Shown here piece after piece: positions 1 to 64,000 of a DNA stretch of 64,000 nucleotides. Position 1 is the stretch's first letter, and each line of letters opens with the position of its first letter. The stretch covers positions 4,894,054 to 4,958,053 of the forward strand of contig NZ_LT599032.1 of NCBI RefSeq assembly GCF_900079725.1. The letters are read 5' to 3'. The translations under genes and the position numbers were made by a program. Under the pieces are notes generated by a model. The model searched no databases and was not told where the DNA came from. It saw only the letters and a list, made by a program, of their open reading frames with translations. The stretch comes from an uncultured Dysgonomonas sp. Lineage in GTDB: Bacteria; Bacteroidota; Bacteroidia; Bacteroidales; Dysgonomonadaceae.

Positions 1-1
1 A

Positions 2-400
2 CAAGATGTAGGGCTACGGTTTGCTTTTCTGGCTTTAGCAGATAAATATAAAAAGGCAGAGTTTGCAAATAAGAAAAGCCCTGTTTTTAATAAATATACT
101 ATTCAAGACGGAAAGATTTTAGTTGAGTTTAAATATGCAGATGAAGGTTTAAAAACAAGGGACGGAGCAGAGCCTGCAATGTTTGAAATCGCTGGGGCAG
201 ACAGGGTATTTTATCCTGCAAGTGCTGTTTTGAACGGAAACAAAGTGGAGTTGGTATCTCCTATGGTTGCAAGTCCTGTAGCAGCACGTTTAGGGTGGAG
301 TTATACAAAGACAACAAATCTGATAAGTAAATTTGGACTACCAGTCAGTGTTTTTAAAACTTACGACTGGAAAGATGAGGCGGAAGAAGTCTTTAATTGA
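2..400 (+). CDS. Sialate O-acetylesterase-like protein, C-terminal part (start lies before the window)
   Basis: The open frame enters from the left edge in frame 2 and ends at a TGA. The visible 132 residues start with QDVGLRFAFLALADKY and contain GDGAEPAMFEIAGADRVFYP-like and SPVAARLGWSY-like stretches (here RDGAEPAMFEIAGADRVFYP). These match the C-terminal region of bacterial sialate O-acetylesterases of the SGNH type, which remove acetyl groups from sialic acids or other sugars. The catalytic Ser and the Asp/His block are upstream and not visible, so the exact substrate cannot be judged. A beta-mannosidase gene follows on the same strand after a terminator, so the two are probably separate transcripts. 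Family assignment is fairly sure, substrate is not. Confidence 0.7.
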   Translation, partial: QDVGLRFAFLALADKYKKAEFANKKSPVFNKYTIQDGKILVEFKYADEGLKTRDGAEPAMFEIAGADRVFYPASAVLNGNKVELVSPMVASPVAARLGWSYTKTTNLISKFGLPVSVFKTYDWKDEAEEVFN

Positions 401-420
401 TAATAGGTGAAACAGGTATG

Positions 421-477
421 AACTGCCGGGGAAGAGGGCAGAATAAGTTGATATACCCTTTTCCCTGAGCAGTTTTT
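421..477 (+). terminator. Rho-independent terminator after the esterase
   Basis: A long imperfect hairpin has outer arms AACTGC and GCAGTT and an inner GGGGAAGAGGG / CCCTTTTCCC stem, followed by TTTTTATT. It starts 20 bp after the esterase stop codon and ends about 60 bp before the beta-mannosidase start. Confidence 0.7.
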
Positions 478-540
478 ATTCTTAAAATATGTATGTTATT
501 CAGTCTGGTATTTGAAATAACCAATTAAAAGCAGAAATTG

Positions 541-3132
541 ATGAAGATAAAAAGGGAAATGAAAGTAATAATTTTGATTATGAGTACCATATTCAGTCTA
601 AGTAGCATCCATGCATCTTCTGTACAGACAGAGATTAAGTGCGGCTGGAAGTTTAAGCAGGCAAGATTAAATAACTGGTATCCGGCTACTGTGCCGGGAG
701 TAGTTCATACCGATCTAATAAACAACGGTATATTAGATGATCCTTTTTTTCGTCTTAATGAAAGAGGGGCGCAATGGGTCGATAAGGAAGATTGGATTTA
801 TGAAACGAAATTCGATCTGGATGATGAAACCTTCAATAAGGAAAATATTGATTTATATTTTAAAGGATTGGATACTTATGCGGACATTTATTTGAATGAA
901 AATAAAATATTGGAAACCAATAATATGTTTCGGGAGTGGCGTATAGATGTTAAAAATATAATAAAGCAAAAAGACAATCATCTCAGGATTTATTTTCATT
1001 CACCGATTAAGGTTGATTTACCAAAGTGGGAGGCTTTACCTTTTCGTTACGAGGCAGCAAACGACCAATCGGAAAACGGTGGACTTTTCGATAAGAAAGT
1101 AAGTGTTTTTGCTCGTAAAGCCGGTTATCACTATGGCTGGGATTGGGGACCGAGATTGGTAACTTCAGGTATCTGGCGTCCGGTCTTTGTAGAAGCATGG
1201 GATGGACTTCGTATCGACAATGTTCATTATATACAAAGAAATGTATCATCGAAAAATGCCGATATCGAAACCGTGTTGGAAATAATAGGGGATAAAGAAA
1301 TTGTTTCAGCTAAAGTGAAAATAACAGATGAGCAATCGGGCAAAATATTAGCCTCGACAGTTATAGATATACACAAAGGACTGAATAAGGTAAGGGTCGG
1401 TTTCTCTATGAAGAATCCTGAACTATGGTGGTCGAATGGATTAGGTGAGCCACATTTGTACACATTTAAAGCAAGTATTGAGGTTAACAATACCACGATT
1501 GACCGTAAAAGCGAAAAAATAGGAATACGATCTGTGAAATTGGTAAGGCAGCCGGATAAATTTGGTAAAAGTTTCTATTTTGAACTGAATGGCATCCCTG
1601 TTTTTTCGAAAGGGGCAAATTATATTCCCTGTGATATTTTTCTTCCGAGGGTAACAAGGGAGATTTACAAGAAAACAATACTGGATGCAGTAGATGCTAA
1701 TATGAACATGCTGAGAGTATGGGGTGGAGGAATATATGAAGATGATTATTTCTATGAATTATGTGATAAATATGGCATTATGGTTTGGCAGGATTTCATG
1801 TTTGCATGTAGCCTGTATCCGGCAGAAGGCGAACTGTTGGAAAATATAAAACAAGAAGCAATCGACAATGTAAAAAGATTAAGGAATCATCCCTCCATTG
1901 CTATCTGGTGCGGAAATAACGAATGTCTCGATGCTTGGGAAATATGGGGATGGAAACGGAATTATACCACTAAGGATCCTAGGATTGCAGATAAAATATG
2001 GAAACAATTTTATGATCAGTATTTTATAGTCTTACCCGAGGTTGTAAAAGAATATGACCCTATGGCAAGCTATACACCATCTTCTCCTTTTACCGATATA
2101 GATGGACGCAGGGATCATACAGACGGAGATATGCACTATTGGGATACATGGCAAAAGGGACTTCCTATCAGTACATACAATAATGAGAAAAGTCGTTATT
2201 TCAGTGAGTATGGATTCCAGTCTTTCCCCGAATGGGCTACAGTTCTGTCCTATGCCCCAGAGGAAAAGGATTGGAATATAACATCTGAGGTGATGATGTC
2301 TCATCAGAGAGGAGGTAGTAGTGCGAACCTGATAATAGAGAAATGTCTGACCAATGAGTATGGAACGCCAAAAGATTTCCAATCGTTTCTCTATCTCAGT
2401 CAGTTGTTACAGGGAGATGCTATGAAAATAGCCATGGAGGCTCATCGTAGAGATATGGGATATTGTATGGGAACCCTATTCTGGCAGCATAACGATTGCT
2501 GGCCGGTAGCTTCGTGGGCTAGCCGTGATTATTACGGACGTTGGAAAGCTCAGCATTATTTTACACGTGAAGCATTCCGGGATATACTTGTTTCGCCGAT
2601 AGCAAATGGAGAAAAGCTGGAAATATATGCTGTTTCGGACAGACTTAAGAATACGGCAGGAAAACTTTATATTTCTGTTTTGACTTTGGATGGAAAGGTT
2701 ATTTCCGAAATAAATAAGTCCTTGAATATATCTGCTAATGCAAGTACAATGGTTTATTCGGAAACAATTGATAAACTGATTAAAAATATAGCAAGAAAAG
2801 ATGTGGTAATTGTGGCAGAGTTTATTGATAATAATAACAGACGATACACTAATAATTATTTTCTGTTGAACCAAAAGGAAATTAATCTGCCAAAAGCAAA
2901 TATTATATCTGACGTGCGGGTAGTAGATAAAGGATTTGAAATCACATTAAACTGTGATAAGTTTGCAAGAGCGGTATATTTGTCAGTTGATGGATTGGAT
3001 AATTTCTTCGGAGACAATTATTTTGATTTGCTTCCTAATAAGGAGAAATCGATCAAAGTTCAATCCGGACTATCACTTGCTGACTTCAAAAAACAACTGA
3101 AGATTGTTTCTTTTACAGATGCATTTCAATAA
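541..3132 (+). CDS. Family 2 beta-mannosidase, exported
   Basis: This 863-residue protein is a glycoside hydrolase family 2 exo-beta-mannosidase, which releases mannose from non-reducing ends of mannosides. A signal peptide covers roughly residues 1-27 (basic start, ILIMSTIFSLSS core, IHASS cleavage region). The N-terminal sugar-binding and Ig-like domains are followed by the TIM barrel. The acid/base is Glu461 in IWCGNNE and the probable nucleophile is Glu556 in SEYGFQSFPEW; the VWGGGIYEDDYFYELCDKYG block is typical of the family. I chose ATG at 541 over the TTG directly before it; ATG at 559 is also possible. It lies about 37 kb from the mannan locus, so it may act on N-glycan or other mannosides rather than plant mannan. 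Family certain, natural substrate inferred. Confidence 0.93.
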   Translation: MKIKREMKVIILIMSTIFSLSSIHASSVQTEIKCGWKFKQARLNNWYPATVPGVVHTDLINNGILDDPFFRLNERGAQWVDKEDWIYETKFDLDDETFNKENIDLYFKGLDTYADIYLNENKILETNNMFREWRIDVKNIIKQKDNHLRIYFHSPIKVDLPKWEALPFRYEAANDQSENGGLFDKKVSVFARKAGYHYGWDWGPRLVTSGIWRPVFVEAWDGLRIDNVHYIQRNVSSKNADIETVLEIIGDKEIVSAKVKITDEQSGKILASTVIDIHKGLNKVRVGFSMKNPELWWSNGLGEPHLYTFKASIEVNNTTIDRKSEKIGIRSVKLVRQPDKFGKSFYFELNGIPVFSKGANYIPCDIFLPRVTREIYKKTILDAVDANMNMLRVWGGGIYEDDYFYELCDKYGIMVWQDFMFACSLYPAEGELLENIKQEAIDNVKRLRNHPSIAIWCGNNECLDAWEIWGWKRNYTTKDPRIADKIWKQFYDQYFIVLPEVVKEYDPMASYTPSSPFTDIDGRRDHTDGDMHYWDTWQKGLPISTYNNEKSRYFSEYGFQSFPEWATVLSYAPEEKDWNITSEVMMSHQRGGSSANLIIEKCLTNEYGTPKDFQSFLYLSQLLQGDAMKIAMEAHRRDMGYCMGTLFWQHNDCWPVASWASRDYYGRWKAQHYFTREAFRDILVSPIANGEKLEIYAVSDRLKNTAGKLYISVLTLDGKVISEINKSLNISANASTMVYSETIDKLIKNIARKDVVIVAEFIDNNNRRYTNNYFLLNQKEINLPKANIISDVRVVDKGFEITLNCDKFARAVYLSVDGLDNFFGDNYFDLLPNKEKSIKVQSGLSLADFKKQLKIVSFTDAFQ

Positions 3133-3161
3133 TTTATCCTCAAAGCAATATTATCTATTCA

Positions 3162-3292
3162 TTTAGGTCGTATTATTTAGTATCAATTGGGTATCAGAGT
3201 CGCTAAAAATGGAATCCGCTGGTTGTCGCAACCCGCGGGATTCCATAAGCACGAATTCTACAAAACTACGCAATAGATCTCTACGACCTAAA
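3162..3292. repeat. Nested inverted-repeat element between convergent genes
   Basis: An 11-bp perfect terminal inverted repeat, TTTAGGTCGTA at 3162-3172 and TACGACCTAAA at 3282-3292, encloses 109 bp. Inside it sits a GC-richer imperfect palindrome at about 3211-3244, GGAATCCGCTGGTTG then CAACCCGCGGGATTCC. Neither arm is followed by a T-run, so it is not a simple terminator. It could be a small mobile repeat (MITE-like), a cruciform, or a structured RNA tail of either convergent transcript. No protein-coding potential is visible. Confidence 0.5.
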
Positions 3293-3322
3293 CTTATATA
3301 AACTTGATAGTATGCTTGCTTG

Positions 3323-6211
3323 TTATTCGTCGTCTACGACACAGCGAACAGAAAAGCCAAGTTGGCGTAGGAGTTTATAATTTGGTGTTATAAAATTGTT
3401 GTTAGCAAAGGTCATACCATAGCTATCTGTCCCATCCGCGGACGAAGACCAATACATTCCATTTGTACCGATTTGAACCAGACTAGGGTCCCGGTATCCC
3501 GAAGCCGGAAAAAATGGTGAGCCTATACCCGCCTTATTATATCCCCGGTCGAAAATTTGAATACCAAAAGGTTCTGCAGAGGTGTAGCTTACAAATGGCC
3601 CAACAATTGTATAACTGGATACATCATTAAACTCGTTCGAAGTAGGCATACGCCATTTTTTACCCTGAGGTGCCCAGCCTTTTTGCGTCAGGTATCGGCA
3701 AATGTCACCGACACCGGTCGCTTCATTCGTTATTTCGTATAAATATGCACGGTCGAGATTTGTTTTTCCGGAAGGAAAGTTGCTGTTTACATTGGCAGTT
3801 GCATAAGGGATACCGGACCATGCAATATTTGATGTTGTTCCGCCAGCAGGAGGAAATAGCTCTGTTGCTAAAGAATAGACACCTACAGGTGAAATGCCGT
3901 ATAAGCTTCCTGCCTGAAAATATACACCCTGATAAGTCTTGTGAGTAGTAACCCCTACATCGTCAAAGGTCAAATGTCCTAAAGTGGAATCGTAATAAAT
4001 ATTGCTTCCTGCCCAGCCCTTATGAGCTTTAGGATAATATTCATTGATTATATTCAAGACAAGGGTTACATCATTGAATTTCTTCGGAGAGTCGGGACTT
4101 TCAAAAACAACGTTTATCTGTCCAGCCATACTTACTACATTACTCACAACTCTGAAACTAACCGGAGTGCCTGTTCCCGTATTGGTACTACCAACAGTTC
4201 CCACCTTTAGATTATCAGACGCCTGCAGATTCAAAAGCGAGCCGCTTCCTGTTGTTATATTCTCAGTGATGGATTTGATTCGCCAGTCTGCATTGCTTCT
4301 CACATTAAAGGTATAAGTATTTCCGTTAGTCCAGTACGAAGAGTTGACGTTGCTGAATACAAGATTATATGCTGATTGCCGTAAGAAGACACTTTCAGTC
4401 ATATTATTGGTTCCGTTGGATACCGTAAAGTCTATTTTTGATACTTTTACCAGAAATGGGTCTGTTAGAAGTTCGGCATCAGTAATAGCAGTGGGCTGGA
4501 CGGTGAATACTTTTTCGCCCAAAGGATCACTTATGACCGACTGCAAGCCGGAGGAAGGTAAACCTGAAGATCCGTCTAATGAAAGGCCTGCATTACCTAT
4601 GACATAGTTATTTGCGGTAACAGAAGAGGTTACAGGACTCCATTTCATCTTGAATTGCTGGGTTGCAGGTAATGTATTTATGGATGCCGCAAATATCAAT
4701 TCATTAATGCTCTTGGTCCCGGCTACATTCTTTATGCTCAAAGCAAGCGACATGTTGATGTTTTGTGTCACCTTGACTATATAGGTAAGGCGTCCGGCCT
4801 TCAGATGTATAAAACCAATACGGACTGTACTGCTAGTATTTTCAGTCAGGCTAAGTTTTACATTAGTAGTAACGCCTGTGGCTCCTGACGAAATCGCACT
4901 TCCGGATGTGGATAACAATCCCAGCCAGCTGATGTTATTCCCTTCGGTATCTACTATTTTATCAACATTCCAGCCGGAAGGGTTATCTGTACTCACCGCG
5001 AGGCTGTTGCCTTCGCTGGTAGCTATATGAATATCGCGAGGTAACGTAAATTCACTCTGGGATACTCCTAGCATATACTGTCCGTCAAAGACGACATCGG
5101 AGAGTTGTGCATCATTCCATTCAATAACTTCTGCTTTTATATTCACCGGCCGGGAATTGAAGGCGTCTGTTGGTGTAGCCAGCCCGGAACCGCTTATTTC
5201 AGAAATATTTACTTTATAGTGGTGATTTCGTAGTAACGCCAAGTAGGTGGTAGTGCCTGAAGACGTCAGGGTAAAATCGATCCTGTAATATGTAGGTTGG
5301 CTATCGCCCGTATAAGTTCCACCCATAACCAGGCAGGTATTGTCCTGTAATGAAGATGAACTTCCGGCTGATGCCTCGAAGGTATAAATCTCTCCTATAC
5401 TCGAAACACCGGGTGTTGTAATGGCATCCCCTTCATATACCAGCGGATTTTGTGCCGGATTAGCCGGTTTCTGAGCCGAGATCGGGATTGATGCTGCTGT
5501 TACTTTATTTTGCAATGCATTCCAGTTTGAATCAGCAGGAGCAACCCTGCCTTTGTTATTATAGTTATAGAGGCGTATACTTTCCAGTGTAAATTTGCTT
5601 GTGGCATCGGTATGAATAAGCGCTACATCTATCTTGGAGACCATACGAGCCAGATTTACCGGATTACTGGCAGGAGTGCTGTTATTGACCGTGAGCGATG
5701 TTATCTCCCCCCACATCGGTATGGGGATGTATCCTGTGGATGCTGGGTCGGTATTCCATTTACCTGAGTTTTCCAGCAACAATTTTTCCAAGACTGAAGA
5801 TTTAGCCTCTCCATTACTGATACTACCCAAAGCATTAGCCAGGCTTTGGCGGGCATTAGCCAGAATCACTATATTGTAGGTTCCTTCCGGAATCTTTACT
5901 GTGAAAGTCTTGATCTTGCTGTCTGTCGGGTTTGTATTTATAACATTGCTATATAAAGGTTGATAAGTATATTTACCATCTGTGTCGAATAACAAAATTT
6001 CTATACTTTGCACATTATCTTCATCTTCTTCGTCCATAGAGGACTTAAGTCCGGATGAACCCGGAACTATCACAGAGAACAGCATTTCCGTATCATTAAT
6101 ATTTCCAACCTGTACATCTTCTGTATCGCGGCAAGCGGAGCAAAAGAAGATTAGAAATATACCCCAAACGGGTATAGTCCGGTATATAATTGATTTGATG
6201 ATTACTCTCAT
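3323..6211 (-). CDS. Large fimbrillin-like lipoprotein with C-terminal Fib_succ_major domain (likely pilus tip or accessory protein)
   Basis: This 962-residue protein begins with a lipoprotein signal ending in FFCSAC. Residues about 40-120 resemble the N-terminal fimbrillin fold of Mfa/FimA proteins (IEILLFDTDGKYTYQP, then IPEGTYNIVILANARQ). Several repeated beta-rich domains follow. The C-terminal ~200 residues, with GKKWRMPTSNEFND, GMYWSSSADG and LGFSVRCVVDD, are a Fib_succ_major domain (C-lectin-like fold). The first ~605 residues are closely similar to the next gene upstream, while the C-terminal parts differ, so this looks like a duplicated adhesin with an exchangeable tip. It is the last gene of the pilus operon. 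Surface location is inferred from the lipobox and family; the ligand is unknown. Confidence 0.8.
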   Translation of the reverse strand: MRVIIKSIIYRTIPVWGIFLIFFCSACRDTEDVQVGNINDTEMLFSVIVPGSSGLKSSMDEEDEDNVQSIEILLFDTDGKYTYQPLYSNVINTNPTDSKIKTFTVKIPEGTYNIVILANARQSLANALGSISNGEAKSSVLEKLLLENSGKWNTDPASTGYIPIPMWGEITSLTVNNSTPASNPVNLARMVSKIDVALIHTDATSKFTLESIRLYNYNNKGRVAPADSNWNALQNKVTAASIPISAQKPANPAQNPLVYEGDAITTPGVSSIGEIYTFEASAGSSSSLQDNTCLVMGGTYTGDSQPTYYRIDFTLTSSGTTTYLALLRNHHYKVNISEISGSGLATPTDAFNSRPVNIKAEVIEWNDAQLSDVVFDGQYMLGVSQSEFTLPRDIHIATSEGNSLAVSTDNPSGWNVDKIVDTEGNNISWLGLLSTSGSAISSGATGVTTNVKLSLTENTSSTVRIGFIHLKAGRLTYIVKVTQNINMSLALSIKNVAGTKSINELIFAASINTLPATQQFKMKWSPVTSSVTANNYVIGNAGLSLDGSSGLPSSGLQSVISDPLGEKVFTVQPTAITDAELLTDPFLVKVSKIDFTVSNGTNNMTESVFLRQSAYNLVFSNVNSSYWTNGNTYTFNVRSNADWRIKSITENITTGSGSLLNLQASDNLKVGTVGSTNTGTGTPVSFRVVSNVVSMAGQINVVFESPDSPKKFNDVTLVLNIINEYYPKAHKGWAGSNIYYDSTLGHLTFDDVGVTTHKTYQGVYFQAGSLYGISPVGVYSLATELFPPAGGTTSNIAWSGIPYATANVNSNFPSGKTNLDRAYLYEITNEATGVGDICRYLTQKGWAPQGKKWRMPTSNEFNDVSSYTIVGPFVSYTSAEPFGIQIFDRGYNKAGIGSPFFPASGYRDPSLVQIGTNGMYWSSSADGTDSYGMTFANNNFITPNYKLLRQLGFSVRCVVDDE

Positions 6212-6269
6212 ATTTTATCGCTTATAATGCATTGTATAATTCTTTTCATTTCTATTTTTCAGATTACTG

Positions 6270-9200
6270 CTACTGCTCGGCAACACATCGTACCGAAAAG
6301 CCTCCGGCGCGATAGGTAGGGTATTGCACGGCCACAGTGCTACTGGTAAAACTGAGATAATTTGCACTTGTGCCTGAATTTGTAGCCGTCCAATATATTC
6401 CGGTACTGCCAACATTAGTCAGATTTCCATTCGAATCTACGCGATAACCTGCTGCGGGGTACCATCCTCCGTAACCTGTCCAGGTCATTCCATTACTGCC
6501 CCATACTGCCTCATTCTGTTCCATTGGAAAGTTTGTGAGGAGCCATATTCCCTGCTGAGGTACACGCCAGCCTATAGGGCATGGATCGTAAACCGTTTTG
6601 GATGCAGGCCCCCAGAGGGCATCGCTCCTGACGCCACTATTGCTATACCAATCGCGAGGATCTGTAGCCAGATAATAGAATGTGAAAGGGTTAGCTATAG
6701 CATTGCTGAGATTATTTGCTACAGATACTTGTGCCTTGGTAACAGATATTGTCCCTGAGGCAGTGTATAATGTAGGTTCATCGGTTCCTGTCAATGTAGA
6801 AGAACTCGGGAACGGGTCTTTGCGTCCCCATTGGTACAGCAAGCCTTTTGTTGCCGCCGCACTAGGTGTGTTGCCTATGGCTCCGAGGTTACGGTCCATA
6901 AATTTACCTGTACCTAAAGCTACCGGTGTATAGTCGGTCACCCATATATGCCAGGACCAGAGGGTTGTGTTAGACGCATTCTTGATCTCTACAACCGCAT
7001 TTCCTGAAGTGCTTCCCTGTTTAACAAGAAGATAAGCTGATGATCCCGTTCCGATAATGTGGATCTGGCTTATATTTGAATTGGACGCTATCCTGTTTGC
7101 ATTGTCTGTCCAGAGGAGTCTTGCTGTGAAGTTCTCCGATGCACCCAATTGAGTCCCTATTCCGGAGTCGTTTGCCCGGCTTACAGGGATAAGTATTCCT
7201 GTTCCTCCCGGACTCACAATATAGGAGTTCGATTTAGGTTGGATGACACCGGCATAGCATGGTAATGTAATATCTGTATCGGCAAAACGACCTTGCGGGC
7301 TTTTGATTGTAAATACAATGTCTCTGTAGTAAAGTGCTGGATTGGCGGCATCGTTGATTATGTTGAAATATACCCTGGTACCGCTTGTATTGGCTCCTCC
7401 GGAAGTGGTCACTAAGGATTGTACCACATTATCCGGGTTACTTTTGACCTCAACGGTGAAGTTTGTATTGGACGTGACTGTGAAATATTTCTGAGTTCCA
7501 TCCATCAGGTAATATACATCTTTTTGCGTAGAGATATTATATCTGACTTGTCTGAGAAAAATACTTGTGGTTAAGAAGGTATATGGGTCGCCTATTCTGA
7601 AATCGACAACAGAGACCTTCTCCATGAAAGGATTTGCTGTAATCTCAGCCGTTGTAATAGCTGTAGGCCGTATAGTAAATGTTTTCTCTCCCGAAGGTTC
7701 ATTCAGAAGAGCGAGTATACCTGATCCCGGCTGGTCTGAAGATCCATCGAATGAAAAACCCATACCATAAATGTCGCTACGGCTTGCTGTGACACTTAAT
7801 GTGACAGGGTTCCATTTGAGTTTGAACTGTTGCGCCGCAGGCTGAATGTCGGCAGATGATGCGAAAACCAATTCCGATATCGCCTTGCCTGACATATCGG
7901 TAACCTTTAAATTCAGGTTGATTTCAGTTTTTTGCAGAACTTGCACCGTATGGGTAAGGCGTCCTGCGCTTAGATGAATATATGCTGTACGATCTGATCC
8001 TCCGGTGTTTTCGGACATATTGAGCTTTAGGTCTGTAACGCTACCCGAAACACCTGTGGATACGGCAGCTCCCAGAGTGGATACGACGCTGAGCCAGGTT
8101 ACATTGTTACCGGAGACATCCGTTATTTTGTCTATCTTCCATCCGGAAGGATAATCAGTTGTTACACAAAACGCATTATCAGAGCTTGAGGTTGTATGAG
8201 CATCGCGCGTAAGTGTGATTGAACTCTGCGATACTCCCAGCATATATTGTCCGTCGAAGACGATATCACCTATCTTTGCATTATCCCACATGATCACATT
8301 TGCTTCTATATTTACCGGGCGGGAGCTGAATGCTTCAGCAGGTGTGGGTAATCCTCGGCCGCTAACTTTTGTTATGTTTACTTTGTAATAATGGTTTCTA
8401 AGGAGGGGTAGGTAAGTGGTAACGGATGATGACGTGCGGGCAAAATCCACACGGTAGTATGTTGGTTGGCTGTCTCCTGTATATGTGCCGCCTATCACCA
8501 TGCATGTGGCATTTTGCATCGATGACGGATCAGCCTTGATAGCCTCGAATGTATATATTTCTCCTGATGATGCCGTATGTGCTGTAGTAATAGCCGTACC
8601 GTCATATAATAACGGGCCTGGAGTAAGAATAGATCCGGAAGGTATACTGGCTCCGGTCACAATGCTTTGTGACTGGTCCCAATTACCAGAAAGTGGAACT
8701 ATATATCCTTTATTGTTATAATTATATAGGCGTATGCTTTCTAAGGAGAAATTAGCCGAGGCATCTATATTGGTTAGTGCAACATCGATTTTAGATACCA
8801 TACGGACCAGATTTACAGATGTACTGGACGGTAATGCTGCATTTACGGAAATAGAAGGTATTTCGCCAAACATCGGAATAGGTATATATCCTGTGGACAC
8901 CGGATCGGCATTCCATTTATTGTTATTGGTGATAACCAGCTTTTCGAGAACCGATGCTTTGGAATCTCCTTCATGGATACTGCTCACGATTCCTGATACC
9001 GCTTGTCGCGCGTTAGCGAGTATCATCATATTGTATGTACCTTCGGGAACCTTTATGGTGAAGGTCTTGATGTTGCTGTCATCAGGATCGGTATTGATTA
9101 CATTGCTGTACACCGGTTGATAAGTATATTCCCCATTGCTATCGAACAATAGTACTTCGATGCTTCTGACTTCATTCTCGTTACTTTCTGTCAGAGCCTT

Positions 9201-9371
9201 GGTTTTAGGGGCTGATGCTCCCGGAACTTTTACGGAAAAGGTTACTTCTTTTGTTTCTGAACCGGGAGATGGTACTTCGTCATTATCCTGACAGGAATTT
9301 AATAGTACTCCCGATAAAATGCATAAAGTAATGATGATCGTTTGTCCGGTATGCATATTTATAATTCTCAT
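6270..9371 (-). CDS. Large fimbrillin-like lipoprotein with C-terminal Fib_succ_major domain, paralogue of its neighbour
   Basis: This 1033-residue lipoprotein has a signal ending in LLNSC. Its N-terminal fimbrillin-like domain (IEVLLFDSNGEYTYQPVYS, VPEGTYNMMILANARQ) and the following repeats up to about residue 605 (FLRQ) are collinear with the downstream 962-residue paralogue. After that it has an extra domain and a different Fib_succ_major module, with KFMDRNLGA, GLLYQWGRKDPFP, YDPCPIGWRVP and GIYWTAT, which are hallmark motifs of that family. It is 58 bp from the paralogue and 79 bp from the anchor-like gene, on one transcript. A role as an alternative pilus tip adhesin is inferred from position and architecture; no ligand can be deduced. 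Confidence 0.82.
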   Translation of the reverse strand: MRIINMHTGQTIIITLCILSGVLLNSCQDNDEVPSPGSETKEVTFSVKVPGASAPKTKALTESNENEVRSIEVLLFDSNGEYTYQPVYSNVINTDPDDSNIKTFTIKVPEGTYNMMILANARQAVSGIVSSIHEGDSKASVLEKLVITNNNKWNADPVSTGYIPIPMFGEIPSISVNAALPSSTSVNLVRMVSKIDVALTNIDASANFSLESIRLYNYNNKGYIVPLSGNWDQSQSIVTGASIPSGSILTPGPLLYDGTAITTAHTASSGEIYTFEAIKADPSSMQNATCMVIGGTYTGDSQPTYYRVDFARTSSSVTTYLPLLRNHYYKVNITKVSGRGLPTPAEAFSSRPVNIEANVIMWDNAKIGDIVFDGQYMLGVSQSSITLTRDAHTTSSSDNAFCVTTDYPSGWKIDKITDVSGNNVTWLSVVSTLGAAVSTGVSGSVTDLKLNMSENTGGSDRTAYIHLSAGRLTHTVQVLQKTEINLNLKVTDMSGKAISELVFASSADIQPAAQQFKLKWNPVTLSVTASRSDIYGMGFSFDGSSDQPGSGILALLNEPSGEKTFTIRPTAITTAEITANPFMEKVSVVDFRIGDPYTFLTTSIFLRQVRYNISTQKDVYYLMDGTQKYFTVTSNTNFTVEVKSNPDNVVQSLVTTSGGANTSGTRVYFNIINDAANPALYYRDIVFTIKSPQGRFADTDITLPCYAGVIQPKSNSYIVSPGGTGILIPVSRANDSGIGTQLGASENFTARLLWTDNANRIASNSNISQIHIIGTGSSAYLLVKQGSTSGNAVVEIKNASNTTLWSWHIWVTDYTPVALGTGKFMDRNLGAIGNTPSAAATKGLLYQWGRKDPFPSSSTLTGTDEPTLYTASGTISVTKAQVSVANNLSNAIANPFTFYYLATDPRDWYSNSGVRSDALWGPASKTVYDPCPIGWRVPQQGIWLLTNFPMEQNEAVWGSNGMTWTGYGGWYPAAGYRVDSNGNLTNVGSTGIYWTATNSGTSANYLSFTSSTVAVQYPTYRAGGFSVRCVAEQ

Positions 9372-9450
9372 ACTCTATTTTGTTTCTGTGTTTTGCGCTG
9401 TGATGTATACAGACCGGAAAGAAAACGCGTAATTCTCCAGCCTGATATTT

Positions 9451-10389
9451 TTATAATTCCGGGTCTACTGGTATTTGTCCCCATTCGGGAATACTTATTT
9501 CGACAGAGGCCTCTTTATATTCAACCAGTATAGGTACTACAGCCTCTTCTATACCTTCTACTGTTATATTATTCTCTCTCATAAAATCTTTGAGATTGAT
9601 TGCAGTAAGAGTGCTGCCGTCGGAACTTTTCTTAATCTTTATTTCTATCGGATTATCATCTTTGAAACGGGGTGTATAAAATGTTATAGCAGCGACTGTT
9701 TCTCCTGATATGTATTCAAAAGCAGTTGTATTAAGATAGCGCACAGCATTGCCGAAAGTTTGCATCTCGAAATTATATCCACTGGTAACTCCGTTCATCT
9801 CTACTATTGGCGGGAGTAGGTTTCCTTGAGGGTTTTTATCTACAAGTCCTTTCACATAGACCTGTACTTTTACGAATGCATTATGAAAATCCAGTATCCG
9901 TTCTATTACAGTCTCGGATACCGTTATAGCTTTTAATGACGGGGATAATATGGTGTGATCCAGGGCATAATACAATGTGTCGCCATTTGTTGCAGTAGTT
10001 CCGCTCCTGAGGGCAGTATGAGATACAAAAGCATCTTTCATCATGCTGTTTGTACTTAATGGACTGATAAATGTTTTTTCGGAAGCGTTTCCCCAGCAGA
10101 CAATCCGGTAACTACCCGGATCAAGGTCCAGTGTAATTCCAGCAAAAGAGGTCAACGCGGCTAGGTCTGCACTCTGAGTCATCACATACTGTCCGTCATC
10201 TTTGAAGACGAATACATCCACTCTTTTTATCTTTTCGATAAAAAGTTCTTCGGGTTCATCGCTTACATAACGGAACTTCAGTATAAAATTATTTTCAATA
10301 TCGACAGGGCATTCACCGGAACTATCATCGACGCACCCGCTGAATATCAGAACGATAAATAATACGATAAATAAATGGAACACTCTCAT
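9451..10389 (-). CDS. Mfa2/FimB-like pilus anchor lipoprotein
   Basis: This 312-residue lipoprotein has a short signal with lipobox FSGC at residues 16-19. The segment IKRVDVFVFKDDGQYV followed by LDPGSYRIVCWGNASEK is typical of the FimB/Mfa2 family, which is attached to the outer membrane and caps or anchors the type V pilus and limits its length. The length is close to the usual ~300 residues. Its place directly after the major subunit gene mirrors the mfa1-mfa2 order of Porphyromonas gingivalis. A hairpin separates it from the major subunit gene, which may lower its expression relative to the stalk protein. The family call is quite sure; the anchor role is by family. Confidence 0.82.
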   Translation of the reverse strand: MRVFHLFIVLFIVLIFSGCVDDSSGECPVDIENNFILKFRYVSDEPEELFIEKIKRVDVFVFKDDGQYVMTQSADLAALTSFAGITLDLDPGSYRIVCWGNASEKTFISPLSTNSMMKDAFVSHTALRSGTTATNGDTLYYALDHTILSPSLKAITVSETVIERILDFHNAFVKVQVYVKGLVDKNPQGNLLPPIVEMNGVTSGYNFEMQTFGNAVRYLNTTAFEYISGETVAAITFYTPRFKDDNPIEIKIKKSSDGSTLTAINLKDFMRENNITVEGIEEAVVPILVEYKEASVEISIPEWGQIPVDPEL

Positions 10390-10485
10390 ATGTTAAGCCT
10401 TTAGATTCTAACTAAACCGCATCCCTTTGTGATACATCTGGTTTTATATCCGTTCTCTGTATTTGGCGGATTTTGTATAGCGACC

Positions 10486-10518
10486 CTTCGGGGAAAGTAT
10501 AATTGGTTTTCCCCGAAG
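10486..10518 (-). other. Hairpin between major fimbrillin and downstream genes
   Basis: An 11-bp perfect stem, CTTCGGGGAAA at 10486-10496 and TTTCCCCGAAG at 10508-10518, has an 11-nt loop. No T-run follows on either strand. On the minus transcript it lies about 15 nt after the major subunit stop codon. It could act as an RNA-stabilising 3' end or a partial terminator that keeps stalk subunit mRNA more abundant than anchor mRNA; that role is inference. Confidence 0.55.
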
Positions 10519-10532
10519 AATGCTGTATCAAT

Positions 10533-11651
10533 TTAAAGTTCAGGTGTAACACCTACTACTGTCCAGGAAACCAGATTGACTGTTACTTCTATATCTATCA
10601 GGCTCAAATTTGGTATTGGAGACAGGTCGGTATCATTGAATGTCAATGCTCCTGCTGCAATCTTGTATATCTTCCCCGATTCAATACTTGTCAGAGAAGC
10701 TCCACCGGAAACGGCTTTGAACCCTTTGACTGTGATAAACTGCGGAGCAGTATAAATAGATCCATCACTTGTTACGATATCACTCAGGCGTATGATTATA
10801 CGAGGAACTGCACTTCCTGTAGATGAGGCAAATAAATTATATGCCCATACTGTACCCGTACCTGCAGGCTTAGCCACTTTTGTAGAGGCAGAGAGTGCCG
10901 GATCGTAGAAATCATAGATGGCAGGTTTCAGTCCGGCCGGATATTCACTGGTTTCATCATTAAATGCTGCCGCCACGGCTCCGTTTTCCACGAAATCGGT
11001 ACCGGTCACACTTCCTTTTACTAAAGCCTGTGAAAAATAATTATCGATGAAAATACCATCTACTTTAAAATCTGTAATAACACCGTTGGAAGTAATATCC
11101 GTCAGTTCGATACGTGCCACAGTAGGCTTAAGGTCAACCTCACAGGTATAGGCTGTAGCTGGTGATACGGGATCTACCAGTAGACCGCTTCCGTACAGGT
11201 TTACGTCTTCAATATCATCTTGCGATTCCACTTGCAATGCAACTTCTTGTACTGTAGAAATGTTGCCTGAAGTAGGAAGACCGGAAGTATTGCCTATAAC
11301 ATAGACCATCTCTGTATTTCCGGGCAGATTGGTTATTGATGCTCCGTTATGAGCTTCTGTCATATTAATATTCGTAGCACTTGTAGTGGAAGAGGTTAAT
11401 GTATAATGCTTTAATATGGCACCTGACGCATTTACGAAATATAAATCTCCCGACTGAAGGACTACATCGGTTCCATTACTCACAGGAGTACTTACTGAAT
11501 GAGGTGTGACAGTACTCTTGCCAAGTTTGAGAAACACACTTTTGGGGTTTGCATTATCTACGGGTTCTGTATCCTCACTGTTAGAGCAACCGCTAAAGCC
11601 AAGTAATAGGACTATGGCTAATAATGCCAGATAGCTGAATTTTTTTTTCAT
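10533..11651 (-). CDS. Major fimbrillin (Mfa1/FimA-type pilus stalk subunit)
   Basis: This 372-residue protein has a lipoprotein signal (MKKKFSYLALLAIVLLLGFSGC). The rest is rich in Ser, Thr and Val with beta-strand patterning: LQSGDLYFVNASGAILKHYT, TNLPGNTEMVYVIGN and a C-terminal LIDIEVTVNLVSWTVV strand. This pattern and length fit the fimbrillin family of type V pili, where a lipidated precursor is trimmed at the surface and polymerises by strand exchange. It is placed after the DUF3575 and DUF3868 genes and before the anchor gene, as in known Bacteroidales pilus loci. I cannot point to a convincing Arg processing site, so the maturation protease is open. Stalk role is inferred mainly from position and size. 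Confidence 0.75.
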   Translation of the reverse strand: MKKKFSYLALLAIVLLLGFSGCSNSEDTEPVDNANPKSVFLKLGKSTVTPHSVSTPVSNGTDVVLQSGDLYFVNASGAILKHYTLTSSTTSATNINMTEAHNGASITNLPGNTEMVYVIGNTSGLPTSGNISTVQEVALQVESQDDIEDVNLYGSGLLVDPVSPATAYTCEVDLKPTVARIELTDITSNGVITDFKVDGIFIDNYFSQALVKGSVTGTDFVENGAVAAAFNDETSEYPAGLKPAIYDFYDPALSASTKVAKPAGTGTVWAYNLFASSTGSAVPRIIIRLSDIVTSDGSIYTAPQFITVKGFKAVSGGASLTSIESGKIYKIAAGALTFNDTDLSPIPNLSLIDIEVTVNLVSWTVVGVTPEL

Positions 11652-11738
11652 ACGCTGTTGGTTTTTTAAATTGATTCAATGTGATTGATTTGACTTATAA
11701 ATGAATTATTTACCTTTAAATATCTCAGTAAAGCTTTT

Positions 11739-13166
11739 TTATTTTTTACGCTGTAATTCCCTTTTATTATATACAGCCTGTTCGTTACCAGAGGAAATGG
11801 CTTTGTCGAAACAACGGATTGCTTCTTCCCGATTACCTTCCAACATATAGATTATGCCCATGTTATTGTACAATAGGTTGCTTGAGGCAGCCTGCTCCAA
11901 AAGGCGTCTCGCAGCATCTAAGTCTCTGTTTTTAATCAAGACTGCAGCGGCATTGTTGATCGCTGCCGTATCGTCGGGAAAGTAAAAAGGAATAGTTTCT
12001 GTGAACAATCGATTATATTCGGGGCTGGTCTCTCCATAGCTCATAGCCAGATTGTAAAGCTCTGTATGAGATAAATTTTCAGGATTACTTTTTTCCAATA
12101 TTTTGATTTCATCCCCATTATAATCCTTGATAGAATAACAGATTTGATATTCTACACGTCTTAGCTGTGGAAACAACTCCTTTTGTATTATATGATATGG
12201 TTTTCCGCTATCTAGTTGTTTCAATGCAGTCTCACGTTCATCATCTCTTTCTATGGACATGATATTCAGAATATCTTCCTTGTTAATCAATTCTTTAGAT
12301 TCTATAAGCGCAGTCAGTCCGGTCCAGTCTTCTGGGGTTGTATCTGTTTTCAATAAGCTATCCGGAATGTTAAACATTGATCTTATATGATTTTTCAGAG
12401 CCAATGCTCTTTTCTGGGCTAAAGTTTCATTTACACCATATCTACCTTCCGGAGAAGCATAGCCATGTATATATACTGCTTCCAGAGAAATATTTTTATT
12501 ATTAACCAGATCGCGCAATATTCTTTCCATTTCGGATATCCCTGTATCGTTGTTTCTGTATGTAGGAAGTATATCAGAATGTCCTATCTTAAAAAATACA
12601 GAATTACTTTTCTGCACACAATGATGCTTATTCTCTTTTTTAGGCGTGATAAAGCTAACTTGGGGTGAAATTATATATGTTTTCTGACTTGCCTGAATAA
12701 CAGGACTTACCGTAATATCTGATGTAAGTGTATGTTTGCCCCTGTAGTGTAGAGATTCTAGCTTTACAAGTATACGGGCAGAATCGACTTTTTGCAGATA
12801 GGGTATTTGTACATTGAAGTATATTGCAGAATCATTTTGTAATTCAGGATTAATAATGTAGGATGGTAATTCTCTTTTATAGTTGTTGGCCCATCGCCGG
12901 AGTATTTGTTGTTTATTCTTCCCGGCAATGATTACAGGTTCTAAAGGGTAGTGGTTGTCTCTCATCATTAATACGGGGCTAATATATATTGCTTGACTAT
13001 TGATTATGGAATCCGGGTTCGGATTTATCCGGTAGCTCACCTGTAAACTGTCGTTTATCTCCCTGATTGTGAGGTTTCTCAGATAAGTGTTTTGACCAAT
13101 ATTATATAAAGGCGTAAATTGTAAAAGGATTACAAACAGAATGGTATAATATTTTGTCCGATTCAT
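11739..13166 (-). CDS. DUF3868/OmpA-like protein with C-terminal TPR, pilus locus
   Basis: This 475-residue exported protein begins with a signal peptide (MNRTKYYTILFVILLQFTPLYNIG). The N-terminal part (YLRNLTIREINDSLQVSYRI, INSQAIYISPVLM) matches DUF3868, a family found with Bacteroidales pili. Residues about 190-275 form an OmpA-C-like domain: FFKIGHSDILPTYRNN, then VYIHGYASPEGRYGVNE and LAQKRALALKNHI. The last ~100 residues hold tetratricopeptide-like helices (NMGIIYMLEGNREEAIRCFD). It may tie the pilus base to peptidoglycan or help assembly in the outer membrane; that role is inferred. It lies 19 bp downstream of the DUF3575 gene in one operon. Confidence 0.8.
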   Translation of the reverse strand: MNRTKYYTILFVILLQFTPLYNIGQNTYLRNLTIREINDSLQVSYRINPNPDSIINSQAIYISPVLMMRDNHYPLEPVIIAGKNKQQILRRWANNYKRELPSYIINPELQNDSAIYFNVQIPYLQKVDSARILVKLESLHYRGKHTLTSDITVSPVIQASQKTYIISPQVSFITPKKENKHHCVQKSNSVFFKIGHSDILPTYRNNDTGISEMERILRDLVNNKNISLEAVYIHGYASPEGRYGVNETLAQKRALALKNHIRSMFNIPDSLLKTDTTPEDWTGLTALIESKELINKEDILNIMSIERDDERETALKQLDSGKPYHIIQKELFPQLRRVEYQICYSIKDYNGDEIKILEKSNPENLSHTELYNLAMSYGETSPEYNRLFTETIPFYFPDDTAAINNAAAVLIKNRDLDAARRLLEQAASSNLLYNNMGIIYMLEGNREEAIRCFDKAISSGNEQAVYNKRELQRKK

Positions 13167-13185
13167 AATATTATTTGATATGTTA

Positions 13186-13791
13186 TTATTTAAGAATGTA
13201 AATAAGTGAGAGGCCAGCTTTGGTTGGGCCCAAATAATTTTTATTTCCGGTACCTAGCTCCCGTCCGCATTTTTCACATTCATATCGTGTGTAATCGAAA
13301 TACACATATCCTATACCGAGGGTTGCCTCTAGATTCCAACGGGGAGAAAGAATCCACTGATAGCCATAAGATATGCCAAAACCGTAAGCATCACCCTGAT
13401 AACGGTAGTCTTTTAATGCTCCGAAAGGTAAATTCCCTGCATTGTAGTGGCTATAAAGAAGGTGGGCACCTATAAAATGAGAGTTTAACGGTTCGTTAAT
13501 CCAATAGCGTAACTCCGGCTGTATAAGGACATGCTTGAATTTCCTGTTGTTTGAGAATGTCCAGGGATTGTAATTGAACGATATATCCAAACTCAGATAT
13601 TCCGATAAGCGATATTCAACGCCCACATTCAAGGTTGTTGTCAGATCATAAATCAGATTGGATTTGAGCCCCAGTAGAGGCATTGCCTCCTTGCCAGATG
13701 GTAATCCGTTTTTTTTAGATATAGTTTGGCCATTGCCTGGCAAAAACATCCCACAGATAAACAGTGTGAGAAATATTATTCTTTTGGTCAT
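13186..13791 (-). CDS. DUF3575 outer-membrane beta-barrel protein, first gene of pilus operon
   Basis: This 201-residue protein has a signal peptide (MTKRIIFLTLFICGMFLPGNGQ) and then alternating amphipathic strands: LKSNLIYDLTTTLNVGVEYR, LSLDISFNYNPWTF, LIQPELRYWIN, YGFGISYGYQWIL and NLEATLGIGYVYFDY. It ends in LSLIYILK. The pattern fits DUF3575, an eight-stranded-barrel-like family that regularly precedes DUF3868 proteins in Bacteroidales pilus clusters. It contains a CxxC-like pair (CEKCG) near residue 175. As the promoter-proximal gene it probably marks the start of the operon running to 3323. Molecular role is unknown. Confidence 0.8.
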   Translation of the reverse strand: MTKRIIFLTLFICGMFLPGNGQTISKKNGLPSGKEAMPLLGLKSNLIYDLTTTLNVGVEYRLSEYLSLDISFNYNPWTFSNNRKFKHVLIQPELRYWINEPLNSHFIGAHLLYSHYNAGNLPFGALKDYRYQGDAYGFGISYGYQWILSPRWNLEATLGIGYVYFDYTRYECEKCGRELGTGNKNYLGPTKAGLSLIYILK

Positions 13792-14192
13792 CGGATATTA
13801 TTGAGTAGTTGTTTTATTGATTTTATAAAATCAATTTGACTTAGAGTATTTGTTATTTGTACAATTGTCTTCTTATGTTATTATAAAGTCTTTATTTATA
13901 AATTTTCGGATAGTATACTCTCTTTAAGGATGAGTTAACACAAGCTTTATTTTTTTTATTCAGAGGGCTTTATTAGCTATGTGTATTCATACATAGCAGA
14001 ATATGTTTTTCTTATTTTTTATTCTTTTCTGTTAAATTTGCCTGATTAATTTTTTTTGTCTTAGTATAAATGAAGGTAAAATCTCTCTATTATTATGTAT
14101 TAACAAGTCTTAAAATGTTGTCTTCTGGTTTCTGATTCACAAAAATAAATTTTAGATAATTAAGAAATATCATATATTTTTTCCTTTTTTTG
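13792..14192. other. Non-coding region upstream of pilus operon
   Basis: About 400 bp of very AT-rich DNA separate the pilus operon from the AraC-family gene, which points toward it. It must hold the pilus promoter and the end of the AraC transcript. A small stem, GCTATGT / ACATAGC at 13976-13997, is visible. I see no convincing TAnnTTTG box at a usual distance from 13791, and no terminal inverted repeats that would suggest an invertible promoter. Confidence 0.4.
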
Positions 14193-15062
14193 TTACTTTT
14201 TTTCCTTTTTTATCATATCCTCATCAGTTCTTATTTGTTTACGTATATATCCGGGGGCTAAACCGAATTTTGATTTGCAGAATTTATGGAAGTGAGACAG
14301 GGACGAAAACCCATGATCAAAACTAATTTGTTTTATACTTTTCCTGCTCCGGCGTATTTCATGATAGATTTCTGCAGCCTTGCGTAATGTAATCCAGTGA
14401 GATGCCGGTACTCCGAAGGTTTTACGGAAGTGTTTTTCGAAACCAGAACGGCTATAGCAGGACAAACCGGCCAGTTCATTGATAGATTTTACCTTTCTGT
14501 AGTTCTGATATATGAAATCGGAAAAATCCTTATCTCGTGAGGCTAAATTTTTAAAAAAGAGACTTCTTTCTCCGTGAGTATAACAAATAGACATCAGGTA
14601 GAAAAGCTCCCTTGTCTTTATGCAAATATATAAAGTATGGTCCTTAAAGTTCATGTTAAGGAACCATCTTAATGAATCGACATAAGCTGAGATAATCGGG
14701 GTAAACTCCAGAATAGTCAATTTATTTTCTGATAATTGGGATTGGTTGAGGTCAGAATGATTACAGCGGCTTAGGATTAAGCCTGGTTTCAGACATATGA
14801 CAGATACTCCTTCTATGGTATTTATCAGGCAACGCGTACCTATAGATATGAATATCATTTGACCCGAGCTGAGACTTTCGTCGGTATATCCGGGCAGCGA
14901 ACATCTCAGACTACCATTAATTACCAGTAGGATCTTATTCTCTCTGGCTATAAATTCAAAGTCTTGTTCTTCTTTCAGATTCCATACATCAAGAGATACA
15001 GAAATTTCATCAATATCTTTAATATACATTTCAGATGTAAGATCTGGTGTTTTAGTTTTCAT
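14193..15062 (-). CDS. AraC-family transcription regulator upstream of pilus operon
   Basis: This 289-residue regulator has an N-terminal cupin-like sensing region (ENKILLVINGSLRCSLPGYT, LSSGQMIFISIGTRC) and a C-terminal double helix-turn-helix: SINELAGLSCYSRSGFEKHF, then IKQISFDHGFSSLSHFHKFC and the closing KSKFGLAPGYIRKQ. The HTH covers roughly residues 180-280. It is transcribed toward the pilus operon, which makes it a reasonable candidate for controlling pilus expression, though no operator is recognisable between them. It ends in a lysine-rich tail. The family call is certain and the target inferred from position only. Confidence 0.85.
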   Translation of the reverse strand: MKTKTPDLTSEMYIKDIDEISVSLDVWNLKEEQDFEFIARENKILLVINGSLRCSLPGYTDESLSSGQMIFISIGTRCLINTIEGVSVICLKPGLILSRCNHSDLNQSQLSENKLTILEFTPIISAYVDSLRWFLNMNFKDHTLYICIKTRELFYLMSICYTHGERSLFFKNLASRDKDFSDFIYQNYRKVKSINELAGLSCYSRSGFEKHFRKTFGVPASHWITLRKAAEIYHEIRRSRKSIKQISFDHGFSSLSHFHKFCKSKFGLAPGYIRKQIRTDEDMIKKEKK

Positions 15063-15428
15063 TGGTATAAGGATATTAAGTTAATTAAGGTACGTGAATA
15101 ATAATACTCAATAAACTTTCAACCAATAATCATTTTTTATGTTCACTTATAGTGAATAATTTTATATTTATATACTATTTTTCAGTCCCGATATACTTAT
15201 ATGTAGCCCTGTTAACTGGAAAAAGGATGGGCGTACGATAGAGATCCCTGAAGCATTTGAGTTAATTACCTGTTATATGATTCGTTTAATAATCAAATAT
15301 TTACTATTTTTATTGGAAATTAAACAAAGCTACCAGCCTTAATGTGAAAGTTTATGTAGAAATAAATTATACTCCTGAATTTCTGAAAATTGTTTGGACA
15401 GAACATCTATAAATCGAATCCGGAAAAT
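15063..15428. other. Divergent promoter region
   Basis: This AT-rich stretch separates the minus-strand AraC gene from the plus-strand secreted protein gene and should carry both promoters. No clear -7/-33 pair, repeat or hairpin stands out. A TTG-initiated extension of the downstream frame from 15390 is open, but has no advantage over the ATG at 15429, which directly begins a signal peptide. Confidence 0.35.
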
Positions 15429-17258
15429 ATGAGAATCAAAGTATATTATCTTCCACTTTTATTACTTCTATTGATGAATAGCAATTTAATAGCTCAACAG
15501 CGAACATATTATATAGAGGATGGCTTCCTGCTTGCCAATCTGGAGGATAATACCAATATATATCTGATAGAGGTTACATGTGAAGATATTCAATCAATCA
15601 AAGATGCTGAATCGGCTCAATATGTGCAATTTTCATATCGTTATAAGTCTGTTCATGGAGCTTCTGAAAAATATCGAGATATCAAAGCCGAATTGATAAA
15701 AGAAGCTGACGGCAGGTTTAAGATAATGGAAAAGATTATGGATGAAGTGAAAGACCATGTTTCTTTTGCAGGCTATTTCGAGGATACGACGTTATATGCA
15801 GTTAAAGTTTTTGACTATTTGCAAGAACAGATAAAAAATGATATAGACGAACCGGTTTCTATATTTCAGATTTCTGATAAGCCCCAAGTTATGTTGGGGA
15901 GCTTCATGCCTGATTTTACGATTGGAAGAATGGGAATATCCAATACATTCAATAAAATAGGTTATGAAGTGATATCCGGAGGGGTTGTCGGTACATATCA
16001 TTCATATGTGGAAATAAAGGACATTGATTATGATACTATACAATTGGCCTTTATAGGAAGTACTGTATCAATTGAGCCTAGGAACAGGAATCTTTCCGAA
16101 ATCATACCTTTAAAAAGAGATTACTCTATATGGATAAATAAAGATGTCATATATAGTCAGTCTGGAGTAACCACTGCCTTTAAGGAGTATAAACATAGGG
16201 GTAGTTACTTTTTCGAGAAAGAAGATGGGCTATACTTATATCCGGAAATGAATAATAAAATATTTCCGGAGTCGCTAAAGGTTGCTGATATTCCTTCGAC
16301 AGAGCATATTATACAAAATGTCTTTGCAGACAAGGATGGATTTTGGCATTCATACCATCCGCTAATAAATAATAATGTATCTCTTGTTCGTATTATTGAT
16401 AAAGTACGCAGACCAGCCACACCTCTTAGATTCTATAAATATGGATTTTCATATAATGGAAAGGTTTATCTGGTATGGCATCAGAATACTATTCCGATAG
16501 AAACTGATCTTGATGCCCGAAACACTCATATTGTCGACGGAGGCTTAGGAGACGGGATAAAATCATGGGTATGGAACCGGGCGATGCTAAGGTTCGATAG
16601 AGTACCATATTTTACAGATATGCATATAGCAAACACTTATTCTTTAAGCGATGATAGTACAATATATATCAATCTGCCGCCGAAGGTTAATGCTCGCATT
16701 TATGATGGACCTCTAGCCATTGTTGAAGGGAAGACTATGCTTCGAACTCCCCGTGGCTTTATCCCTGTTCAGGTTATCTTTTATGATACTGAATCAAAAT
16801 CAACAGACGCATTCGTGCCTTCAAAATTTAAAAATCTTAACAGGGAATATTATCAGTACGGAAATAAACTTTATTCTGTTTATGAGAATAAACCTATAGA
16901 CACTTTTCCAAATCCGTCAGAGGTTCGTGTATTACAAACTATAAGAAATTCCTACATTATTGATGATAATCGTTTCTACACAGGTAATTATTCAGATAGA
17001 AATGATGTAGATATAAAAAAACTTGGCGTTATTGTTGATGATTCTGGGAATCCAAGTGCATATTTGACTGATGGCAAGAAGCTGATTTATGACCTCTATA
17101 CATTGGACGGTATAGATATTAAAAGCTTGAAGATGGTTGACTCATCCATCTTGGTTGATAAGAATAATCTTTATATTATGGGACAGATTATACCTTTGAA
17201 AGAAATGTTTGTTCCTATATCAATAATAAATAAGCGTAGTATTCGTATAAAAAGATAA
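15429..17258 (+). CDS. Secreted DKNYY-like repeat protein of unknown function
   Basis: From ATG 15429 this is a 609-residue protein with a signal peptide (MRIKVYYLPLLLLLLMNSNLIAQQ). No enzyme motif is visible. It contains many short D-K/D-x-x-aromatic units: DKDGFWHSYHP, DDNRFYTGNYSD, DKNNLYIMGQ, NKDVIYSQ and YYQYGNKLYSVYENKPID. These resemble the DKNYY family of secreted repeat proteins, usually found as surface or periplasmic proteins of unknown role. The nearby genes give no clear functional link; it stands alone between two AraC genes. The family call is moderate; export is likely. Confidence 0.55.
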   Translation: MRIKVYYLPLLLLLLMNSNLIAQQRTYYIEDGFLLANLEDNTNIYLIEVTCEDIQSIKDAESAQYVQFSYRYKSVHGASEKYRDIKAELIKEADGRFKIMEKIMDEVKDHVSFAGYFEDTTLYAVKVFDYLQEQIKNDIDEPVSIFQISDKPQVMLGSFMPDFTIGRMGISNTFNKIGYEVISGGVVGTYHSYVEIKDIDYDTIQLAFIGSTVSIEPRNRNLSEIIPLKRDYSIWINKDVIYSQSGVTTAFKEYKHRGSYFFEKEDGLYLYPEMNNKIFPESLKVADIPSTEHIIQNVFADKDGFWHSYHPLINNNVSLVRIIDKVRRPATPLRFYKYGFSYNGKVYLVWHQNTIPIETDLDARNTHIVDGGLGDGIKSWVWNRAMLRFDRVPYFTDMHIANTYSLSDDSTIYINLPPKVNARIYDGPLAIVEGKTMLRTPRGFIPVQVIFYDTESKSTDAFVPSKFKNLNREYYQYGNKLYSVYENKPIDTFPNPSEVRVLQTIRNSYIIDDNRFYTGNYSDRNDVDIKKLGVIVDDSGNPSAYLTDGKKLIYDLYTLDGIDIKSLKMVDSSILVDKNNLYIMGQIIPLKEMFVPISIINKRSIRIKR

Positions 17259-17295
17259 TTATAGAATAACCTTGGCTATCTAATTGAGGTGTATT

Positions 17296-18195
17296 TTAAT
17301 TTACCAACCGATAATCGCTCGGAGAACTACCTACTATTTTTTTAAACATACGACTAAAATGATGCGGGTACTTAAACCCTAATTCGTAAGCTATTTCATT
17401 CACCGTTTTATCAGGATTGTATAGTTTGTCCTTTGCTTCTTCTATAACTTTCAATTGTATATACTCTTGTGCAGATTTACCTGTTTCTTTCTTTATTAGA
17501 TCGCCAAAATAATTAGCAGACAAATGAAGTTCATCAGCAAAGTATTGAACCGAAGGTAGACCAATCGTCTGAGGTTTATCGGATTCAAAATAATTGTTGA
17601 GTAACATTTCGAAATTACTTAATGCATCTTTATTTACATTTTCGCGGGTAATGAACTGACGATCATAGAAGCGCATGCAATGATTAAGGAAAACTTCAAT
17701 ATTAGCTGTGATTATTGATTTACTATGCTTATCAATAGAGTGTCTCAATTCCTCTCTTATCTCCTTAAAACAATTCACTATAATTTGTCTCTCTCGCTCC
17801 GACATATGCAGGGACTCATTTGCTTCGTATGAAAAAAACGAATAGTCTTTCATCTTTTGAGCGAGAGGAGTTCCCCGGAGCAAGTCCGGGTGGAAACAAA
17901 GTCCCCAACCTTTCATCCTGAACACTTCACCAGTATCGTCTTTGCCTGCCACCTGTCCCGGGGCTATAAAAACGAGAGTTCCTTCCTGATAGTCATATGT
18001 GTGACGCCCATAAATTAAATCGCCACATTTCACATCTTTCAGGAAAATGAAGTAGAACCCGTATCTTTTACGCGCATGCCTGTATTCCTTTCCTACTTTG
18101 GTAAAATCAATAGAATTGATCAAGGGATGTAATGTTTCAACTCCAAGAAATGTATTATAGTCGTGTACTGTGTCAAAATTTAATATCTCACTCAT
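17296..18195 (-). CDS. AraC-family regulator of the adjacent hydrolase/redox operon
   Basis: This 299-residue regulator has an N-terminal cupin-type domain (FYFIFLKDVKCGDLIYGRHT, EGTLVFIAPGQVAG) and a C-terminal AraC HTH pair: VQYFADELHLSANYFGDLIK, TGKSAQEYIQLKVI, VNEIAYELGFKYPHHFSRMF, then VGSSPSDYRLVN. It is divergent from the six-gene operon starting at 18429. The intergenic region holds four phased copies of a CAGTAAT-like half-site, which is the spacing expected for AraC-type dimers and strongly suggests that this protein activates that operon. A possible own -7 box, TATTTTTG, lies on the minus strand at 18227-18234. Confidence 0.87.
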   Translation of the reverse strand: MSEILNFDTVHDYNTFLGVETLHPLINSIDFTKVGKEYRHARKRYGFYFIFLKDVKCGDLIYGRHTYDYQEGTLVFIAPGQVAGKDDTGEVFRMKGWGLCFHPDLLRGTPLAQKMKDYSFFSYEANESLHMSERERQIIVNCFKEIREELRHSIDKHSKSIITANIEVFLNHCMRFYDRQFITRENVNKDALSNFEMLLNNYFESDKPQTIGLPSVQYFADELHLSANYFGDLIKKETGKSAQEYIQLKVIEEAKDKLYNPDKTVNEIAYELGFKYPHHFSRMFKKIVGSSPSDYRLVN

Positions 18196-18260
18196 AAACT
18201 CTGATTTTATTTAAAACAAAAATAAGTCTTTTAAATTGAAAAATACTTAATCATGTATCA

Positions 18261-18392
18261 AATCAGTAATAATGGTATAAGAAACCGTAATTTGTGTATG
18301 TGGTTGATATTCTACATTATGTCAATCAGTAATAATGGTAGAAGAATCAGTAATCTGTCTATTTACAAGAGAGATTATTGAACGTAAGTTTG
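18261..18392 (+). promoter_or_regulatory. AraC-type operator array and promoter of the 18429 operon
   Basis: Two ~40-bp direct repeats (18261-18300 and 18324-18363) each contain two half-sites. The core CAGTAAT, or CCGTAAT in one copy, starts at 18264, 18285, 18327 and 18348, so the steps are 21, 42 and 21 bp, all whole multiples of two helical turns. A TAAGTTTG box (TAnnTTTG) at 18385-18392 starts 37 bp after the last core. Transcription should start near 18399 and an AGGAAA ribosome-binding stretch precedes ATG 18429. Binding by the divergent AraC protein is inferred. Confidence 0.75.
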
Positions 18393-18428
18393 TAATATGA
18401 AAATTATAAACTTTTAAATAGGAAAAAT

Positions 18429-19520
18429 ATGGATCAAAAAAGTAAAAGCTTAACTATTGCTTTCATGGCTTTGAGTATTCTGTCCTTGTTTTCGGCTTGC
18501 AGGCAGCGCTATAAAGATGAAGGGAACGGGCTGCTGATAATAAAAGAACAGGGAAGTTTTGCCATAGGAGGCTCAGTTTTAACCAATCCGGGGACATTCA
18601 ATCCTTATACCAGAACCAGTGAAGGCCAGACTTATCACGGTGACCATGCATATGTTTTTTATCAAATACCCGATAAGGCCCGTAAACTACCCTTAGTGTT
18701 CTGGCATGGTATCGGACAATTCTCAAAGACATGGGAAACTACACCAGATGGGAGGGAAGGCTTTCAGAATATTTTTCTCAGACGAAATTTTAGTGTATAC
18801 CTTATCAATCAGCCAAGAAGGGGTAATGCAGGACGTAGTACGGTAGAAGCAACTATAAAACCCACACCTGATGAACAGGAATGGTTTGGTACATTCCGAT
18901 TAGGTATCTGGCCCGATTATTTTGAAGGTGTGCAGTTTGATAAGAGTGAAGAAACGCTTAACCAGTATTTCCGGCAAATCACACCTAATATCGGAGGGTT
19001 CGATACAGATGTAATTACTTCTGCAACTACCGAACTTTTCAATAAAATAGGCGATGGAATACTTGTTACTCATTCTCATGCGGGTGGTTTTGGCTGGCTG
19101 ACAGCTATTAATAACAATAAAGTAAAAGCTATAGCATCATATGAGCCGGGCAGCGGCTTTGTATTTCCTGAAGAAGAAATGCCGGAACCCATTCCAAGTT
19201 CAGCGGGAGCGTTAGTCGCCAATAGTGTATCTATGCAGGACTTTCTGAAACTGACTAAAATTCCTGTTGTCATTTACTATGGTGATTTCATTCCCGAAGA
19301 GCCATCCGACAATCCCGGAGCCGACGGTTGGCGTGCCCGTCTCGAAATGGCAAGAAAATGGCGGGATGTTGTAAATAAATACGGAGGTGATGTTACAGTC
19401 ATACTTCTCCCCGAAATAGGGATTTATGGTAATACTCATTTCCCATTCTCTGACCTGAATAATATAGAGATAGCCGATTTGCTTTCCGGCTGGCTCAAAG
19501 AAAAAGGACTCGATAAATAA
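18429..19520 (+). CDS. Alpha/beta hydrolase lipoprotein
   Basis: This 363-residue lipoprotein has a signal ending in LFSAC (Cys24). The body is an alpha/beta hydrolase: LPLVFWHGIGQFSKTWET resembles the oxyanion loop region, VTHSHAGGFGW carries the probable nucleophile Ser216 (H-S-H in place of the usual G-x-S), and ILLPEIGIYGNTHFPF near the end offers the catalytic His. Related proteins are secreted esterase-like enzymes without a settled substrate. It is the first gene of a tight operon of six, with gaps of 8-26 bp, and starts 37 bp after the end of the AraC-type promoter box. Substrate unknown. Confidence 0.78.
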   Translation: MDQKSKSLTIAFMALSILSLFSACRQRYKDEGNGLLIIKEQGSFAIGGSVLTNPGTFNPYTRTSEGQTYHGDHAYVFYQIPDKARKLPLVFWHGIGQFSKTWETTPDGREGFQNIFLRRNFSVYLINQPRRGNAGRSTVEATIKPTPDEQEWFGTFRLGIWPDYFEGVQFDKSEETLNQYFRQITPNIGGFDTDVITSATTELFNKIGDGILVTHSHAGGFGWLTAINNNKVKAIASYEPGSGFVFPEEEMPEPIPSSAGALVANSVSMQDFLKLTKIPVVIYYGDFIPEEPSDNPGADGWRARLEMARKWRDVVNKYGGDVTVILLPEIGIYGNTHFPFSDLNNIEIADLLSGWLKEKGLDK

Positions 19521-19531
19521 AAAATATAATT

Positions 19532-20113
19532 ATGAGATATTTCGTTTTAGCTCTGTTAATAATGTTAGTAATATGTCCTGTATCGGCATGTTCAAGTAAT
19601 AATGATAATATAGAGGAGACACCTGAAATAAGAGATCGTAAGATTCTTATTGCTTATTTCAGTTGGGGAGGTACTACACAGCAGGTAGCTGAGAATATAG
19701 CCAAACATACCGGAGGCACACTGTTCAGAATAGAAACTGTAGAACCTTATCCATCCGAATATGTACCATGTACCGAAGTGGCAAAAGTGGAACGTGACGA
19801 AGGAATTCGTCCTGATTTGAAAACCATAGTAGAAAACCTGGATCAATACGATACTATTTTTATTGGCTGTCCTGTTTGGTGGCATACCGCGCCTATGGCT
19901 ATCTGGTCATTTCTAGAAAGTGAGAATTATGATTTCAAAGGGAAAACGATCATCCCATTCTGTACATATGCTGCTACCTACAGGGATGAGACTTTGGCTA
20001 AAATAGTAGAACTTACTCCTGATTCTGAGCATCTGAAAGGTTTTGGAACAACCAATAAAAATGCCGATGTGACAGATTGGTTAAAAGAGATAGGTATCAT
20101 TTCAAATCAATAA
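19532..20113 (+). CDS. Flavodoxin-fold lipoprotein
   Basis: This 193-residue protein has a lipoprotein-type signal ending in PVSAC at residue 20 followed by a Ser/Asn-rich linker. The flavodoxin fold is clear: KILIAYFSWGGTTQQVAENI is the FMN-phosphate loop, DTIFIGCPVWWHTAPMA the second flavin-contact segment, and GKTIIPFCTYAATYRD the third. Flavodoxin-like oxidoreductases of this type use FMN to move electrons. A lipoprotein signal on an FMN protein means the cofactor would have to be loaded outside the cytoplasm. It lies 11 bp after the hydrolase gene and 10 bp before the SnoaL-like gene. Confidence 0.85.
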   Translation: MRYFVLALLIMLVICPVSACSSNNDNIEETPEIRDRKILIAYFSWGGTTQQVAENIAKHTGGTLFRIETVEPYPSEYVPCTEVAKVERDEGIRPDLKTIVENLDQYDTIFIGCPVWWHTAPMAIWSFLESENYDFKGKTIIPFCTYAATYRDETLAKIVELTPDSEHLKGFGTTNKNADVTDWLKEIGIISNQ

Positions 20114-20123
20114 CAATATACAT

Positions 20124-20603
20124 ATGGAAAGGAAAATAATAAAAAACAACAATGTGAAATTTTTAATTCTTGCATTAGGTATGATACTTGGAATTCAGGG
20201 AGTTTTTGCACAACAACAAATAACCAGTGAAGAGAAAACGAAGCAAGAACTTATAAACCTGTCTAAGACTAAATGGCAATGGATGGCGAAGATAAATGTG
20301 GACTCATTGAACGATCTATTTCATCAGGAAGCAGTCTTTGTTCACATGGGTGGAGTAATGAGCAAAGAGCAGGAACTGAACACTATCAAAAGCGGCGGAA
20401 TTCATTATAAGCATGCAGAGATACAGGAAACATCGGTACGTTTTGTTGGTAATACGGCTGTAATTTTAGATAAGATACGTTTGACTGCTGTTGTTGGAGG
20501 TAATGAAGTGGTAAATCCTTTTATCGTTACGGAAGTATATGTGCTTGTGGATGGTAAGTGGAAGCTGGGCTCACTCTCTTTCACCAGATTATTAAACGGA
20601 TAA
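20124..20603 (+). CDS. Exported SnoaL-like / NTF2-fold protein
   Basis: This 159-residue protein carries a signal peptide with a VFA-QQ cleavage site near residue 31. The mature part, LINLSKTKWQWMAKINVDSL, LFHQEAVFVHMGGVMSKEQE and a closing YVLVDGKWKLGSLSFTRLL, fits the DUF4440/SnoaL-like cone fold. Such proteins act as small isomerases, hydrolases or ligand binders, and the pocket here cannot be read for substrate. It sits in the middle of the six-gene operon whose other members are mostly exported too, so a role in the same periplasmic process is likely. Confidence 0.75.
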   Translation: MERKIIKNNNVKFLILALGMILGIQGVFAQQQITSEEKTKQELINLSKTKWQWMAKINVDSLNDLFHQEAVFVHMGGVMSKEQELNTIKSGGIHYKHAEIQETSVRFVGNTAVILDKIRLTAVVGGNEVVNPFIVTEVYVLVDGKWKLGSLSFTRLLNG

Positions 20604-20629
20604 AGGTAGAAAAATAAAAGAATTCAGAT

Positions 20630-22300
20630 ATGAAGAATATAAAATTATATATAATAATTACCATATTACTGGGGATATTCGGTAATATAAATGCACAGAA
20701 TGATATGTTAAGCAAAAAGCAAGAAAAAATAGTGACTATCTCTGCTTTTACAGCCAGAGGAGAACTGGAAAAGTTGAAACCTGAATTGGTTGCCGGTCTT
20801 GAAGCCGGACTTACTGTAAACGAAATAAAAGAAATGTTGGTACACCTGTATGCTTATAGCGGATTTCCCAGAAGCCTGAGAGGATTACAAACCTTCATGG
20901 CCACACTGGACGAACGTAAAGCCGCAGGAATAAATGACAATTGGGGACGTGAGGCATCGCCTATTACTGATGCCCGCGACAAGTATGAAAGAGGTAAAGA
21001 AGTCCTCGCTGAACTATCTGGTGTTACACCATCAGAAGGACGTACCACCGCAGGTTACGCCGGTTTCAGCCCCGAAATAGAAACCTTTCTTAAAGAGCAT
21101 CTCTTTGCCGATATATTTGAGCGTGATGTATTGACCTATGCGCAACGCGAAATGGTGACTGTGTCGATATTAATGGGGATTGGTGGCGTGGAGCCGATGT
21201 TAAACTCACATATTAATCTTTCTCTGAACGTAGGAATAACACCGGTCCAGCTTAGGCAGATGATAGGCATTATTGAGGTAAATGTGAGCAAAGAGAATGC
21301 CGGGGCCGCCAAATTTGTATTGAGTGATGTATTACAAAAAAGGGGACTAAACGCTGAGAATAAAACTCCGGAAATGGCAAACGGGGTGAAAATAGAGAAA
21401 GTATCTTTCCATAACAGGTTTTACAACAATGTAGCAGGCAACCTGTACTTTCCGCCAAACTATGATGCAGACAAGAAGTATGCTGCTATCGTGGTCGGCC
21501 ATCCTTTTGGTGGGGTAAAAGAACAAACATCCGGCTTACACGCACAAAAAATGGCTGAGCTTGGATATATTACACTTGCTTTTGATGCTACTCATTATGG
21601 TGAAAGTGGCGGTTATCCGCGCTATATAGAGTCACCCGAAGCACGGGTAGAAGATTTCAGTGCAGCAGTGGATTTTCTCAGTAATCATAAGAATGTAAAT
21701 GCAGATGCTATCGGTGTTATTGGTATTTGTGGTGGTGGCGGCTATTCGGTGAGTGCAGCACAGATAGATCATCGGATAAAAGCGATAGCAACCATCAGTA
21801 TGTACGACATGGGACGTGCCCGCCGCCAGGGATTAGGCGATGCTATTACTTATGAGCAGCGTATGAAAACATTGGATGAAATCGGCGAACAACGTACAAA
21901 AGAGTTTGCAGGTGCAGCAAGAAAAGATATTGCAGCTATTCCTACTCAACTCGGTCCGAATGATACAGAGAATACCCGCGAGTTTTTTGACTATTATCGT
22001 ACATCAAGAGGTGGACACCCTAATTCAACTACAAGTTATTCATATACCAGTCTCGCACCAATGATGAACTTCTTCCCTTTTGCACAGATTGAAACGATCT
22101 CCCCACGACCACTATTGTTCATCGTAGGCGAACATGCCATATCAGCTTATTTCAGCGAAGACGCTTATAGCAAAGCTGCTGAACCTAAAGAGCTGTTTGT
22201 GGTACCGGGAGCTTCACATGTGGATTTGTACGATAGGGAGGAATATCAGGCTATATCATTACCTAAACTAAATTCTTTCTTTAAACAATACCTTAAATAA
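20630..22300 (+). CDS. Exported fusion of carboxymuconolactone-decarboxylase-like and alpha/beta hydrolase domains
   Basis: This 556-residue protein has a signal peptide (GIFGNINAQ, about residue 23). Residues ~25-250 resemble two carboxymuconolactone decarboxylase/AhpD-type repeats (VNEIKEMLVHLYAYSGFPRS, LTYAQREMVTVSILMGIGG). Residues ~255-556 are an alpha/beta hydrolase related to dienelactone hydrolases and the YcjY type. The nucleophile position is Cys367 in GVIGICGGGGYS, with acid and base candidates in GEHAISAYFSED and PGASHVDLYD. The CMD part lacks an obvious CxxC, so it is probably not a peroxidase. The hydrolase half is a paralogue of the enzyme at 24863-25960, which is under a second AraC system. 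Substrate unknown. Confidence 0.83.
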   Translation: MKNIKLYIIITILLGIFGNINAQNDMLSKKQEKIVTISAFTARGELEKLKPELVAGLEAGLTVNEIKEMLVHLYAYSGFPRSLRGLQTFMATLDERKAAGINDNWGREASPITDARDKYERGKEVLAELSGVTPSEGRTTAGYAGFSPEIETFLKEHLFADIFERDVLTYAQREMVTVSILMGIGGVEPMLNSHINLSLNVGITPVQLRQMIGIIEVNVSKENAGAAKFVLSDVLQKRGLNAENKTPEMANGVKIEKVSFHNRFYNNVAGNLYFPPNYDADKKYAAIVVGHPFGGVKEQTSGLHAQKMAELGYITLAFDATHYGESGGYPRYIESPEARVEDFSAAVDFLSNHKNVNADAIGVIGICGGGGYSVSAAQIDHRIKAIATISMYDMGRARRQGLGDAITYEQRMKTLDEIGEQRTKEFAGAARKDIAAIPTQLGPNDTENTREFFDYYRTSRGGHPNSTTSYSYTSLAPMMNFFPFAQIETISPRPLLFIVGEHAISAYFSEDAYSKAAEPKELFVVPGASHVDLYDREEYQAISLPKLNSFFKQYLK

Positions 22301-22316
22301 TAAAAACAAAAAGAGT

Positions 22317-23683
<1,367 letters not shown>

Positions 23684-23706
23684 AGGTAAATATACTTTCA
23701 AATAAT

Positions 23707-23746
23707 AAAAATGGGTAAGTTTATACTACTAACTTACCCATTTTTT
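23707..23746 (+). terminator. Rho-independent terminator, usable in both directions
   Basis: A 15-bp perfect stem, AAAAATGGGTAAGTT and AACTTACCCATTTTT, has a 9-nt loop and a T-run on the plus strand and A-run matching a T-run on the minus strand. It lies between the convergent aldo-keto reductase and cyclophilin-like genes. Confidence 0.88.
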
Positions 23747-23800
23747 ATGCTAAAAGAATTATGCTCTATATCTAGCCTGTCTTATATGTATATTTTGGCT

Positions 23801-24289
23801 TTATCGTTGGATCTCAAATGTAATAGTTACGTCGCTTGCTCCAAGTGCACTTTGTAGCCCCGACGGATTATCAATACTTCCTATTCGGGTGTAACTGTAT
23901 GATGTTGAGAAGTTTTTGTAAAATAATACCAATGTGCTTGAACCATATAGCATTAAATCTCCGTTTCGGATAGTTCCTGGATTGGAGGAATTGGTAGGTA
24001 ATGGGTTTGGCAAATTGTAATATTTTTCATTGTTATTCAACTCAGACATATTTATAGTAATTGGAAGTAACTTTTTGAAGGTGCTGGTCGTCTCATTATC
24101 TTCTAAGACAGCTATAAATTCAACAGAATCAATCAAAAGCTTTATACTTCTATTATTTTCATCTCCGTTTTGTCTCGTATTTTCATAGTTGATCTCCGGT
24201 GTATACAGATTGCCCGTATCATTGGAGTTACATGCTGAAAGATTTGTTATCATCATAATAGATACTAATGCGGTAGCTATCTTTTTCAT
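23801..24289 (-). CDS. Cyclophilin-like-fold lipoprotein
   Basis: This 162-residue lipoprotein has a signal ending in LSAC at residue 20. The C-terminal ~110 residues (IKLLIDSVEFIAVLEDN, RNGDLMLYGSSTLVLFYKNF, SYTRIGSIDNPSGLQSALGA) match a bacterial cyclophilin-like fold family, which is related in shape to prolyl isomerases but of uncertain activity. It overlaps the acetyltransferase gene by 4 bp (ATGA), so it is translationally coupled and is the last gene of the minus-strand operon that starts at 25960. Confidence 0.75.
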   Translation of the reverse strand: MKKIATALVSIMMITNLSACNSNDTGNLYTPEINYENTRQNGDENNRSIKLLIDSVEFIAVLEDNETTSTFKKLLPITINMSELNNNEKYYNLPNPLPTNSSNPGTIRNGDLMLYGSSTLVLFYKNFSTSYSYTRIGSIDNPSGLQSALGASDVTITFEIQR

Positions 24290-24855
24290 AAGGAGTTTGT
24301 TTTTATTTTTCTTATCTCTCTTGCCGGATTACCACCTACTATCATATTATCAGGTACATCTTTAGTTACGACAGCTCCAGCGGCAACGATCGCATTTTCT
24401 CCGATCGTAACCCCCGGTAATATAATTGCTGCTGCGCCTATCCAGGCATTAAGCTTTATAAGGATAGGTTTTGTATAGACATTGTGCCTTAATTCGGGCT
24501 CTTCAGCATGATTTTCAGTAATTATGTTTACATTTGGCCCGATAAAAACACCGTCTTCCAAAGTGATGCCTCCTCTGTCCATAAACATACATCCACTATT
24601 GACAAATACTTTTTTACCCAAGCGGATAAATTGACCGAAATCGGTATAAAATGGTGGTACAATCCATGTTGTTTCGTCCAATTGCTGTCCGGTTAGTTCA
24701 CTGATAATATCACGGGTTTGTTCTTTAGTATGGTAGGACGCATTTAGTAAGCCTGTGATACGCATTCCTCTAAGAAGAGCCTCATATAATCTAGGATATT
24801 CGGGGTCATTTTCAAGGATTAAATCCCCTCGTTTCATTCTTTCAAATATATCCAT
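24286..24855 (-). CDS. Maltose/galactoside O-acetyltransferase-like enzyme
   Basis: This 189-residue enzyme belongs to the left-handed beta-helix (hexapeptide) acetyltransferases of the Maa/LacA group. The N-terminal helical Mac domain (DIFERMKRGDLILENDPEYP) is followed by hexapeptide turns: FIGPNVNIITENHAEEPELR with the catalytic-type His, AWIGAAAIILPGVTIGENAI and VAAGAVVTKDVPDNMIVGGN. It transfers acetyl groups from acetyl-CoA to sugar hydroxyls in the cytoplasm. It lies 7 bp after the hydrolase gene and overlaps the next gene. In this operon it may acetylate a small toxic sugar or aldehyde adduct; that is speculation. Confidence 0.9.
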   Translation of the reverse strand: MDIFERMKRGDLILENDPEYPRLYEALLRGMRITGLLNASYHTKEQTRDIISELTGQQLDETTWIVPPFYTDFGQFIRLGKKVFVNSGCMFMDRGGITLEDGVFIGPNVNIITENHAEEPELRHNVYTKPILIKLNAWIGAAAIILPGVTIGENAIVAAGAVVTKDVPDNMIVGGNPAREIRKIKTNSL

Positions 24856-24862
24856 CTTATAA

Positions 24863-25960
24863 TTATTTTAAGTTTTCTGAGAAAAAAGAATCTAGTTTGT
24901 CGAACGGAATAATCTCGGGACGGTCGTACAGATCCACATGGTTTGCTCCGGGAATAATCATCAACTCTTTGTTATCTCCTTTCAATTTTTTGAAAGTATC
25001 TTCACTGAAATAGCGGGAATGGGCGTTCTCTCCGTGAATTAAGAGTACAGCACTTCGAATTTCGTCGCTATACGATAGCAAAGGCATATTGATGAAAGAA
25101 AGAGACGACGTTATATTCCAACCACCGTTCGAGTTGAGTGAACGTTTGTGGTAACCTCGATTCGTTTTGTAGTAAGAATAGTAATCTTTCACAAACTGAG
25201 GAGCATCGTCCGGCAGCGGGTCTATGACACCTCCGGCAAGAGTGTTTGTGCCATTTTGGATATCAATTGTTCGCTGAGCATTGAGCTGTTGACGCAATTT
25301 ATACCGTTTGTCGGCATCCATCGAATCGAAATAACCGTTGGCATTTACGCGGCTCATATCATACATTGTCGAGGCTACAGTCGCCTTGATGCGGGTGTCT
25401 ATAGCTGCAGCGTTGACAGCCATACCACCCCATCCGCAAATACCAAGAATCCCGATACGTTCAGGATCTACATTGTTGAGAGTGGAGAGAAAATCGACTG
25501 CTGCACAAAAATCTTCCGTATTGATGTCAGGCGAAGCTACATAACGAGGTTCGCCACCGCTCTCGCCGGTGTACGAAGGGTCGAAGGCAATGGTAAGGAA
25601 TCCGCGTTCGGCCAAAGCCTGGGCATAGAGACCGGACGCTTGTTCTTTTACTGCCCCAAACGGGCCACTTACAGCGATGGCTGCCAAATTTCCGGTAGCA
25701 TCTTTTGGTATATACATATCGGCAGCGAGCATGATACCGTATCGGTTGCGGAATGTTACTTTACTGTGATTCACTTTGTCACTTTTGGGAAATACTTTAT
25801 CCCACTCTTGAGTTAAGTTCAGATCTTCATCCATAGTTATACAGGTATTAATATTTTTTGTTTCATATATTTTTCCGTCGGAGTTTGCCGCAAATAAATT
25901 TCCCGTGATGCAAAAACATATAATTAGTGCCATCATTGAATTTTTAATCCTCTTTTTCAT
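24863..25960 (-). CDS. Exported alpha/beta hydrolase, dienelactone-hydrolase-like
   Basis: This 365-residue enzyme has a signal peptide (MALIICFCITGNLFAANS). The alpha/beta hydrolase core shows IAVSGPFGAVKEQASGLYAQ, FDPSYTGESGGEPRYV, the nucleophile segment GILGICGWGGMAVN with Cys175, and GENAHSRYFSED and PGANHVDLYDRPE for the acid and His. These blocks line up with the C-terminal half of the fusion protein at 20630-22300. It is the first gene of a three-gene operon driven by a promoter with two TGAGCn5AGCAAA boxes. It probably cleaves a small ester or lactone in the periplasm; substrate unknown. Confidence 0.86.
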   Translation of the reverse strand: MKKRIKNSMMALIICFCITGNLFAANSDGKIYETKNINTCITMDEDLNLTQEWDKVFPKSDKVNHSKVTFRNRYGIMLAADMYIPKDATGNLAAIAVSGPFGAVKEQASGLYAQALAERGFLTIAFDPSYTGESGGEPRYVASPDINTEDFCAAVDFLSTLNNVDPERIGILGICGWGGMAVNAAAIDTRIKATVASTMYDMSRVNANGYFDSMDADKRYKLRQQLNAQRTIDIQNGTNTLAGGVIDPLPDDAPQFVKDYYSYYKTNRGYHKRSLNSNGGWNITSSLSFINMPLLSYSDEIRSAVLLIHGENAHSRYFSEDTFKKLKGDNKELMIIPGANHVDLYDRPEIIPFDKLDSFFSENLK

Positions 25961-26013
25961 ATCATTATTTTTTATTATTTATAGTAGTCGGATGTCGTCA
26001 TTTATGTATAATG

Positions 26014-26080
26014 CAAAATTATGATAGTTATTCCAAGGTATTTTCGCTCAACGGCTCAATGATTTTTGCTGTAAGGCTCA
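26014..26080 (-). promoter_or_regulatory. AraC-type promoter of the hydrolase/acetyltransferase operon
   Basis: Read on the minus strand, TGAGCCTTACAGCAAA (26080-26061 region) is followed exactly 22 bp later by TGAGCCGTTGAGCGAA (26058-26039 region). A TAATTTTG box (TAnnTTTG) at 26021-26014 starts exactly 37 bp after the second copy. There is no TTTG -33 box, as expected for an activator-dependent promoter. The start point should be near 26007, giving a ~47-nt leader. The same layout recurs at 28611-28677 and 29588-29654. Confidence 0.8.
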
Positions 26081-26276
26081 TCCTGTTTTTTATATCTGTT
26101 TATTGCCTGTCTTCAAATTTATATAGAATGAAACAGTCTCTTGTATGATAGGATTGCGTACAGTAACGATAAATATAGTCCTAATCATACTTATTATAGC
26201 TTTGGGATTATAGTTGCTTTACAAACTCTTTGATTCAGGAGGGAAAGATAACCACAACAGAAATACGAGCCGCTGT

Positions 26277-26331
26277 AATCGTTACGGTTTTTGTCATTCT
26301 TGATATCCGTAACGATTCCATAACGAATGAC
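26277..26331. other. Interleaved inverted repeats (pseudoknot-like) in a non-coding region
   Basis: In the ~340-bp stretch between the AraC-type promoter and the tRNA terminator, AATCGTTACGG (26277-26287) pairs with CCGTAACGATT (26307-26317), an 11-bp perfect match. GTCATTC (26293-26299) pairs with GAATGAC (26325-26331). The order A-B-A'-B' would form an H-type pseudoknot in RNA or serve as paired operator arms in DNA. The second pairing is short and may be chance. Nothing else is visible in this stretch. Confidence 0.35.
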
Positions 26332-26379
26332 CGTTCAATATCGGCATTCTGATGACTGATTATGTCTAAAGGAGAGAAT

Positions 26380-26415
26380 AAAAAAACTCTCTAAGAATTT
26401 ATCTTAGAGAGTTTT
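26380..26415 (-). terminator. Rho-independent terminator after the tRNA gene
   Basis: A 14-bp perfect stem, AAAACTCTCTAAGA / TCTTAGAGAGTTTT with a 5-nt loop, is followed on the minus strand by a run of T. It lies about 45 bp downstream of the minus-strand tRNA-Arg gene and fits as its terminator. Confidence 0.88.
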
Positions 26416-26460
26416 GTCTTGTTTTATCAGAAATAAGTCGCTTATTTGCTGATCTTTAAG

Positions 26461-26534
26461 TGATCCCGAAGCGATTCGAACGCTTGACCCACAGCTTAGA
26501 AGGCTGTTGCTCTATCCAGCTGAGCTACGGGACC
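26461..26534 (-). tRNA. tRNA-Arg (anticodon TCT)
   Basis: On the minus strand all four stems are complete: acceptor GGTCCCG/CGGGATC, D-stem GCTC/GAGC, anticodon stem ACAGC/GCTGT with loop CTTCTAA (anticodon TCT, reads AGA), and T-stem AAGCG/CGCTT with loop TTCGAAT. The discriminator is A and the CCA end is not encoded. Length is 74 nt. I see no duplicated 3' end nearby that would mark an integrated element. Confidence 0.97.
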
Positions 26535-26842
26535 ATCCTTTTTGCTTTTAGCGAGTGCAAAGATAGTATATTTTGGTTAAAACAAAAGACTTTTATCGAA
26601 AAGTTTTCACAATAGAATATGATTGGTTGATACAAAAGATTGTAAATATATTGCCTGTATCGATAACATTTACTACTTTTACTCCGAACAATAAAACCAC
26701 TTCGATGAGAATGTAAAAAACTTTTACCATACACAGGTTTATTTCTCAATTGTTTAATTGACTATGCAGTATATTTTTAATATCTGTCTCTCAGTCATTT
26801 TTTATACCAACATGTAATTCTTAAATCAGCAAAGCAAATTTA
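26535..26842. other. Non-coding region between tRNA and ABC-F leader
   Basis: This AT-rich stretch should contain the tRNA promoter on the minus strand and the ABC-F promoter on the plus strand. I see no reading frame of interest, repeat or clear promoter match; TATATTTTT near 26770 is the closest to a -7 element. Confidence 0.3.
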
Positions 26843-26935
26843 ATGCATCTATCCGGTCTGTAAGACGGATAATCATTTCTGGCACTCTGTTCGGGCGGCA
26901 ATTATGCCGTATCCGGGGTTCCGAGTTTTTAATAT
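26843..26935 (+). promoter_or_regulatory. Probable ribosome-mediated attenuator before the ABC-F gene (with 6-codon leader peptide)
   Basis: A mini-frame ATG...TAA at 26843-26863 encodes MHLSGL. Its end overlaps a hairpin, ATCCGgTCT / AGACGGAT at 26851-26870. Next comes a multi-step stem at about 26885-26925 (CGGCA/TGCCG core at 26896-26909, CGG/CCG and CTC/GAG outer pairs) followed by TTTTT, which looks like an intrinsic terminator 20 bp before ATG 26954. CGGATA at 26866 can also pair with TATCCG in the terminator stem, giving an alternative fold. This is the layout of drug-induced attenuators before ABC-F resistance genes; function here is inferred. Confidence 0.5.
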
Positions 26936-26953
26936 TTTAAAATTATATCTATC

Positions 26954-28540
26954 ATGTGTATTTCCGTACAACAATTAACATATACACATCCTGATAAAGA
27001 AGTTCTTTTTCAGGGTGTCAGTTTTTCATTAACTAAAGGGCAGAAAATAGCCCTGATAGGAGATAACGGCTCTGGCAAATCGACTTTAATGCATTTGCTG
27101 AAAGGAGATTTAATACCTTCATCGGGCGAAATAATCTGTTCGTCTGAGCCATACTATATACCACAGCACTTTGGGCAGTATAACCTGATGACAGTGGCTC
27201 AGGCGTTGCGAATAGACAGTAAGTTAAGAGCTTTGCATGCAATTCTCAATAATGATGCCTCCCCTCAAAACTTTGCTTTGCTTAATGATGACTGGACAAT
27301 AGAAGAACGCTCCCAAGCTGCATTATCCCAGTGGGGAATGGAACATATCCCGTTTACAGCATCTTTGGATAGCCTCAGCGGAGGTGAAAAAACAAGGTTG
27401 TTTCTTGCAGGTATAGACATACATGAGCCGGGGCTTATCCTGTTCGATGAACCAACAAATCACCTCGATTATCACTATCGTGGAAAATTATATGATTTCA
27501 TCACTTCATCCCGCAAGGCAATGGTTATCATCAGCCACGACAGGGCTCTTCTGAACTTATTGCCGGAAACCTATGAGCTGAGAAAAGATGGAATTACTTA
27601 TTATGCCGGAAATTACGAGTTCTATAAAATCCAAAAAGAGCAGGAGGTACTATCTTTGCAGGTAAAGCTGGAAGAACAGGAAAAAGAACTGCGCCTTGTA
27701 CGTAAAACAGCAAGGGAAATAGCGGAACGAAATCAGAAACGGGATATTCGTAATAAAAAAAATGTTGAACAGAAAGGAATAGCCCGTATCGTGGTCAACA
27801 CATTACGAAATAAAGCAGAAAACAGTACAGCGAAGCAGAAAGGCACACATGAACAGAAGATGGGATCTTTAAGAGAGAATATCAACGATATACGAAAGTC
27901 TATGCCTGATATGAAAGCGATGAAAACAGATTTCAGTGAATCAGGCCTGCATGCGGGAAAAATACTGGTTTCGGCAAAAGATATAAATTTCAGCTACAAT
28001 GATAATCCTTTGTGGAAGGATTCACTAAATTTCCAGATAAAGAGCGGTGAGCGAATATTGCTTCGAGGTAGTAACGGATCGGGTAAGACTACTTTATTGA
28101 AACTAATCACAGGACAATTGCTACCTCAGCAGGGTGTATTGGAACTGGCCGATTTCACTCACGTGTATCTCGATCAGGAATATTCTATCATCAATAACGG
28201 GCTGACGGTTTATGAACAAATACAGCAATTTAGTACAGGATTGCAGGAACATGAAATAAAAACAATACTCAACCGCTTTCTTTTTCCTTACCAGTCCTGG
28301 GATAAAGAGTGCGCTCTTCTCAGTGGCGGTGAAAAAATGAAACTTGCTCTCAGTTGCCTGATGGTATCCTCCAATACACCCGATATATTTATTCTGGACG
28401 AACCGACAAACAACATCGATATCCGGAATATCGAGATACTTACTGCAACAGTTCGGGATTTTGGAGGAACAGTATTGCTCGTATCGCACGACATCTATTT
28501 TATAAACCAGATGGATATCGATTATGAAATAGAGCTTTGA
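26954..28540 (+). CDS. ABC-F family ATPase (ribosome-associated, possible antibiotic-resistance protein)
   Basis: This 528-residue protein has two ABC domains and no membrane segment. Domain 1 has Walker A GDNGSGKST (36-44), signature LSGGEK, Walker B LILFDEPTNHLD; domain 2 has Walker A GSNGSGKTT (~372-380), signature LSGGEKMKLAL and IFILDEPTNNID. Between them lies a charged, helical linker (~220-320) rich in Lys, Arg and Glu (KNVEQKGIARIVVNTLRNKA), which in ABC-F proteins reaches into the ribosomal peptidyl-transferase or tRNA exit site. Members either tune translation or protect ribosomes from antibiotics. The upstream leader with mini-ORF and terminator speaks for an inducible resistance role, but that is inference. 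Confidence 0.92.
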   Translation: MCISVQQLTYTHPDKEVLFQGVSFSLTKGQKIALIGDNGSGKSTLMHLLKGDLIPSSGEIICSSEPYYIPQHFGQYNLMTVAQALRIDSKLRALHAILNNDASPQNFALLNDDWTIEERSQAALSQWGMEHIPFTASLDSLSGGEKTRLFLAGIDIHEPGLILFDEPTNHLDYHYRGKLYDFITSSRKAMVIISHDRALLNLLPETYELRKDGITYYAGNYEFYKIQKEQEVLSLQVKLEEQEKELRLVRKTAREIAERNQKRDIRNKKNVEQKGIARIVVNTLRNKAENSTAKQKGTHEQKMGSLRENINDIRKSMPDMKAMKTDFSESGLHAGKILVSAKDINFSYNDNPLWKDSLNFQIKSGERILLRGSNGSGKTTLLKLITGQLLPQQGVLELADFTHVYLDQEYSIINNGLTVYEQIQQFSTGLQEHEIKTILNRFLFPYQSWDKECALLSGGEKMKLALSCLMVSSNTPDIFILDEPTNNIDIRNIEILTATVRDFGGTVLLVSHDIYFINQMDIDYEIEL

Positions 28541-28610
28541 TGGATTAAATAATAATGTAAATTTTAATGTTAATTATCTTCACCGTTCATGTAAAAAGAA
28601 TAATCCCCGA

Positions 28611-28677
28611 TGGGCCTGTGAGCAAAAATAATTGAGCTTCACAGCAAAAATAAATTAATTTATCTTCTTTATTTTTG
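28611..28677 (+). promoter_or_regulatory. AraC-type promoter of the regulator gene (autoregulation)
   Basis: TGGGCCTGTGAGCAAA starts at 28611 and TGAGCTTCACAGCAAA starts at 28633, exactly 22 bp apart. A TATTTTTG box (TAnnTTTG) at 28670-28677 starts exactly 37 bp after the second copy; no -33 TTTG is present. A further copy, TGAGCTTGTGAGCAAA, starts at 28711 inside the expected leader or start-codon region and could act in feedback repression. The layout equals those at 26014-26080 and 29588-29654. Confidence 0.78.
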
Positions 28678-28717
28678 GATAATAAAAATAGTTTTATCAA
28701 TCCACAAGATTGAGCTT

Positions 28718-29578
28718 GTGAGCAAAAGAATAGTTATATTTGTAAAAACAAAAGATGATATGGAACAGAGAGTTAGAGTGGAAACGCTAGATTATTCCGG
28801 CATATTTCTGTCATGCTATACCAACGACAATACCACATGTGTACATGCAACAAAAGACCATACGCTGCTTTATCTCTATTCGGGCGAGCATGTGATCGAT
28901 GATAATGGACAACAAACCATTATTCGTCCGGGAGAATGTGCCTTTATTCGTCGTGACCACCGTATCACGATGTATAAAAATCACACTGAAAAAGAGCAAT
29001 ATAAGGGGATTTCCCTAACTTTCCGTCGTAACCTGCTTCGCGAATTCTACAATAAACTGCATAAAAGCGAAATACCAAAATCGGTATCCGAACTTCACGA
29101 AAGTGTATTCAGAATCAAATCCAGGCCCGATATTACAAGCCTTTTTCAATCGCTCACTCCTTATTTCGATTCCAAAATCAAACCCAGCGATGAAGTGGCA
29201 AAGCTGAAGTTGCAGGAAGGAATATATTGTCTGCTCAATACCAGTAAGGAATTCTTTCCTGTACTGTTCGACTTTACCGAACCCTGGAAGATTGATATTA
29301 TCGAGTTTATGAACGAAAATTACATGTATGAGCTTTCTATGGAAGAAATAGCATCTTATACTGGCCGTAGCCTGGCAACCTTTAAAAGGGATTTCACAAA
29401 AATCAGTGATGTACCGCCCCAGAAATGGCTTATACAAAAAAGGCTGCAGGTTGCTTACGAAAAACTCAAAAATGAGGATAAAAAAGTAAGTGACGTGTAT
29501 GTTGAGGTAGGTTTCAAAAACCTGTCTCACTTCTATTCAGCTTTCAAAAAACAATTTGGATATTCCCCAAAGAGATAA
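28718..29578 (+). CDS. AraC-family regulator, master of the TGAGC-box regulon
   Basis: This regulator of up to 286 residues has an N-terminal cupin-like domain (TLLYLYSGEHVIDDNGQQTI, RPGECAFIRRDHRITMYKNH) and a C-terminal AraC HTH: ELSMEEIASYTGRSLATFKR, VSDVYVEVGFKNLSHFYSAF and the end KKQFGYSPKR. The frame begins with GTG at 28718; ATG at 28760 is the other candidate. The promoter box at 28670 puts transcription start near 28684, so both are possible; the GTG lies inside a third TGAGC copy. Identical box pairs stand before this gene, the alcohol dehydrogenase and the operon from 25960, so it very likely controls all three. Confidence 0.87.
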   Translation: MSKRIVIFVKTKDDMEQRVRVETLDYSGIFLSCYTNDNTTCVHATKDHTLLYLYSGEHVIDDNGQQTIIRPGECAFIRRDHRITMYKNHTEKEQYKGISLTFRRNLLREFYNKLHKSEIPKSVSELHESVFRIKSRPDITSLFQSLTPYFDSKIKPSDEVAKLKLQEGIYCLLNTSKEFFPVLFDFTEPWKIDIIEFMNENYMYELSMEEIASYTGRSLATFKRDFTKISDVPPQKWLIQKRLQVAYEKLKNEDKKVSDVYVEVGFKNLSHFYSAFKKQFGYSPKR

Positions 29579-29587
29579 AAGGATACC

Positions 29588-29654
29588 TGAGCTTTTCAGC
29601 AAATAAATCTGAGCCTTTCAGCAAAAAAAGTGTAAAGTTCTTCTTTTACTTTTG
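29588..29654 (+). promoter_or_regulatory. AraC-type promoter of the alcohol dehydrogenase gene
   Basis: TGAGCTTTTCAGCAAA starts at 29588 and TGAGCCTTTCAGCAAA at 29610, exactly 22 bp apart. A TACTTTTG box (TAnnTTTG) at 29647-29654 starts exactly 37 bp after the second copy. The start point should be near 29661, giving a ~42-nt leader before ATG 29703. Same geometry as the other two promoters of this set. Confidence 0.82.
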
Positions 29655-29702
29655 CCTCAAACCAAGTAATACTGAGTATCGTTATATATAAAAATAAAGA
29701 CT

Positions 29703-30755
29703 ATGAGTACAAAACAAGTAAAAGCATTTGGAACAGAGGCTGCTGTAGAGCCTTTAAAAGATTTAAATATAGAGCGTAGGGAAGTTGCGTCCAACGATGT
29801 AGAAATAGAAATCCTGTATTGTGGTATTTGCCATTCCGATTTACATAGCATTCATAACGATTGGGGCAGCACTATATATCCGATAGTCCCCGGGCATGAG
29901 ATAGTTGGCAGGATTACGAAAACAGGTAATAACGTAACTAAATTCAAGGTCGGAGATTTGGCAGGTGTCGGCTGTATTGTAGATAGTTGCCGCGAATGTG
30001 AACATTGCCATGAAGGAGAAGAGCAATTCTGCGAAAAAGGATGGACTGTTGTATTCAATTCACCCGACAGTAAGCATGGTGGAGTCACTTATGGCGGATT
30101 TTCTGAAAGTATTGTTGTAGACGAAAACTACGTTGTACATGTACCCAATACCTTAGATTTACCGAGCGCTGCCCCTATCCTCTGTGCCGGCATCACGGTT
30201 TATTCCCCGCTGAAGCACTGGAATGCCGGACCTGACAAGAATATCGGAATAATAGGCATAGGTGGTCTGGGGCATATGGCCATAAAGATTGCCAAGGCAA
30301 TGGGTGCTTATGTGACGGTCTTTACCACATCGCAATCGAAAGCTGACGATGCAAAACGTTTGGGGGCAGATGCTGTAGTTCTTTCTTCCAATGCCGAACA
30401 AATGAATAAATGTCCGAAACAGGATATGATATTGGATACCGTTTCTGCAAAACATGATGTCAATGCTTATCTCAACTTACTGAAAACAGATGGTTCTTTA
30501 GTAATAGTAGGATTACCTAACGAACCACTGGAAATAGGTGCCTTTAATGTGGTAAATGGAAGGAAAAGTTTCTCCGGTTCCAATATTGGAGGTATAGCTG
30601 AGACACAAGAGGTATTGGACTTCTGTGCAAAGCACAATATCAAAGCCGATATAGAGCTTATCAATGTACAGGATGTTAATACAGCCTTTGATAGGCTGGA
30701 GAAAGGGCAGGTAAAATATCGCTTCGTAATTGATATGGCTTCTTTAAAGAATTAG
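29703..30755 (+). CDS. Zinc-dependent NAD(P) alcohol dehydrogenase (YahK/cinnamyl-type)
   Basis: This 350-residue cytoplasmic enzyme is a medium-chain zinc alcohol dehydrogenase that reduces aldehydes with NADPH. The catalytic zinc site uses Cys40 in CGICHSD and His65 in PGHE. The structural zinc motif is CRECEHCHEGEEQFC. The Rossmann loop is GIGGLGHMAIKIAKAMGA. The sequence style is that of the YahK/AdhC group, which handles a broad range of aldehydes. It stands alone after the AraC gene, has its own TGAGC-box promoter, and is closed by a strong terminator. With the aldo-keto reductase and hydrolases nearby it suggests a response to reactive carbonyl compounds; that link is inference. Confidence 0.93.
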   Translation: MSTKQVKAFGTEAAVEPLKDLNIERREVASNDVEIEILYCGICHSDLHSIHNDWGSTIYPIVPGHEIVGRITKTGNNVTKFKVGDLAGVGCIVDSCRECEHCHEGEEQFCEKGWTVVFNSPDSKHGGVTYGGFSESIVVDENYVVHVPNTLDLPSAAPILCAGITVYSPLKHWNAGPDKNIGIIGIGGLGHMAIKIAKAMGAYVTVFTTSQSKADDAKRLGADAVVLSSNAEQMNKCPKQDMILDTVSAKHDVNAYLNLLKTDGSLVIVGLPNEPLEIGAFNVVNGRKSFSGSNIGGIAETQEVLDFCAKHNIKADIELINVQDVNTAFDRLEKGQVKYRFVIDMASLKN

Positions 30756-30804
30756 AAAGATTGATTAGTCCTAAATAATCGTTACAGGCTTATACAACAA
30801 ACAT

Positions 30805-30862
30805 ATTCGTATTATCAGACTGCGGCAAGATTAGTGTTGCAGTCTGATAATACGAATTTTTC
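30805..30862 (+). terminator. Rho-independent terminator after the alcohol dehydrogenase
   Basis: A 19-bp perfect stem runs from ATTCGTATTATCAGACTGC (30805-30823) to its complement at 30839-30857, with a 15-nt loop and a TTTTT tail. Confidence 0.92.
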
Positions 30863-30917
30863 ACAATGGTGGACGATTTGTAAACTTATCTACTCCAAAG
30901 CGGATTTATTCTACATG

Positions 30918-31880
30918 CTATGAGCCAATCTTATCTATTATTATTTTTTGTTCTTCAAAAAAAAGTTTTCGTCTGGACGAACCGCTTTTGGAAATCAAGG
31001 TCGCAAAATGTTTCATATTATCAAATGACCTTCGATGTGTTTTTATAACTTCCATATTTCTGGACAATCTATAGTTCATGCCTAACATCTTGATAAAGGC
31101 TATATTATACAGACCATCTTCGAATAGTCCGAAAGATGCATCTACACGAATTTCACTTAAATAAAAGTCGACGAGATAACCTGTTTTGTATTTTCCGGAA
31201 GCGGCAATCGATTTAAAATCGTTTGCTAAACTGTAAAGTTCTCCCTTTACTTGTCTTATATCGTCTTCATCCAGCAATTCCAATTCATGAAGGTATTGAA
31301 CTTGTTCCAAATAGTATGTAAAAGGATTGTTAGAAAGGATATATGTACTATTTATATTCTGTACTAGAGCTGTAATATTGGATAATGTATTCAACAGATC
31401 CGAAGAAATTAGAGTTTCCGAAAACTTTCCATACTTATCATATATATCACCTTTTTCATAGAGTGATATATAGTAGCTCAATTTAAGCAAATTCGGATAA
31501 GATGTCAAAAGAGATACGGGTAAACTACCCGTTGCAACATAGAAATGAGCAGATTCTTTATTTTGAAAGCGGGCTATATGTCCAATCCAATGATTCAGGA
31601 TTTCTGTATAAGCGTCTTCTGAAAGAGCAAACGTAGGGGTATTTGTGCCATATAAAGCATAATCGGTAGCTCCTAATCCAACTTCATCCAATGATATCTG
31701 AAGATTTTGAGCAATCATTACTGCTTCAGAATAAGTGAACAAAACCTCACCTCTAAGACGCCTGTAGATAGCCTCTTTGCTTAGAGGTAAAATACCCGAC
31801 AATGTATCTATCACAGATCCCATTGCCAGTCTGTTTTTTATAGCCTCAATAAATTCTGAATTAATTTTATCTATTTTCAT
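30918..31880 (-). CDS. Unrecognised protein with probable N-terminal helix-turn-helix
   Basis: This 320-residue protein has no signal peptide. Residues ~15-75 (MGSVIDTLSGILPLSKEAIY, RRLRGEVLFTYSEAVMIAQN) look like a lambda-repressor-type helix-turn-helix: the segment I-x-x-L-S-x-E-A-I-Y-R-R-L-R-G fits the recognition helix. The remaining ~240 residues are helical with conserved aromatic residues and no known motif. Similar HTH-plus-helical proteins are common in Bacteroidales but their targets are not known to me. It is divergent from the secreted pair at 32429-34769 across a 548-bp gap and might regulate it. DNA binding is a moderate-confidence guess. Confidence 0.5.
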   Translation of the reverse strand: MKIDKINSEFIEAIKNRLAMGSVIDTLSGILPLSKEAIYRRLRGEVLFTYSEAVMIAQNLQISLDEVGLGATDYALYGTNTPTFALSEDAYTEILNHWIGHIARFQNKESAHFYVATGSLPVSLLTSYPNLLKLSYYISLYEKGDIYDKYGKFSETLISSDLLNTLSNITALVQNINSTYILSNNPFTYYLEQVQYLHELELLDEDDIRQVKGELYSLANDFKSIAASGKYKTGYLVDFYLSEIRVDASFGLFEDGLYNIAFIKMLGMNYRLSRNMEVIKTHRRSFDNMKHFATLISKSGSSRRKLFFEEQKIIIDKIGS

Positions 31881-32428
31881 CTCTTTATAAATGCGCGTTT
31901 ATATAATAAATATCAAAGAGTTAGTTCTGTATAAAGAATCTATATTATACATATTCTAGTGTAAATGTTTTATATACAGGAATGGCTGATTTGTTATTTT
32001 CAGGATGTAAACTTAGTAATTTTTCATATAGTTCATTCTTTTTTATATTAAATTGTCATTTTCTCTTTATAAGCTGCCTAATATTTCTAAATACATTTTG
32101 TTATAGATTTTAGTTGCGAAAATCGAAACGAATGAATTGTATATGCGGAATTCGTTTTGTTATTAACGGAATCAGAAATAGATTTTTATTATAATATTCT
32201 GAACTCATCTCTACCTTTGCATCGAAATTTTGGAGATAATAGATTTAACAAAGCCTCATATTTTTTTCTATATACAAGACACTGTTATTAAGAGATATTC
32301 CAACCTTAATACAAACTTTTTTATTAAATACTTATATGCTTCACAAGTAATCAATAACAACAGCGAAGATTATAGATTGTAGATAAATAAAAATAAAACA
32401 AACTCAGACTTATAAAATAAACGCGAAC
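31881..32428. other. Long divergent intergenic region
   Basis: This 548-bp AT-rich region lies between divergent genes. A TACCTTTG box (TAnnTTTG) at 32212-32219 on the plus strand would give a ~200-nt untranslated leader for the gene at 32429. No -33 TTTG box at the usual spacing, no repeat pair and no small reading frame with a good start stand out. Confidence 0.4.
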
Positions 32429-33181
32429 ATGAAACAATTCCGCTTTAATAAGAGACAACAACTTCAACTCTTGCTTACCTTGCTATTATTAGCTTTGCCT
32501 TCGATAACAACAGCTCTCCGTGCACAGGTGACTATAGGATCAGGAAAATCTCCGGTAACAGGATCTTTATTAGACCTGAAAGAATATGACCTTACAGATC
32601 CGGATTCCGACAACGGGACAACAGCCACTAAGGGCTTTAATCTACCGCGTGTAAGACTGGTTGATTTGGATAAGTTGTTCCCCATGTTTGATAATCTGAA
32701 AGATCCTAATACCTATAATAATGGAGGTACAGACTATCCTAAGACTGTGGAGGATAATAAACATATCGGATTAATGGTTTATAATCTAACCGAAGATTCC
32801 AATAAGGGTTTTACAGAAGGACTTTATTATTGGAACGGTGTGAAGTGGGTAATACCGACAGGCAGGGACCCTGAGTCTAGGTTTTTTTATATGCCCTCAT
32901 TTATTCTGGACACTTCTGATCCTCATAACAGTAATAAAACGATTGACCTGTATGATGCTTATCAAAAGCAGTTCACTGCGATACCGGCTAATAGAAGAAA
33001 TCCACTTTCGAAACCCAATATACCAGTATATGATGCAGATAAGTTAGACTACTACATAACAGGGCTTGACGATTCGGTATTGAATATTATTAGTATTACA
33101 GATACGGGTATACTCACTTATCAGACTAAAGCTTCGGCTACAGGTATCACATATATAAATGTCGTTTTTGTTGTAAAATAA
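32429..33181 (+). CDS. Secreted protein of unknown function, partner of lectin-domain protein
   Basis: This 250-residue protein has a long signal peptide with a poly-Leu core (QLLLTLLLLALPSITTALRAQ). The mature start VTIGSGKSPVTGSLLDLKE and the segment ATKGFNLPRVRLVDLDKL are typical of a Bacteroidota group of surface proteins that carry a short N-terminal module with the K-G-x-x-x-P-R-V motif. The rest, including GLYYWNGVKWV, suggests a beta-rich surface domain. It is 10 bp upstream of the lectin-domain gene and surely cotranscribed. No enzymatic motif is seen. Confidence 0.5.
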   Translation: MKQFRFNKRQQLQLLLTLLLLALPSITTALRAQVTIGSGKSPVTGSLLDLKEYDLTDPDSDNGTTATKGFNLPRVRLVDLDKLFPMFDNLKDPNTYNNGGTDYPKTVEDNKHIGLMVYNLTEDSNKGFTEGLYYWNGVKWVIPTGRDPESRFFYMPSFILDTSDPHNSNKTIDLYDAYQKQFTAIPANRRNPLSKPNIPVYDADKLDYYITGLDDSVLNIISITDTGILTYQTKASATGITYINVVFVVK

Positions 33182-33191
33182 GTCTCTTGAT

Positions 33192-34769
33192 ATGAATTTC
33201 AGACTAAAAAGAATAATCTGCCTTACGTTAGCAAAGGGTACATATCTGTTGTCCACAATATTGATTACTCTAAATATGAATGCGCAGAACTATGGGAGTT
33301 TCCCTTATGAGGAAAGCTTTAAATCGACAGGACAACCATTTGCAATATCTATTCCTTCCGTATCCAGTGGTACTAATTCGGCCGTATTTACAGATGCAGG
33401 ACTAAAATTGACCAATGCGGTGCAAAGTCAGTTTGGAGCAGTATTTGTAAATAGTCTCCAATTTAAGACAATCAATGGTATAAAAATCGAATTTGAATAC
33501 ATGATCTATGGCGGAGAAGCTACAAATAACGCAGATGGCATTTCTTTATTCCTTTTCGATGCATCAGTTAATAATCCTACCATAGGAACAAAGGGTTTTG
33601 GTTTGGGATATACCTTCAACAGGGCTATTGAGATATATAAGACTGCAAGAGCTCCCGGCTTAACGGGTGGTTATTTGGGTATTGGCTTCGATAATTATGG
33701 AAACTTTAAAAGCGTAAGATTTCAGGGCGAATCCAGGGTGAATGGTCTGTCGGATGGTAATGTTTTAAGGAATAGTAACGTAACTTTAAGAGGAGCCAAA
33801 GGGGCGATAGACAGTAATTATAAAGGTGCAAATATAGATGGATATTCCGGATATCCCGTCCTGATTTCACAGTCTACACTTACCCCTTCACTTAACAGAA
33901 AAATTAATGTAAATACTGGTGCGTACACTAGCTTTACTTCCAGTATTAATGCCGGTGATGCTTTTTCGTTAAGGGGGGGAGCAAGCTTTAATGATGAACA
34001 AACAAGCAACACTGCTTATCGAAAAGCCATTGTAGAGCTTTATCCCTGGGTGGATAATAACACAAACACCGTTTTAGGTAAACTTGTAACTGTCAAAATT
34101 CAGGTTGGCACTAAGCTTGTAACTGTTATTCAAAATTTTGAATATCCCGTTCAATTAACTTATATCGAAAACAGTTACTCTAATATGGCAGATGGGGATT
34201 TGAGTAATAGTGATGGTAGTGCCAGAAGTGTGTCTAAAGTGCTGAATTCTAAAGCACCGGAATATGTTCGTATAGGTTTCGCTGCATCGACAGGTGCTTA
34301 TTACGATAATCACTATATTAAGAACTTAAAAATTACCTTGCCATCAGCAGCTATAGCCGCTGATGACGAAGTTGAAACTCCATTAAATAAGCAGGTAAGT
34401 ATATATCCATTTACAAACGATATCGGATTTACCGGTCCGATAAAGCCTGACCAGATCGGCAATTCTTCTTATCTCGATCCTTCTTCTTTCCGCTTTGTTG
34501 ATAACAGTGGCAATCCTCTGCCGGGGTACTCATATGCAACCACAGAAGGGCTCTGGCTATATGATCCAGGCACAAGTAAAGTGATATTTACTCCGGCACT
34601 GAATTATCAGGGAGAAGCTACTGTTAAATATGATATAAAAGCAGGATTAGGAGGCGAAGAACCTTATATAGACGATGCTTACAGGTCGTTACCAGCAACC
34701 ATTACCATATTAGTAACTCCTCCTCAGGCAATTGTGACTAATTTAATGTTACAGCCGTTGATCCGGTAA
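33192..34769 (+). CDS. Secreted protein with L-type (legume-like) lectin domain
   Basis: This 525-residue exported protein has a signal peptide ending near ITLNMNAQ. Residues ~35-380 form a concanavalin-A-like lectin domain: INGIKIEFEYMIYGGEATNN, ADGISLFLFDASVNNPTIGT, GGYLGIGFDNYGNF and KAPEYVRIGFAASTGAYYDN, matching bacterial L-type lectins. Residues ~390-515 resemble a CshA/cadherin-like repeat (ADDEVETPLNKQVSIYPFTN, KVIFTPALNYQGEATVKYDI). It probably binds glycans or mediates adhesion at the surface. A plausible continuation of 15 residues exists in another frame just before the stop, so the very C-terminus may be altered by a one-base change. Confidence 0.72.
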   Translation: MNFRLKRIICLTLAKGTYLLSTILITLNMNAQNYGSFPYEESFKSTGQPFAISIPSVSSGTNSAVFTDAGLKLTNAVQSQFGAVFVNSLQFKTINGIKIEFEYMIYGGEATNNADGISLFLFDASVNNPTIGTKGFGLGYTFNRAIEIYKTARAPGLTGGYLGIGFDNYGNFKSVRFQGESRVNGLSDGNVLRNSNVTLRGAKGAIDSNYKGANIDGYSGYPVLISQSTLTPSLNRKINVNTGAYTSFTSSINAGDAFSLRGGASFNDEQTSNTAYRKAIVELYPWVDNNTNTVLGKLVTVKIQVGTKLVTVIQNFEYPVQLTYIENSYSNMADGDLSNSDGSARSVSKVLNSKAPEYVRIGFAASTGAYYDNHYIKNLKITLPSAAIAADDEVETPLNKQVSIYPFTNDIGFTGPIKPDQIGNSSYLDPSSFRFVDNSGNPLPGYSYATTEGLWLYDPGTSKVIFTPALNYQGEATVKYDIKAGLGGEEPYIDDAYRSLPATITILVTPPQAIVTNLMLQPLIR

Positions 34770-35102
34770 ACTATAAACTATTTTCAGAATAAAATGGATT
34801 TTGATATAGAGTATCCGGTCTGGTTTTATTAGAAAGAATAAAGGAAATGTTGAATATTTATATATCCTCTTTATTACGATACTTATCTGGTCAGGAACAA
34901 ATTTAAAAAGTATTTGAGATATCTTTTTCTTCGCTGAGAAAGGCTCTGAAATTATATAAAAAGCTTACCTTCTCAATATAAAATATCGCATGACTGCTAC
35001 CGAATACCTATAAGTAAGTACTATAAGGGATTAATATCATTATCAAATGCTATTTCGGAACTATTAATCGTTTTGTATTTTTATCGCAAAATAATAATTA
35101 GC
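34770..35102. other. Non-coding region
   Basis: About 330 bp of AT-rich sequence between the lectin gene and the methyltransferase gene. No clear terminator, repeat or promoter match is visible. A TTG-initiated extension of the methyltransferase frame reaches 35073 but adds a sequence that does not look like the family. Confidence 0.3.
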
Positions 35103-35765
35103 ATGGAATACGATAGCATATATTTATCCAAACAACTCCGTTGTCCTGCCGGAGCAGAAGCGCGTCAAATAGGAGTGAATATGTTTCAGTCAAACAGCAA
35201 CATGATATTCGAAACAATAAAAGCCTTGAATATTCGTCCACATACAAGAGTTTTTGAAATCGGATTTGGTAACGGAATGCATTTATCCTATCTGTTCGAA
35301 AAAGAAAATACTCTCATATACGAAGGTATTGATATTTCGCAGGCAATGGTGGAGGAAGCTAATAAGAATAATGATGCACTCGTAAAATCGGGCAGAGTTG
35401 CTTTTAAGCATACTGCCGAATCTGAATCTTTATCTGCACCAGACTCTTCTTTCGTTTATTGCTTCTCTGCAAATACCCTTTATTTCTGGAACAATCCACA
35501 AAAATATTTCGACGAAATATACCGTATTTTAGATGAGGATGGGCTGCTTGCTATAAGTTTTATCACCAAATCTTTTGGTGATAAACTATCTTTTACGCAA
35601 ACAGGCTTTACTTTTTATGAGATCGAAGAAGTAGAAGTATTTCTAACTAATTCGGGATTCGGAAATATACAATCCGTTATATTAACCGAAAATACAATTA
35701 GTAAAGACGGACAGAAGGTTTTACGTCCTTTTGTTATTATGACCGCAACAAAAGATCAATACTAA
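35103..35765 (+). CDS. Class I SAM-dependent methyltransferase
   Basis: From ATG 35103 this is a 220-residue soluble protein. Motif I is FEIGFGNGMHLSYLF, followed by the acidic loop GIDISQAMVEEANK, a post-II segment VYCFSANTLYFWNNPQKYFD and the LDEDGLLAISFITKSFG strand, all typical of methyltransferase family 11. It transfers a methyl group from S-adenosylmethionine to an unknown small molecule. I preferred ATG over the upstream TTG because the first residues MEYDSIYLSKQLRCPAG fit the family start. It stands alone, about 100 bp before the TetR gene, with no shared operator. Confidence 0.85.
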   Translation: MEYDSIYLSKQLRCPAGAEARQIGVNMFQSNSNMIFETIKALNIRPHTRVFEIGFGNGMHLSYLFEKENTLIYEGIDISQAMVEEANKNNDALVKSGRVAFKHTAESESLSAPDSSFVYCFSANTLYFWNNPQKYFDEIYRILDEDGLLAISFITKSFGDKLSFTQTGFTFYEIEEVEVFLTNSGFGNIQSVILTENTISKDGQKVLRPFVIMTATKDQY

Positions 35766-35844
35766 GTAGTATGAGAATGGGTTAAAATACCTAGAAATGG
35801 TGATTGTATAATTTCATTTATCGATGTTATTTTGTATTCATAAA

Positions 35845-35864
35845 TGAACATTGTTCACTATTGA
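35845..35864 (+). promoter_or_regulatory. Operator at the TetR gene
   Basis: TGAACATTGTTCA at 35845-35857 is a 13-bp palindrome and is followed by CTATTGA. A near-copy stands before the ABC exporter at 36514-36533. The position directly before ATG 35866 fits autorepression by the TetR protein. Confidence 0.65.
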
Positions 35865-35865
35865 G

Positions 35866-36474
35866 ATGAGAATATTGAGAGACGATAAATATAAATCGAT
35901 ACTGAAGGCAGCCCGGACAGAGTTTGTACAGAAAGGTTTTAAAGATGCATCTATGCGCGCTATTGCAAAGAATGCAAATGTGGGATTGAGCAATATTTAT
36001 AACTATTTTAGAAATAAAGATGAAATATTTCTTGAAGTTGTGTCTCCTGCCAGAGATGACTTATTTGCATTTGTAAAAGAAAAACATACTGAAAAATATA
36101 TCGACTTCAACTACATGTCAACTATCGATTATCAGGAAGAGACAGTAGATGTATATATACAATTACTTGTGAAGTACAAAGAAGAAATCCGTCTGCTACT
36201 TTTTCATTCGCAAGGATCAACAATGGAAAACTTTCGTGAGACCCTGACCGAGTATCTTACCCATGTTTCGGATAATCATAAATCAATAGTAAAGATGCAT
36301 TATCCGCAAATGCAAGAAGTATCATCTTTTTTTACCCATACTTTATGTGCATTTATGGTAAGTACTGTAGGTGAAATTGTAACGCACGATATGGATAGGC
36401 AAAAAATCAGAGACTTCTTTAAAGAATACTTCAGATTTCAAATTGCCGGTTGGCGAGAATTGACAGGAATATAA
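35866..36474 (+). CDS. TetR-family transcription regulator
   Basis: From ATG 35866 this is a 202-residue protein. The N-terminal HTH is textbook: YKSILKAARTEFVQKGFKDA, then SMRAIAKNANVGLSNIYNYF and RNKDEIFLEVV. The C-terminal ~150 residues are the helical ligand-binding domain. The operator palindrome sits immediately upstream, and a near-copy sits upstream of the ABC exporter pair that follows, so it probably represses itself and the exporter. A terminator directly after its stop separates the two transcripts. The ATG is preferred to a TTG at 35851 because the TTG lies inside the operator. Confidence 0.9.
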   Translation: MRILRDDKYKSILKAARTEFVQKGFKDASMRAIAKNANVGLSNIYNYFRNKDEIFLEVVSPARDDLFAFVKEKHTEKYIDFNYMSTIDYQEETVDVYIQLLVKYKEEIRLLLFHSQGSTMENFRETLTEYLTHVSDNHKSIVKMHYPQMQEVSSFFTHTLCAFMVSTVGEIVTHDMDRQKIRDFFKEYFRFQIAGWRELTGI

Positions 36475-36476
36475 AC

Positions 36477-36504
36477 GGAGGCAATTTTTAGCCTCCTTTT
36501 TTTT
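36477..36504 (+). terminator. Rho-independent terminator after tetR-type gene
   Basis: GGAGGC (36477-36482) pairs with GCCTCC (36491-36496) across an 8-nt loop and is followed by eight T residues. Confidence 0.9.
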
Positions 36505-36513
36505 GAACAAAAC

Positions 36514-36533
36514 GGGACATTGTTCGCTATTGG
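36514..36533 (+). promoter_or_regulatory. Operator before the ABC exporter genes
   Basis: GGGACATTGTTCGCTATTGG matches the site at the TetR gene (core ACATTGTTC, then CTATTG) in 16 of 20 positions. It lies between the TetR terminator and the exporter start at 36566, as expected for a TetR operator. Confidence 0.62.
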
Positions 36534-36565
36534 TTAAACAAAATAAATATATATACAATAATCGT

Positions 36566-38335
36566 ATGAATACATTAAAAAAACTTCGGCAATATATGGG
36601 AAACCGGAAAATCCTATTTCCCGTATCTATGCTATTGTCGGCACTCAGTGCATTGGCTGGTATGCTGCCCTTTATCTTTATCTGGCTTATTGTAAAAGAA
36701 CTTTTAGTGACAGGAGGTACTCCTGGCTCAGATGTGAGTGTCTATGCATGGTGGGCTGCCGGATCAGCTGTTGGGGGCGTTATTCTTTACTTCGCAGCTT
36801 TGATGTCGTCTCATCTGGCAGCATTCAGGGTAGAATCCAACTTACGTAGTGAAGCTATGCAAAAAGTTATAAAGATGCCGCTTGGATTTTTCGACACCAA
36901 TACTAGTGGGCGTATTCGTAAGATTATCGACGATAATGCCAGCGTAACACATAGTTTTCTGGCACATCAGCTACCCGATCTGGCCGCAACAGTGTTGATT
37001 CCTATCGTATCACTGATTCTTATGTTTGTGTTTGATTGGCGGTTGGGGCTTGCCAGTCTTATCCCCATTTTTATTTCTTTTCTGTTGATGGGATTTATGA
37101 TGAACTCGGAAGGACGCTCGTTTATGCAGAAATATATGACATCGTTAGAAGAGATGAATACTGAGGCTGTTGAATATGTAAGGGGGATTCCGGTGGTGAA
37201 AGTTTTTCAACAAACGATTTATTCATTTAAAAATTTCCATAAATCTATTCTGAATTATAATAAAATGGTGTACAATTATACCCTCATGTGGAAACAACCC
37301 ATGTCAATATATATTGTTGTTATCAACGGATTTGTTTTCTTTTTAGCACCTGTAGCCATCTTGCTGATTGACTATTCGGGCGATTATGCCTCCGTTATAC
37401 TCAATTTCTTCTTGTTTGTATTGGTAACCCCGGTTTTTTCGCAAGGCATTATGAAAAGTATGTATCTGAATCAGGCTCTGGGACAAGCTGCCGAAGCAAT
37501 GGAACGTTTAGATAATCTTATTGCTTTTGCTAATCTGCCAATCTCAGGTAACCCAAAGAAAATAGAACGATATGATATAAGCTTTAAGGATGTTTCTTTT
37601 TCTTATCCAGATGCTGAGCAGAAAGCTATAGATGGCATAAGCTTCAGCATATTGCAAGGAAAAACCGTTGCTTTAGTAGGAGCTTCCGGGAGTGGCAAAA
37701 CTACTATTGCCCGTCTTATCCCGCGTTTTTGGGATGTAAGTAAAGGGCAGGTTTCGATTGGAGGTATAAATGTAAAAGATATCGAATCGGAAGAATTAAT
37801 GGATAAAATATCCTTTGTTTTCCAAAATACAAAACTATTTAAAACCTCTCTACTCGATAATATCCGATATGGTAATCCGGATGCGACAATGGATGATGTT
37901 CACCGGGCTGTAGATATGGCTCAATGCCGGGAGATTATTGAAAAACAGCCATTAGGCTTACAAACCAAAATAGGCACAGAGGGAACTTACCTATCGGGAG
38001 GAGAACAACAACGGATTGTACTAGCTCGTGCTATACTGAAAAATGCTCCAATTGTTATATTGGATGAAGCTACGGCTTTTGCTGATCCCGAAAATGAACA
38101 TCTCATACAGCAGGCTTTAGGCGAATTGACCAAAGGTAAAACTGTCCTTATCATTGCCCACAGATTGACCAGCATTGTCGACGCAGACCAAATACTGGTG
38201 ATTGATAAAGGACAAATTGCCGAACAGGGCACTCATAAAGATCTGCTGGATAAAAATGGAATATATCTAAGAATGTGGAATGAATACCAACAATCGGTTC
38301 GTTGGACAATAAGAAAGGAGGCTAATAATGCTTGA
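36566..38335 (+). CDS. ABC exporter half-transporter, first subunit
   Basis: From ATG 36566 this is a 589-residue permease-ATPase fusion. The N-terminal six-helix export domain covers residues ~15-310 (VSMLLSALSALAGMLPFIFI, LNFFLFVLVTPVFSQGIM). The ATPase domain has Walker A GASGSGKTT, Q-loop FVFQNTKLFK, signature LSGGEQQRIVLARA, Walker B IVILDEATAFAD and switch His in IAHRLTS. It overlaps the second subunit by 8 bp, which indicates translational coupling and a heterodimer. The ATG is preferred over a TTG at 36503 because the latter lies upstream of the operator. The pair resembles YbtP/YbtQ-type or drug exporters; the cargo is unknown. Confidence 0.9.
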   Translation: MNTLKKLRQYMGNRKILFPVSMLLSALSALAGMLPFIFIWLIVKELLVTGGTPGSDVSVYAWWAAGSAVGGVILYFAALMSSHLAAFRVESNLRSEAMQKVIKMPLGFFDTNTSGRIRKIIDDNASVTHSFLAHQLPDLAATVLIPIVSLILMFVFDWRLGLASLIPIFISFLLMGFMMNSEGRSFMQKYMTSLEEMNTEAVEYVRGIPVVKVFQQTIYSFKNFHKSILNYNKMVYNYTLMWKQPMSIYIVVINGFVFFLAPVAILLIDYSGDYASVILNFFLFVLVTPVFSQGIMKSMYLNQALGQAAEAMERLDNLIAFANLPISGNPKKIERYDISFKDVSFSYPDAEQKAIDGISFSILQGKTVALVGASGSGKTTIARLIPRFWDVSKGQVSIGGINVKDIESEELMDKISFVFQNTKLFKTSLLDNIRYGNPDATMDDVHRAVDMAQCREIIEKQPLGLQTKIGTEGTYLSGGEQQRIVLARAILKNAPIVILDEATAFADPENEHLIQQALGELTKGKTVLIIAHRLTSIVDADQILVIDKGQIAEQGTHKDLLDKNGIYLRMWNEYQQSVRWTIRKEANNA

Positions 38336-40058
38336 AACAATAAAACAACGTTTTGCCCTGTCAGATAAAGGCGCAAAAGATTTTTGTAAGGGAATTTTTT
38401 TTACAACACTACTCGATATCGCTTTAATGCTTCCCGCTGTATTTACTTTCATTTTTCTTGAAGATTATCTTCGTCCAATATTCAATTCATCTGATAGTAT
38501 TTTGCATGGAATAGCATATTACATAATTTTGGCTCTTGCTTTTATGTCGGTTATGTATCTTATCACTCTTTGGCAATATCAAAGTACTTTCACCAGTGTA
38601 TACGAAGAAAGTGCAAATCGTCGTATCTCATTAGCTGAAAAATTACGAAAATTGCCTTTAGCATTTTTTGGAGAGAAGAATCTATCGGATTTGACAGCTA
38701 CTATCATGGACGATTGTACCGATTTAGAACATACATTCTCCCATGCTGTACCACAATTGTTTGCATCATTGATTAGTATTGTACTTATTGCAATCGGTAT
38801 GTTTTTCTACAATTGGCAACTGGCATTAGCTCTCTTTTGGGTTGTACCATTGGCTATGTCTATACTGCTAATATCCAAAAAGAAGATAAGAAAAGACTTT
38901 GGAGGAAACTACCTGGATAAACGCGATGTAAGTGAATATATACAAGAAGGCTTAGAAGCTGTTCAGGAAATAAAATCTTACAATAAGGAAAAAGATTATC
39001 TCAAAGATCTAAATAAAAAGATCAATAAATATGAGAAAAGTCAGACTACGGGCGAACTGATGACTGGTATACTTGTAAACGGTGCACAAAGCCTGCTAAA
39101 GCTTGGCTTGGCTAGTGTCATCATTATTGGCGCTAAATTATTGGCAACAGGTGATGTCGATTTATTTACATATCTTATTTTTTTGGTTATCGGGTCAAGG
39201 GTGTATGCTCCTGTATCGGAAGTCTTTAACAATTTGGCAGCTTTGTTCTTTCTTGATATCCGGATCAATCGGATGAATGACATGGAAGCATTACCTATTC
39301 AGCAAGGAGAAACTGTATTCAATCCTTCTGACTATAATATTGAGTTCAATAATGTTAGCTTTTCTTACGAATCGGGCAAACAAGTATTAAGGAACGTTTC
39401 CTTTACGGCCAAACAAGGAGAGGTTACAGCATTGGTAGGCCCTTCCGGAAGCGGGAAGAGTACAGCTGCAAAACTTGCAGCCCGATTTTGGGATGTTCAG
39501 TCAGGTAAAATATTACTTGGAGATCAGGATATCAATCTTATTGAACCGGAAAATTTGTTGCAAAATTATGCTGTTGTTTTTCAAGATGTGGTACTCTTTA
39601 ATGCTTCTATCATGGAAAATATCCGAATCGGGAATCGGGATGCATCTGATGAAGAGGTGATGTGTGCCGCAAAACTAGCTCAATGTGACGAGTTTGTAAG
39701 TAAGATGTCGCAAGGATATCAAACTGTAATTGGAGAAAATGGCGAGACACTTTCGGGAGGCGAACGTCAACGGGTATCTATTGCCCGCGCTTTGTTGAAA
39801 GATGCGCCTATCGTCCTACTCGACGAAGCAACAGCGTCATTGGACGTGGAGAATGAGACAAAAATACAAGCTGGCATATCGGCACTTGTGAAAGATAAGA
39901 CTGTATTGATCATTGCGCATCGTATGCGGACAGTTGCTAATGCAAACAAGATTGTTGTGCTGGATAAAGGTAGTGTAGCCGAGATGGGAACGCCGGAAGA
40001 ATTGAAGGAACAAAATGGGATTTTTGCAAAAATGATGGAAAAACAAATGGCGACATGA
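38328..40058 (+). CDS. ABC exporter half-transporter, second subunit
   Basis: This 576-residue protein has six membrane helices in residues ~20-310 (FFTTLLDIALMLPAVFTFIF, LFASLISIVLIAIGMFFYNW) and an ATPase domain with Walker A GPSGSGKST, Q-loop VVFQDVVLFN, signature LSGGERQRVSIARA, Walker B IVLLDEATASLD and IAHRMRT. Its ATG lies within the last codons of the first subunit gene, so the two are coupled and should form a heterodimeric exporter under TetR control. No substrate-binding protein is nearby, consistent with export. Cargo unknown. Confidence 0.9.
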   Translation: MLETIKQRFALSDKGAKDFCKGIFFTTLLDIALMLPAVFTFIFLEDYLRPIFNSSDSILHGIAYYIILALAFMSVMYLITLWQYQSTFTSVYEESANRRISLAEKLRKLPLAFFGEKNLSDLTATIMDDCTDLEHTFSHAVPQLFASLISIVLIAIGMFFYNWQLALALFWVVPLAMSILLISKKKIRKDFGGNYLDKRDVSEYIQEGLEAVQEIKSYNKEKDYLKDLNKKINKYEKSQTTGELMTGILVNGAQSLLKLGLASVIIIGAKLLATGDVDLFTYLIFLVIGSRVYAPVSEVFNNLAALFFLDIRINRMNDMEALPIQQGETVFNPSDYNIEFNNVSFSYESGKQVLRNVSFTAKQGEVTALVGPSGSGKSTAAKLAARFWDVQSGKILLGDQDINLIEPENLLQNYAVVFQDVVLFNASIMENIRIGNRDASDEEVMCAAKLAQCDEFVSKMSQGYQTVIGENGETLSGGERQRVSIARALLKDAPIVLLDEATASLDVENETKIQAGISALVKDKTVLIIAHRMRTVANANKIVVLDKGSVAEMGTPEELKEQNGIFAKMMEKQMAT

Positions 40059-40082
40059 TTATTCTCAGCCAGCGGATAAGAG

Positions 40083-40449
40083 GATGATGCTATCTATGAA
40101 AACGCGAGGCTGAAAAGAATTTTAGAGGACGGATGATATAATAAAGAGAGAAATTATTACTTTTACGTTTCTGATTATCTGGATAACAACCGGATAGCCG
40201 CCAATGCTGTAGTATTGACGGAGCAGAGCACAGGGTATTATCCTTTCGGTATATTGTTCGCTAATGTACCGGACTGCCAAAAACAATCGCACAAGGGTAA
40301 TAATAGGGAATTGAAAGACGAAATGAGCTGAATATATATAACTACAGAACTTGATGGAAAGACGATTTCAGATTTACTGCCGTAGATCCGTTGGTGGAGA
40401 AAGGTTATTCGAGTTCGCTATATACATGCTATGTTAATAATCAACTAAT
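40083..40449 (+). pseudogene. Remnant of an Rhs-repeat-associated core
   Basis: Frame 3 from 40083 reads DDAIYENARLKRILEDG, stop, YNKERNYYFYVSDYLDNNRI and AANAVVLTEQSTGYYPFG, which match the typical Rhs core (ENGxLKRIL, DHLGNNRVVAN, YYPFG). It then shows RELKDEMS followed by a stop. A frameshift restores RFTAVDPLVEKGYSSSLYTC and YVNNQL in another frame, corresponding to the RFTTVDPLAEKY signature. Two in-frame stops and a shift show the gene is dead. The upstream repeats and the toxin tip are missing. The rest of this 560-bp gap shows nothing else. Confidence 0.8.
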
Positions 40450-40622
40450 TATTTTGTTCCTCCGGCAGGGATATAGATTATTATTAGTGATGGAAATATA
40501 TAATGCATTGTATATAGAGGAATTCAGCTTCAGAATTTTATACAACCAAGGCTAATACAGAGTATAATTGAAAGAAATTAGGTTAAGCCAGATTCATAAA
40601 ATACCAAAGTAATAATCTGAAA

Positions 40623-41510
40623 ATGAATTCAATATTACGAGAAATAACACCCTTGTCCGAAAAGGACTGTTTTTATATAACAGACAGGATAAAAACAGAA
40701 TTTACATACCCCTTGCATTGCCATGATGAGTATGAACTCAATTTTGTAGAAAATGCTTCAGGTATAAAGCGGATCGTTGGCGATTCGGCCGAAATAATTG
40801 GCGATTACGACCTTGTACTCATAACCAGTAAAGATCTTGAGCATGCCTGGTTTCAGAATGACTGTCCACCGAAACAAATAAGAGAGATTACTATCCAATT
40901 TTCGTCAGACCTATTCATTAATAATTTTCTTAATAAGAATCAGTTCAAATCGATAAATAGGATGTTCGAACAAGCACGAAAAGGTATTTGCTTTTCGAAT
41001 AAGGCTATAATGAAAGTTTATCATATGCTCGATGTATTGGCCTCTGAGCAACAGGGCTTTTATTCCGTTATTAAATTTTTAAGCATATTGTACGAATTGT
41101 CATGTTATTGTAATAGCGAGGGTATGTATACATTATCCAGTTCTTCTTTCGCCAAAATCAGTTCGCATTCCGAGAGTAGGAGAGTACAAAAGGTACAAAC
41201 ATATATCGATGAGCATTTCAAACATTCAATCCGTTTAGAAGATCTAGCTCATCTGGTAGGCATGTCTCCGGCTGCATTTAGTAAGTTTTTTAAACTGAGA
41301 ACCGGAAAGACTTTATCAGATTACGTTTTGGTTATACGAATCGGGCATACTATAAGACTGTTGGTAGACTCATCGATGTCTGTATCTGAGATTTGTTACG
41401 AATGTGGATTCAATAATATATCTAACTTTAATCGGATATTCAAGAAAAAGAAAGACTGCACTCCATCTGAATTCAGAGCTAATTATCCGAAACGAAAAGT
41501 AATTATTTAA
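40623..41510 (+). CDS. AraC-family regulator of the mannan locus
   Basis: This 295-residue protein has an N-terminal cupin (FTYPLHCHDEYELNFVENAS, DLVLITSKDLEHAWF), the form used to bind sugars in AraC relatives, and a C-terminal HTH pair: IRLEDLAHLVGMSPAAFSKF, then VSEICYECGFNNISNFNRIF and DCTPSEFRANYPKRK. It lies at the edge of the mannan locus, convergent with the SusE-position gene. No hybrid two-component regulator or sigma/anti-sigma pair is present in the locus, so this is the likely local controller; candidate operators are seen at both divergent promoters near 47.6-47.9 kb. Target assignment is inferred. Confidence 0.85.
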   Translation: MNSILREITPLSEKDCFYITDRIKTEFTYPLHCHDEYELNFVENASGIKRIVGDSAEIIGDYDLVLITSKDLEHAWFQNDCPPKQIREITIQFSSDLFINNFLNKNQFKSINRMFEQARKGICFSNKAIMKVYHMLDVLASEQQGFYSVIKFLSILYELSCYCNSEGMYTLSSSSFAKISSHSESRRVQKVQTYIDEHFKHSIRLEDLAHLVGMSPAAFSKFFKLRTGKTLSDYVLVIRIGHTIRLLVDSSMSVSEICYECGFNNISNFNRIFKKKKDCTPSEFRANYPKRKVII

Positions 41511-41606
41511 GCACCAAGGATCTATTTCCCTGCACATGATATTTTGTATACAATGATTGTTTGCCTTGGTCCGTATGTGTACATATATCGGAGTAAAGCG
41601 TGTGAT

Positions 41607-41646
41607 AGAAAAAAAGCTTATCTGCCAATGCTGACAGATAAGCTTT
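41607..41646 (-). terminator. Rho-independent terminator of the SusC/D operon
   Basis: A 12-bp perfect stem, AAAGCTTATCTG / CAGATAAGCTTT, with a 10-nt loop is followed on the minus strand by TTTTT. It lies 23 bp after the last gene of the SusC/SusD operon and also faces the end of the AraC gene. Confidence 0.85.
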
Positions 41647-41668
41647 AATTACCAAAACTTTATTTACC

Positions 41669-42499
41669 TTACTTAGCTTTGAACATCCAGAACCAGGCTG
41701 TTCCTCCTACTTCTACGTCAGCCTCTGGATAAGAAAGAACCAGTTGGTTATTATTTATTATTAAGATATCATATTCATATACCTTAACCCTTCCTTCGTT
41801 GGGTGATATACCACACAATACGTTTACAGCTTTTGTTTTGAGTTTTCCGGTTGCCCATACTGTACCATCGCCTAAAACTATTTTCTGAGTTATATCGAAA
41901 GAAAACGTACCTTTTTCCTTAGTTCCATCCGATTTGTTCTTGGTCAAACTGGCACCTTGTAATGAAAATATCATACTTGCTCCAACACCATCGCCTGCGG
42001 CTTGTCCATCTATTGCGTCAATGTTTAAGGTCCACCAAGCCGGAGCATTGTTAACCATATAGCCGCCATTACCCCACACTGCCGGTTGAGTCGTATCCCA
42101 TACCCATTCTTTCTCTCCTGTACCACACAGATATCCCCACTCTAAAGGTACAGGGAACGATAGTTCGTCGACAGATACACTCAGTTCTTTTGATATAGTA
42201 GTTCCATTCGGATTCAGCCCGGTGAAGGTTATCTTATTAGTACCTTCTACCACCAACAGTACAGTATCGGTTTGCCGCTGAGAAGTTCCCACACCGTAGT
42301 CCCAGTTAGAGAGAACCGGACTATGATTTTCTAATATGACTTTATTCGAGTTTTTACCATTAACAACTATTGGTGTAGCTTTGATATTCAACTCATTTGC
42401 CGATATCTCACCTCCTATAGGATTCGTTTTTTCGATAGGATCGCAAGAGGAAAAGATAATTGCCAGTAACGAAAAATATAATATAGTTAATTTTTTCAT
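41669..42499 (-). CDS. Surface glycan-binding lipoprotein (SusE/F position)
   Basis: This 276-residue lipoprotein has a signal ending in IIFSSC (Cys19). Residues ~35-110 form an Ig/PKD-like domain (IVVNGKNSNKVILENHS, ITFTGLNPNGTTISKELSVS). The C-terminal ~165 residues are rich in Trp and Tyr (LEWGYLCGTGEKEWVWDTTQ, NNAPAWWTLN, GGTAWFWMFKAK), which fits sugar stacking. It follows the SusD gene by 34 bp and ends the operon, which is where mannan or other glycan-binding proteins of Sus-like systems are encoded. Binding to mannan is inferred from context; I do not recognise a named family. Confidence 0.68.
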   Translation of the reverse strand: MKKLTILYFSLLAIIFSSCDPIEKTNPIGGEISANELNIKATPIVVNGKNSNKVILENHSPVLSNWDYGVGTSQRQTDTVLLVVEGTNKITFTGLNPNGTTISKELSVSVDELSFPVPLEWGYLCGTGEKEWVWDTTQPAVWGNGGYMVNNAPAWWTLNIDAIDGQAAGDGVGASMIFSLQGASLTKNKSDGTKEKGTFSFDITQKIVLGDGTVWATGKLKTKAVNVLCGISPNEGRVKVYEYDILIINNNQLVLSYPEADVEVGGTAWFWMFKAK

Positions 42500-42533
42500 T
42501 TTCTTATTTTTTAGTAAAATTAGTCATCATTTA

Positions 42534-44228
42534 TTACCAGCCAGGATATTCTACATCAGACGTTCCCCAACCTTTATTTTGAGTTAATACACCATTCGAT
42601 AATGCTATCTGTGATTCAGGAATAGGCCAGAATCCGCCGGTAGCTTCATAACGGGCTTTGTAACCTCCACCAAATACTTTCATAACAGCATCTACACCTC
42701 TGTTTTTTATAGCGGCGCCTTCCTGCTGGGCTAATAATTGAGGAGCGTCGTGCCATCTCATTATATCAAAATAGCGTTGTCCTTCAAATGCTAATTCCCA
42801 TCTGCGTTCACGCTTGAGGGCTTCTAAAGAATAACCAACGATAGGCAATCCTACACGGGCTCTAACTTTATTGAGACCTGTATTGTCTTGTTTTAGTTCG
42901 GAATGCATTAATAATATATCAGCAAATCTGATCAGTACCAAATCTTGCATATGACATATCTGTAGGTTAGGATTTGCCTTCTCTTTCAGTACAGCATACG
43001 ATGCTACCAAAGCGCCACCATCAGGGTCGTGTGCCGTGATTGGGATATATTTCTTTTGCCAAAATCCGGTTTCCTCCATTTGTTTATCAGCGCCATATAT
43101 GTATTTCGTCAATTCATCTTCTACATTCAATATAGATGCTACACGGCGAGGATCGGTTGGCTCCTGGGCTCGCCAATCATTCCATAGTTTTGAGTTTACC
43201 GGGCCTGCACCCCAACCTTGTCCGAATGGGAAAGTGTCTTCGCCTCCGTTGTTGCTTCTCAAACCGAAATGTAAGACATACTGGTTCGAGTATCCTAGTT
43301 GATATGTATCACCCCAATCTACAGTTGTTCCGAATTTGACAGCGAAAACAGTTTCTTTGTTACCATCATCGGCCCACATCAATCCTTTACCTTTTGTATA
43401 GGCATACTCTTCTACTGTATAAGAATTTGTATATGGCCACAGGTTTCTGAAATCTCCTACTAAGCCGTGTCCGCTATTCGCAATACAATTGTCTAACCAT
43501 GATATAACTTGATCTTTCGAAATCGATCCATCATTTGTAGGCAAATCTGTTTTGTTATAATAGCCTGTGTAGAATAAAAATACGCGTGCCATAAGAGCCT
43601 GTGCTGCCCATTTTGTTGCATGGCCGGATTGAGTTTCGGTATATGCTTTATCATACATCAGGCTAATAGCTTGTTGCAGATCGGAGGCTATTTGGGCATA
43701 TATGGCATCGGCCGGTGACTTAGGCAGATTTTCAGCTTCTGTTTTAAGTACTAATGGAACTTCACCAAACATCTGCACCATCTCGAAATAGAATAATGCA
43801 CGCATGAAATAAGCTTCTCCATAATACTGGTTTTTCTGAGCGTCACTTTCCCAACCTGTACAGTTCTCCAAAGTTTCCAAAGCCATATTTGCTCTGAATA
43901 TTCCTTGATAGCGAGCTGTCCAGAATGTACCGAAACGACTTGGTGCAGTATTCATGAAGTGATCCAGTCCCTGCATATCTTTATCGTTTTCGCCACCTCC
44001 TCCAAATCGTTCATCAGAAGCTAACTCAGACATATAGAATAGAGTGTGTTGAGGATTGGATATAGCCTGGCTCATTGTAGAGTAAATAGCTGTAATCATC
44101 TTATTGGCATCGTCCAGCGTTTTAGGAAAGTTACCAGTATTCTTTTTTGTATAACTTTCTGAATCTAAAAAACTGTCACAGCCGGTAAATAACAATATGG
44201 CGCCTATTATAAATATGATCTTTTTCAT
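42534..44228 (-). CDS. susD: SusD-like surface glycan-binding lipoprotein
   Basis: This 564-residue RagB/SusD-family protein has a lipoprotein signal ending in LLFTGC. The N-terminal SusD-like part shows NPQHTLFYMSELASDERFGG and the TPR-like helices AQKNQYYGEAYFMRALFYFE and MVQMFGEVPLV. The C-terminal RagB part has DLVLIRFADILLMHSELKQD, RRWELAFEGQRYFDIMRWHD and the end GFWPIPESQIALSNGVLTQN, all diagnostic. It forms the lid of the SusC transporter and binds oligosaccharides at the cell surface. It is 11 bp downstream of susC. Mannan-oligosaccharide binding is inferred from the locus. Confidence 0.95.
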   Translation of the reverse strand: MKKIIFIIGAILLFTGCDSFLDSESYTKKNTGNFPKTLDDANKMITAIYSTMSQAISNPQHTLFYMSELASDERFGGGGENDKDMQGLDHFMNTAPSRFGTFWTARYQGIFRANMALETLENCTGWESDAQKNQYYGEAYFMRALFYFEMVQMFGEVPLVLKTEAENLPKSPADAIYAQIASDLQQAISLMYDKAYTETQSGHATKWAAQALMARVFLFYTGYYNKTDLPTNDGSISKDQVISWLDNCIANSGHGLVGDFRNLWPYTNSYTVEEYAYTKGKGLMWADDGNKETVFAVKFGTTVDWGDTYQLGYSNQYVLHFGLRSNNGGEDTFPFGQGWGAGPVNSKLWNDWRAQEPTDPRRVASILNVEDELTKYIYGADKQMEETGFWQKKYIPITAHDPDGGALVASYAVLKEKANPNLQICHMQDLVLIRFADILLMHSELKQDNTGLNKVRARVGLPIVGYSLEALKRERRWELAFEGQRYFDIMRWHDAPQLLAQQEGAAIKNRGVDAVMKVFGGGYKARYEATGGFWPIPESQIALSNGVLTQNKGWGTSDVEYPGW

Positions 44229-44239
44229 GTTGTTTTTGT

Positions 44240-47200
44240 TTAAAATTTAAGATTAACTCCAACTAAATATGTACGTGGACTCGGATAAAATCCAACATCG
44301 ATACCTGAAGCCCAAGGAGTTTCGTTCGAATAGCCATAGCCTATCTCAGGATCCATACCTGAATAGCCTGTAATGGTGAACAAGTTTTGAGCAGTGAAGT
44401 ACAGTCTTGCTTGAGTTAATGGCATTTGAGGAAATAATTTCTTGAAATCGTAACCAATAGTGACATTCTGCAATTTTAGAAAATCAGCATCTTCGATATA
44501 GATATCCGATATGTTTTGCCAGTTACTATGGCTGCCACTTGTCAGTCTTGGCAATTTGTTGGATGTACCTTCACCGTGCCAGCGATCAAAAATATCTGTT
44601 GTATAGTTTTGTAACGGACTGTCGGCAAACGATCGGTACGATTTTGCAATCTGATGGCCAAATGCGCCATAAGCTACAAATGATAGGTCTACACCTTTGT
44701 ATTCAAAATTCATACTGAATCCTATTTTAAACTTAGGATTAGGATTACCTATCTGGACTTTATCATCGTCAGTTATAGTTCCGTCATTATTGGTGTCGAC
44801 AAAGATCAAGTCTCCGGCCTGAGCTCCGTTAAGCACACCTTTACCGGCTGCTTTATACTCATTTATTTGTGCCTGATTCTGAAATACTCCATCAGTCTTA
44901 TATCCCCAGAAGTATCCGATTGGGTAACCTACCTGCGCTCTGAACATTTCTTTCGTTCCCTGGCTAAGCACATGTTCCGGACCATGGATAATACCTTCTG
45001 TATTGTCTATTTCAATTACCTCATTTTTGTTGTATGTGAAATTGAAATTAGCACCGTATCTGAAATCTCTGGAGAATTTATCATTCCAGTTGAAAGCCAC
45101 TTCTATACCTTGATTTCTTATATAACCGCCATTTATATATGGAGCACCTGTTCCGTATGAAGCTAATATCGGAGCTCTTACCAGCCAGTCTTTTGTGTTT
45201 TTTGTATACCAGTCAAATATTACACCTAGCCTGCTATTCAAGAAGTAGGAGTCGAAACCGATATCCCACTGCTCTGACTTTTCCCATGTCACATCTGCAT
45301 TGGGTAATATATCAGGATATCCACCATTAATTAATTGACCTTTATTGTTTCCCCAATAATATGCATTATGAGTATCAAATGATATAGTTGCCAAATATTG
45401 GAACGGATCTATATTACAATTACCATTTTGTCCCCAACTGGCTCTTAGCTTGAAGAAATCTAACCAAGATTTAGTTCCGTTCATAAATGCTTCGTTGGTT
45501 GGTACCCAGCCCAATGAAACAGATGGAAAATATCCCCAACGGTTTCCTTTTGCGAAATTTGATGAGCCATCAGTACGCATTATTACTGAAGCCATATAAG
45601 TTTCATTAAAGTTATAATTAACACGGCCAAAGAATGAAGCAATTGATCCTTCGCCCCATGGTTGCCCCGAAATACGTGTGTTTGTTGAGTTTATACCTTG
45701 TGTATTACCTATCCAGGCATGATCCCAAGAACCAGGGAAAAGTGAGTTTCTGTTTTCTGCTTCAAGATCTTCTCCCATACCCCATTTTTCCATCGATTGT
45801 CCGATCACAGCATCAAAATTGTGTTTCATCTCAATGTTCCAGGCATACGATACAGTATTGTCTAAAGTCCAGTTATGTCCTAATCCCATATTCTGAACCA
45901 CCCTGTCTTCCACATTTTTATTTGTTGTAGACAGGTCATATACCGGGGTGTAGGAACGATAAGAGCTGGAGTTTTGTTTATATCCAAAAGATGATCTGAA
46001 GATCAAGTTCTTTATAGGTTGTATTTGCACATAAGTATTGGCTTGTAGAGCATAATTTTTACTCTTGTTCAGACCTCTTTGGTAAACCATATCTGCAATA
46101 GGGTTAGACATGGCTCCATCAAGCCCCCAATCTGTCGCAACCTTACTCGGTTGGTCAAAATAACCTCCATTGCTATTGTATACCGGCATCAAAGGGGTTG
46201 CTATCAGTACATTATGAATATCGTTCCAATACTGATTTCCAATACCTATACCCGCATTTGTGGTATGAGTATAAGTCAGATTCTCACCTATCTTTATAGC
46301 ATCAAAATCTTTTACTTTCAATAAGACATGATCAGAATTGATACGAAAAGTATAACGGCTATAATCTGGTGCAACAGGCTTACCTATAATACCATCTTGT
46401 GCGCTATAGGAAAATCCCATAGCAAATTTAGATGTTTCAGATCCGCCTGTCAGATTGATGGAATGATTTTGAGTGACTGCATTTTTGTTCCTTATTTCAT
46501 CCAGCCAATTGGTTCCGTTCCATCCATTTTGTACTGCCTTATATTCATTAGGAACCACACTGGCAAAGTCGATAAGAGGAGTACCTTCATTGAAGCGTAT
46601 CTCATTCATGATACTCATATACTGTTGAGCATTCAGCAACGAAGGCATCTTATAAACATTCTGCCAACCAACATATCCGTCATAACTTGCCTGTATTTTT
46701 CCGGCTTTGGCCTGTTTGGTAGTTACCAGAATAACCCCGTTTGCAGCCCGGGCTCCATAGATAGCAGAGGTAGCAGCATCTTTCAATACGTCGATTGATT
46801 CAATGTCGGATGGATTTAACAAATTGATATCTCCTCCTGCTACTCCGTCTATAACATATAATGGGTTAGAATTTCCGGTTGTACCTATACCACGAATATT
46901 AACCTTAAAGCCTTCGCCCGGCATACCCGAACTTTGTGTTATATTAACACCTGGTGTCTGGCTTTGCATAGCTCCTATTGCCGAACTGGTACTTAACTTT
47001 TGCAGATCGTTACCTGATACCTGTATAGTGGCACCGGTAGTCAGTTTCTTCTTCTGAACGCCATATCCTACTACTACAACTTCGTCCAGTTCTTTTGTAT
47101 TTTCATGCAATATAACTTCTAAAGTATCTTTTCCGCTGGTACTAACTTCGAGGACATTAAAGCCTATGTACGAAAAAATTAAAGCATCGCTGCCCTGCAC

Positions 47201-47497
47201 TTTGATCTCAAAGTTTCCGTTAAGATCCGTAATTGTAGTAACATTAGTACTTTTAGCTTTTACACTAACGCCGATCAGGGCTTCGCCGTTCACATCTTTT
47301 ACAACACCTTTTATTATCCTTTCATCATTTCTGACCTGAGTAGATTCAGTAACAATAGGCTTTGCTCCTATAGGGGAGAAAGGGCTAATAAATAGTAAAC
47401 ACAACAATATACCATATTGGGAATATTGTCTTATCCTACACTTTTTTTGATTATAATTCATGTTTTTCATGTGAAAATATTTATGATTCTTGTGCAT
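44240..47497 (-). CDS. susC: SusC-like TonB-dependent outer-membrane transporter
   Basis: This ~1085-residue protein imports oligosaccharides through the outer membrane with energy from TonB. After a signal peptide (ILLCLLFISPFSPIGAKPI) it has a carboxypeptidase-D-regulatory-like domain (IIKGVVKDVNGEALIGVSVK), the TonB-box-like KELDEVVVVGYG segment, the plug (VNIRGIGTTGNSNPLYVIDG, VLKDAATSAIYGARAANGVI) and a long beta-barrel ending in YLVGVNLKF. ATGs at 47497, 47470 and 47461 are all usable as starts; the later ones give a more ordinary signal length. It begins the SusC/SusD/SusE-position operon, divergent from the enzyme operon. Confidence 0.95.
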   Translation of the reverse strand: MHKNHKYFHMKNMNYNQKKCRIRQYSQYGILLCLLFISPFSPIGAKPIVTESTQVRNDERIIKGVVKDVNGEALIGVSVKAKSTNVTTITDLNGNFEIKVQGSDALIFSYIGFNVLEVSTSGKDTLEVILHENTKELDEVVVVGYGVQKKKLTTGATIQVSGNDLQKLSTSSAIGAMQSQTPGVNITQSSGMPGEGFKVNIRGIGTTGNSNPLYVIDGVAGGDINLLNPSDIESIDVLKDAATSAIYGARAANGVILVTTKQAKAGKIQASYDGYVGWQNVYKMPSLLNAQQYMSIMNEIRFNEGTPLIDFASVVPNEYKAVQNGWNGTNWLDEIRNKNAVTQNHSINLTGGSETSKFAMGFSYSAQDGIIGKPVAPDYSRYTFRINSDHVLLKVKDFDAIKIGENLTYTHTTNAGIGIGNQYWNDIHNVLIATPLMPVYNSNGGYFDQPSKVATDWGLDGAMSNPIADMVYQRGLNKSKNYALQANTYVQIQPIKNLIFRSSFGYKQNSSSYRSYTPVYDLSTTNKNVEDRVVQNMGLGHNWTLDNTVSYAWNIEMKHNFDAVIGQSMEKWGMGEDLEAENRNSLFPGSWDHAWIGNTQGINSTNTRISGQPWGEGSIASFFGRVNYNFNETYMASVIMRTDGSSNFAKGNRWGYFPSVSLGWVPTNEAFMNGTKSWLDFFKLRASWGQNGNCNIDPFQYLATISFDTHNAYYWGNNKGQLINGGYPDILPNADVTWEKSEQWDIGFDSYFLNSRLGVIFDWYTKNTKDWLVRAPILASYGTGAPYINGGYIRNQGIEVAFNWNDKFSRDFRYGANFNFTYNKNEVIEIDNTEGIIHGPEHVLSQGTKEMFRAQVGYPIGYFWGYKTDGVFQNQAQINEYKAAGKGVLNGAQAGDLIFVDTNNDGTITDDDKVQIGNPNPKFKIGFSMNFEYKGVDLSFVAYGAFGHQIAKSYRSFADSPLQNYTTDIFDRWHGEGTSNKLPRLTSGSHSNWQNISDIYIEDADFLKLQNVTIGYDFKKLFPQMPLTQARLYFTAQNLFTITGYSGMDPEIGYGYSNETPWASGIDVGFYPSPRTYLVGVNLKF

Positions 47498-47601
47498 TTG
47501 TTTATCATTAAATCATAGTAAATTAAATTATAGTTCTTCAGACAGTTTTGTACTAATACAGTAATAGATCATGAGTTGTCGCAACATAATTTTGCTGTTA
47601 A

Positions 47602-47661
47602 CAAAAGTAGATTATCTGAAACAAGACAACAAGTACTATTATATTGATTATTTGTATTATT
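47602..47661 (-). promoter_or_regulatory. SusC operon promoter with candidate AraC half-sites
   Basis: On the minus strand TACTTTTG (TAnnTTTG) lies at 47609-47602. AATAGTAC begins exactly 31 bp upstream of it at 47640, and a related AATAATAC begins 21 bp further upstream at 47661. The opposite promoter repeats the AATAGTA-to-box distance of 31 bp. The sites are AT-rich, so chance matches are possible, but the shared spacing supports a common regulator. The leader before susC would be about 100 nt. Confidence 0.5.
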
Positions 47662-47792
47662 ATATCCTGAATTTAGAATGTTATACTTTATTAAAAGATG
47701 TTTTTATTAATAAAAGTAATTTTGTAAAATACTTATAATCAACATTATATGCTTTGTGTAAGGGGGTGTTGTTTGATCGTGTAATGGAAAAG

Positions 47793-47852
47793 GATAATAT
47801 AATAAATGGACAAAATAGTATTATTATATTCGTGCATATATACATACTTTTG
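47793..47852 (+). promoter_or_regulatory. Promoter of the mannan enzyme operon with candidate AraC half-sites
   Basis: TACTTTTG (TAnnTTTG) lies at 47845-47852. AATAGTAT begins exactly 31 bp upstream at 47814 and GATAATAT begins 21 bp before that at 47793, giving the consensus ATArTA at the same geometry as the divergent susC promoter. The leader to ATG 48010 would be about 150 nt. The remaining parts of this 512-bp gap show no repeats or frames of note. Confidence 0.5.
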
Positions 47853-48009
47853 CACAGGAAGATCTATAACACTGTAATCTCAAATCCAATGCACAAAAAT
47901 ATAAAATCGTTTGTTTACAAAATATTTCTGATCATTACACAATCCATTACCTTGTTTATATGATTCAAAAAAAAACTTCAAAGAAAAGATAAATCTAAAT
48001 AATTAACGA

Positions 48010-49311
48010 ATGAATTTAAAAAAAGTCATATTATTCTTTATCGCATCAGCACTGGTATGCTTTGCCTGTACACCAAAAACGGAGAATAAGCAACATTTTG
48101 TGTCGGTGAAAAACGGACATTTCGTAATCGGAGATCAGCCTTATTACTATATAGGAACTAACTTTTGGTATGGAGCCATACTTGGTTCAGAGGGTCAGGG
48201 TGGCAATAGAGAAAGGCTCCATAAGGAGTTGGACTTTATGAAATCTGTCGGAATCAACAACCTCCGTGTATTAGTAGGAGCAGATGGTTATGCCGGGCAA
48301 TCAGTTAAAGTCATGCCTACTCTGCAGCTCGAGCCGGGTGTATATAATGATACCATATTCGATGGCTTGGATTACTTATTAGCTGAAATGGGGAAACGAA
48401 ATATGCATGCAGTCTTATTCCTTAACAATAGCTGGGAATGGAGTGGGGGATATGGCCAGTATCTGGAATGGGCAGGAGAAGGCAATGTTCCCGAAAAGGG
48501 AGTTTATGATTGGCCTGTATTTGTGGAACATGTAGCAAAATATGCGGACTGCGATTCATGCCATACCTTATTTCTCAATCATGTAAAACATGTAATGGCA
48601 CGGACAAACAGATATACTAAAACAAAATACACAGACGATGCCACAATTATGTCGTGGCAGGTGGGCAATGAACCCCGTGCATTTAGTGATGAAGCGAAGC
48701 CGCTAATGGCAAAGTGGGTGAAAGAGACAACAGCCTTGATGAGATCCTTAGATAAAAACCATCTTATATCGATCGGATCGGAGGGAATGTGGGGTTGTGA
48801 AATGGATATGCAACTATTCGAACAAATGCATGCTGATGAAAATGTAGACTATCTGACAATGCATATTTGGCCCAAAAACTGGAGTTGGATAGACGTCAAA
48901 GATATACCAGGTTCGGTGCAAACTGGTATTAATAAAACAAATGAATACATGGCTGATCATATAAATATAGCCCAGAAATTAAAAAAGCCGATAGTAATGG
49001 AAGAATTTGGTTTTCCACGCGATAACCACAAATATACGCTCGACGATCCTACTACAGCACGCGACAAATATTATAAAAATGTATTTGCGCAAATTGTAAA
49101 GTCAGCAAACCAGCAAGGAGTTTTTGCCGGTTGTAATTTCTGGGCATGGGGTGGATTTGCCCGGCCTGCGCATACCTTCTGGCAACCATGGGACGATTAT
49201 GTAGGCGACCCATCGCAAGAAGAGCAAGGGTTAAACTCTGTATTTGATACTGATACAACGATAGAAGTAATAAAAAAATACGCAATGCAACTAAACCATA
49301 TAACGAAATAA
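48010..49311 (+). CDS. GH5 endo-beta-1,4-mannanase (subfamily 7 type), lipoprotein
   Basis: This 433-residue enzyme cuts internal beta-1,4-mannosidic bonds. It has a lipoprotein-like signal (IASALVCFAC). The TIM barrel shows YYYIGTNFWYGAILGSEGQG, GINNLRVLVGADG, LFLNNSWEWSGGYGQYLEWA, the acid/base Glu221 in WQVGNEPRAF, YLTMHIWPKNWSW and the nucleophile candidate Glu332 in VMEEFGFPRDN, ending in NFWAWGG. This set is that of GH5_7 beta-mannanases. It is the first gene of an eight-gene operon, with GH130 26 bp after it. Surface or periplasmic side cannot be fixed from sequence; the lipobox points to a membrane-attached enzyme. Confidence 0.92.
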   Translation: MNLKKVILFFIASALVCFACTPKTENKQHFVSVKNGHFVIGDQPYYYIGTNFWYGAILGSEGQGGNRERLHKELDFMKSVGINNLRVLVGADGYAGQSVKVMPTLQLEPGVYNDTIFDGLDYLLAEMGKRNMHAVLFLNNSWEWSGGYGQYLEWAGEGNVPEKGVYDWPVFVEHVAKYADCDSCHTLFLNHVKHVMARTNRYTKTKYTDDATIMSWQVGNEPRAFSDEAKPLMAKWVKETTALMRSLDKNHLISIGSEGMWGCEMDMQLFEQMHADENVDYLTMHIWPKNWSWIDVKDIPGSVQTGINKTNEYMADHINIAQKLKKPIVMEEFGFPRDNHKYTLDDPTTARDKYYKNVFAQIVKSANQQGVFAGCNFWAWGGFARPAHTFWQPWDDYVGDPSQEEQGLNSVFDTDTTIEVIKKYAMQLNHITK

Positions 49312-49337
49312 GTAACAACTAAGAAACTGACAAAATT

Positions 49338-50522
49338 ATGACAGAATTATTTAATAACCGATTAGAGGCGGTTAACAATGCATATGAAAAACTCATTATA
49401 CAAAAAAATGAGCCTGTATTGCCAGGTAACGGCATATATGAACGTTATAAATATCCGGTACTAACTGCTGAACATGCACCCATACTTTGGCGTTATGATA
49501 TAAATCCTGAAACGAACCCATATTTTATGGAGCGTTTTGGTATTAATGGAACATTCAATGCCGGAGCAATAAAGTGGCAAGGCAAATATGTAATGGTTGT
49601 GCGTGTGGAAGGTAACGATCGCAAATCGTTTTTTGCAATAGCAGAAAGTCCCAACGGAATAGATAATTTTCGGTTTTGGGAACACCCTATAACAATGCCC
49701 GAAACAGACGATCCGGACGTTAATGTTTATGACATGCGCCTCACAGCTCACCAAGATGGCTGGATTTATGGAGTTTTCTGTACCGAACGGAAAGATCCTT
49801 CAGCTAAGCCGGGCGATTTATCATCAGCCGTTGCAGCGGCAGGTATAGCACGCACCAAAGACCTTAAAACATGGGTGCGCCTATCAGATTTGAAATCGAG
49901 AAGTCAGCAACGTAATGTTGTTTTACATCCCGAATTTGTGAATGGTAAATATGCGCTATATACACGTCCACAAGACGGATTTATCGATGCCGGAAGTGGA
50001 GGGGGAATTGGCTGGGGATTGGTCAATGATATTACAAAAGCCGAAGTTGAAGACGAAAAAATTATAAACTTTCGTCACTATCATACAATAAAGGAACTGA
50101 AGAACGGAGAAGGGCCGCATCCGATCAAAACATCGAAAGGATGGTTACACCTTGCTCATGGCGTACGAGCGTGTGCAGCGGGATTAAGGTATGTTTTATA
50201 TCTCTATTTGACCGATCTGGAGCAGCCCGATAAGCTGATAGCTGAGCCTGCAGGACATTTATTGGCCCCTATAGGAGAGGAACGAGTTGGAGATGTGTCT
50301 AATGTTTTGTTTTCCAATGGATGGATTGCCGACGAGGATGGAACAGTATATCTTTATTATGCATCGAGTGATACACGAATGCATGTAGCGACATCGTCTA
50401 TAGACAGGCTTTTGGATTACTGCCTCAATACAGTTCCCGATGGATACCGTTCTGCAAAGTCGGTACAAGAAGTAAATGCAATTATAGATAAAAATATAGA
50501 GGTATATAAATCTGGCATTTAA
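49338..50522 (+). CDS. GH130 4-O-beta-D-mannosyl-D-glucose phosphorylase
   Basis: This 394-residue cytoplasmic enzyme has no signal peptide and belongs to GH130, subfamily 1 type. It splits mannosyl-1,4-glucose with phosphate to mannose-1-phosphate and glucose. Key blocks are [20 protein letters not shown], the catalytic Asp132 in [58 protein letters not shown] and [14 protein letters not shown]. Its direct neighbours are a GPH transporter and a cellobiose 2-epimerase-type enzyme, the same phosphorylase-transporter-epimerase order described for the Bacteroides fragilis mannan pathway. Function is therefore assigned with good certainty. Confidence 0.95.
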
Positions 50523-50559
50523 TTCTAAAGACCAGAATTGAACCTTTTAAATATAATAC

Positions 50560-51966
50560 ATGGAAAAAGAATTAAAGATTTCGTTAAAAGAGAAAATCGG
50601 ATACGGGTTTGGTGATGCGGCATCATCTATGTTCTGGAAACTGTTTGGATCATACCTGATGATATTCTATACAGATGTTTTTGGCCTCGAAGCAGCATTA
50701 GTCGGAACAATGTTCCTCATCACCCGCATCTGGGATTCCTTTTTCGATCCGATAGTAGGTATAATATCAGACCGAACGAATACGAAATACGGAAAATTTC
50801 GTCCATATATTTTATATTTGGCAATACCATTTGGCATTATCGGTGTATTAACATTCAGCACACCCGAATGGTCGAATACTGCAAAACTGATATATGCTTA
50901 TGCTACATATTCGTTGATGATGATGATATATTCAGCCATCAACGTCCCTTATGCTTCGCTTTTAGGTGTAATAAGCTCCAAGCCTCAGGATCGCAATGTA
51001 TTATCCACCTATCGTATGACATTTGCCTATATTGGCAGCTTCATTGCATTATTGCTATTTATGCCTATGGCAAACTACTTTAGCGAATATAGCAAAGATA
51101 TTACAGACCAGCAACATGGCTGGATGATGGCTGTAGTGGTGATAGCTATTATGTGCGTGGCTCTGTTTCTTTTATGTTTCTGGTTCACTAAAGAACGTGT
51201 AAAACCAATCAGCGAAAACAAGACGCCCCTGAAGGAGGATATCAAGGATCTCTTTCACAACAAGCCTTGGTGGATATTGCTTGGAGCTGGTATTGCTGCG
51301 TTGATTTTCAATTCTATACGCGACGGGGCTGCAGTCTATTATTTCAAATACTATGTTGTAGAAGATCATTACGGAACGTTTGATATATTTAGTATTCCGT
51401 TTGTACTTAGTGGTTTATACCTTGCAGTGGGCCAGGCTGCCAATATAATTGGAGTTATCCTCTCTGCCCCTATTAGTAACCGCATAGGGAAGAAATATAC
51501 ATATCTGGGAGCAATGATCATAGCTACCGTATTTAGCCTCCTGTTTTATTGGGTCGACAGGAGCAACTTAGCCCTTATTTTTACGATGCAAATACTAATC
51601 AGTATATGTGCAGGAAGCATTTTCCCGTTGCTATGGTCTATGTACGCCGATTGTGCCGACTATTCGGAACTGAAAACAGGTAACAGGGCTACCGGACTGA
51701 TATTTAGCTCTTCATCTATGAGCCAGAAGCTAGGGTGGGCTATTGGCAGCGCCATCACAGGCTGGCTGTTGGGGTATTTCGGTTTCCAGGCCAATCAGGT
51801 ACAAAGCGCCGAAACGATAGATGGCATTAAAATGTTTTTAAGTATTCTGCCAGCTATCGGTACAGCTATGTCGGTAGTATTTATATACTTCTATCCATTA
51901 TCGGAAAAGAAGATGGCTGAAATAACAACAGCATTGAACACACGCAGAAGAAGCGAAGAAAAATGA
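50560..51966 (+). CDS. GPH-family sugar/cation symporter for mannobiose or manno-oligosaccharides
   Basis: This 468-residue inner-membrane protein has about 12 helices and the hallmarks of the glycoside-pentoside-hexuronide family: KIGYGFGDAASSMFWKLFGS, TRIWDSFFDPIVGIISDRTN, KYGKFRPYILYLAIPFGII, INVPYASLLGVISSKPQDRN and DYSELKTGNRATGLIFSSSS. Such transporters use Na+ or H+ gradients. Placed between GH130 and the epimerase, it should bring mannobiose or short manno-oligosaccharides from the periplasm to the cytoplasm for epimerisation and phosphorolysis. It ends 4 bp before the epimerase start. Confidence 0.93.
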   Translation: MEKELKISLKEKIGYGFGDAASSMFWKLFGSYLMIFYTDVFGLEAALVGTMFLITRIWDSFFDPIVGIISDRTNTKYGKFRPYILYLAIPFGIIGVLTFSTPEWSNTAKLIYAYATYSLMMMIYSAINVPYASLLGVISSKPQDRNVLSTYRMTFAYIGSFIALLLFMPMANYFSEYSKDITDQQHGWMMAVVVIAIMCVALFLLCFWFTKERVKPISENKTPLKEDIKDLFHNKPWWILLGAGIAALIFNSIRDGAAVYYFKYYVVEDHYGTFDIFSIPFVLSGLYLAVGQAANIIGVILSAPISNRIGKKYTYLGAMIIATVFSLLFYWVDRSNLALIFTMQILISICAGSIFPLLWSMYADCADYSELKTGNRATGLIFSSSSMSQKLGWAIGSAITGWLLGYFGFQANQVQSAETIDGIKMFLSILPAIGTAMSVVFIYFYPLSEKKMAEITTALNTRRRSEEK

Positions 51967-51970
51967 TACT

Positions 51971-53137
51971 ATGAAAAGTTTTAAGGACGAATTACAAAAT
52001 AATATTCTGCCATTTTGGATACATAAGATGACTGACAATCAGAATGAAGGTTTTTTTGGTCAGATAGATGGAGAAAACCATCTGCATCCTCATGCCAACA
52101 AAGGAGCTGTACTCAATGCACGTATTTTATGGACATTCTCGGCGGCATACCGCATACTTGGTAATACAGAATATATGACAATGGCTCATCGTGCTTTTGC
52201 ATATATCAAAAAATATTTTATCGATCATGAATACGGCGGTGTTTATTGGGAATTAGACTACTTGGGAAAACCTGTAAATACAAAGAAGCAAGTTTATGCA
52301 CAAGGTTTCGTTATTTACGGACTATCCGAATATTATCGCATCACGCGAGATGATGAAGCATTGCAATTGGCACAATCTCTTTTCTACTTGCTCGAAAAAC
52401 ATAAAGACAAGGAGAATGGAGGATATTTTGAAGCTTTCACCCGCGAGTGGCAACCTATCGAAGATATGCGTTTGAGTGAGAAGGACGCCAATGAAAAAAA
52501 GTCTATGAATACCCATCTACATATACTCGAACCTTATACCAACCTGCTTCGTGTATGGAACAATGTAGATCTGAAAGAAGCGCATAAAGCAATTATCGAT
52601 ATATTTATCAACAAAATAGTAGATCACCGAACCTATCATCAACATCTTTTCTTTGATGAGCAGTGGACGGTCAAATCTACCCCCATATCTTACGGACATG
52701 ACATAGAAGCTGCGTGGTTGTTGTATGAAGCTGCACAGGATTTGAATGATGAAGAAGCGATGCAACAAGTATCGGTGATCTGTCTCAAAATTGCTGACGC
52801 TGCATCTGAAGGACTACAATCTGATGGAAGCATGATATATGAAAAAGATAACAATCATATAGACACAGATCGCCATTGGTGGGTACAGGCCGAAGGTGTA
52901 GTGGGCTATATGTATGCCTATAAGATATCGCAAGATGAACAATATAGGCAATATGCTGAAAAATTGTGGGCATATATTCAAAACAATATATCAGACAAAA
53001 CTTATGGTGAATGGATATGGAGCCGCAATGCTAAAGGTGCTATCAACAGGAAAGAAGACAAAGCCGGATTCTGGAAATGTCCCTATCATAATAGCCGGAT
53101 GTGTTTAGAAATGATAGAGAATTTCAATTTAATATAA
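51971..53137 (+). CDS. Cellobiose 2-epimerase-type enzyme (AGE family) acting on mannobiose
   Basis: This 388-residue cytoplasmic enzyme is an N-acylglucosamine/cellobiose 2-epimerase with an (alpha/alpha)6 barrel. Key blocks are ENHLHPHANKGAVLNARILW, YGGVYWELDYLGKPVNTKKQ, VYAQGFVIYGLSEYYRITRD, KSMNTHLHILEPYTNLLRVW, SYGHDIEAAWLLYEAAQDL and HWWVQAEGVVGYMYAY; the His and Glu residues within them form the active site in the family. It converts beta-1,4-mannobiose to mannosylglucose, the GH130 substrate. The lack of a signal peptide fits the intracellular step. It is 4 bp after the transporter and 10 bp before the GH3 gene. Confidence 0.94.
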   Translation: MKSFKDELQNNILPFWIHKMTDNQNEGFFGQIDGENHLHPHANKGAVLNARILWTFSAAYRILGNTEYMTMAHRAFAYIKKYFIDHEYGGVYWELDYLGKPVNTKKQVYAQGFVIYGLSEYYRITRDDEALQLAQSLFYLLEKHKDKENGGYFEAFTREWQPIEDMRLSEKDANEKKSMNTHLHILEPYTNLLRVWNNVDLKEAHKAIIDIFINKIVDHRTYHQHLFFDEQWTVKSTPISYGHDIEAAWLLYEAAQDLNDEEAMQQVSVICLKIADAASEGLQSDGSMIYEKDNNHIDTDRHWWVQAEGVVGYMYAYKISQDEQYRQYAEKLWAYIQNNISDKTYGEWIWSRNAKGAINRKEDKAGFWKCPYHNSRMCLEMIENFNLI

Positions 53138-53147
53138 ATAATATACC

Positions 53148-55460
53148 ATGAAAAAAATATTAATAATGGCACTGACAGCAGGAATGACTGTAGCAGGTAA
53201 TGCACAGACAGGAAATATAAACAAAAAGGCAGAAGAGATCGTAGGCAATATGACTTTGGAAGAAAAAGTAGGCCAGATGGCTCAAGTCAGTATCGATGCT
53301 GTATGCAAAGGTGAAGATACTCCACCCACAAGTACTATCGAACTCGATATAGAGAAATTGCGTGAGGTGATTGTTAAATATCATATAGGGTCTATACTCA
53401 ATAGCCCCAACACGCGCGCCCGTAGTACACAGTGGTGGAACAAGGTTGTGGAACAAATACAGGATATAGCCATGAAAGAAACCCGTGTAAAAGTTCCGGT
53501 TGTGTATGGACTTGATCAGATACATGGAGCTACTTATACTGCCGGGTCTACAATGTTTCCACAGGAAATAGCACTTGCTGCTACATGGCAACCACAATAT
53601 GCACGCCGTATGGGAGAAATAGCTGCTTATGAAACACGTGCAAGTAATGTACCCTGGAATTTTTCGCCCGTATTGGATCTCGGACAAGACCCTCGTTGGC
53701 CTCGCCAGTATGAGAACTTCGGTGAAGACCCTTATATAGGTTCTGTTTTTGGGCGCGAATTAGTTAAAGGATACGAAGGTGATGATAATGATATATCTGA
53801 TCCTACCAAAGTAGGAGCATGTATGAAACATTTTATAGGATATTCTGTTCCCGTAAGTGGCAAAGACCGCACTCCAGCCTATATACCTGAAAATATACTG
53901 TTAGAGTATCATATACCCCCATTTCAGGCCGCAGTAGATGCCGGAGTGGCTAGTGTGATGATAAACTCTGCATCGATCAATGGCGAGCCGGTACATAGTA
54001 GTTACAGGCTACTGACAGAATTGTTGAGAAATAAGATGGGATTTGACGGAATGATTGTCACAGACTGGCAAGATATCGAAAACCTATATTCGCGGGAACG
54101 TACCGCCGATAGTCATAAGGAGGCGATCAAACAAGCTATCAATGCCGGGATAGACATGTCGATGATCCCGTATGATTATAAACGCTTTTGTTCGCAATTA
54201 GTAGAACTTGTGAATGAGGGTGCTGTGCCTGTGTCGCGTATAGATGATGCGGTAAAAAGAATTATTGTATTTAAATTAAAATTAGGCTTGTTCGACAATC
54301 CGAATACTTATGCCAAAGATTATCCCGAATTCAATAGTGATAATTTTAAAAAAGCATCATACGATGCTGCTGCCGAAGCAATCACCCTGTTGAAAAACGA
54401 AAACAATATCCTTCCCCTGAAAAAAGGAGCAAAACTCTTGGTTGCAGGCCCTAACGCTGTAAGTCGAAGAGCGTTGAATGGTGGTTGGACATATTCGTGG
54501 CAAGGAGAAAAAGTGGATGAGTTCTTGGTCACCAATACTATTTTAGCTTCCTTGGAAGGAAAATTTGGGAAAGAGAATGTAACGCATATACCGGGAGTGA
54601 GTTATTCAGATAAAACCGAATACCGATCAGAATATAAAAACCGTTTCGAAGAGGCTGTTGCAGCAGCTAAAAATGCAGATTATGTTATTCTATGTTTAGG
54701 AGAAAACTCTTATTGTGAAAAGCCCGGTGACTTGGATGATCTTTATTTGAATGATTTGCAAACAGAACTGGCTCTGGAAATGCTGAAAACTGGGAAAAAA
54801 GTAATTCTTGTATTGAGCGAGGGTCGTCCGCGTGTTATATCCAAGATAGCATCGAGGCTTAGTGCTATCATACAGACTTATTTGCCGGGACCATACGGAT
54901 CAGACGCTCTTGCAGACATTCTAGTAGGTGAAATAAATCCATCGGGAAAACTACCTTATACTTATCCTGCATTTCCAAACTCGTTTACTCCATATTATCA
55001 TAAATACTCTGAGGAGCAAACCGCTAACGCAGGGGCATATAATTATCAGGGAGACTTCAATCCTGAATTCCATTTTGGATTTGGTTTGAGTTATACATCT
55101 TTTGAATACTCGAATATGACAATCAACAAAACCTCGATGGTAAAGGATTCGAACGAAAAAATACAGATCACAATAGATGTCAAAAATACAGGAAATAGTC
55201 AGGGAAAAGAAGTAGTGCAGCTATACTCCAGCGACTTATATGCTTCTGCCTTACCTGATATGATACGTTTGCGTAGGTTCGAAAAGATTGATCTGAAACC
55301 TGGCGAAACAAAAACTGTAAAATTTGAATTATCACTGAATGACCTCTCTTTTATCAATCTGAAGAATGAAAGAGTTATAGAACCCGGTGATTTTGAATTA
55401 AAAATTGGAGCTTCTTCTTCCGATATTAAAGATAAAAAGATGTTTACAGTTACAAATTAG
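53148..55460 (+). CDS. GH3 beta-glucosidase-type enzyme, exported
   Basis: This 770-residue enzyme has a signal peptide (IMALTAGMTVAGNAQ). The GH3 N-terminal barrel contains VVYGLDQIHGATYTAGSTMF, WNFSPVLDLGQDPRWPRQYE, GACMKHFIGYSVPVSGKDRT and the nucleophile Asp306 in MIVTDWQDIENLY. The GH3 C-terminal domain shows AAAEAITLLKNENNILPLKK and GENSYCEKPGDLDDLYL. A fibronectin-III-like end domain (GFGLSYTSFEYSNMTI, GKEVVQLYSSDLYAS) closes it. In this locus it most likely removes beta-1,4-glucose units from glucomannan oligosaccharides in the periplasm. Beta-xylosidase or mannosidase side activity cannot be excluded. Confidence 0.93.
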   Translation: MKKILIMALTAGMTVAGNAQTGNINKKAEEIVGNMTLEEKVGQMAQVSIDAVCKGEDTPPTSTIELDIEKLREVIVKYHIGSILNSPNTRARSTQWWNKVVEQIQDIAMKETRVKVPVVYGLDQIHGATYTAGSTMFPQEIALAATWQPQYARRMGEIAAYETRASNVPWNFSPVLDLGQDPRWPRQYENFGEDPYIGSVFGRELVKGYEGDDNDISDPTKVGACMKHFIGYSVPVSGKDRTPAYIPENILLEYHIPPFQAAVDAGVASVMINSASINGEPVHSSYRLLTELLRNKMGFDGMIVTDWQDIENLYSRERTADSHKEAIKQAINAGIDMSMIPYDYKRFCSQLVELVNEGAVPVSRIDDAVKRIIVFKLKLGLFDNPNTYAKDYPEFNSDNFKKASYDAAAEAITLLKNENNILPLKKGAKLLVAGPNAVSRRALNGGWTYSWQGEKVDEFLVTNTILASLEGKFGKENVTHIPGVSYSDKTEYRSEYKNRFEEAVAAAKNADYVILCLGENSYCEKPGDLDDLYLNDLQTELALEMLKTGKKVILVLSEGRPRVISKIASRLSAIIQTYLPGPYGSDALADILVGEINPSGKLPYTYPAFPNSFTPYYHKYSEEQTANAGAYNYQGDFNPEFHFGFGLSYTSFEYSNMTINKTSMVKDSNEKIQITIDVKNTGNSQGKEVVQLYSSDLYASALPDMIRLRRFEKIDLKPGETKTVKFELSLNDLSFINLKNERVIEPGDFELKIGASSSDIKDKKMFTVTN

Positions 55461-55471
55461 AAATTGATTCC

Positions 55472-56572
55472 ATGAAAAAACTAATATATATTATTGTATT
55501 TATACTAACCTTTAGTTCTTGCAGTAAGCACAAAGAGCCAAATCTGAAGCAACCTGTCGACAAAAATGCGACATCCGAAACGGTGCAATTATACAACAGG
55601 CTTTTTAAATTGATGGACAGAGGCATCATGCTGTGTCATCAGGATGATCTGGCATACGGACACCAATGGTATAAAGAGACTGGTCGCAGTGATGTAAAAG
55701 ATGTGACAGGAGACTATCCGGCAATGGTGGGGTGGGAACTAGGACATGTAGAGATAGATGCCCCTTACAATCTCGATTCTATCTATTTTTCGGACATGAA
55801 ACAGTATATAAAGGACACTCACAAACGTGGCGGGTTTACGACCATTAGCTGGCATGGCGATAACATAGCAACAGGTAATACGGCTTGGGATTGTAAACAA
55901 GATACTGTAGTAACTTCTATCTTACCGGGAGGTGTGCATCATGCACAGTATTTGGTTTGGTTGGACAGGCTTGCGGATTTTTTCTCAGACCTGAATGACG
56001 AGCAAGGAAAACCAATTCCTGTAATATTCAGGATGTACCATGAACATACAGGTAACTGGTTTTGGTGGTGCCGCGAACAATGCACTCCCGAAGAGTATAA
56101 GCAATTGTGGATAATGACTGTTGATCATTTGCGCGAGAATAAGAATGTTCATAATCTACTTTATGCCTATTCTCCGGCAACTATCAGTACCGAAGCCGAA
56201 TATCTGGAACGTTATCCCGGCGACGAATATGTCGATATAGTGGGTTTTGACTGTTATGCATCCGCTGAAGATCTGAGCCGTTATATGAAAGAGATGGATA
56301 CTAATCTGAAAATAGTAACAGACTTCGCTGCCCGTTCGGGGAAGCTACCAGTAGTAGCCGAAACAGGATTGGAGAGTATACCGGATACTACTTATTTTAC
56401 CCGGAATGTATATCCTGTTATAAATAAATATAAAATATCATGGATATTATTTTGGCGAAATGCATGGGATAAGGAAAATCATTTCTATGTACCTTATAAA
56501 GGGCATCCGGCAGAGAATGATTTCAGGGAATTTGTAGCTAAGGAGAATATATTGATGAACAATGATCTATAA
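55472..56572 (+). CDS. GH26 endo-beta-1,4-mannanase, lipoprotein
   Basis: This 366-residue enzyme has a short lipoprotein signal ending in FSSC. The GH26 barrel shows MLCHQDDLAYGHQWYKETGR, YPAMVGWELGHVEIDAPYNL, FTTISWHGDNIATGNTAWDC, the acid/base Glu191 in RMYHEHTGNWFWW, DIVGFDCYAS and the nucleophile Glu297 in VVAETGLESIPD. These agree with mannobiose-releasing GH26 mannanases of Bacteroides. Together with the GH5 enzyme earlier in the operon it gives two backbone-cutting activities from different families, perhaps one on polymer and one releasing mannobiose from chain ends. It is 11 bp after GH3 and 10 bp before GH97. Confidence 0.95.
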   Translation: MKKLIYIIVFILTFSSCSKHKEPNLKQPVDKNATSETVQLYNRLFKLMDRGIMLCHQDDLAYGHQWYKETGRSDVKDVTGDYPAMVGWELGHVEIDAPYNLDSIYFSDMKQYIKDTHKRGGFTTISWHGDNIATGNTAWDCKQDTVVTSILPGGVHHAQYLVWLDRLADFFSDLNDEQGKPIPVIFRMYHEHTGNWFWWCREQCTPEEYKQLWIMTVDHLRENKNVHNLLYAYSPATISTEAEYLERYPGDEYVDIVGFDCYASAEDLSRYMKEMDTNLKIVTDFAARSGKLPVVAETGLESIPDTTYFTRNVYPVINKYKISWILFWRNAWDKENHFYVPYKGHPAENDFREFVAKENILMNNDL

Positions 56573-56582
56573 TGAATGACTT

Positions 56583-58598
56583 ATGAAAAATGTAAAGCTA
56601 AACTTAAAGAACAGTGCCCTCTTGTTTATATTCATATTTATGGCAGTACAAAGCCATGCACAAAAACAATTTAGTTTACAATCGCCAGACAAAAAGATTG
56701 AGGTTCAGATCAGAATAGGTAATATCATAGAATATAGTATTCAGCACGATAAAGATATCATGTTGGCATGGTCTCCTATATCTTTAACATTAACCGATGG
56801 AACGTTTTACGGAGTGAATTCAAAACTTTCGGGAACATCGGCCCAATTGGTAAATGAAACCATCCTATCACCTGTATATAAAAAGAATGAGGTTATAAAC
56901 CATTATAACGAATTGCTATTCAGGTTCAATAATGAATTTAACCTGATATTTCGTGCCTACGATGATGGTGTGGCGTATAGATTTGTATCTACATCTAAAA
57001 AGTCTTTTCAGATAAAGGACGAACAAGTGGAATTAAACTTTCCGGAAGATAACAAAGCTTATGTACCCTATGTACAACACAAACGTAATTCGTTGGAAGA
57101 ACAGTTTTACAATTCTTTTGAAAACACTTACGAGCACATAAATTTATCGCAATGGGATAAAGAACGCTTGGCTTTTCTGCCAATAGTAATAGAAGGAGCC
57201 AAGGGGAAAAAAATAGCTGTCTCCGAAGCAGACTTACTGAACTATCCCGGTATGTATCTATATAACGGATCGGCTAAAGCGAGTTTGAAAGGTGTTTTTG
57301 CCCCTTATCCGAAAGAAACAAAGCAAGGTGGCCATAATATGCTGCAAGATGAGGTAGAATCGAGAGAAGACTATATCGCTAAGTTTGACAAAGGAGGCGA
57401 ATTTCCATGGCGTGCATTTATTATTTCAGAACATGATTATCAGTTGGCTAACAACGATATGGTCTATAAGTTGGCTTCTTCTGCTCCAAAAGATTTAGAT
57501 TTTGGATGGGTGAAACCCGGAAAAGTAGCATGGGACTGGTGGAATGACTGGAACGTATATGGCGTAGATTTTAAAACCGGAATAAACAATCCGACATATA
57601 AGTATTATATAGACTTTGCTTCACAACATGGTATCGAGTATGTGATATTGGATGAAGGCTGGGCCGTTAATCTACAAGCAGACCTGATGCAGGTAGTGCC
57701 CGAAATAAACTTGGCTGAGCTAGTTGCATATGCTGATGAACGCAATGTCGGATTAATATTGTGGGCCGGATATTATGCCCTAAATAGAGATATCGAGGGC
57801 TTGTGTAAGCATTATTCCGAGATGGGCATCAAAGGGTTTAAAGTAGATTTTATGGATAGAGACGATCAGCCAATGGTGGCATTTCATACTAGGAGTGCCG
57901 GTATTGCCGCCCGTTACAAAATGCTGATAGACTATCATGGAAGTTATAAACCGACAGGCCTTCATAAAACTTACCCTAATGTAATTAATTTTGAAGGGGT
58001 ATATGGCCTTGAGCAAATGAAATGGGCTTCAACAGATGTAGATCAGGTTACTTACGATGTCACTATGCCTTATATACGTATGTTGGCCGGTCCTATCGAT
58101 TATACACAAGGGGCAATGCGGAATGCCGTAAGAGAAAATTATAGACCAGTCAATAGTGAGGCTATGAGTCAGGGTACACGTTGCCGGCAGTTGGCACAAT
58201 ATGTAATATTTGAATCGCCGTTGAATATGCTTTGCGACAGTCCGTCTAATTACATGAAAGAAGCTGAATGCACGGCTTTTATCTCCGAGATCCCCACAGT
58301 ATGGGATCAGACTATAGCATTGGACGGAGAAATAGGTAAATATATATCTATTGCCCGTAAGAAGAATGACATCTGGTATGTAGGCGCCATGACAAACTGG
58401 GATGCGAGGACTATTGAATTAGACTTGTCATTTCTGGGCGATGGAAATTATCAGGTCGAAATATACAAGGATGGTGTAAATGCCGATAAAGCGGCTCGAG
58501 ACTATGTGAAAGAGGTAATCGCGATAGGTGGAAATAAGAAATTGATGCTAAATATGTCTCCCGGTGGAGGATTTGCAATGAAGATAACAAAACAGTAA
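56583..58598 (+). CDS. GH97 alpha-galactosidase (retaining type), exported
   Basis: This 671-residue enzyme has a signal peptide (LFIFIFMAVQSHAQ). The N-terminal beta-sandwich begins with FSLQSPDKKIEVQIRI and FNLIFRAYDDGVAYRF. The barrel has AWDWWNDWNVYGVDFKTGIN, EYVILDEGWAV and GIKGFKVDFMDRDDQPMVAF, in which Asp422 fits the retaining nucleophile of GH97 alpha-galactosidases; the inverting SusB-type enzymes have Glu at another place. Removal of alpha-1,6-galactose from galactomannan is the likely role. It carries the family's ending with GDGNYQVEIYKDGVNADKAA. Specificity is inferred from the Asp and the locus. Confidence 0.9.
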   Translation: MKNVKLNLKNSALLFIFIFMAVQSHAQKQFSLQSPDKKIEVQIRIGNIIEYSIQHDKDIMLAWSPISLTLTDGTFYGVNSKLSGTSAQLVNETILSPVYKKNEVINHYNELLFRFNNEFNLIFRAYDDGVAYRFVSTSKKSFQIKDEQVELNFPEDNKAYVPYVQHKRNSLEEQFYNSFENTYEHINLSQWDKERLAFLPIVIEGAKGKKIAVSEADLLNYPGMYLYNGSAKASLKGVFAPYPKETKQGGHNMLQDEVESREDYIAKFDKGGEFPWRAFIISEHDYQLANNDMVYKLASSAPKDLDFGWVKPGKVAWDWWNDWNVYGVDFKTGINNPTYKYYIDFASQHGIEYVILDEGWAVNLQADLMQVVPEINLAELVAYADERNVGLILWAGYYALNRDIEGLCKHYSEMGIKGFKVDFMDRDDQPMVAFHTRSAGIAARYKMLIDYHGSYKPTGLHKTYPNVINFEGVYGLEQMKWASTDVDQVTYDVTMPYIRMLAGPIDYTQGAMRNAVRENYRPVNSEAMSQGTRCRQLAQYVIFESPLNMLCDSPSNYMKEAECTAFISEIPTVWDQTIALDGEIGKYISIARKKNDIWYVGAMTNWDARTIELDLSFLGDGNYQVEIYKDGVNADKAARDYVKEVIAIGGNKKLMLNMSPGGGFAMKITKQ

Positions 58599-58685
58599 TT
58601 TATCTATTATTCTTTTTCAGTACTAATAACATTAGTCTCTTTGTCGCCGAAAACGAATGGAGAGAATATATACGACCAATATCCC

Positions 58686-61508
58686 ATGAAAACAATACAA
58701 TCCCATCACTTTTATTTGCTATTAATCTCTTTAAGCATTTTTGCAGGATGTAGCAACGCTGAGAAACAGGTTTTTCAAGAACGAGATTTTATATCGTTAG
58801 CCGGAATGTGGGAATGTGATTTAGGTAATATTCACCTTCCCGGAACGGTAGACGAAAGCAAATTGGCTCCATTGACGCAAGATACAACTAATACGGCTCA
58901 ACTGACAAGACTTCACCCTTATGAAGGAAAGATAAAATACAGAAAAGAAATAGAGATAGCACCTGGTCAGGCAGACAAAGAATGGCGCCTTATTATGGAG
59001 CGGACCAAACCATCGGTACTATATATAGATGGAGACAGTGTTGGAACCAGTTCATTGATACTATCGCCCCAAATATATGATATAGGAAAACTATCGGCAG
59101 GAAATCATACTATTACAATAGAAATAGATAATGGCGAAAAATCCGTTCCTGATGGAATAAAAGGTTCGCATGCATGGACCAACTCTACACAAACAAACTG
59201 GAATGGAGTAATAGGTAAATTCGGACTAGAGGCTCATAACGGAGTTTTGATAGAATCGGTTCATGTATATCCGTCTGCCTCTACAAATACAGTTCCCGTT
59301 GTAGCAAAAATAAAGTCATCGATAAATGGAAAAGCAGAGATAATGATACAAGGCTATACTTGGAATACAAAGGAAAGTATAGCTATTCCCGTACAACGTG
59401 TAACCATAGACCTGACTTCCGGTGAGAATATTTACAACTTTGAACTAAAAGTGGCAGACAAGAAAGCATTATGGAGCGAGTTTGATCCGGCATTATATAA
59501 AGTTAATTTTGAACTCGGGTGCAATAACGTAAAAGATTATCTGACAATAGATTTTGGTATAAGAGATTTTTCTACAGAAGGAACACAATTTACAATAAAC
59601 TCACTCAAGACATTCCTTAGAGGAAAGCATGATGCTTGTATATTTCCACTGACGGGTTATCCTCCTATGGATAAAGAAGAATGGATCCGCCAGATGCGTA
59701 TAGCAAAAGAATATGGATTCAATCACTACCGATTTCATTCGTGGACTCCACCACAAGCCGCATTTGAAGCTGCAAACGAACTGGGTATATATATGCAACC
59801 CGAGCTCCCGTATTGGGGTGAGATGAAAAGGGAAAATGTAGATCTTAACCAATTTCTAATCAAGGAAGGAGAGTATATTCTCGACAGTTATGGTAATAAT
59901 CCTTCATTTGTGATGATGGCGTTAGGTAATGAGCTTGGAGGTGATTTCTCCTTGATGCACGATATCGTCGAAAAATTAAGAGTTAGAGATAATCATAAGT
60001 TATACGCATTTGGCTCCAACAATGCTTTGGGTACAGCAGGACCACAGAAAGGGGAGGATTTTTTTGTCACCAGTAGAGTGGGGGGCGAGGTTGGTTCGGA
60101 CGACTATAGCCAGCATGCACGTACTACATTTTCATTTGCCGATGCTAAAGAGGGAGGCTATATGAATGGTTTATACCCATCTACCGATCGTACATTTGCT
60201 AAACCCGTTTCTGATTGTAATGTACCAATTGTAGCTCACGAAACAGGTCAGTTTCAGATGTATCCCGATTATGAATCAATAGGTAAATATTCGGGAGTGT
60301 TATATCCCTACAATTTAGAAATATTCAGACAACGGCTGACTGAAAATGGACTTATAGAGCAAGCCAAAGATTTTCATAAAGCCACTGTGCAGTTTGCAGC
60401 CATATGCTACAAAGCAGATATGGAAATGTGCTTCAGAACTGCCGGATTTGGAGGTTTCCAACTTCTCGATTTACAGGATTATCCCGGTCAGGGAAGCGCA
60501 TATGTAGGGTTGCTTGATGCCTTTATGGATAGTAAAGACGGAGTAAACCCGCAGGTATTTTCGCAGAGCTGCTCCGATATTGTATTACTAGCCTCCATGC
60601 CCAAATATTGCTGGAGAAATACTGAGCATTTCAAAGCACAGTTGGAAGTATTCAACTACTCTTCGGATGCTGTTAGAAATAAACAGCTTGAGTGGTCTTT
60701 ATCCGGTGCCAAAGATAATGCAATCATACAAAAAGGGAGTTTTGACATAGATGCCGCTCAAGGGCAACTCAGCAATGTAAGCTCTCTGGATATACCTTTG
60801 AATATGATTAAAGAAGCGACAAAGTTAAACTTAAGTCTCAAACTCGGAGATAAAACCAACAGGTATGATATTTGGGTATATCCTCAGCAATATGCAGAAA
60901 AACAAAGTAATACTTTCGAGACGGCATTTTCTCTGGATAATGCCATGTCAATGCTGGATAAAGGAATAAATGTACTTTATGTACCAAAACATAGTGAAAT
61001 AGAAAAGCTGAGTGTGGGAGGACTATTTACTCCCGATTATTGGAATTACGCCATGTTTAAGAATATTTCGGAATCATTGAAACGGGATGTGTCGCCGGGT
61101 ACGCTTTCGATATTAACAAATCCGCAACATCCGATTTTCAGGAGCTTCCCAACCGAAGCTTATAGCAATTGGCAATGGTGGATTATTCTCAAAAATTCGC
61201 GCCCTTTCATATTAGATGGAATCCCATCTGCTTATAATCCAATAGTACAAGTTGTAGATAATGTAGAACGGAATCATCGTTTAGGCCTTATATTTGAAAT
61301 GAAAGTTGAAAAAGGAAAACTCCTTGTTTGTATGACGGATCTTGATAAAATTAGAGAAAAACCGGAGGGCGAACAGTTTTATCGTACAATTTGTAATTAT
61401 ATGAATTCCGATCGCTTCTCTCCTGATATATCTTTTACTAAGAGGGAATTAAAGGGTTTGTTTACACCTTCGACTCATTATAAGGAGGATCGCAGTTATC
61501 AGGAATAA
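58686..61508 (+). CDS. GH2-like glycosidase lipoprotein of unknown specificity
   Basis: From ATG 58686 this is a 940-residue lipoprotein (signal ending in IFAGC). The N-terminal sugar-binding sandwich (SLAGMWECDLGNIHLPGTVD, ILSPQIYDIGKLSAGNHTIT) and Ig-like domain lead to a barrel with LRGKHDACIFPLTGYPPMDK, GFNHYRFHSWTPPQAAFEAA, the acid/base-like Glu416 in MALGNELGGDFS and the nucleophile-like Glu519 in IVAHETGQFQMYPD. The C-terminal ~300 residues form further beta domains. It belongs to the GH2 superfamily but lacks the WCGNNE signature of beta-mannosidases. An upstream TTG start at 58641 is less likely. It is the last gene of the mannan operon and probably removes a side or terminal sugar; which one is unknown. 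Confidence 0.82.
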   Translation: MKTIQSHHFYLLLISLSIFAGCSNAEKQVFQERDFISLAGMWECDLGNIHLPGTVDESKLAPLTQDTTNTAQLTRLHPYEGKIKYRKEIEIAPGQADKEWRLIMERTKPSVLYIDGDSVGTSSLILSPQIYDIGKLSAGNHTITIEIDNGEKSVPDGIKGSHAWTNSTQTNWNGVIGKFGLEAHNGVLIESVHVYPSASTNTVPVVAKIKSSINGKAEIMIQGYTWNTKESIAIPVQRVTIDLTSGENIYNFELKVADKKALWSEFDPALYKVNFELGCNNVKDYLTIDFGIRDFSTEGTQFTINSLKTFLRGKHDACIFPLTGYPPMDKEEWIRQMRIAKEYGFNHYRFHSWTPPQAAFEAANELGIYMQPELPYWGEMKRENVDLNQFLIKEGEYILDSYGNNPSFVMMALGNELGGDFSLMHDIVEKLRVRDNHKLYAFGSNNALGTAGPQKGEDFFVTSRVGGEVGSDDYSQHARTTFSFADAKEGGYMNGLYPSTDRTFAKPVSDCNVPIVAHETGQFQMYPDYESIGKYSGVLYPYNLEIFRQRLTENGLIEQAKDFHKATVQFAAICYKADMEMCFRTAGFGGFQLLDLQDYPGQGSAYVGLLDAFMDSKDGVNPQVFSQSCSDIVLLASMPKYCWRNTEHFKAQLEVFNYSSDAVRNKQLEWSLSGAKDNAIIQKGSFDIDAAQGQLSNVSSLDIPLNMIKEATKLNLSLKLGDKTNRYDIWVYPQQYAEKQSNTFETAFSLDNAMSMLDKGINVLYVPKHSEIEKLSVGGLFTPDYWNYAMFKNISESLKRDVSPGTLSILTNPQHPIFRSFPTEAYSNWQWWIILKNSRPFILDGIPSAYNPIVQVVDNVERNHRLGLIFEMKVEKGKLLVCMTDLDKIREKPEGEQFYRTICNYMNSDRFSPDISFTKRELKGLFTPSTHYKEDRSYQE

Positions 61509-61602
61509 TATTACTTCAGCCTGTCATTGTGTAGACAATTTATTTAAGATTTATAATGGTTATATGTTTTGTAATCAGCGTTTTATGGAGTGTATGCAAA
61601 AT

Positions 61603-61636
61603 AATAAAAGGAAATACCCAGGTATTTCCTTTTATT
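61603..61636. terminator. Bidirectional terminator after the mannan operon
   Basis: AATAAAAGGAAATACC and GGTATTTCCTTTTATT form a 16-bp inverted repeat with a 2-nt centre, flanked by A/T-rich tails on both strands. It lies between the convergent GH2-like gene and the small exported-protein gene. Confidence 0.85.
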
Positions 61637-61669
61637 TACTAAAATTGTCAGATGTAGATTGGAACTAAT

Positions 61670-62004
61670 TTATTCGGCAGCAGTTTCTACAAATTCCTTA
61701 CCTTCGTCGTCCAGAATAACAACTTTAATGCTTTCATCCGATTTTGAGGATAAGGTTACTTTAGTAAGTTTTTTGTCTGCGTTGTAGGCAAGAGCTGTGA
61801 CATTATATGATTCTGTGTACCCTTGAATAGCAGCTTGTACTTTCTCGTTCAGGTCTTCAAACTTCACGTCTACATATCCGTCATCGTTTGATTGGCTAAT
61901 AGCAACGACTGCATTATTCTCAACTGATAAACTTTGTACATTGCAAAAGCTGATGTTCCAAAAACTATCGCAATGGCTAACATCATTAATTTCATTGTTT
62001 TCAT
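61670..62004 (-). pseudogene. Frameshifted small exported protein
   Basis: On the minus strand ATG 62004, preceded by GGAG, begins a clean signal peptide MKTMKLMMLAIAIVFGTSAF + A. This frame soon leaves the coding pattern. The mature protein, NVQSLSVENNAVVAISQSND, then GYVDVKFEDLNEKVQAAIQ and KVVILDDEGKEFVETAAE, lies in the next frame, which is open but has no proper start of its own. Adding one A in the GCAATG at about 61940-61943 joins both parts to a ~111-residue exported protein. Either the gene is broken or the sequence has a one-base error. The mature part is acidic and of unknown function. Confidence 0.68.
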
Positions 62005-62273
62005 GTCTCCAAATTTTTAAATTACTATTAATTGGTATAAATGTGTAAACTTCCGTTACACTATATAATTTGCAATAGCTATGCCAAAAAGAATATAAAT
62101 CTTCTTCTTCTTTGTAAGTTGTTGTAATATAGTGTTTTGTGTGAATGTTCTTAATGGGGTGATAAAAATGAAATTGTAGAACTGTGGAAAATTTCCACAA
62201 TTTGGACTGTGGAAAACTAAATAGAATAATTATTTGTTCGTTTTATATATGTATTAATGGAAATATTGGAAAT

Positions 62274-64000
62274 ATGTCAGAAACTCTCGAAAAAAATATA
62301 AGGTTCAAAGCTATATTGATATATGTAATTGTGGCTGTTATCTGTGGCGGTATGCTTATTTATATATATAAACTAAGAGATGATATTGATGATCAGAAAA
62401 GAAGTATTTCGCAGTACTATAAAGAGTTATCATTAGTCAACAAATTGATTGATTCGGTAAACGCATCACAGTCGAAAGTAAATATGTATGTGTCTACAAA
62501 ACAAATAAAACATTATAAATCTTTCAATGAAAGCCTGAATGTTGTGGAACAGCTAATGGATTCTCTTAGTCATATAAACCCGTTACACAACGAAAAATTA
62601 CAACAAATTAATAATCTTTTGATAAAGAAAGGGGTGATTGTTTCAAATTTGAATAGGCAATTCAATAATAAAAACCCCATAGAGTCTATAAATGAAATAT
62701 TGAAAGACATTGACCCTGTTGTCAAGAAAGATACAGTTTTGATCACTACCACCGTACAGGATACTGTAATTTATTCGGGTGCCAAGAAAGGATTTTGGCG
62801 GAAATTGGGGGAATTGTTTTCTGCTTCAAAAGGGGCTGATACTGTGACTTCAATTACCACAGCCAGACTGGATACTTTGACTATGCCGAAAAACGATACC
62901 CTCCATGTAGTTTCGGAAGTCACAGAAATAGCAGAACAAGCGAAAGACGACTATTTAAAAAGAATTATATCTATCGAGAAAAACTTGAGCAACCTCATTG
63001 TAGCAGATCAGGAAATTTCTTCTGAAATCACGACACTACTGATTGGCTTGTATAATCAAACTGTTCAGGCCAGGCTTGATGAAATCCAGAAAAGTGAACA
63101 ACTGATCCGGAACAACAATACTTATTCGATAGTAAGCAGTATTGTCTCTCTTATCCTGATTTTTATATTTATATTGCTCATTATTAATGATGTAAACAAG
63201 AGCTATAGATTGCGAAAGAATGTAGAACAAGCAAATCTGAGAATTAAGCAAGTTATGGATAGCCGGCATAAACTGTTACTGTCTGTTTCACATGACATAA
63301 AAACGCCTCTTAATTCTATACTGGGGACATTGGAATTGAAAGAAACAAACAATGGGTTTCTACATCACGAAGTGCGTACTATGAAAGATTCGGGAGAATA
63401 TATTCTTGCCTTGCTGGGTAACCTTCTGGAGTTTTCGAGTATCGAACAGGGTACATCGAATATATCGAGCCGTAACTTTAATCTGTACGACCTGTGCAAG
63501 CAGACTGTAGAAATGTTTATTCCCCTTGCAGATAAGAAGAACCTTACATTAGTCTATTCGTTCGACTTCGATAAAAGTTTGATATTGTCGTCCGATTCTT
63601 TAAAGATCAAACAAATACTTATAAATATATTATCTAATTCCGTTAAGTATACATTAGACGGTTCTATTCGATTTGATGTAAGATTCTCTGATTCCAGATT
63701 ATATTGTACAGTAGAGGATACAGGCGTTGGTATACCTGAAAATAAAATCAAAGATATATTCCTGCCATTTAGCCGGGTTGATCAGAATTCACATTTATCG
63801 GAAGGCTCAGGATTTGGAATGTATGTAGTAAAAGGTTTGGTCGATTTATTTCAGGGAAATATAAAAGTTACTTCCACAGAAGGGCAGGGGACCAGAACTG
63901 AAATATCTATCCCTGCAAGCGAGGTATTTATAAATGATACCTTTATTCCGAAGAAAATATTGATAGTAGACGATGATATGTCTTATTTGATAATTATCCG
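62274..64000 (+). CDS. Hybrid sensor histidine kinase, 3' end outside the window
   Basis: The frame is open from ATG 62274 to the right edge (575 codons). The order is: membrane helix 1 at residues ~10-32 (FKAILIYVIVAVICGGMLIY), a periplasmic sensing region of ~255 mostly helical residues, membrane helix 2 at ~287-308 (VSSIVSLILIFIFILLIIND), HisKA with the phospho-His340 in SVSHDIKTPLNSILG, an ATPase domain (NILSNSVKY, VEDTGVGIPENKI, GSGFGMYVVKGLVDLFQGN) and the start of a receiver domain (KILIVDDDMS). The sensor is not the beta-propeller of typical polysaccharide HTCS regulators, so it is probably not the mannan sensor. What follows the receiver domain cannot be seen. Confidence 0.92.
   Translation, partial: MSETLEKNIRFKAILIYVIVAVICGGMLIYIYKLRDDIDDQKRSISQYYKELSLVNKLIDSVNASQSKVNMYVSTKQIKHYKSFNESLNVVEQLMDSLSHINPLHNEKLQQINNLLIKKGVIVSNLNRQFNNKNPIESINEILKDIDPVVKKDTVLITTTVQDTVIYSGAKKGFWRKLGELFSASKGADTVTSITTARLDTLTMPKNDTLHVVSEVTEIAEQAKDDYLKRIISIEKNLSNLIVADQEISSEITTLLIGLYNQTVQARLDEIQKSEQLIRNNNTYSIVSSIVSLILIFIFILLIINDVNKSYRLRKNVEQANLRIKQVMDSRHKLLLSVSHDIKTPLNSILGTLELKETNNGFLHHEVRTMKDSGEYILALLGNLLEFSSIEQGTSNISSRNFNLYDLCKQTVEMFIPLADKKNLTLVYSFDFDKSLILSSDSLKIKQILINILSNSVKYTLDGSIRFDVRFSDSRLYCTVEDTGVGIPENKIKDIFLPFSRVDQNSHLSEGSGFGMYVVKGLVDLFQGNIKVTSTEGQGTRTEISIPASEVFINDTFIPKKILIVDDDMSYLIII

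Follow-up and report, generated by a model that had tools for sequence, protein, structure and literature searches.

Three promoters in the window (the whole stretch of 64,000 nucleotides that was analysed) carry paired direct boxes with starts 22 bp apart followed by a TAnnTTTG element, and our comparisons support the original prediction that they form the regulon of a single AraC-family regulator, encoded at 28760-29578. The support comes from loci picked by the protein, which were observed to carry the site, from the co-occurrence of regulator and site in related genomes, from a wider sample of 296 genomes and from the recurrence of the same kinds of target. We consider a local activator regulon that includes autoregulation, with the -33 contact taken over by the regulator, to be very probable. 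The regulator would bind two direct 16-bp boxes, located two helical turns apart, at each of the three promoters and, once bound to the proximal box, would replace the -33 TTTG contact and recruit RNA polymerase. It would in this way turn on its own gene, the alcohol dehydrogenase/aldehyde reductase gene at 29703..30755 and the hydrolase-acetyltransferase-cyclophilin-like operon. Binding by the regulator, activation and autoregulation are what we infer from the sequence comparisons, and the features involved are collected in Table 1.

Table 1. Promoter elements, regulator and target genes in the window
Feature	Coordinates	Strand	Basis
Promoter 1 distal box, TGAGCCTTACAGCAAA	26065..26080	minus	box search, genome-wide pair search, profile
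Promoter 1 proximal box, TGAGCCGTTGAGCGAA, one mismatch to TGAGCn5AGCAAA	26043..26058	minus	box search, pair search, profile
Promoter 1 -7 element, TAATTTTG	26014..26021	minus	read and computed
Promoter 2 distal box, TGGGCCTGTGAGCAAA, one mismatch to TGAGCn5AGCAAA	28611..28626	plus	box search, pair search, profile
Promoter 2 proximal box, TGAGCTTCACAGCAAA	28633..28648	plus	box search, pair search, profile
Promoter 2 -7 element, TATTTTTG	28670..28677	plus	read and computed
Third box (unpaired), 5' UTR of the regulator gene, TGAGCTTGTGAGCAAA	28711..28726	plus	box search
Promoter 3 distal box, TGAGCTTTTCAGCAAA	29588..29603	plus	box search, pair search, profile
Promoter 3 proximal box, TGAGCCTTTCAGCAAA	29610..29625	plus	box search, pair search, profile
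Promoter 3 -7 element, TACTTTTG	29647..29654	plus	read and computed
AraC-family regulator, ExsA_N-type regulatory domain and AraC HTH	28760..29578	plus	Pfam, homologues, structure model
Alpha/beta hydrolase, first gene of target operon	24863..25960	minus	Pfam Peptidase_S15/DLH-type matches
Hexapeptide-repeat acetyltransferase, second operon gene	24286..24855	minus	Pfam Hexapep
Cyclophilin-like protein, third operon gene	23801..24289	minus	Pfam Cyclophil_like2
Zinc-dependent alcohol dehydrogenase/aldehyde reductase	29703..30755	plus	Pfam ADH_N, ADH_zinc_N

The exact spacing claimed in the original prediction for three promoters, one of them on the minus strand, was reproduced: in addition to the 22 bp between box starts, the start of TAnnTTTG follows that of the second box by 37 bp in every case. 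Two of the six boxes (28611-28626 and 26058-26043) show one mismatch each to TGAGCn5AGCAAA. Two direct boxes whose separation is about two helical turns make up the paired half-site layout of an AraC-type activator promoter. The consensus of Bacteroidota sigma-ABfr promoters consists of a -33 TTTG and a -7 TAnnTTTG (PMC10620806); the -7 element is present in all three window promoters and the -33 TTTG is missing from all three. The claim that each of them lacks TTTG at the -33 spacing was thus borne out, and the same holds for all 110 motif promoters whose -7 box is perfect (pooled from all compared loci, the window's three included), where no TTTG was observed 17-23 bp upstream of this box. 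A missing -33 TTTG is as expected for an activator-dependent promoter. The gap between the end of the proximal box and TAnnTTTG is 21 bp, so that the box covers the -33 position, and this layout fits activation.

The same sites could also serve a regulator that is mainly a repressor, where the proximal box would block polymerase at the -33 position it overlaps until a signal releases it. The third box would suit such a block, since its distance downstream of the start expected for the regulator promoter is about 26 bp; however, scans of 36 further AraC-type gene promoters gave no counterpart of this box (score 20.1), their scores not exceeding 6.2. In addition, promoters without a -33 TTTG would leave a repressor little promoter to repress, and the exact spacings of 22 and 37-38 suit a contact with polymerase. 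AraC proteins of such layout are usually activators. Repression is therefore regarded as unlikely and activation remains the preferred reading of the three promoters.

The regulator gene was originally placed at 28718-29578. Its AraC identity was confirmed by Pfam but its start was not, as the in-frame ATG at 28760 is probably the start codon; the GTG at 28718 was rejected because it falls within the box at 28711-28726, about which the original prediction was silent, and lies upstream of the conserved protein. The C-terminus matches HTH_18 (62.7 bits, cut-off 33.6) and HTH_AraC (42.3 bits, cut-off 26.6) and the N-terminus matches ExsA_N, a cupin-like regulatory domain (64.1 bits, cut-off 27), so that both the double HTH and the cupin-like domain of the AraC/XylS family are found. 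All NCBIfam equivalog models listed for the regulator scored below their own cut-offs. In a structure search, the model predicted for the regulator (mean pLDDT 86.7) aligned over its full length with CsvR, Rns and ToxT (E 1.6e-10 to 1e-8), and it matched the regulatory domain of ExsA, 4zua, with a TM of 0.73 by target length. These structural alignments with CsvR, Rns, ToxT and ExsA are at 11-17% identity, and the domain placement in this family differs from that of the regulator model, with an rmsd of about 13 over the full length.

Among the target genes, the cyclophilin-like and acetyltransferase genes overlap by 4 bp, and the dehydrogenase scores 337.7 bits against NCBIfam Ahr, under the model cut-off of 470. 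A flavodoxin-hydrolase-cupin-aldo/keto reductase cluster at 19532-23683 is not counted as a regulon member in this genome since neither the pair search nor the profile found a box pair there. In other genomes, genes like those of this cluster do follow the site.

The pattern is highly specific to the three promoters. Allowing up to three mismatches, the box pair at spacing 22 has three matches in the 5.2 Mb genome, all at the window promoters, against none in the backwards control; no such box pairs were found elsewhere in the genome at this stringency, and the claim that the agreement is unlikely to be due to chance holds for the pair. Loose single boxes were dropped as evidence because they occur at chance level: 24 lone boxes with up to two mismatches were found in the window where 17.8 are expected, a count reached by 8 of 100 shuffles, and an exact lone box occurs at two places elsewhere in the genome, as it does in the backwards control. 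A profile trained on 57 sites, all from other genomes and with the window's three left out, recovers these three at E values of 1.3e-13, 7.6e-12 and 6.2e-11. Its fourth match (2162391-2162456, minus strand, E 7.8e-6, boxes score 32.7) was not counted as a promoter as the -7 box is missing (two of six bases match) and the nearest following ORF of at least 100 aa begins 366 bp on; it may be a degenerate site. The three copies lie within 3.6 kb, as might be expected if one promoter had recently been duplicated or if the pattern were fortuitous. Their sequences differ outside the specified positions, however, equivalent sites stand before these kinds of gene in other genera, including at places distant from the regulator gene, and the profile that recovers the three includes none of them. 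Duplication or chance is thus extremely improbable, and a pattern arising by chance or picked by eye was rejected on the uniqueness of the pair, the foreign-trained profile and the survey of 80 loci.

These 80 loci were picked on protein similarity to the regulator alone, and the same box pair was found in 76 of them, as anticipated for related genomes; in the remaining four the site was not found. A boxes-only matrix, which gives no score to TAnnTTTG, produced 119 matches at a score of at least 14 in the 80 loci and none in the reversed sequence, and 86 of 110 matches with a score of at least 24 are followed by a perfect TAnnTTTG at offset 36-38. The predicted co-occurrence with regulator orthologues was also observed: among 120 genomes, a strong site (E 1e-5) is present in 21 of 27 related genomes with a regulator homologue and in 1 of 93 without, a statistic that ignores relatedness and in which 8 of the 120 genomes contributed 11 of the 57 training sites. 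Six homologue-bearing relatives are without a site at this threshold; four of these have homologues of only 25-38% identity, one (G099) has a site at 4.6e-5, and one with a homologue 52% identical (G101) shows none at 0.01. Sites are present in genome G008, which is 55% complete and in which the regulator was not found.

The sample of 296 genomes also covers distant homologues. In the five foreign genomes where a site reaches E 1.7e-5 or below, it always lies no more than 2 kb from a homologue (34-39% identity). Five weaker sites (2.5e-4 to 7.6e-4) lie away from any homologue, and at E 0.001 no site was found in 18 of the 25 foreign genomes that encode a distant homologue. Six distant homologues were retrieved and the site is kept in all of them. 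Another AraC-type protein encoded in the genome could instead bind the boxes, with the regulator at 28760 only a target. Regulator genes are common targets and a second AraC-like gene follows the site in loci L012, L042 and L091, but the site occurs in 76 loci chosen by the regulator protein alone, its presence and absence track the regulator over the 120 genomes, and distant homologues lie in operons that have a site-bearing promoter. Binding by another protein seems very unlikely, and we retain the regulator itself as the factor that would bind the boxes. In genome G044, a strong site precedes homologues of the hydrolase, cyclophilin-like and alcohol dehydrogenase genes near 0.38 Mb while the regulator is located at 3.31 Mb, and therefore the site is not merely a neighbour of the regulator gene.

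The kinds of gene targeted in the window recur downstream of the site in other genomes. Enzymes acting on aldehydes and other reactive compounds often follow the site in other Bacteroidota, hydrolase homologues are also found there, and acetyltransferases follow 18 of 143 sites. The cyclophilin-like family was observed in loci L042 and L119, and aldo/keto reductases are likewise located downstream of the site in relatives of the regulator.

Two cysteines of the regulatory domain are highly conserved, with C27 and C60 kept in 57 of 57 alignment rows and in 78 and 79 of all 80 loci respectively. They might act as a thiol sensor of a reactive carbonyl, quinone or oxidant, as this conservation weakly suggests. 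Both are missing in all five scorable distant homologues although their loci keep the site; the motif therefore does not depend on C27 and C60, and thiol sensing is proposed for the closer group only. In E. coli, as here, an AraC-family regulator (YqhC, with yqhD-dkgA) stands beside an alcohol dehydrogenase/aldehyde reductase. YqhD is an iron-type enzyme whereas the window dehydrogenase is of the zinc type by Pfam, and the window promoters belong to the Bacteroidota class, unlike those of the YqhC system. YqhC is an aldehyde-responsive regulator (PMC12566513), and RclR of E. coli forms a disulfide between Cys-21 and Cys-89 upon oxidation (PMC7464077). RclR and the window regulator are both AraC-family proteins with a conserved cysteine pair in the regulatory domain, but the cysteines are separated by 33 residues here and by 68 in RclR, and the NCBIfam RclR model gives 33.4 bits of a 400-bit cut-off, with the DNA-binding part only.

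The alpha-mannan HTCSs of Bacteroides recognize two 16-bp sites with a 5-bp spacer (PMC3878776). Their regulons resemble this one in that an AraC-type HTH acts on direct repeats, with 16-bp sites plus 5 as against 16 plus 6 in the window; the HTCSs are membrane sugar sensors whereas the window regulator is soluble and has two domains, of which the regulatory one is cupin-like. The string TGAGC is absent from the main text of that paper, and no description of the regulon proposed here was found among the matches listed in open-licence literature.

In related genomes, the promoter-proximal box was observed to double as the 5' arm of a terminator-like hairpin at 46 of 125 sites tested, usually directly behind the stop codon of the preceding gene. 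The hairpin was not found at the window's three promoters (dG -6.4, -3.6 and -2.5) and was rejected as a feature of the window. Reading it as an inverted third operator copy rather than a terminator is disfavoured because the hairpin comes after stop codons, G-U accounts for 43 of 312 pair cells and the TCA required by a full inverted box is replaced by a T-rich stretch. We tentatively suggest, at somewhat less than even chances, that Bacteroidota possess an ancient AraC regulon, thiol- or electrophile-sensing, in which operator and terminator have merged in many lineages. The proximal box would then also serve as the 5' arm of the hairpin terminating the transcript before it, often the regulator's own, and in these related genomes, as distinct from the window's promoters, one 70-bp cassette would insulate, sense and start. 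No description of such a merger was found among the matches listed in open-licence literature.

A regulator common to many Bacteroidota thereby gains a precise predicted DNA site, a promoter layout and a candidate target list, which were not found in open-licence literature. The compound sensed by the regulator becomes testable, with aldehydes, quinones and oxidants acting via C27 and C60 as candidates, and so does the use of one DNA stretch as both activator operator and terminator stem. If true, the merger of operator and terminator would mean that a single element couples the dosage of the regulator to the insulation of its targets.

The three promoters belonging to the minus-strand hydrolase/acetyltransferase/cyclophilin-like operon, the AraC-type regulator gene and the zinc alcohol dehydrogenase gene were observed to carry every element where the original prediction had placed it, namely two direct 16-bp TGAGCn5AGCAAA-like boxes with starts 22 bp apart and a TAnnTTTG (-7) element 37 bp past the start of the second box. 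Single boxes occur at chance level in the window (24 observed and 17.8 expected, up to two mismatches), and the rest of the genome has two exact copies of the single box, as many as for the control. The box pair (22 specified bases, up to three mismatches) matches the whole 5,219,467-bp genome only at the three promoters, while the backwards pattern gave no matches there at the same tolerance. The finding is real; as an AraC-type regulon, it falls in a known class. The interpretation of it as the regulon of the regulator stands, with the start codon of the regulator corrected from GTG 28718 to the likelier ATG 28760.

Eighty loci were fetched solely for encoding a relative of the regulator, and these span Dysgonomonas, Chryseobacterium, Pedobacter, Niabella, Flavobacterium, Myroides, Bacteroides, Alistipes and others. 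Box pairs resembling those of the window were gathered from these and from further relatives' loci, near copies were removed to leave 60, and the 57 non-window pairs were used to build a sequence-only profile. In the window's genome this profile found the three promoters at E 1.3e-13, 7.6e-12 and 6.2e-11 and a fourth place, without a -7 box, at E 7.8e-6; the training sites had been picked with the window's consensus, so likeness to the window sites is built in and the independent part is the position beside regulator relatives. No match in the rest of that genome was better than E 0.2. A boxes-only matrix matched the 80 loci 119 times at a score of at least 14, and their reversed sequences not once. 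Matches were found in 76 loci (all but L079, L093, L098 and L102), with a score of at least 24 in 72 of them. Among the 110 matches at this higher score, the full set of six TAnnTTTG bases is present at offset 36-38 in 86, and the best offset is 37 or 38 in 103.

The co-occurrence expected of a regulator and its site was confirmed in 120 relatives. A regulator homologue (E 1e-20) is present in 27, and the site (E 1e-5) was found in 21 of these versus 1 of the 93 others (Fisher p 4e-17, uncorrected for relatedness, with 11 of the 57 training sites coming from eight of the relatives tested). G008, the one relative with a site but no homologue, is 55% complete. At a laxer E of 0.01 the counts were 24 of 27 versus 11 of 93. 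Of a further 296 genomes sampled across the phylum, 26 have a homologue at E 1e-30, the window's genome included, with the foreign ones 30-40% identical, and 12 have a site at E 0.001. All five foreign genomes with a site at E 1.7e-5 or better (G140, G218, G293, G136 and G227) have it within 2 kb of the homologue. The same distance holds for a weak site in G396 (score only 14.3), and weak sites in G230, G360, G169, G148 and G144 have no homologue nearby. In six fetched loci of this sample, the site lies 81-103 bp upstream of an oxidoreductase gene (short-chain dehydrogenase, aldehyde dehydrogenase or epimerase-type), with the regulator homologue downstream of that gene on the same strand.

Across all loci examined, 131 of 143 distinct sites have a downstream ORF. 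Grouped under names from Pfam scans of representatives rather than of every member, these comprise AraC-like regulators (37, a few being a second regulator gene), hexapeptide acetyltransferases (18), aldo/keto reductases (12), zinc alcohol dehydrogenases (11), the cupin/carboxymuconolactone decarboxylase type (10), alpha/beta hydrolases (9), short-chain dehydrogenases (5), RibD_C reductases (4), DUF362 (3), flavodoxins (3), cyclophilin-like proteins (2), FMN reductases (2) and 15 singletons, including an iron alcohol dehydrogenase, a MATE transporter and a Flavodoxin_2 protein. The window promoters fall one each in the AraC-like, zinc alcohol dehydrogenase and alpha/beta hydrolase groups. In other loci, an acetyltransferase or a cyclophilin-like gene is the first one after the site; since these kinds of gene occupy the second and third places of the window operon, the operon as a whole is supported as a target. 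In the relative G044, homologues of the hydrolase, cyclophilin-like and alcohol dehydrogenase genes stand behind a site (score 48.9) near 0.38 Mb, and its regulator lies at 3.31 Mb of the same contig. Five sites occur within 19.5 kb in G004, a relative of the same genus (locus L178), one of them preceding a second AraC-like gene behind the regulator; regulon size therefore varies within the genus. Flavodoxin-like, SnoaL-like, CMD-hydrolase, cupin and aldo/keto reductase genes, kinds that bear the motif in other genomes, form a window cluster without it; a further AraC-like gene, spotted by eye, may be their regulator.

Coordinates of features in the window and in related loci
Feature	Sequence	Position	Strand
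AraC-like gene, candidate regulator of the cluster	window	17296-18195	minus
Gene cluster without motif	window	19532-23683	
Terminator-like hairpin after tRNA-Arg	window	26415-26383	
tRNA-Arg (tct)	window	26460-26534	minus
ABC-F protein gene	window	26954-28540	
Third box	window	28711-28726	
Regulator gene	window	28760-29578	
Zinc alcohol dehydrogenase gene	window	29703-30755	
Five sites	L178	1815, 2740, 4265, 8488, 17731	
Regulator stop codon (TAA)	L045	8820-8822	
Distal box, start	L045	8825	
Hairpin site	L044	8850-8894	
Hairpin site	L045	8847-8891	
Hairpin site	L064	8854-8898	
Hairpin site	L107	8841-8885	

The proximal box ends 21 bp upstream of TAnnTTTG and its AGCAAA end covers the place of the -33 TTTG of the TTTG / TAnnTTTG promoter consensus (PMC10620806). 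Among 110 motif promoters whose -7 box is perfect, none has TTTG at a spacing of 17-23 upstream of that element. Judged from sequence, this layout is that expected of an activator, which would take over the -33 contact in place of TTTG. The regulator is predicted to activate its own gene because that promoter shares the layout. In addition, the regulator gene has, in its 5' untranslated region, a third box, single and perfect (score 20.1, like a true box), which overlaps the GTG that ORF prediction would call as the start. A scan of the other 36 promoters of AraC-type genes gave no such box (best score 6.2); the box may damp the regulator's own expression.

The regulatory domain of the regulator matches ExsA_N, and its structure model (mean pLDDT 86.7, pTM 0.68) matches CsvR, Rns and ToxT as well as the regulatory domain of ExsA. 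Cysteines C27 and C60 of this domain are present in 57 of 57 aligned rows and, among the 80 loci, in 78 and 79 respectively, the exceptions being L083 and L112 (C27) and L101 (C60). L083 and L112, two loci only, also carry the two weak sites (scores 18.7 and 16.7). In relatives of at most 40% identity one or both cysteines are missing (L032-L035, L170-L174), and several of these still have the DNA site. The pair might bind a metal; a thiol sensor of electrophiles is preferred, at roughly an even chance, because the targets are largely carbonyl, quinone or flavin reductases.

The tRNA-Arg gene, followed by a terminator-like hairpin, and the ABC-F gene lie between the divergent operon and the regulator gene. 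The ABC-F protein scores 368.5 bits with a ribosomal protection-like model, just under the cut-off of 380. No box pair precedes its gene; a homologue (51.5% identity) is also located near the regulon operon in the related locus L176.

Of the 125 sites tested, 46 form a hairpin (dG -13 or lower) within the segment running from the proximal box to the -7 element, with the box as 5' arm; no window site is among the 46. A T-rich stretch follows, running into the -7 element, and in most cases the preceding gene's stop codon lies immediately upstream of the hairpin. As an example, the proximal box of L045 pairs with TTACTGTGAGGCTC as a 13-bp stem ahead of CTCTTTAATTTTG. The site begins 30 bp or less from where a same-strand ORF ends in 38 of 46 hairpin sites versus 24 of 79 others (p 1e-8, relatedness uncorrected). 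In 21 loci that combine an AraC-gene promoter with a second site immediately after a gene, the hairpin occurs only at the second in 15, only at the first in one and at neither in five. Covariation was scored in 26 of the 46 (gapless 37-bp spacing; two of 28 dropped before alignment). Here 94.2% of pair cells form, partly by construction since these hairpins had been selected for folding, and 43 of 312 cells are G-U. Double changes number 39 versus 10.8 in shuffles (0 of 500 reach 39), and pairs with any double change number 7 versus 5.2 (31 of 500 reach 7). Eighteen AraC-gene promoters used as control gave no signal (pairing 40.7% versus 41.2%). Without fold selection, a mean of 9.6 of 12 pairs form at 62 sites behind a stop codon versus 7.0 at 63 others (best of three registers). 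The simplest reading is that the hairpin is the terminator of the preceding gene, its 5' arm shared with the operator of the next promoter. This shared arm in relatives, the cysteine pair and the breadth of the regulon over the phylum make the system worth following up.
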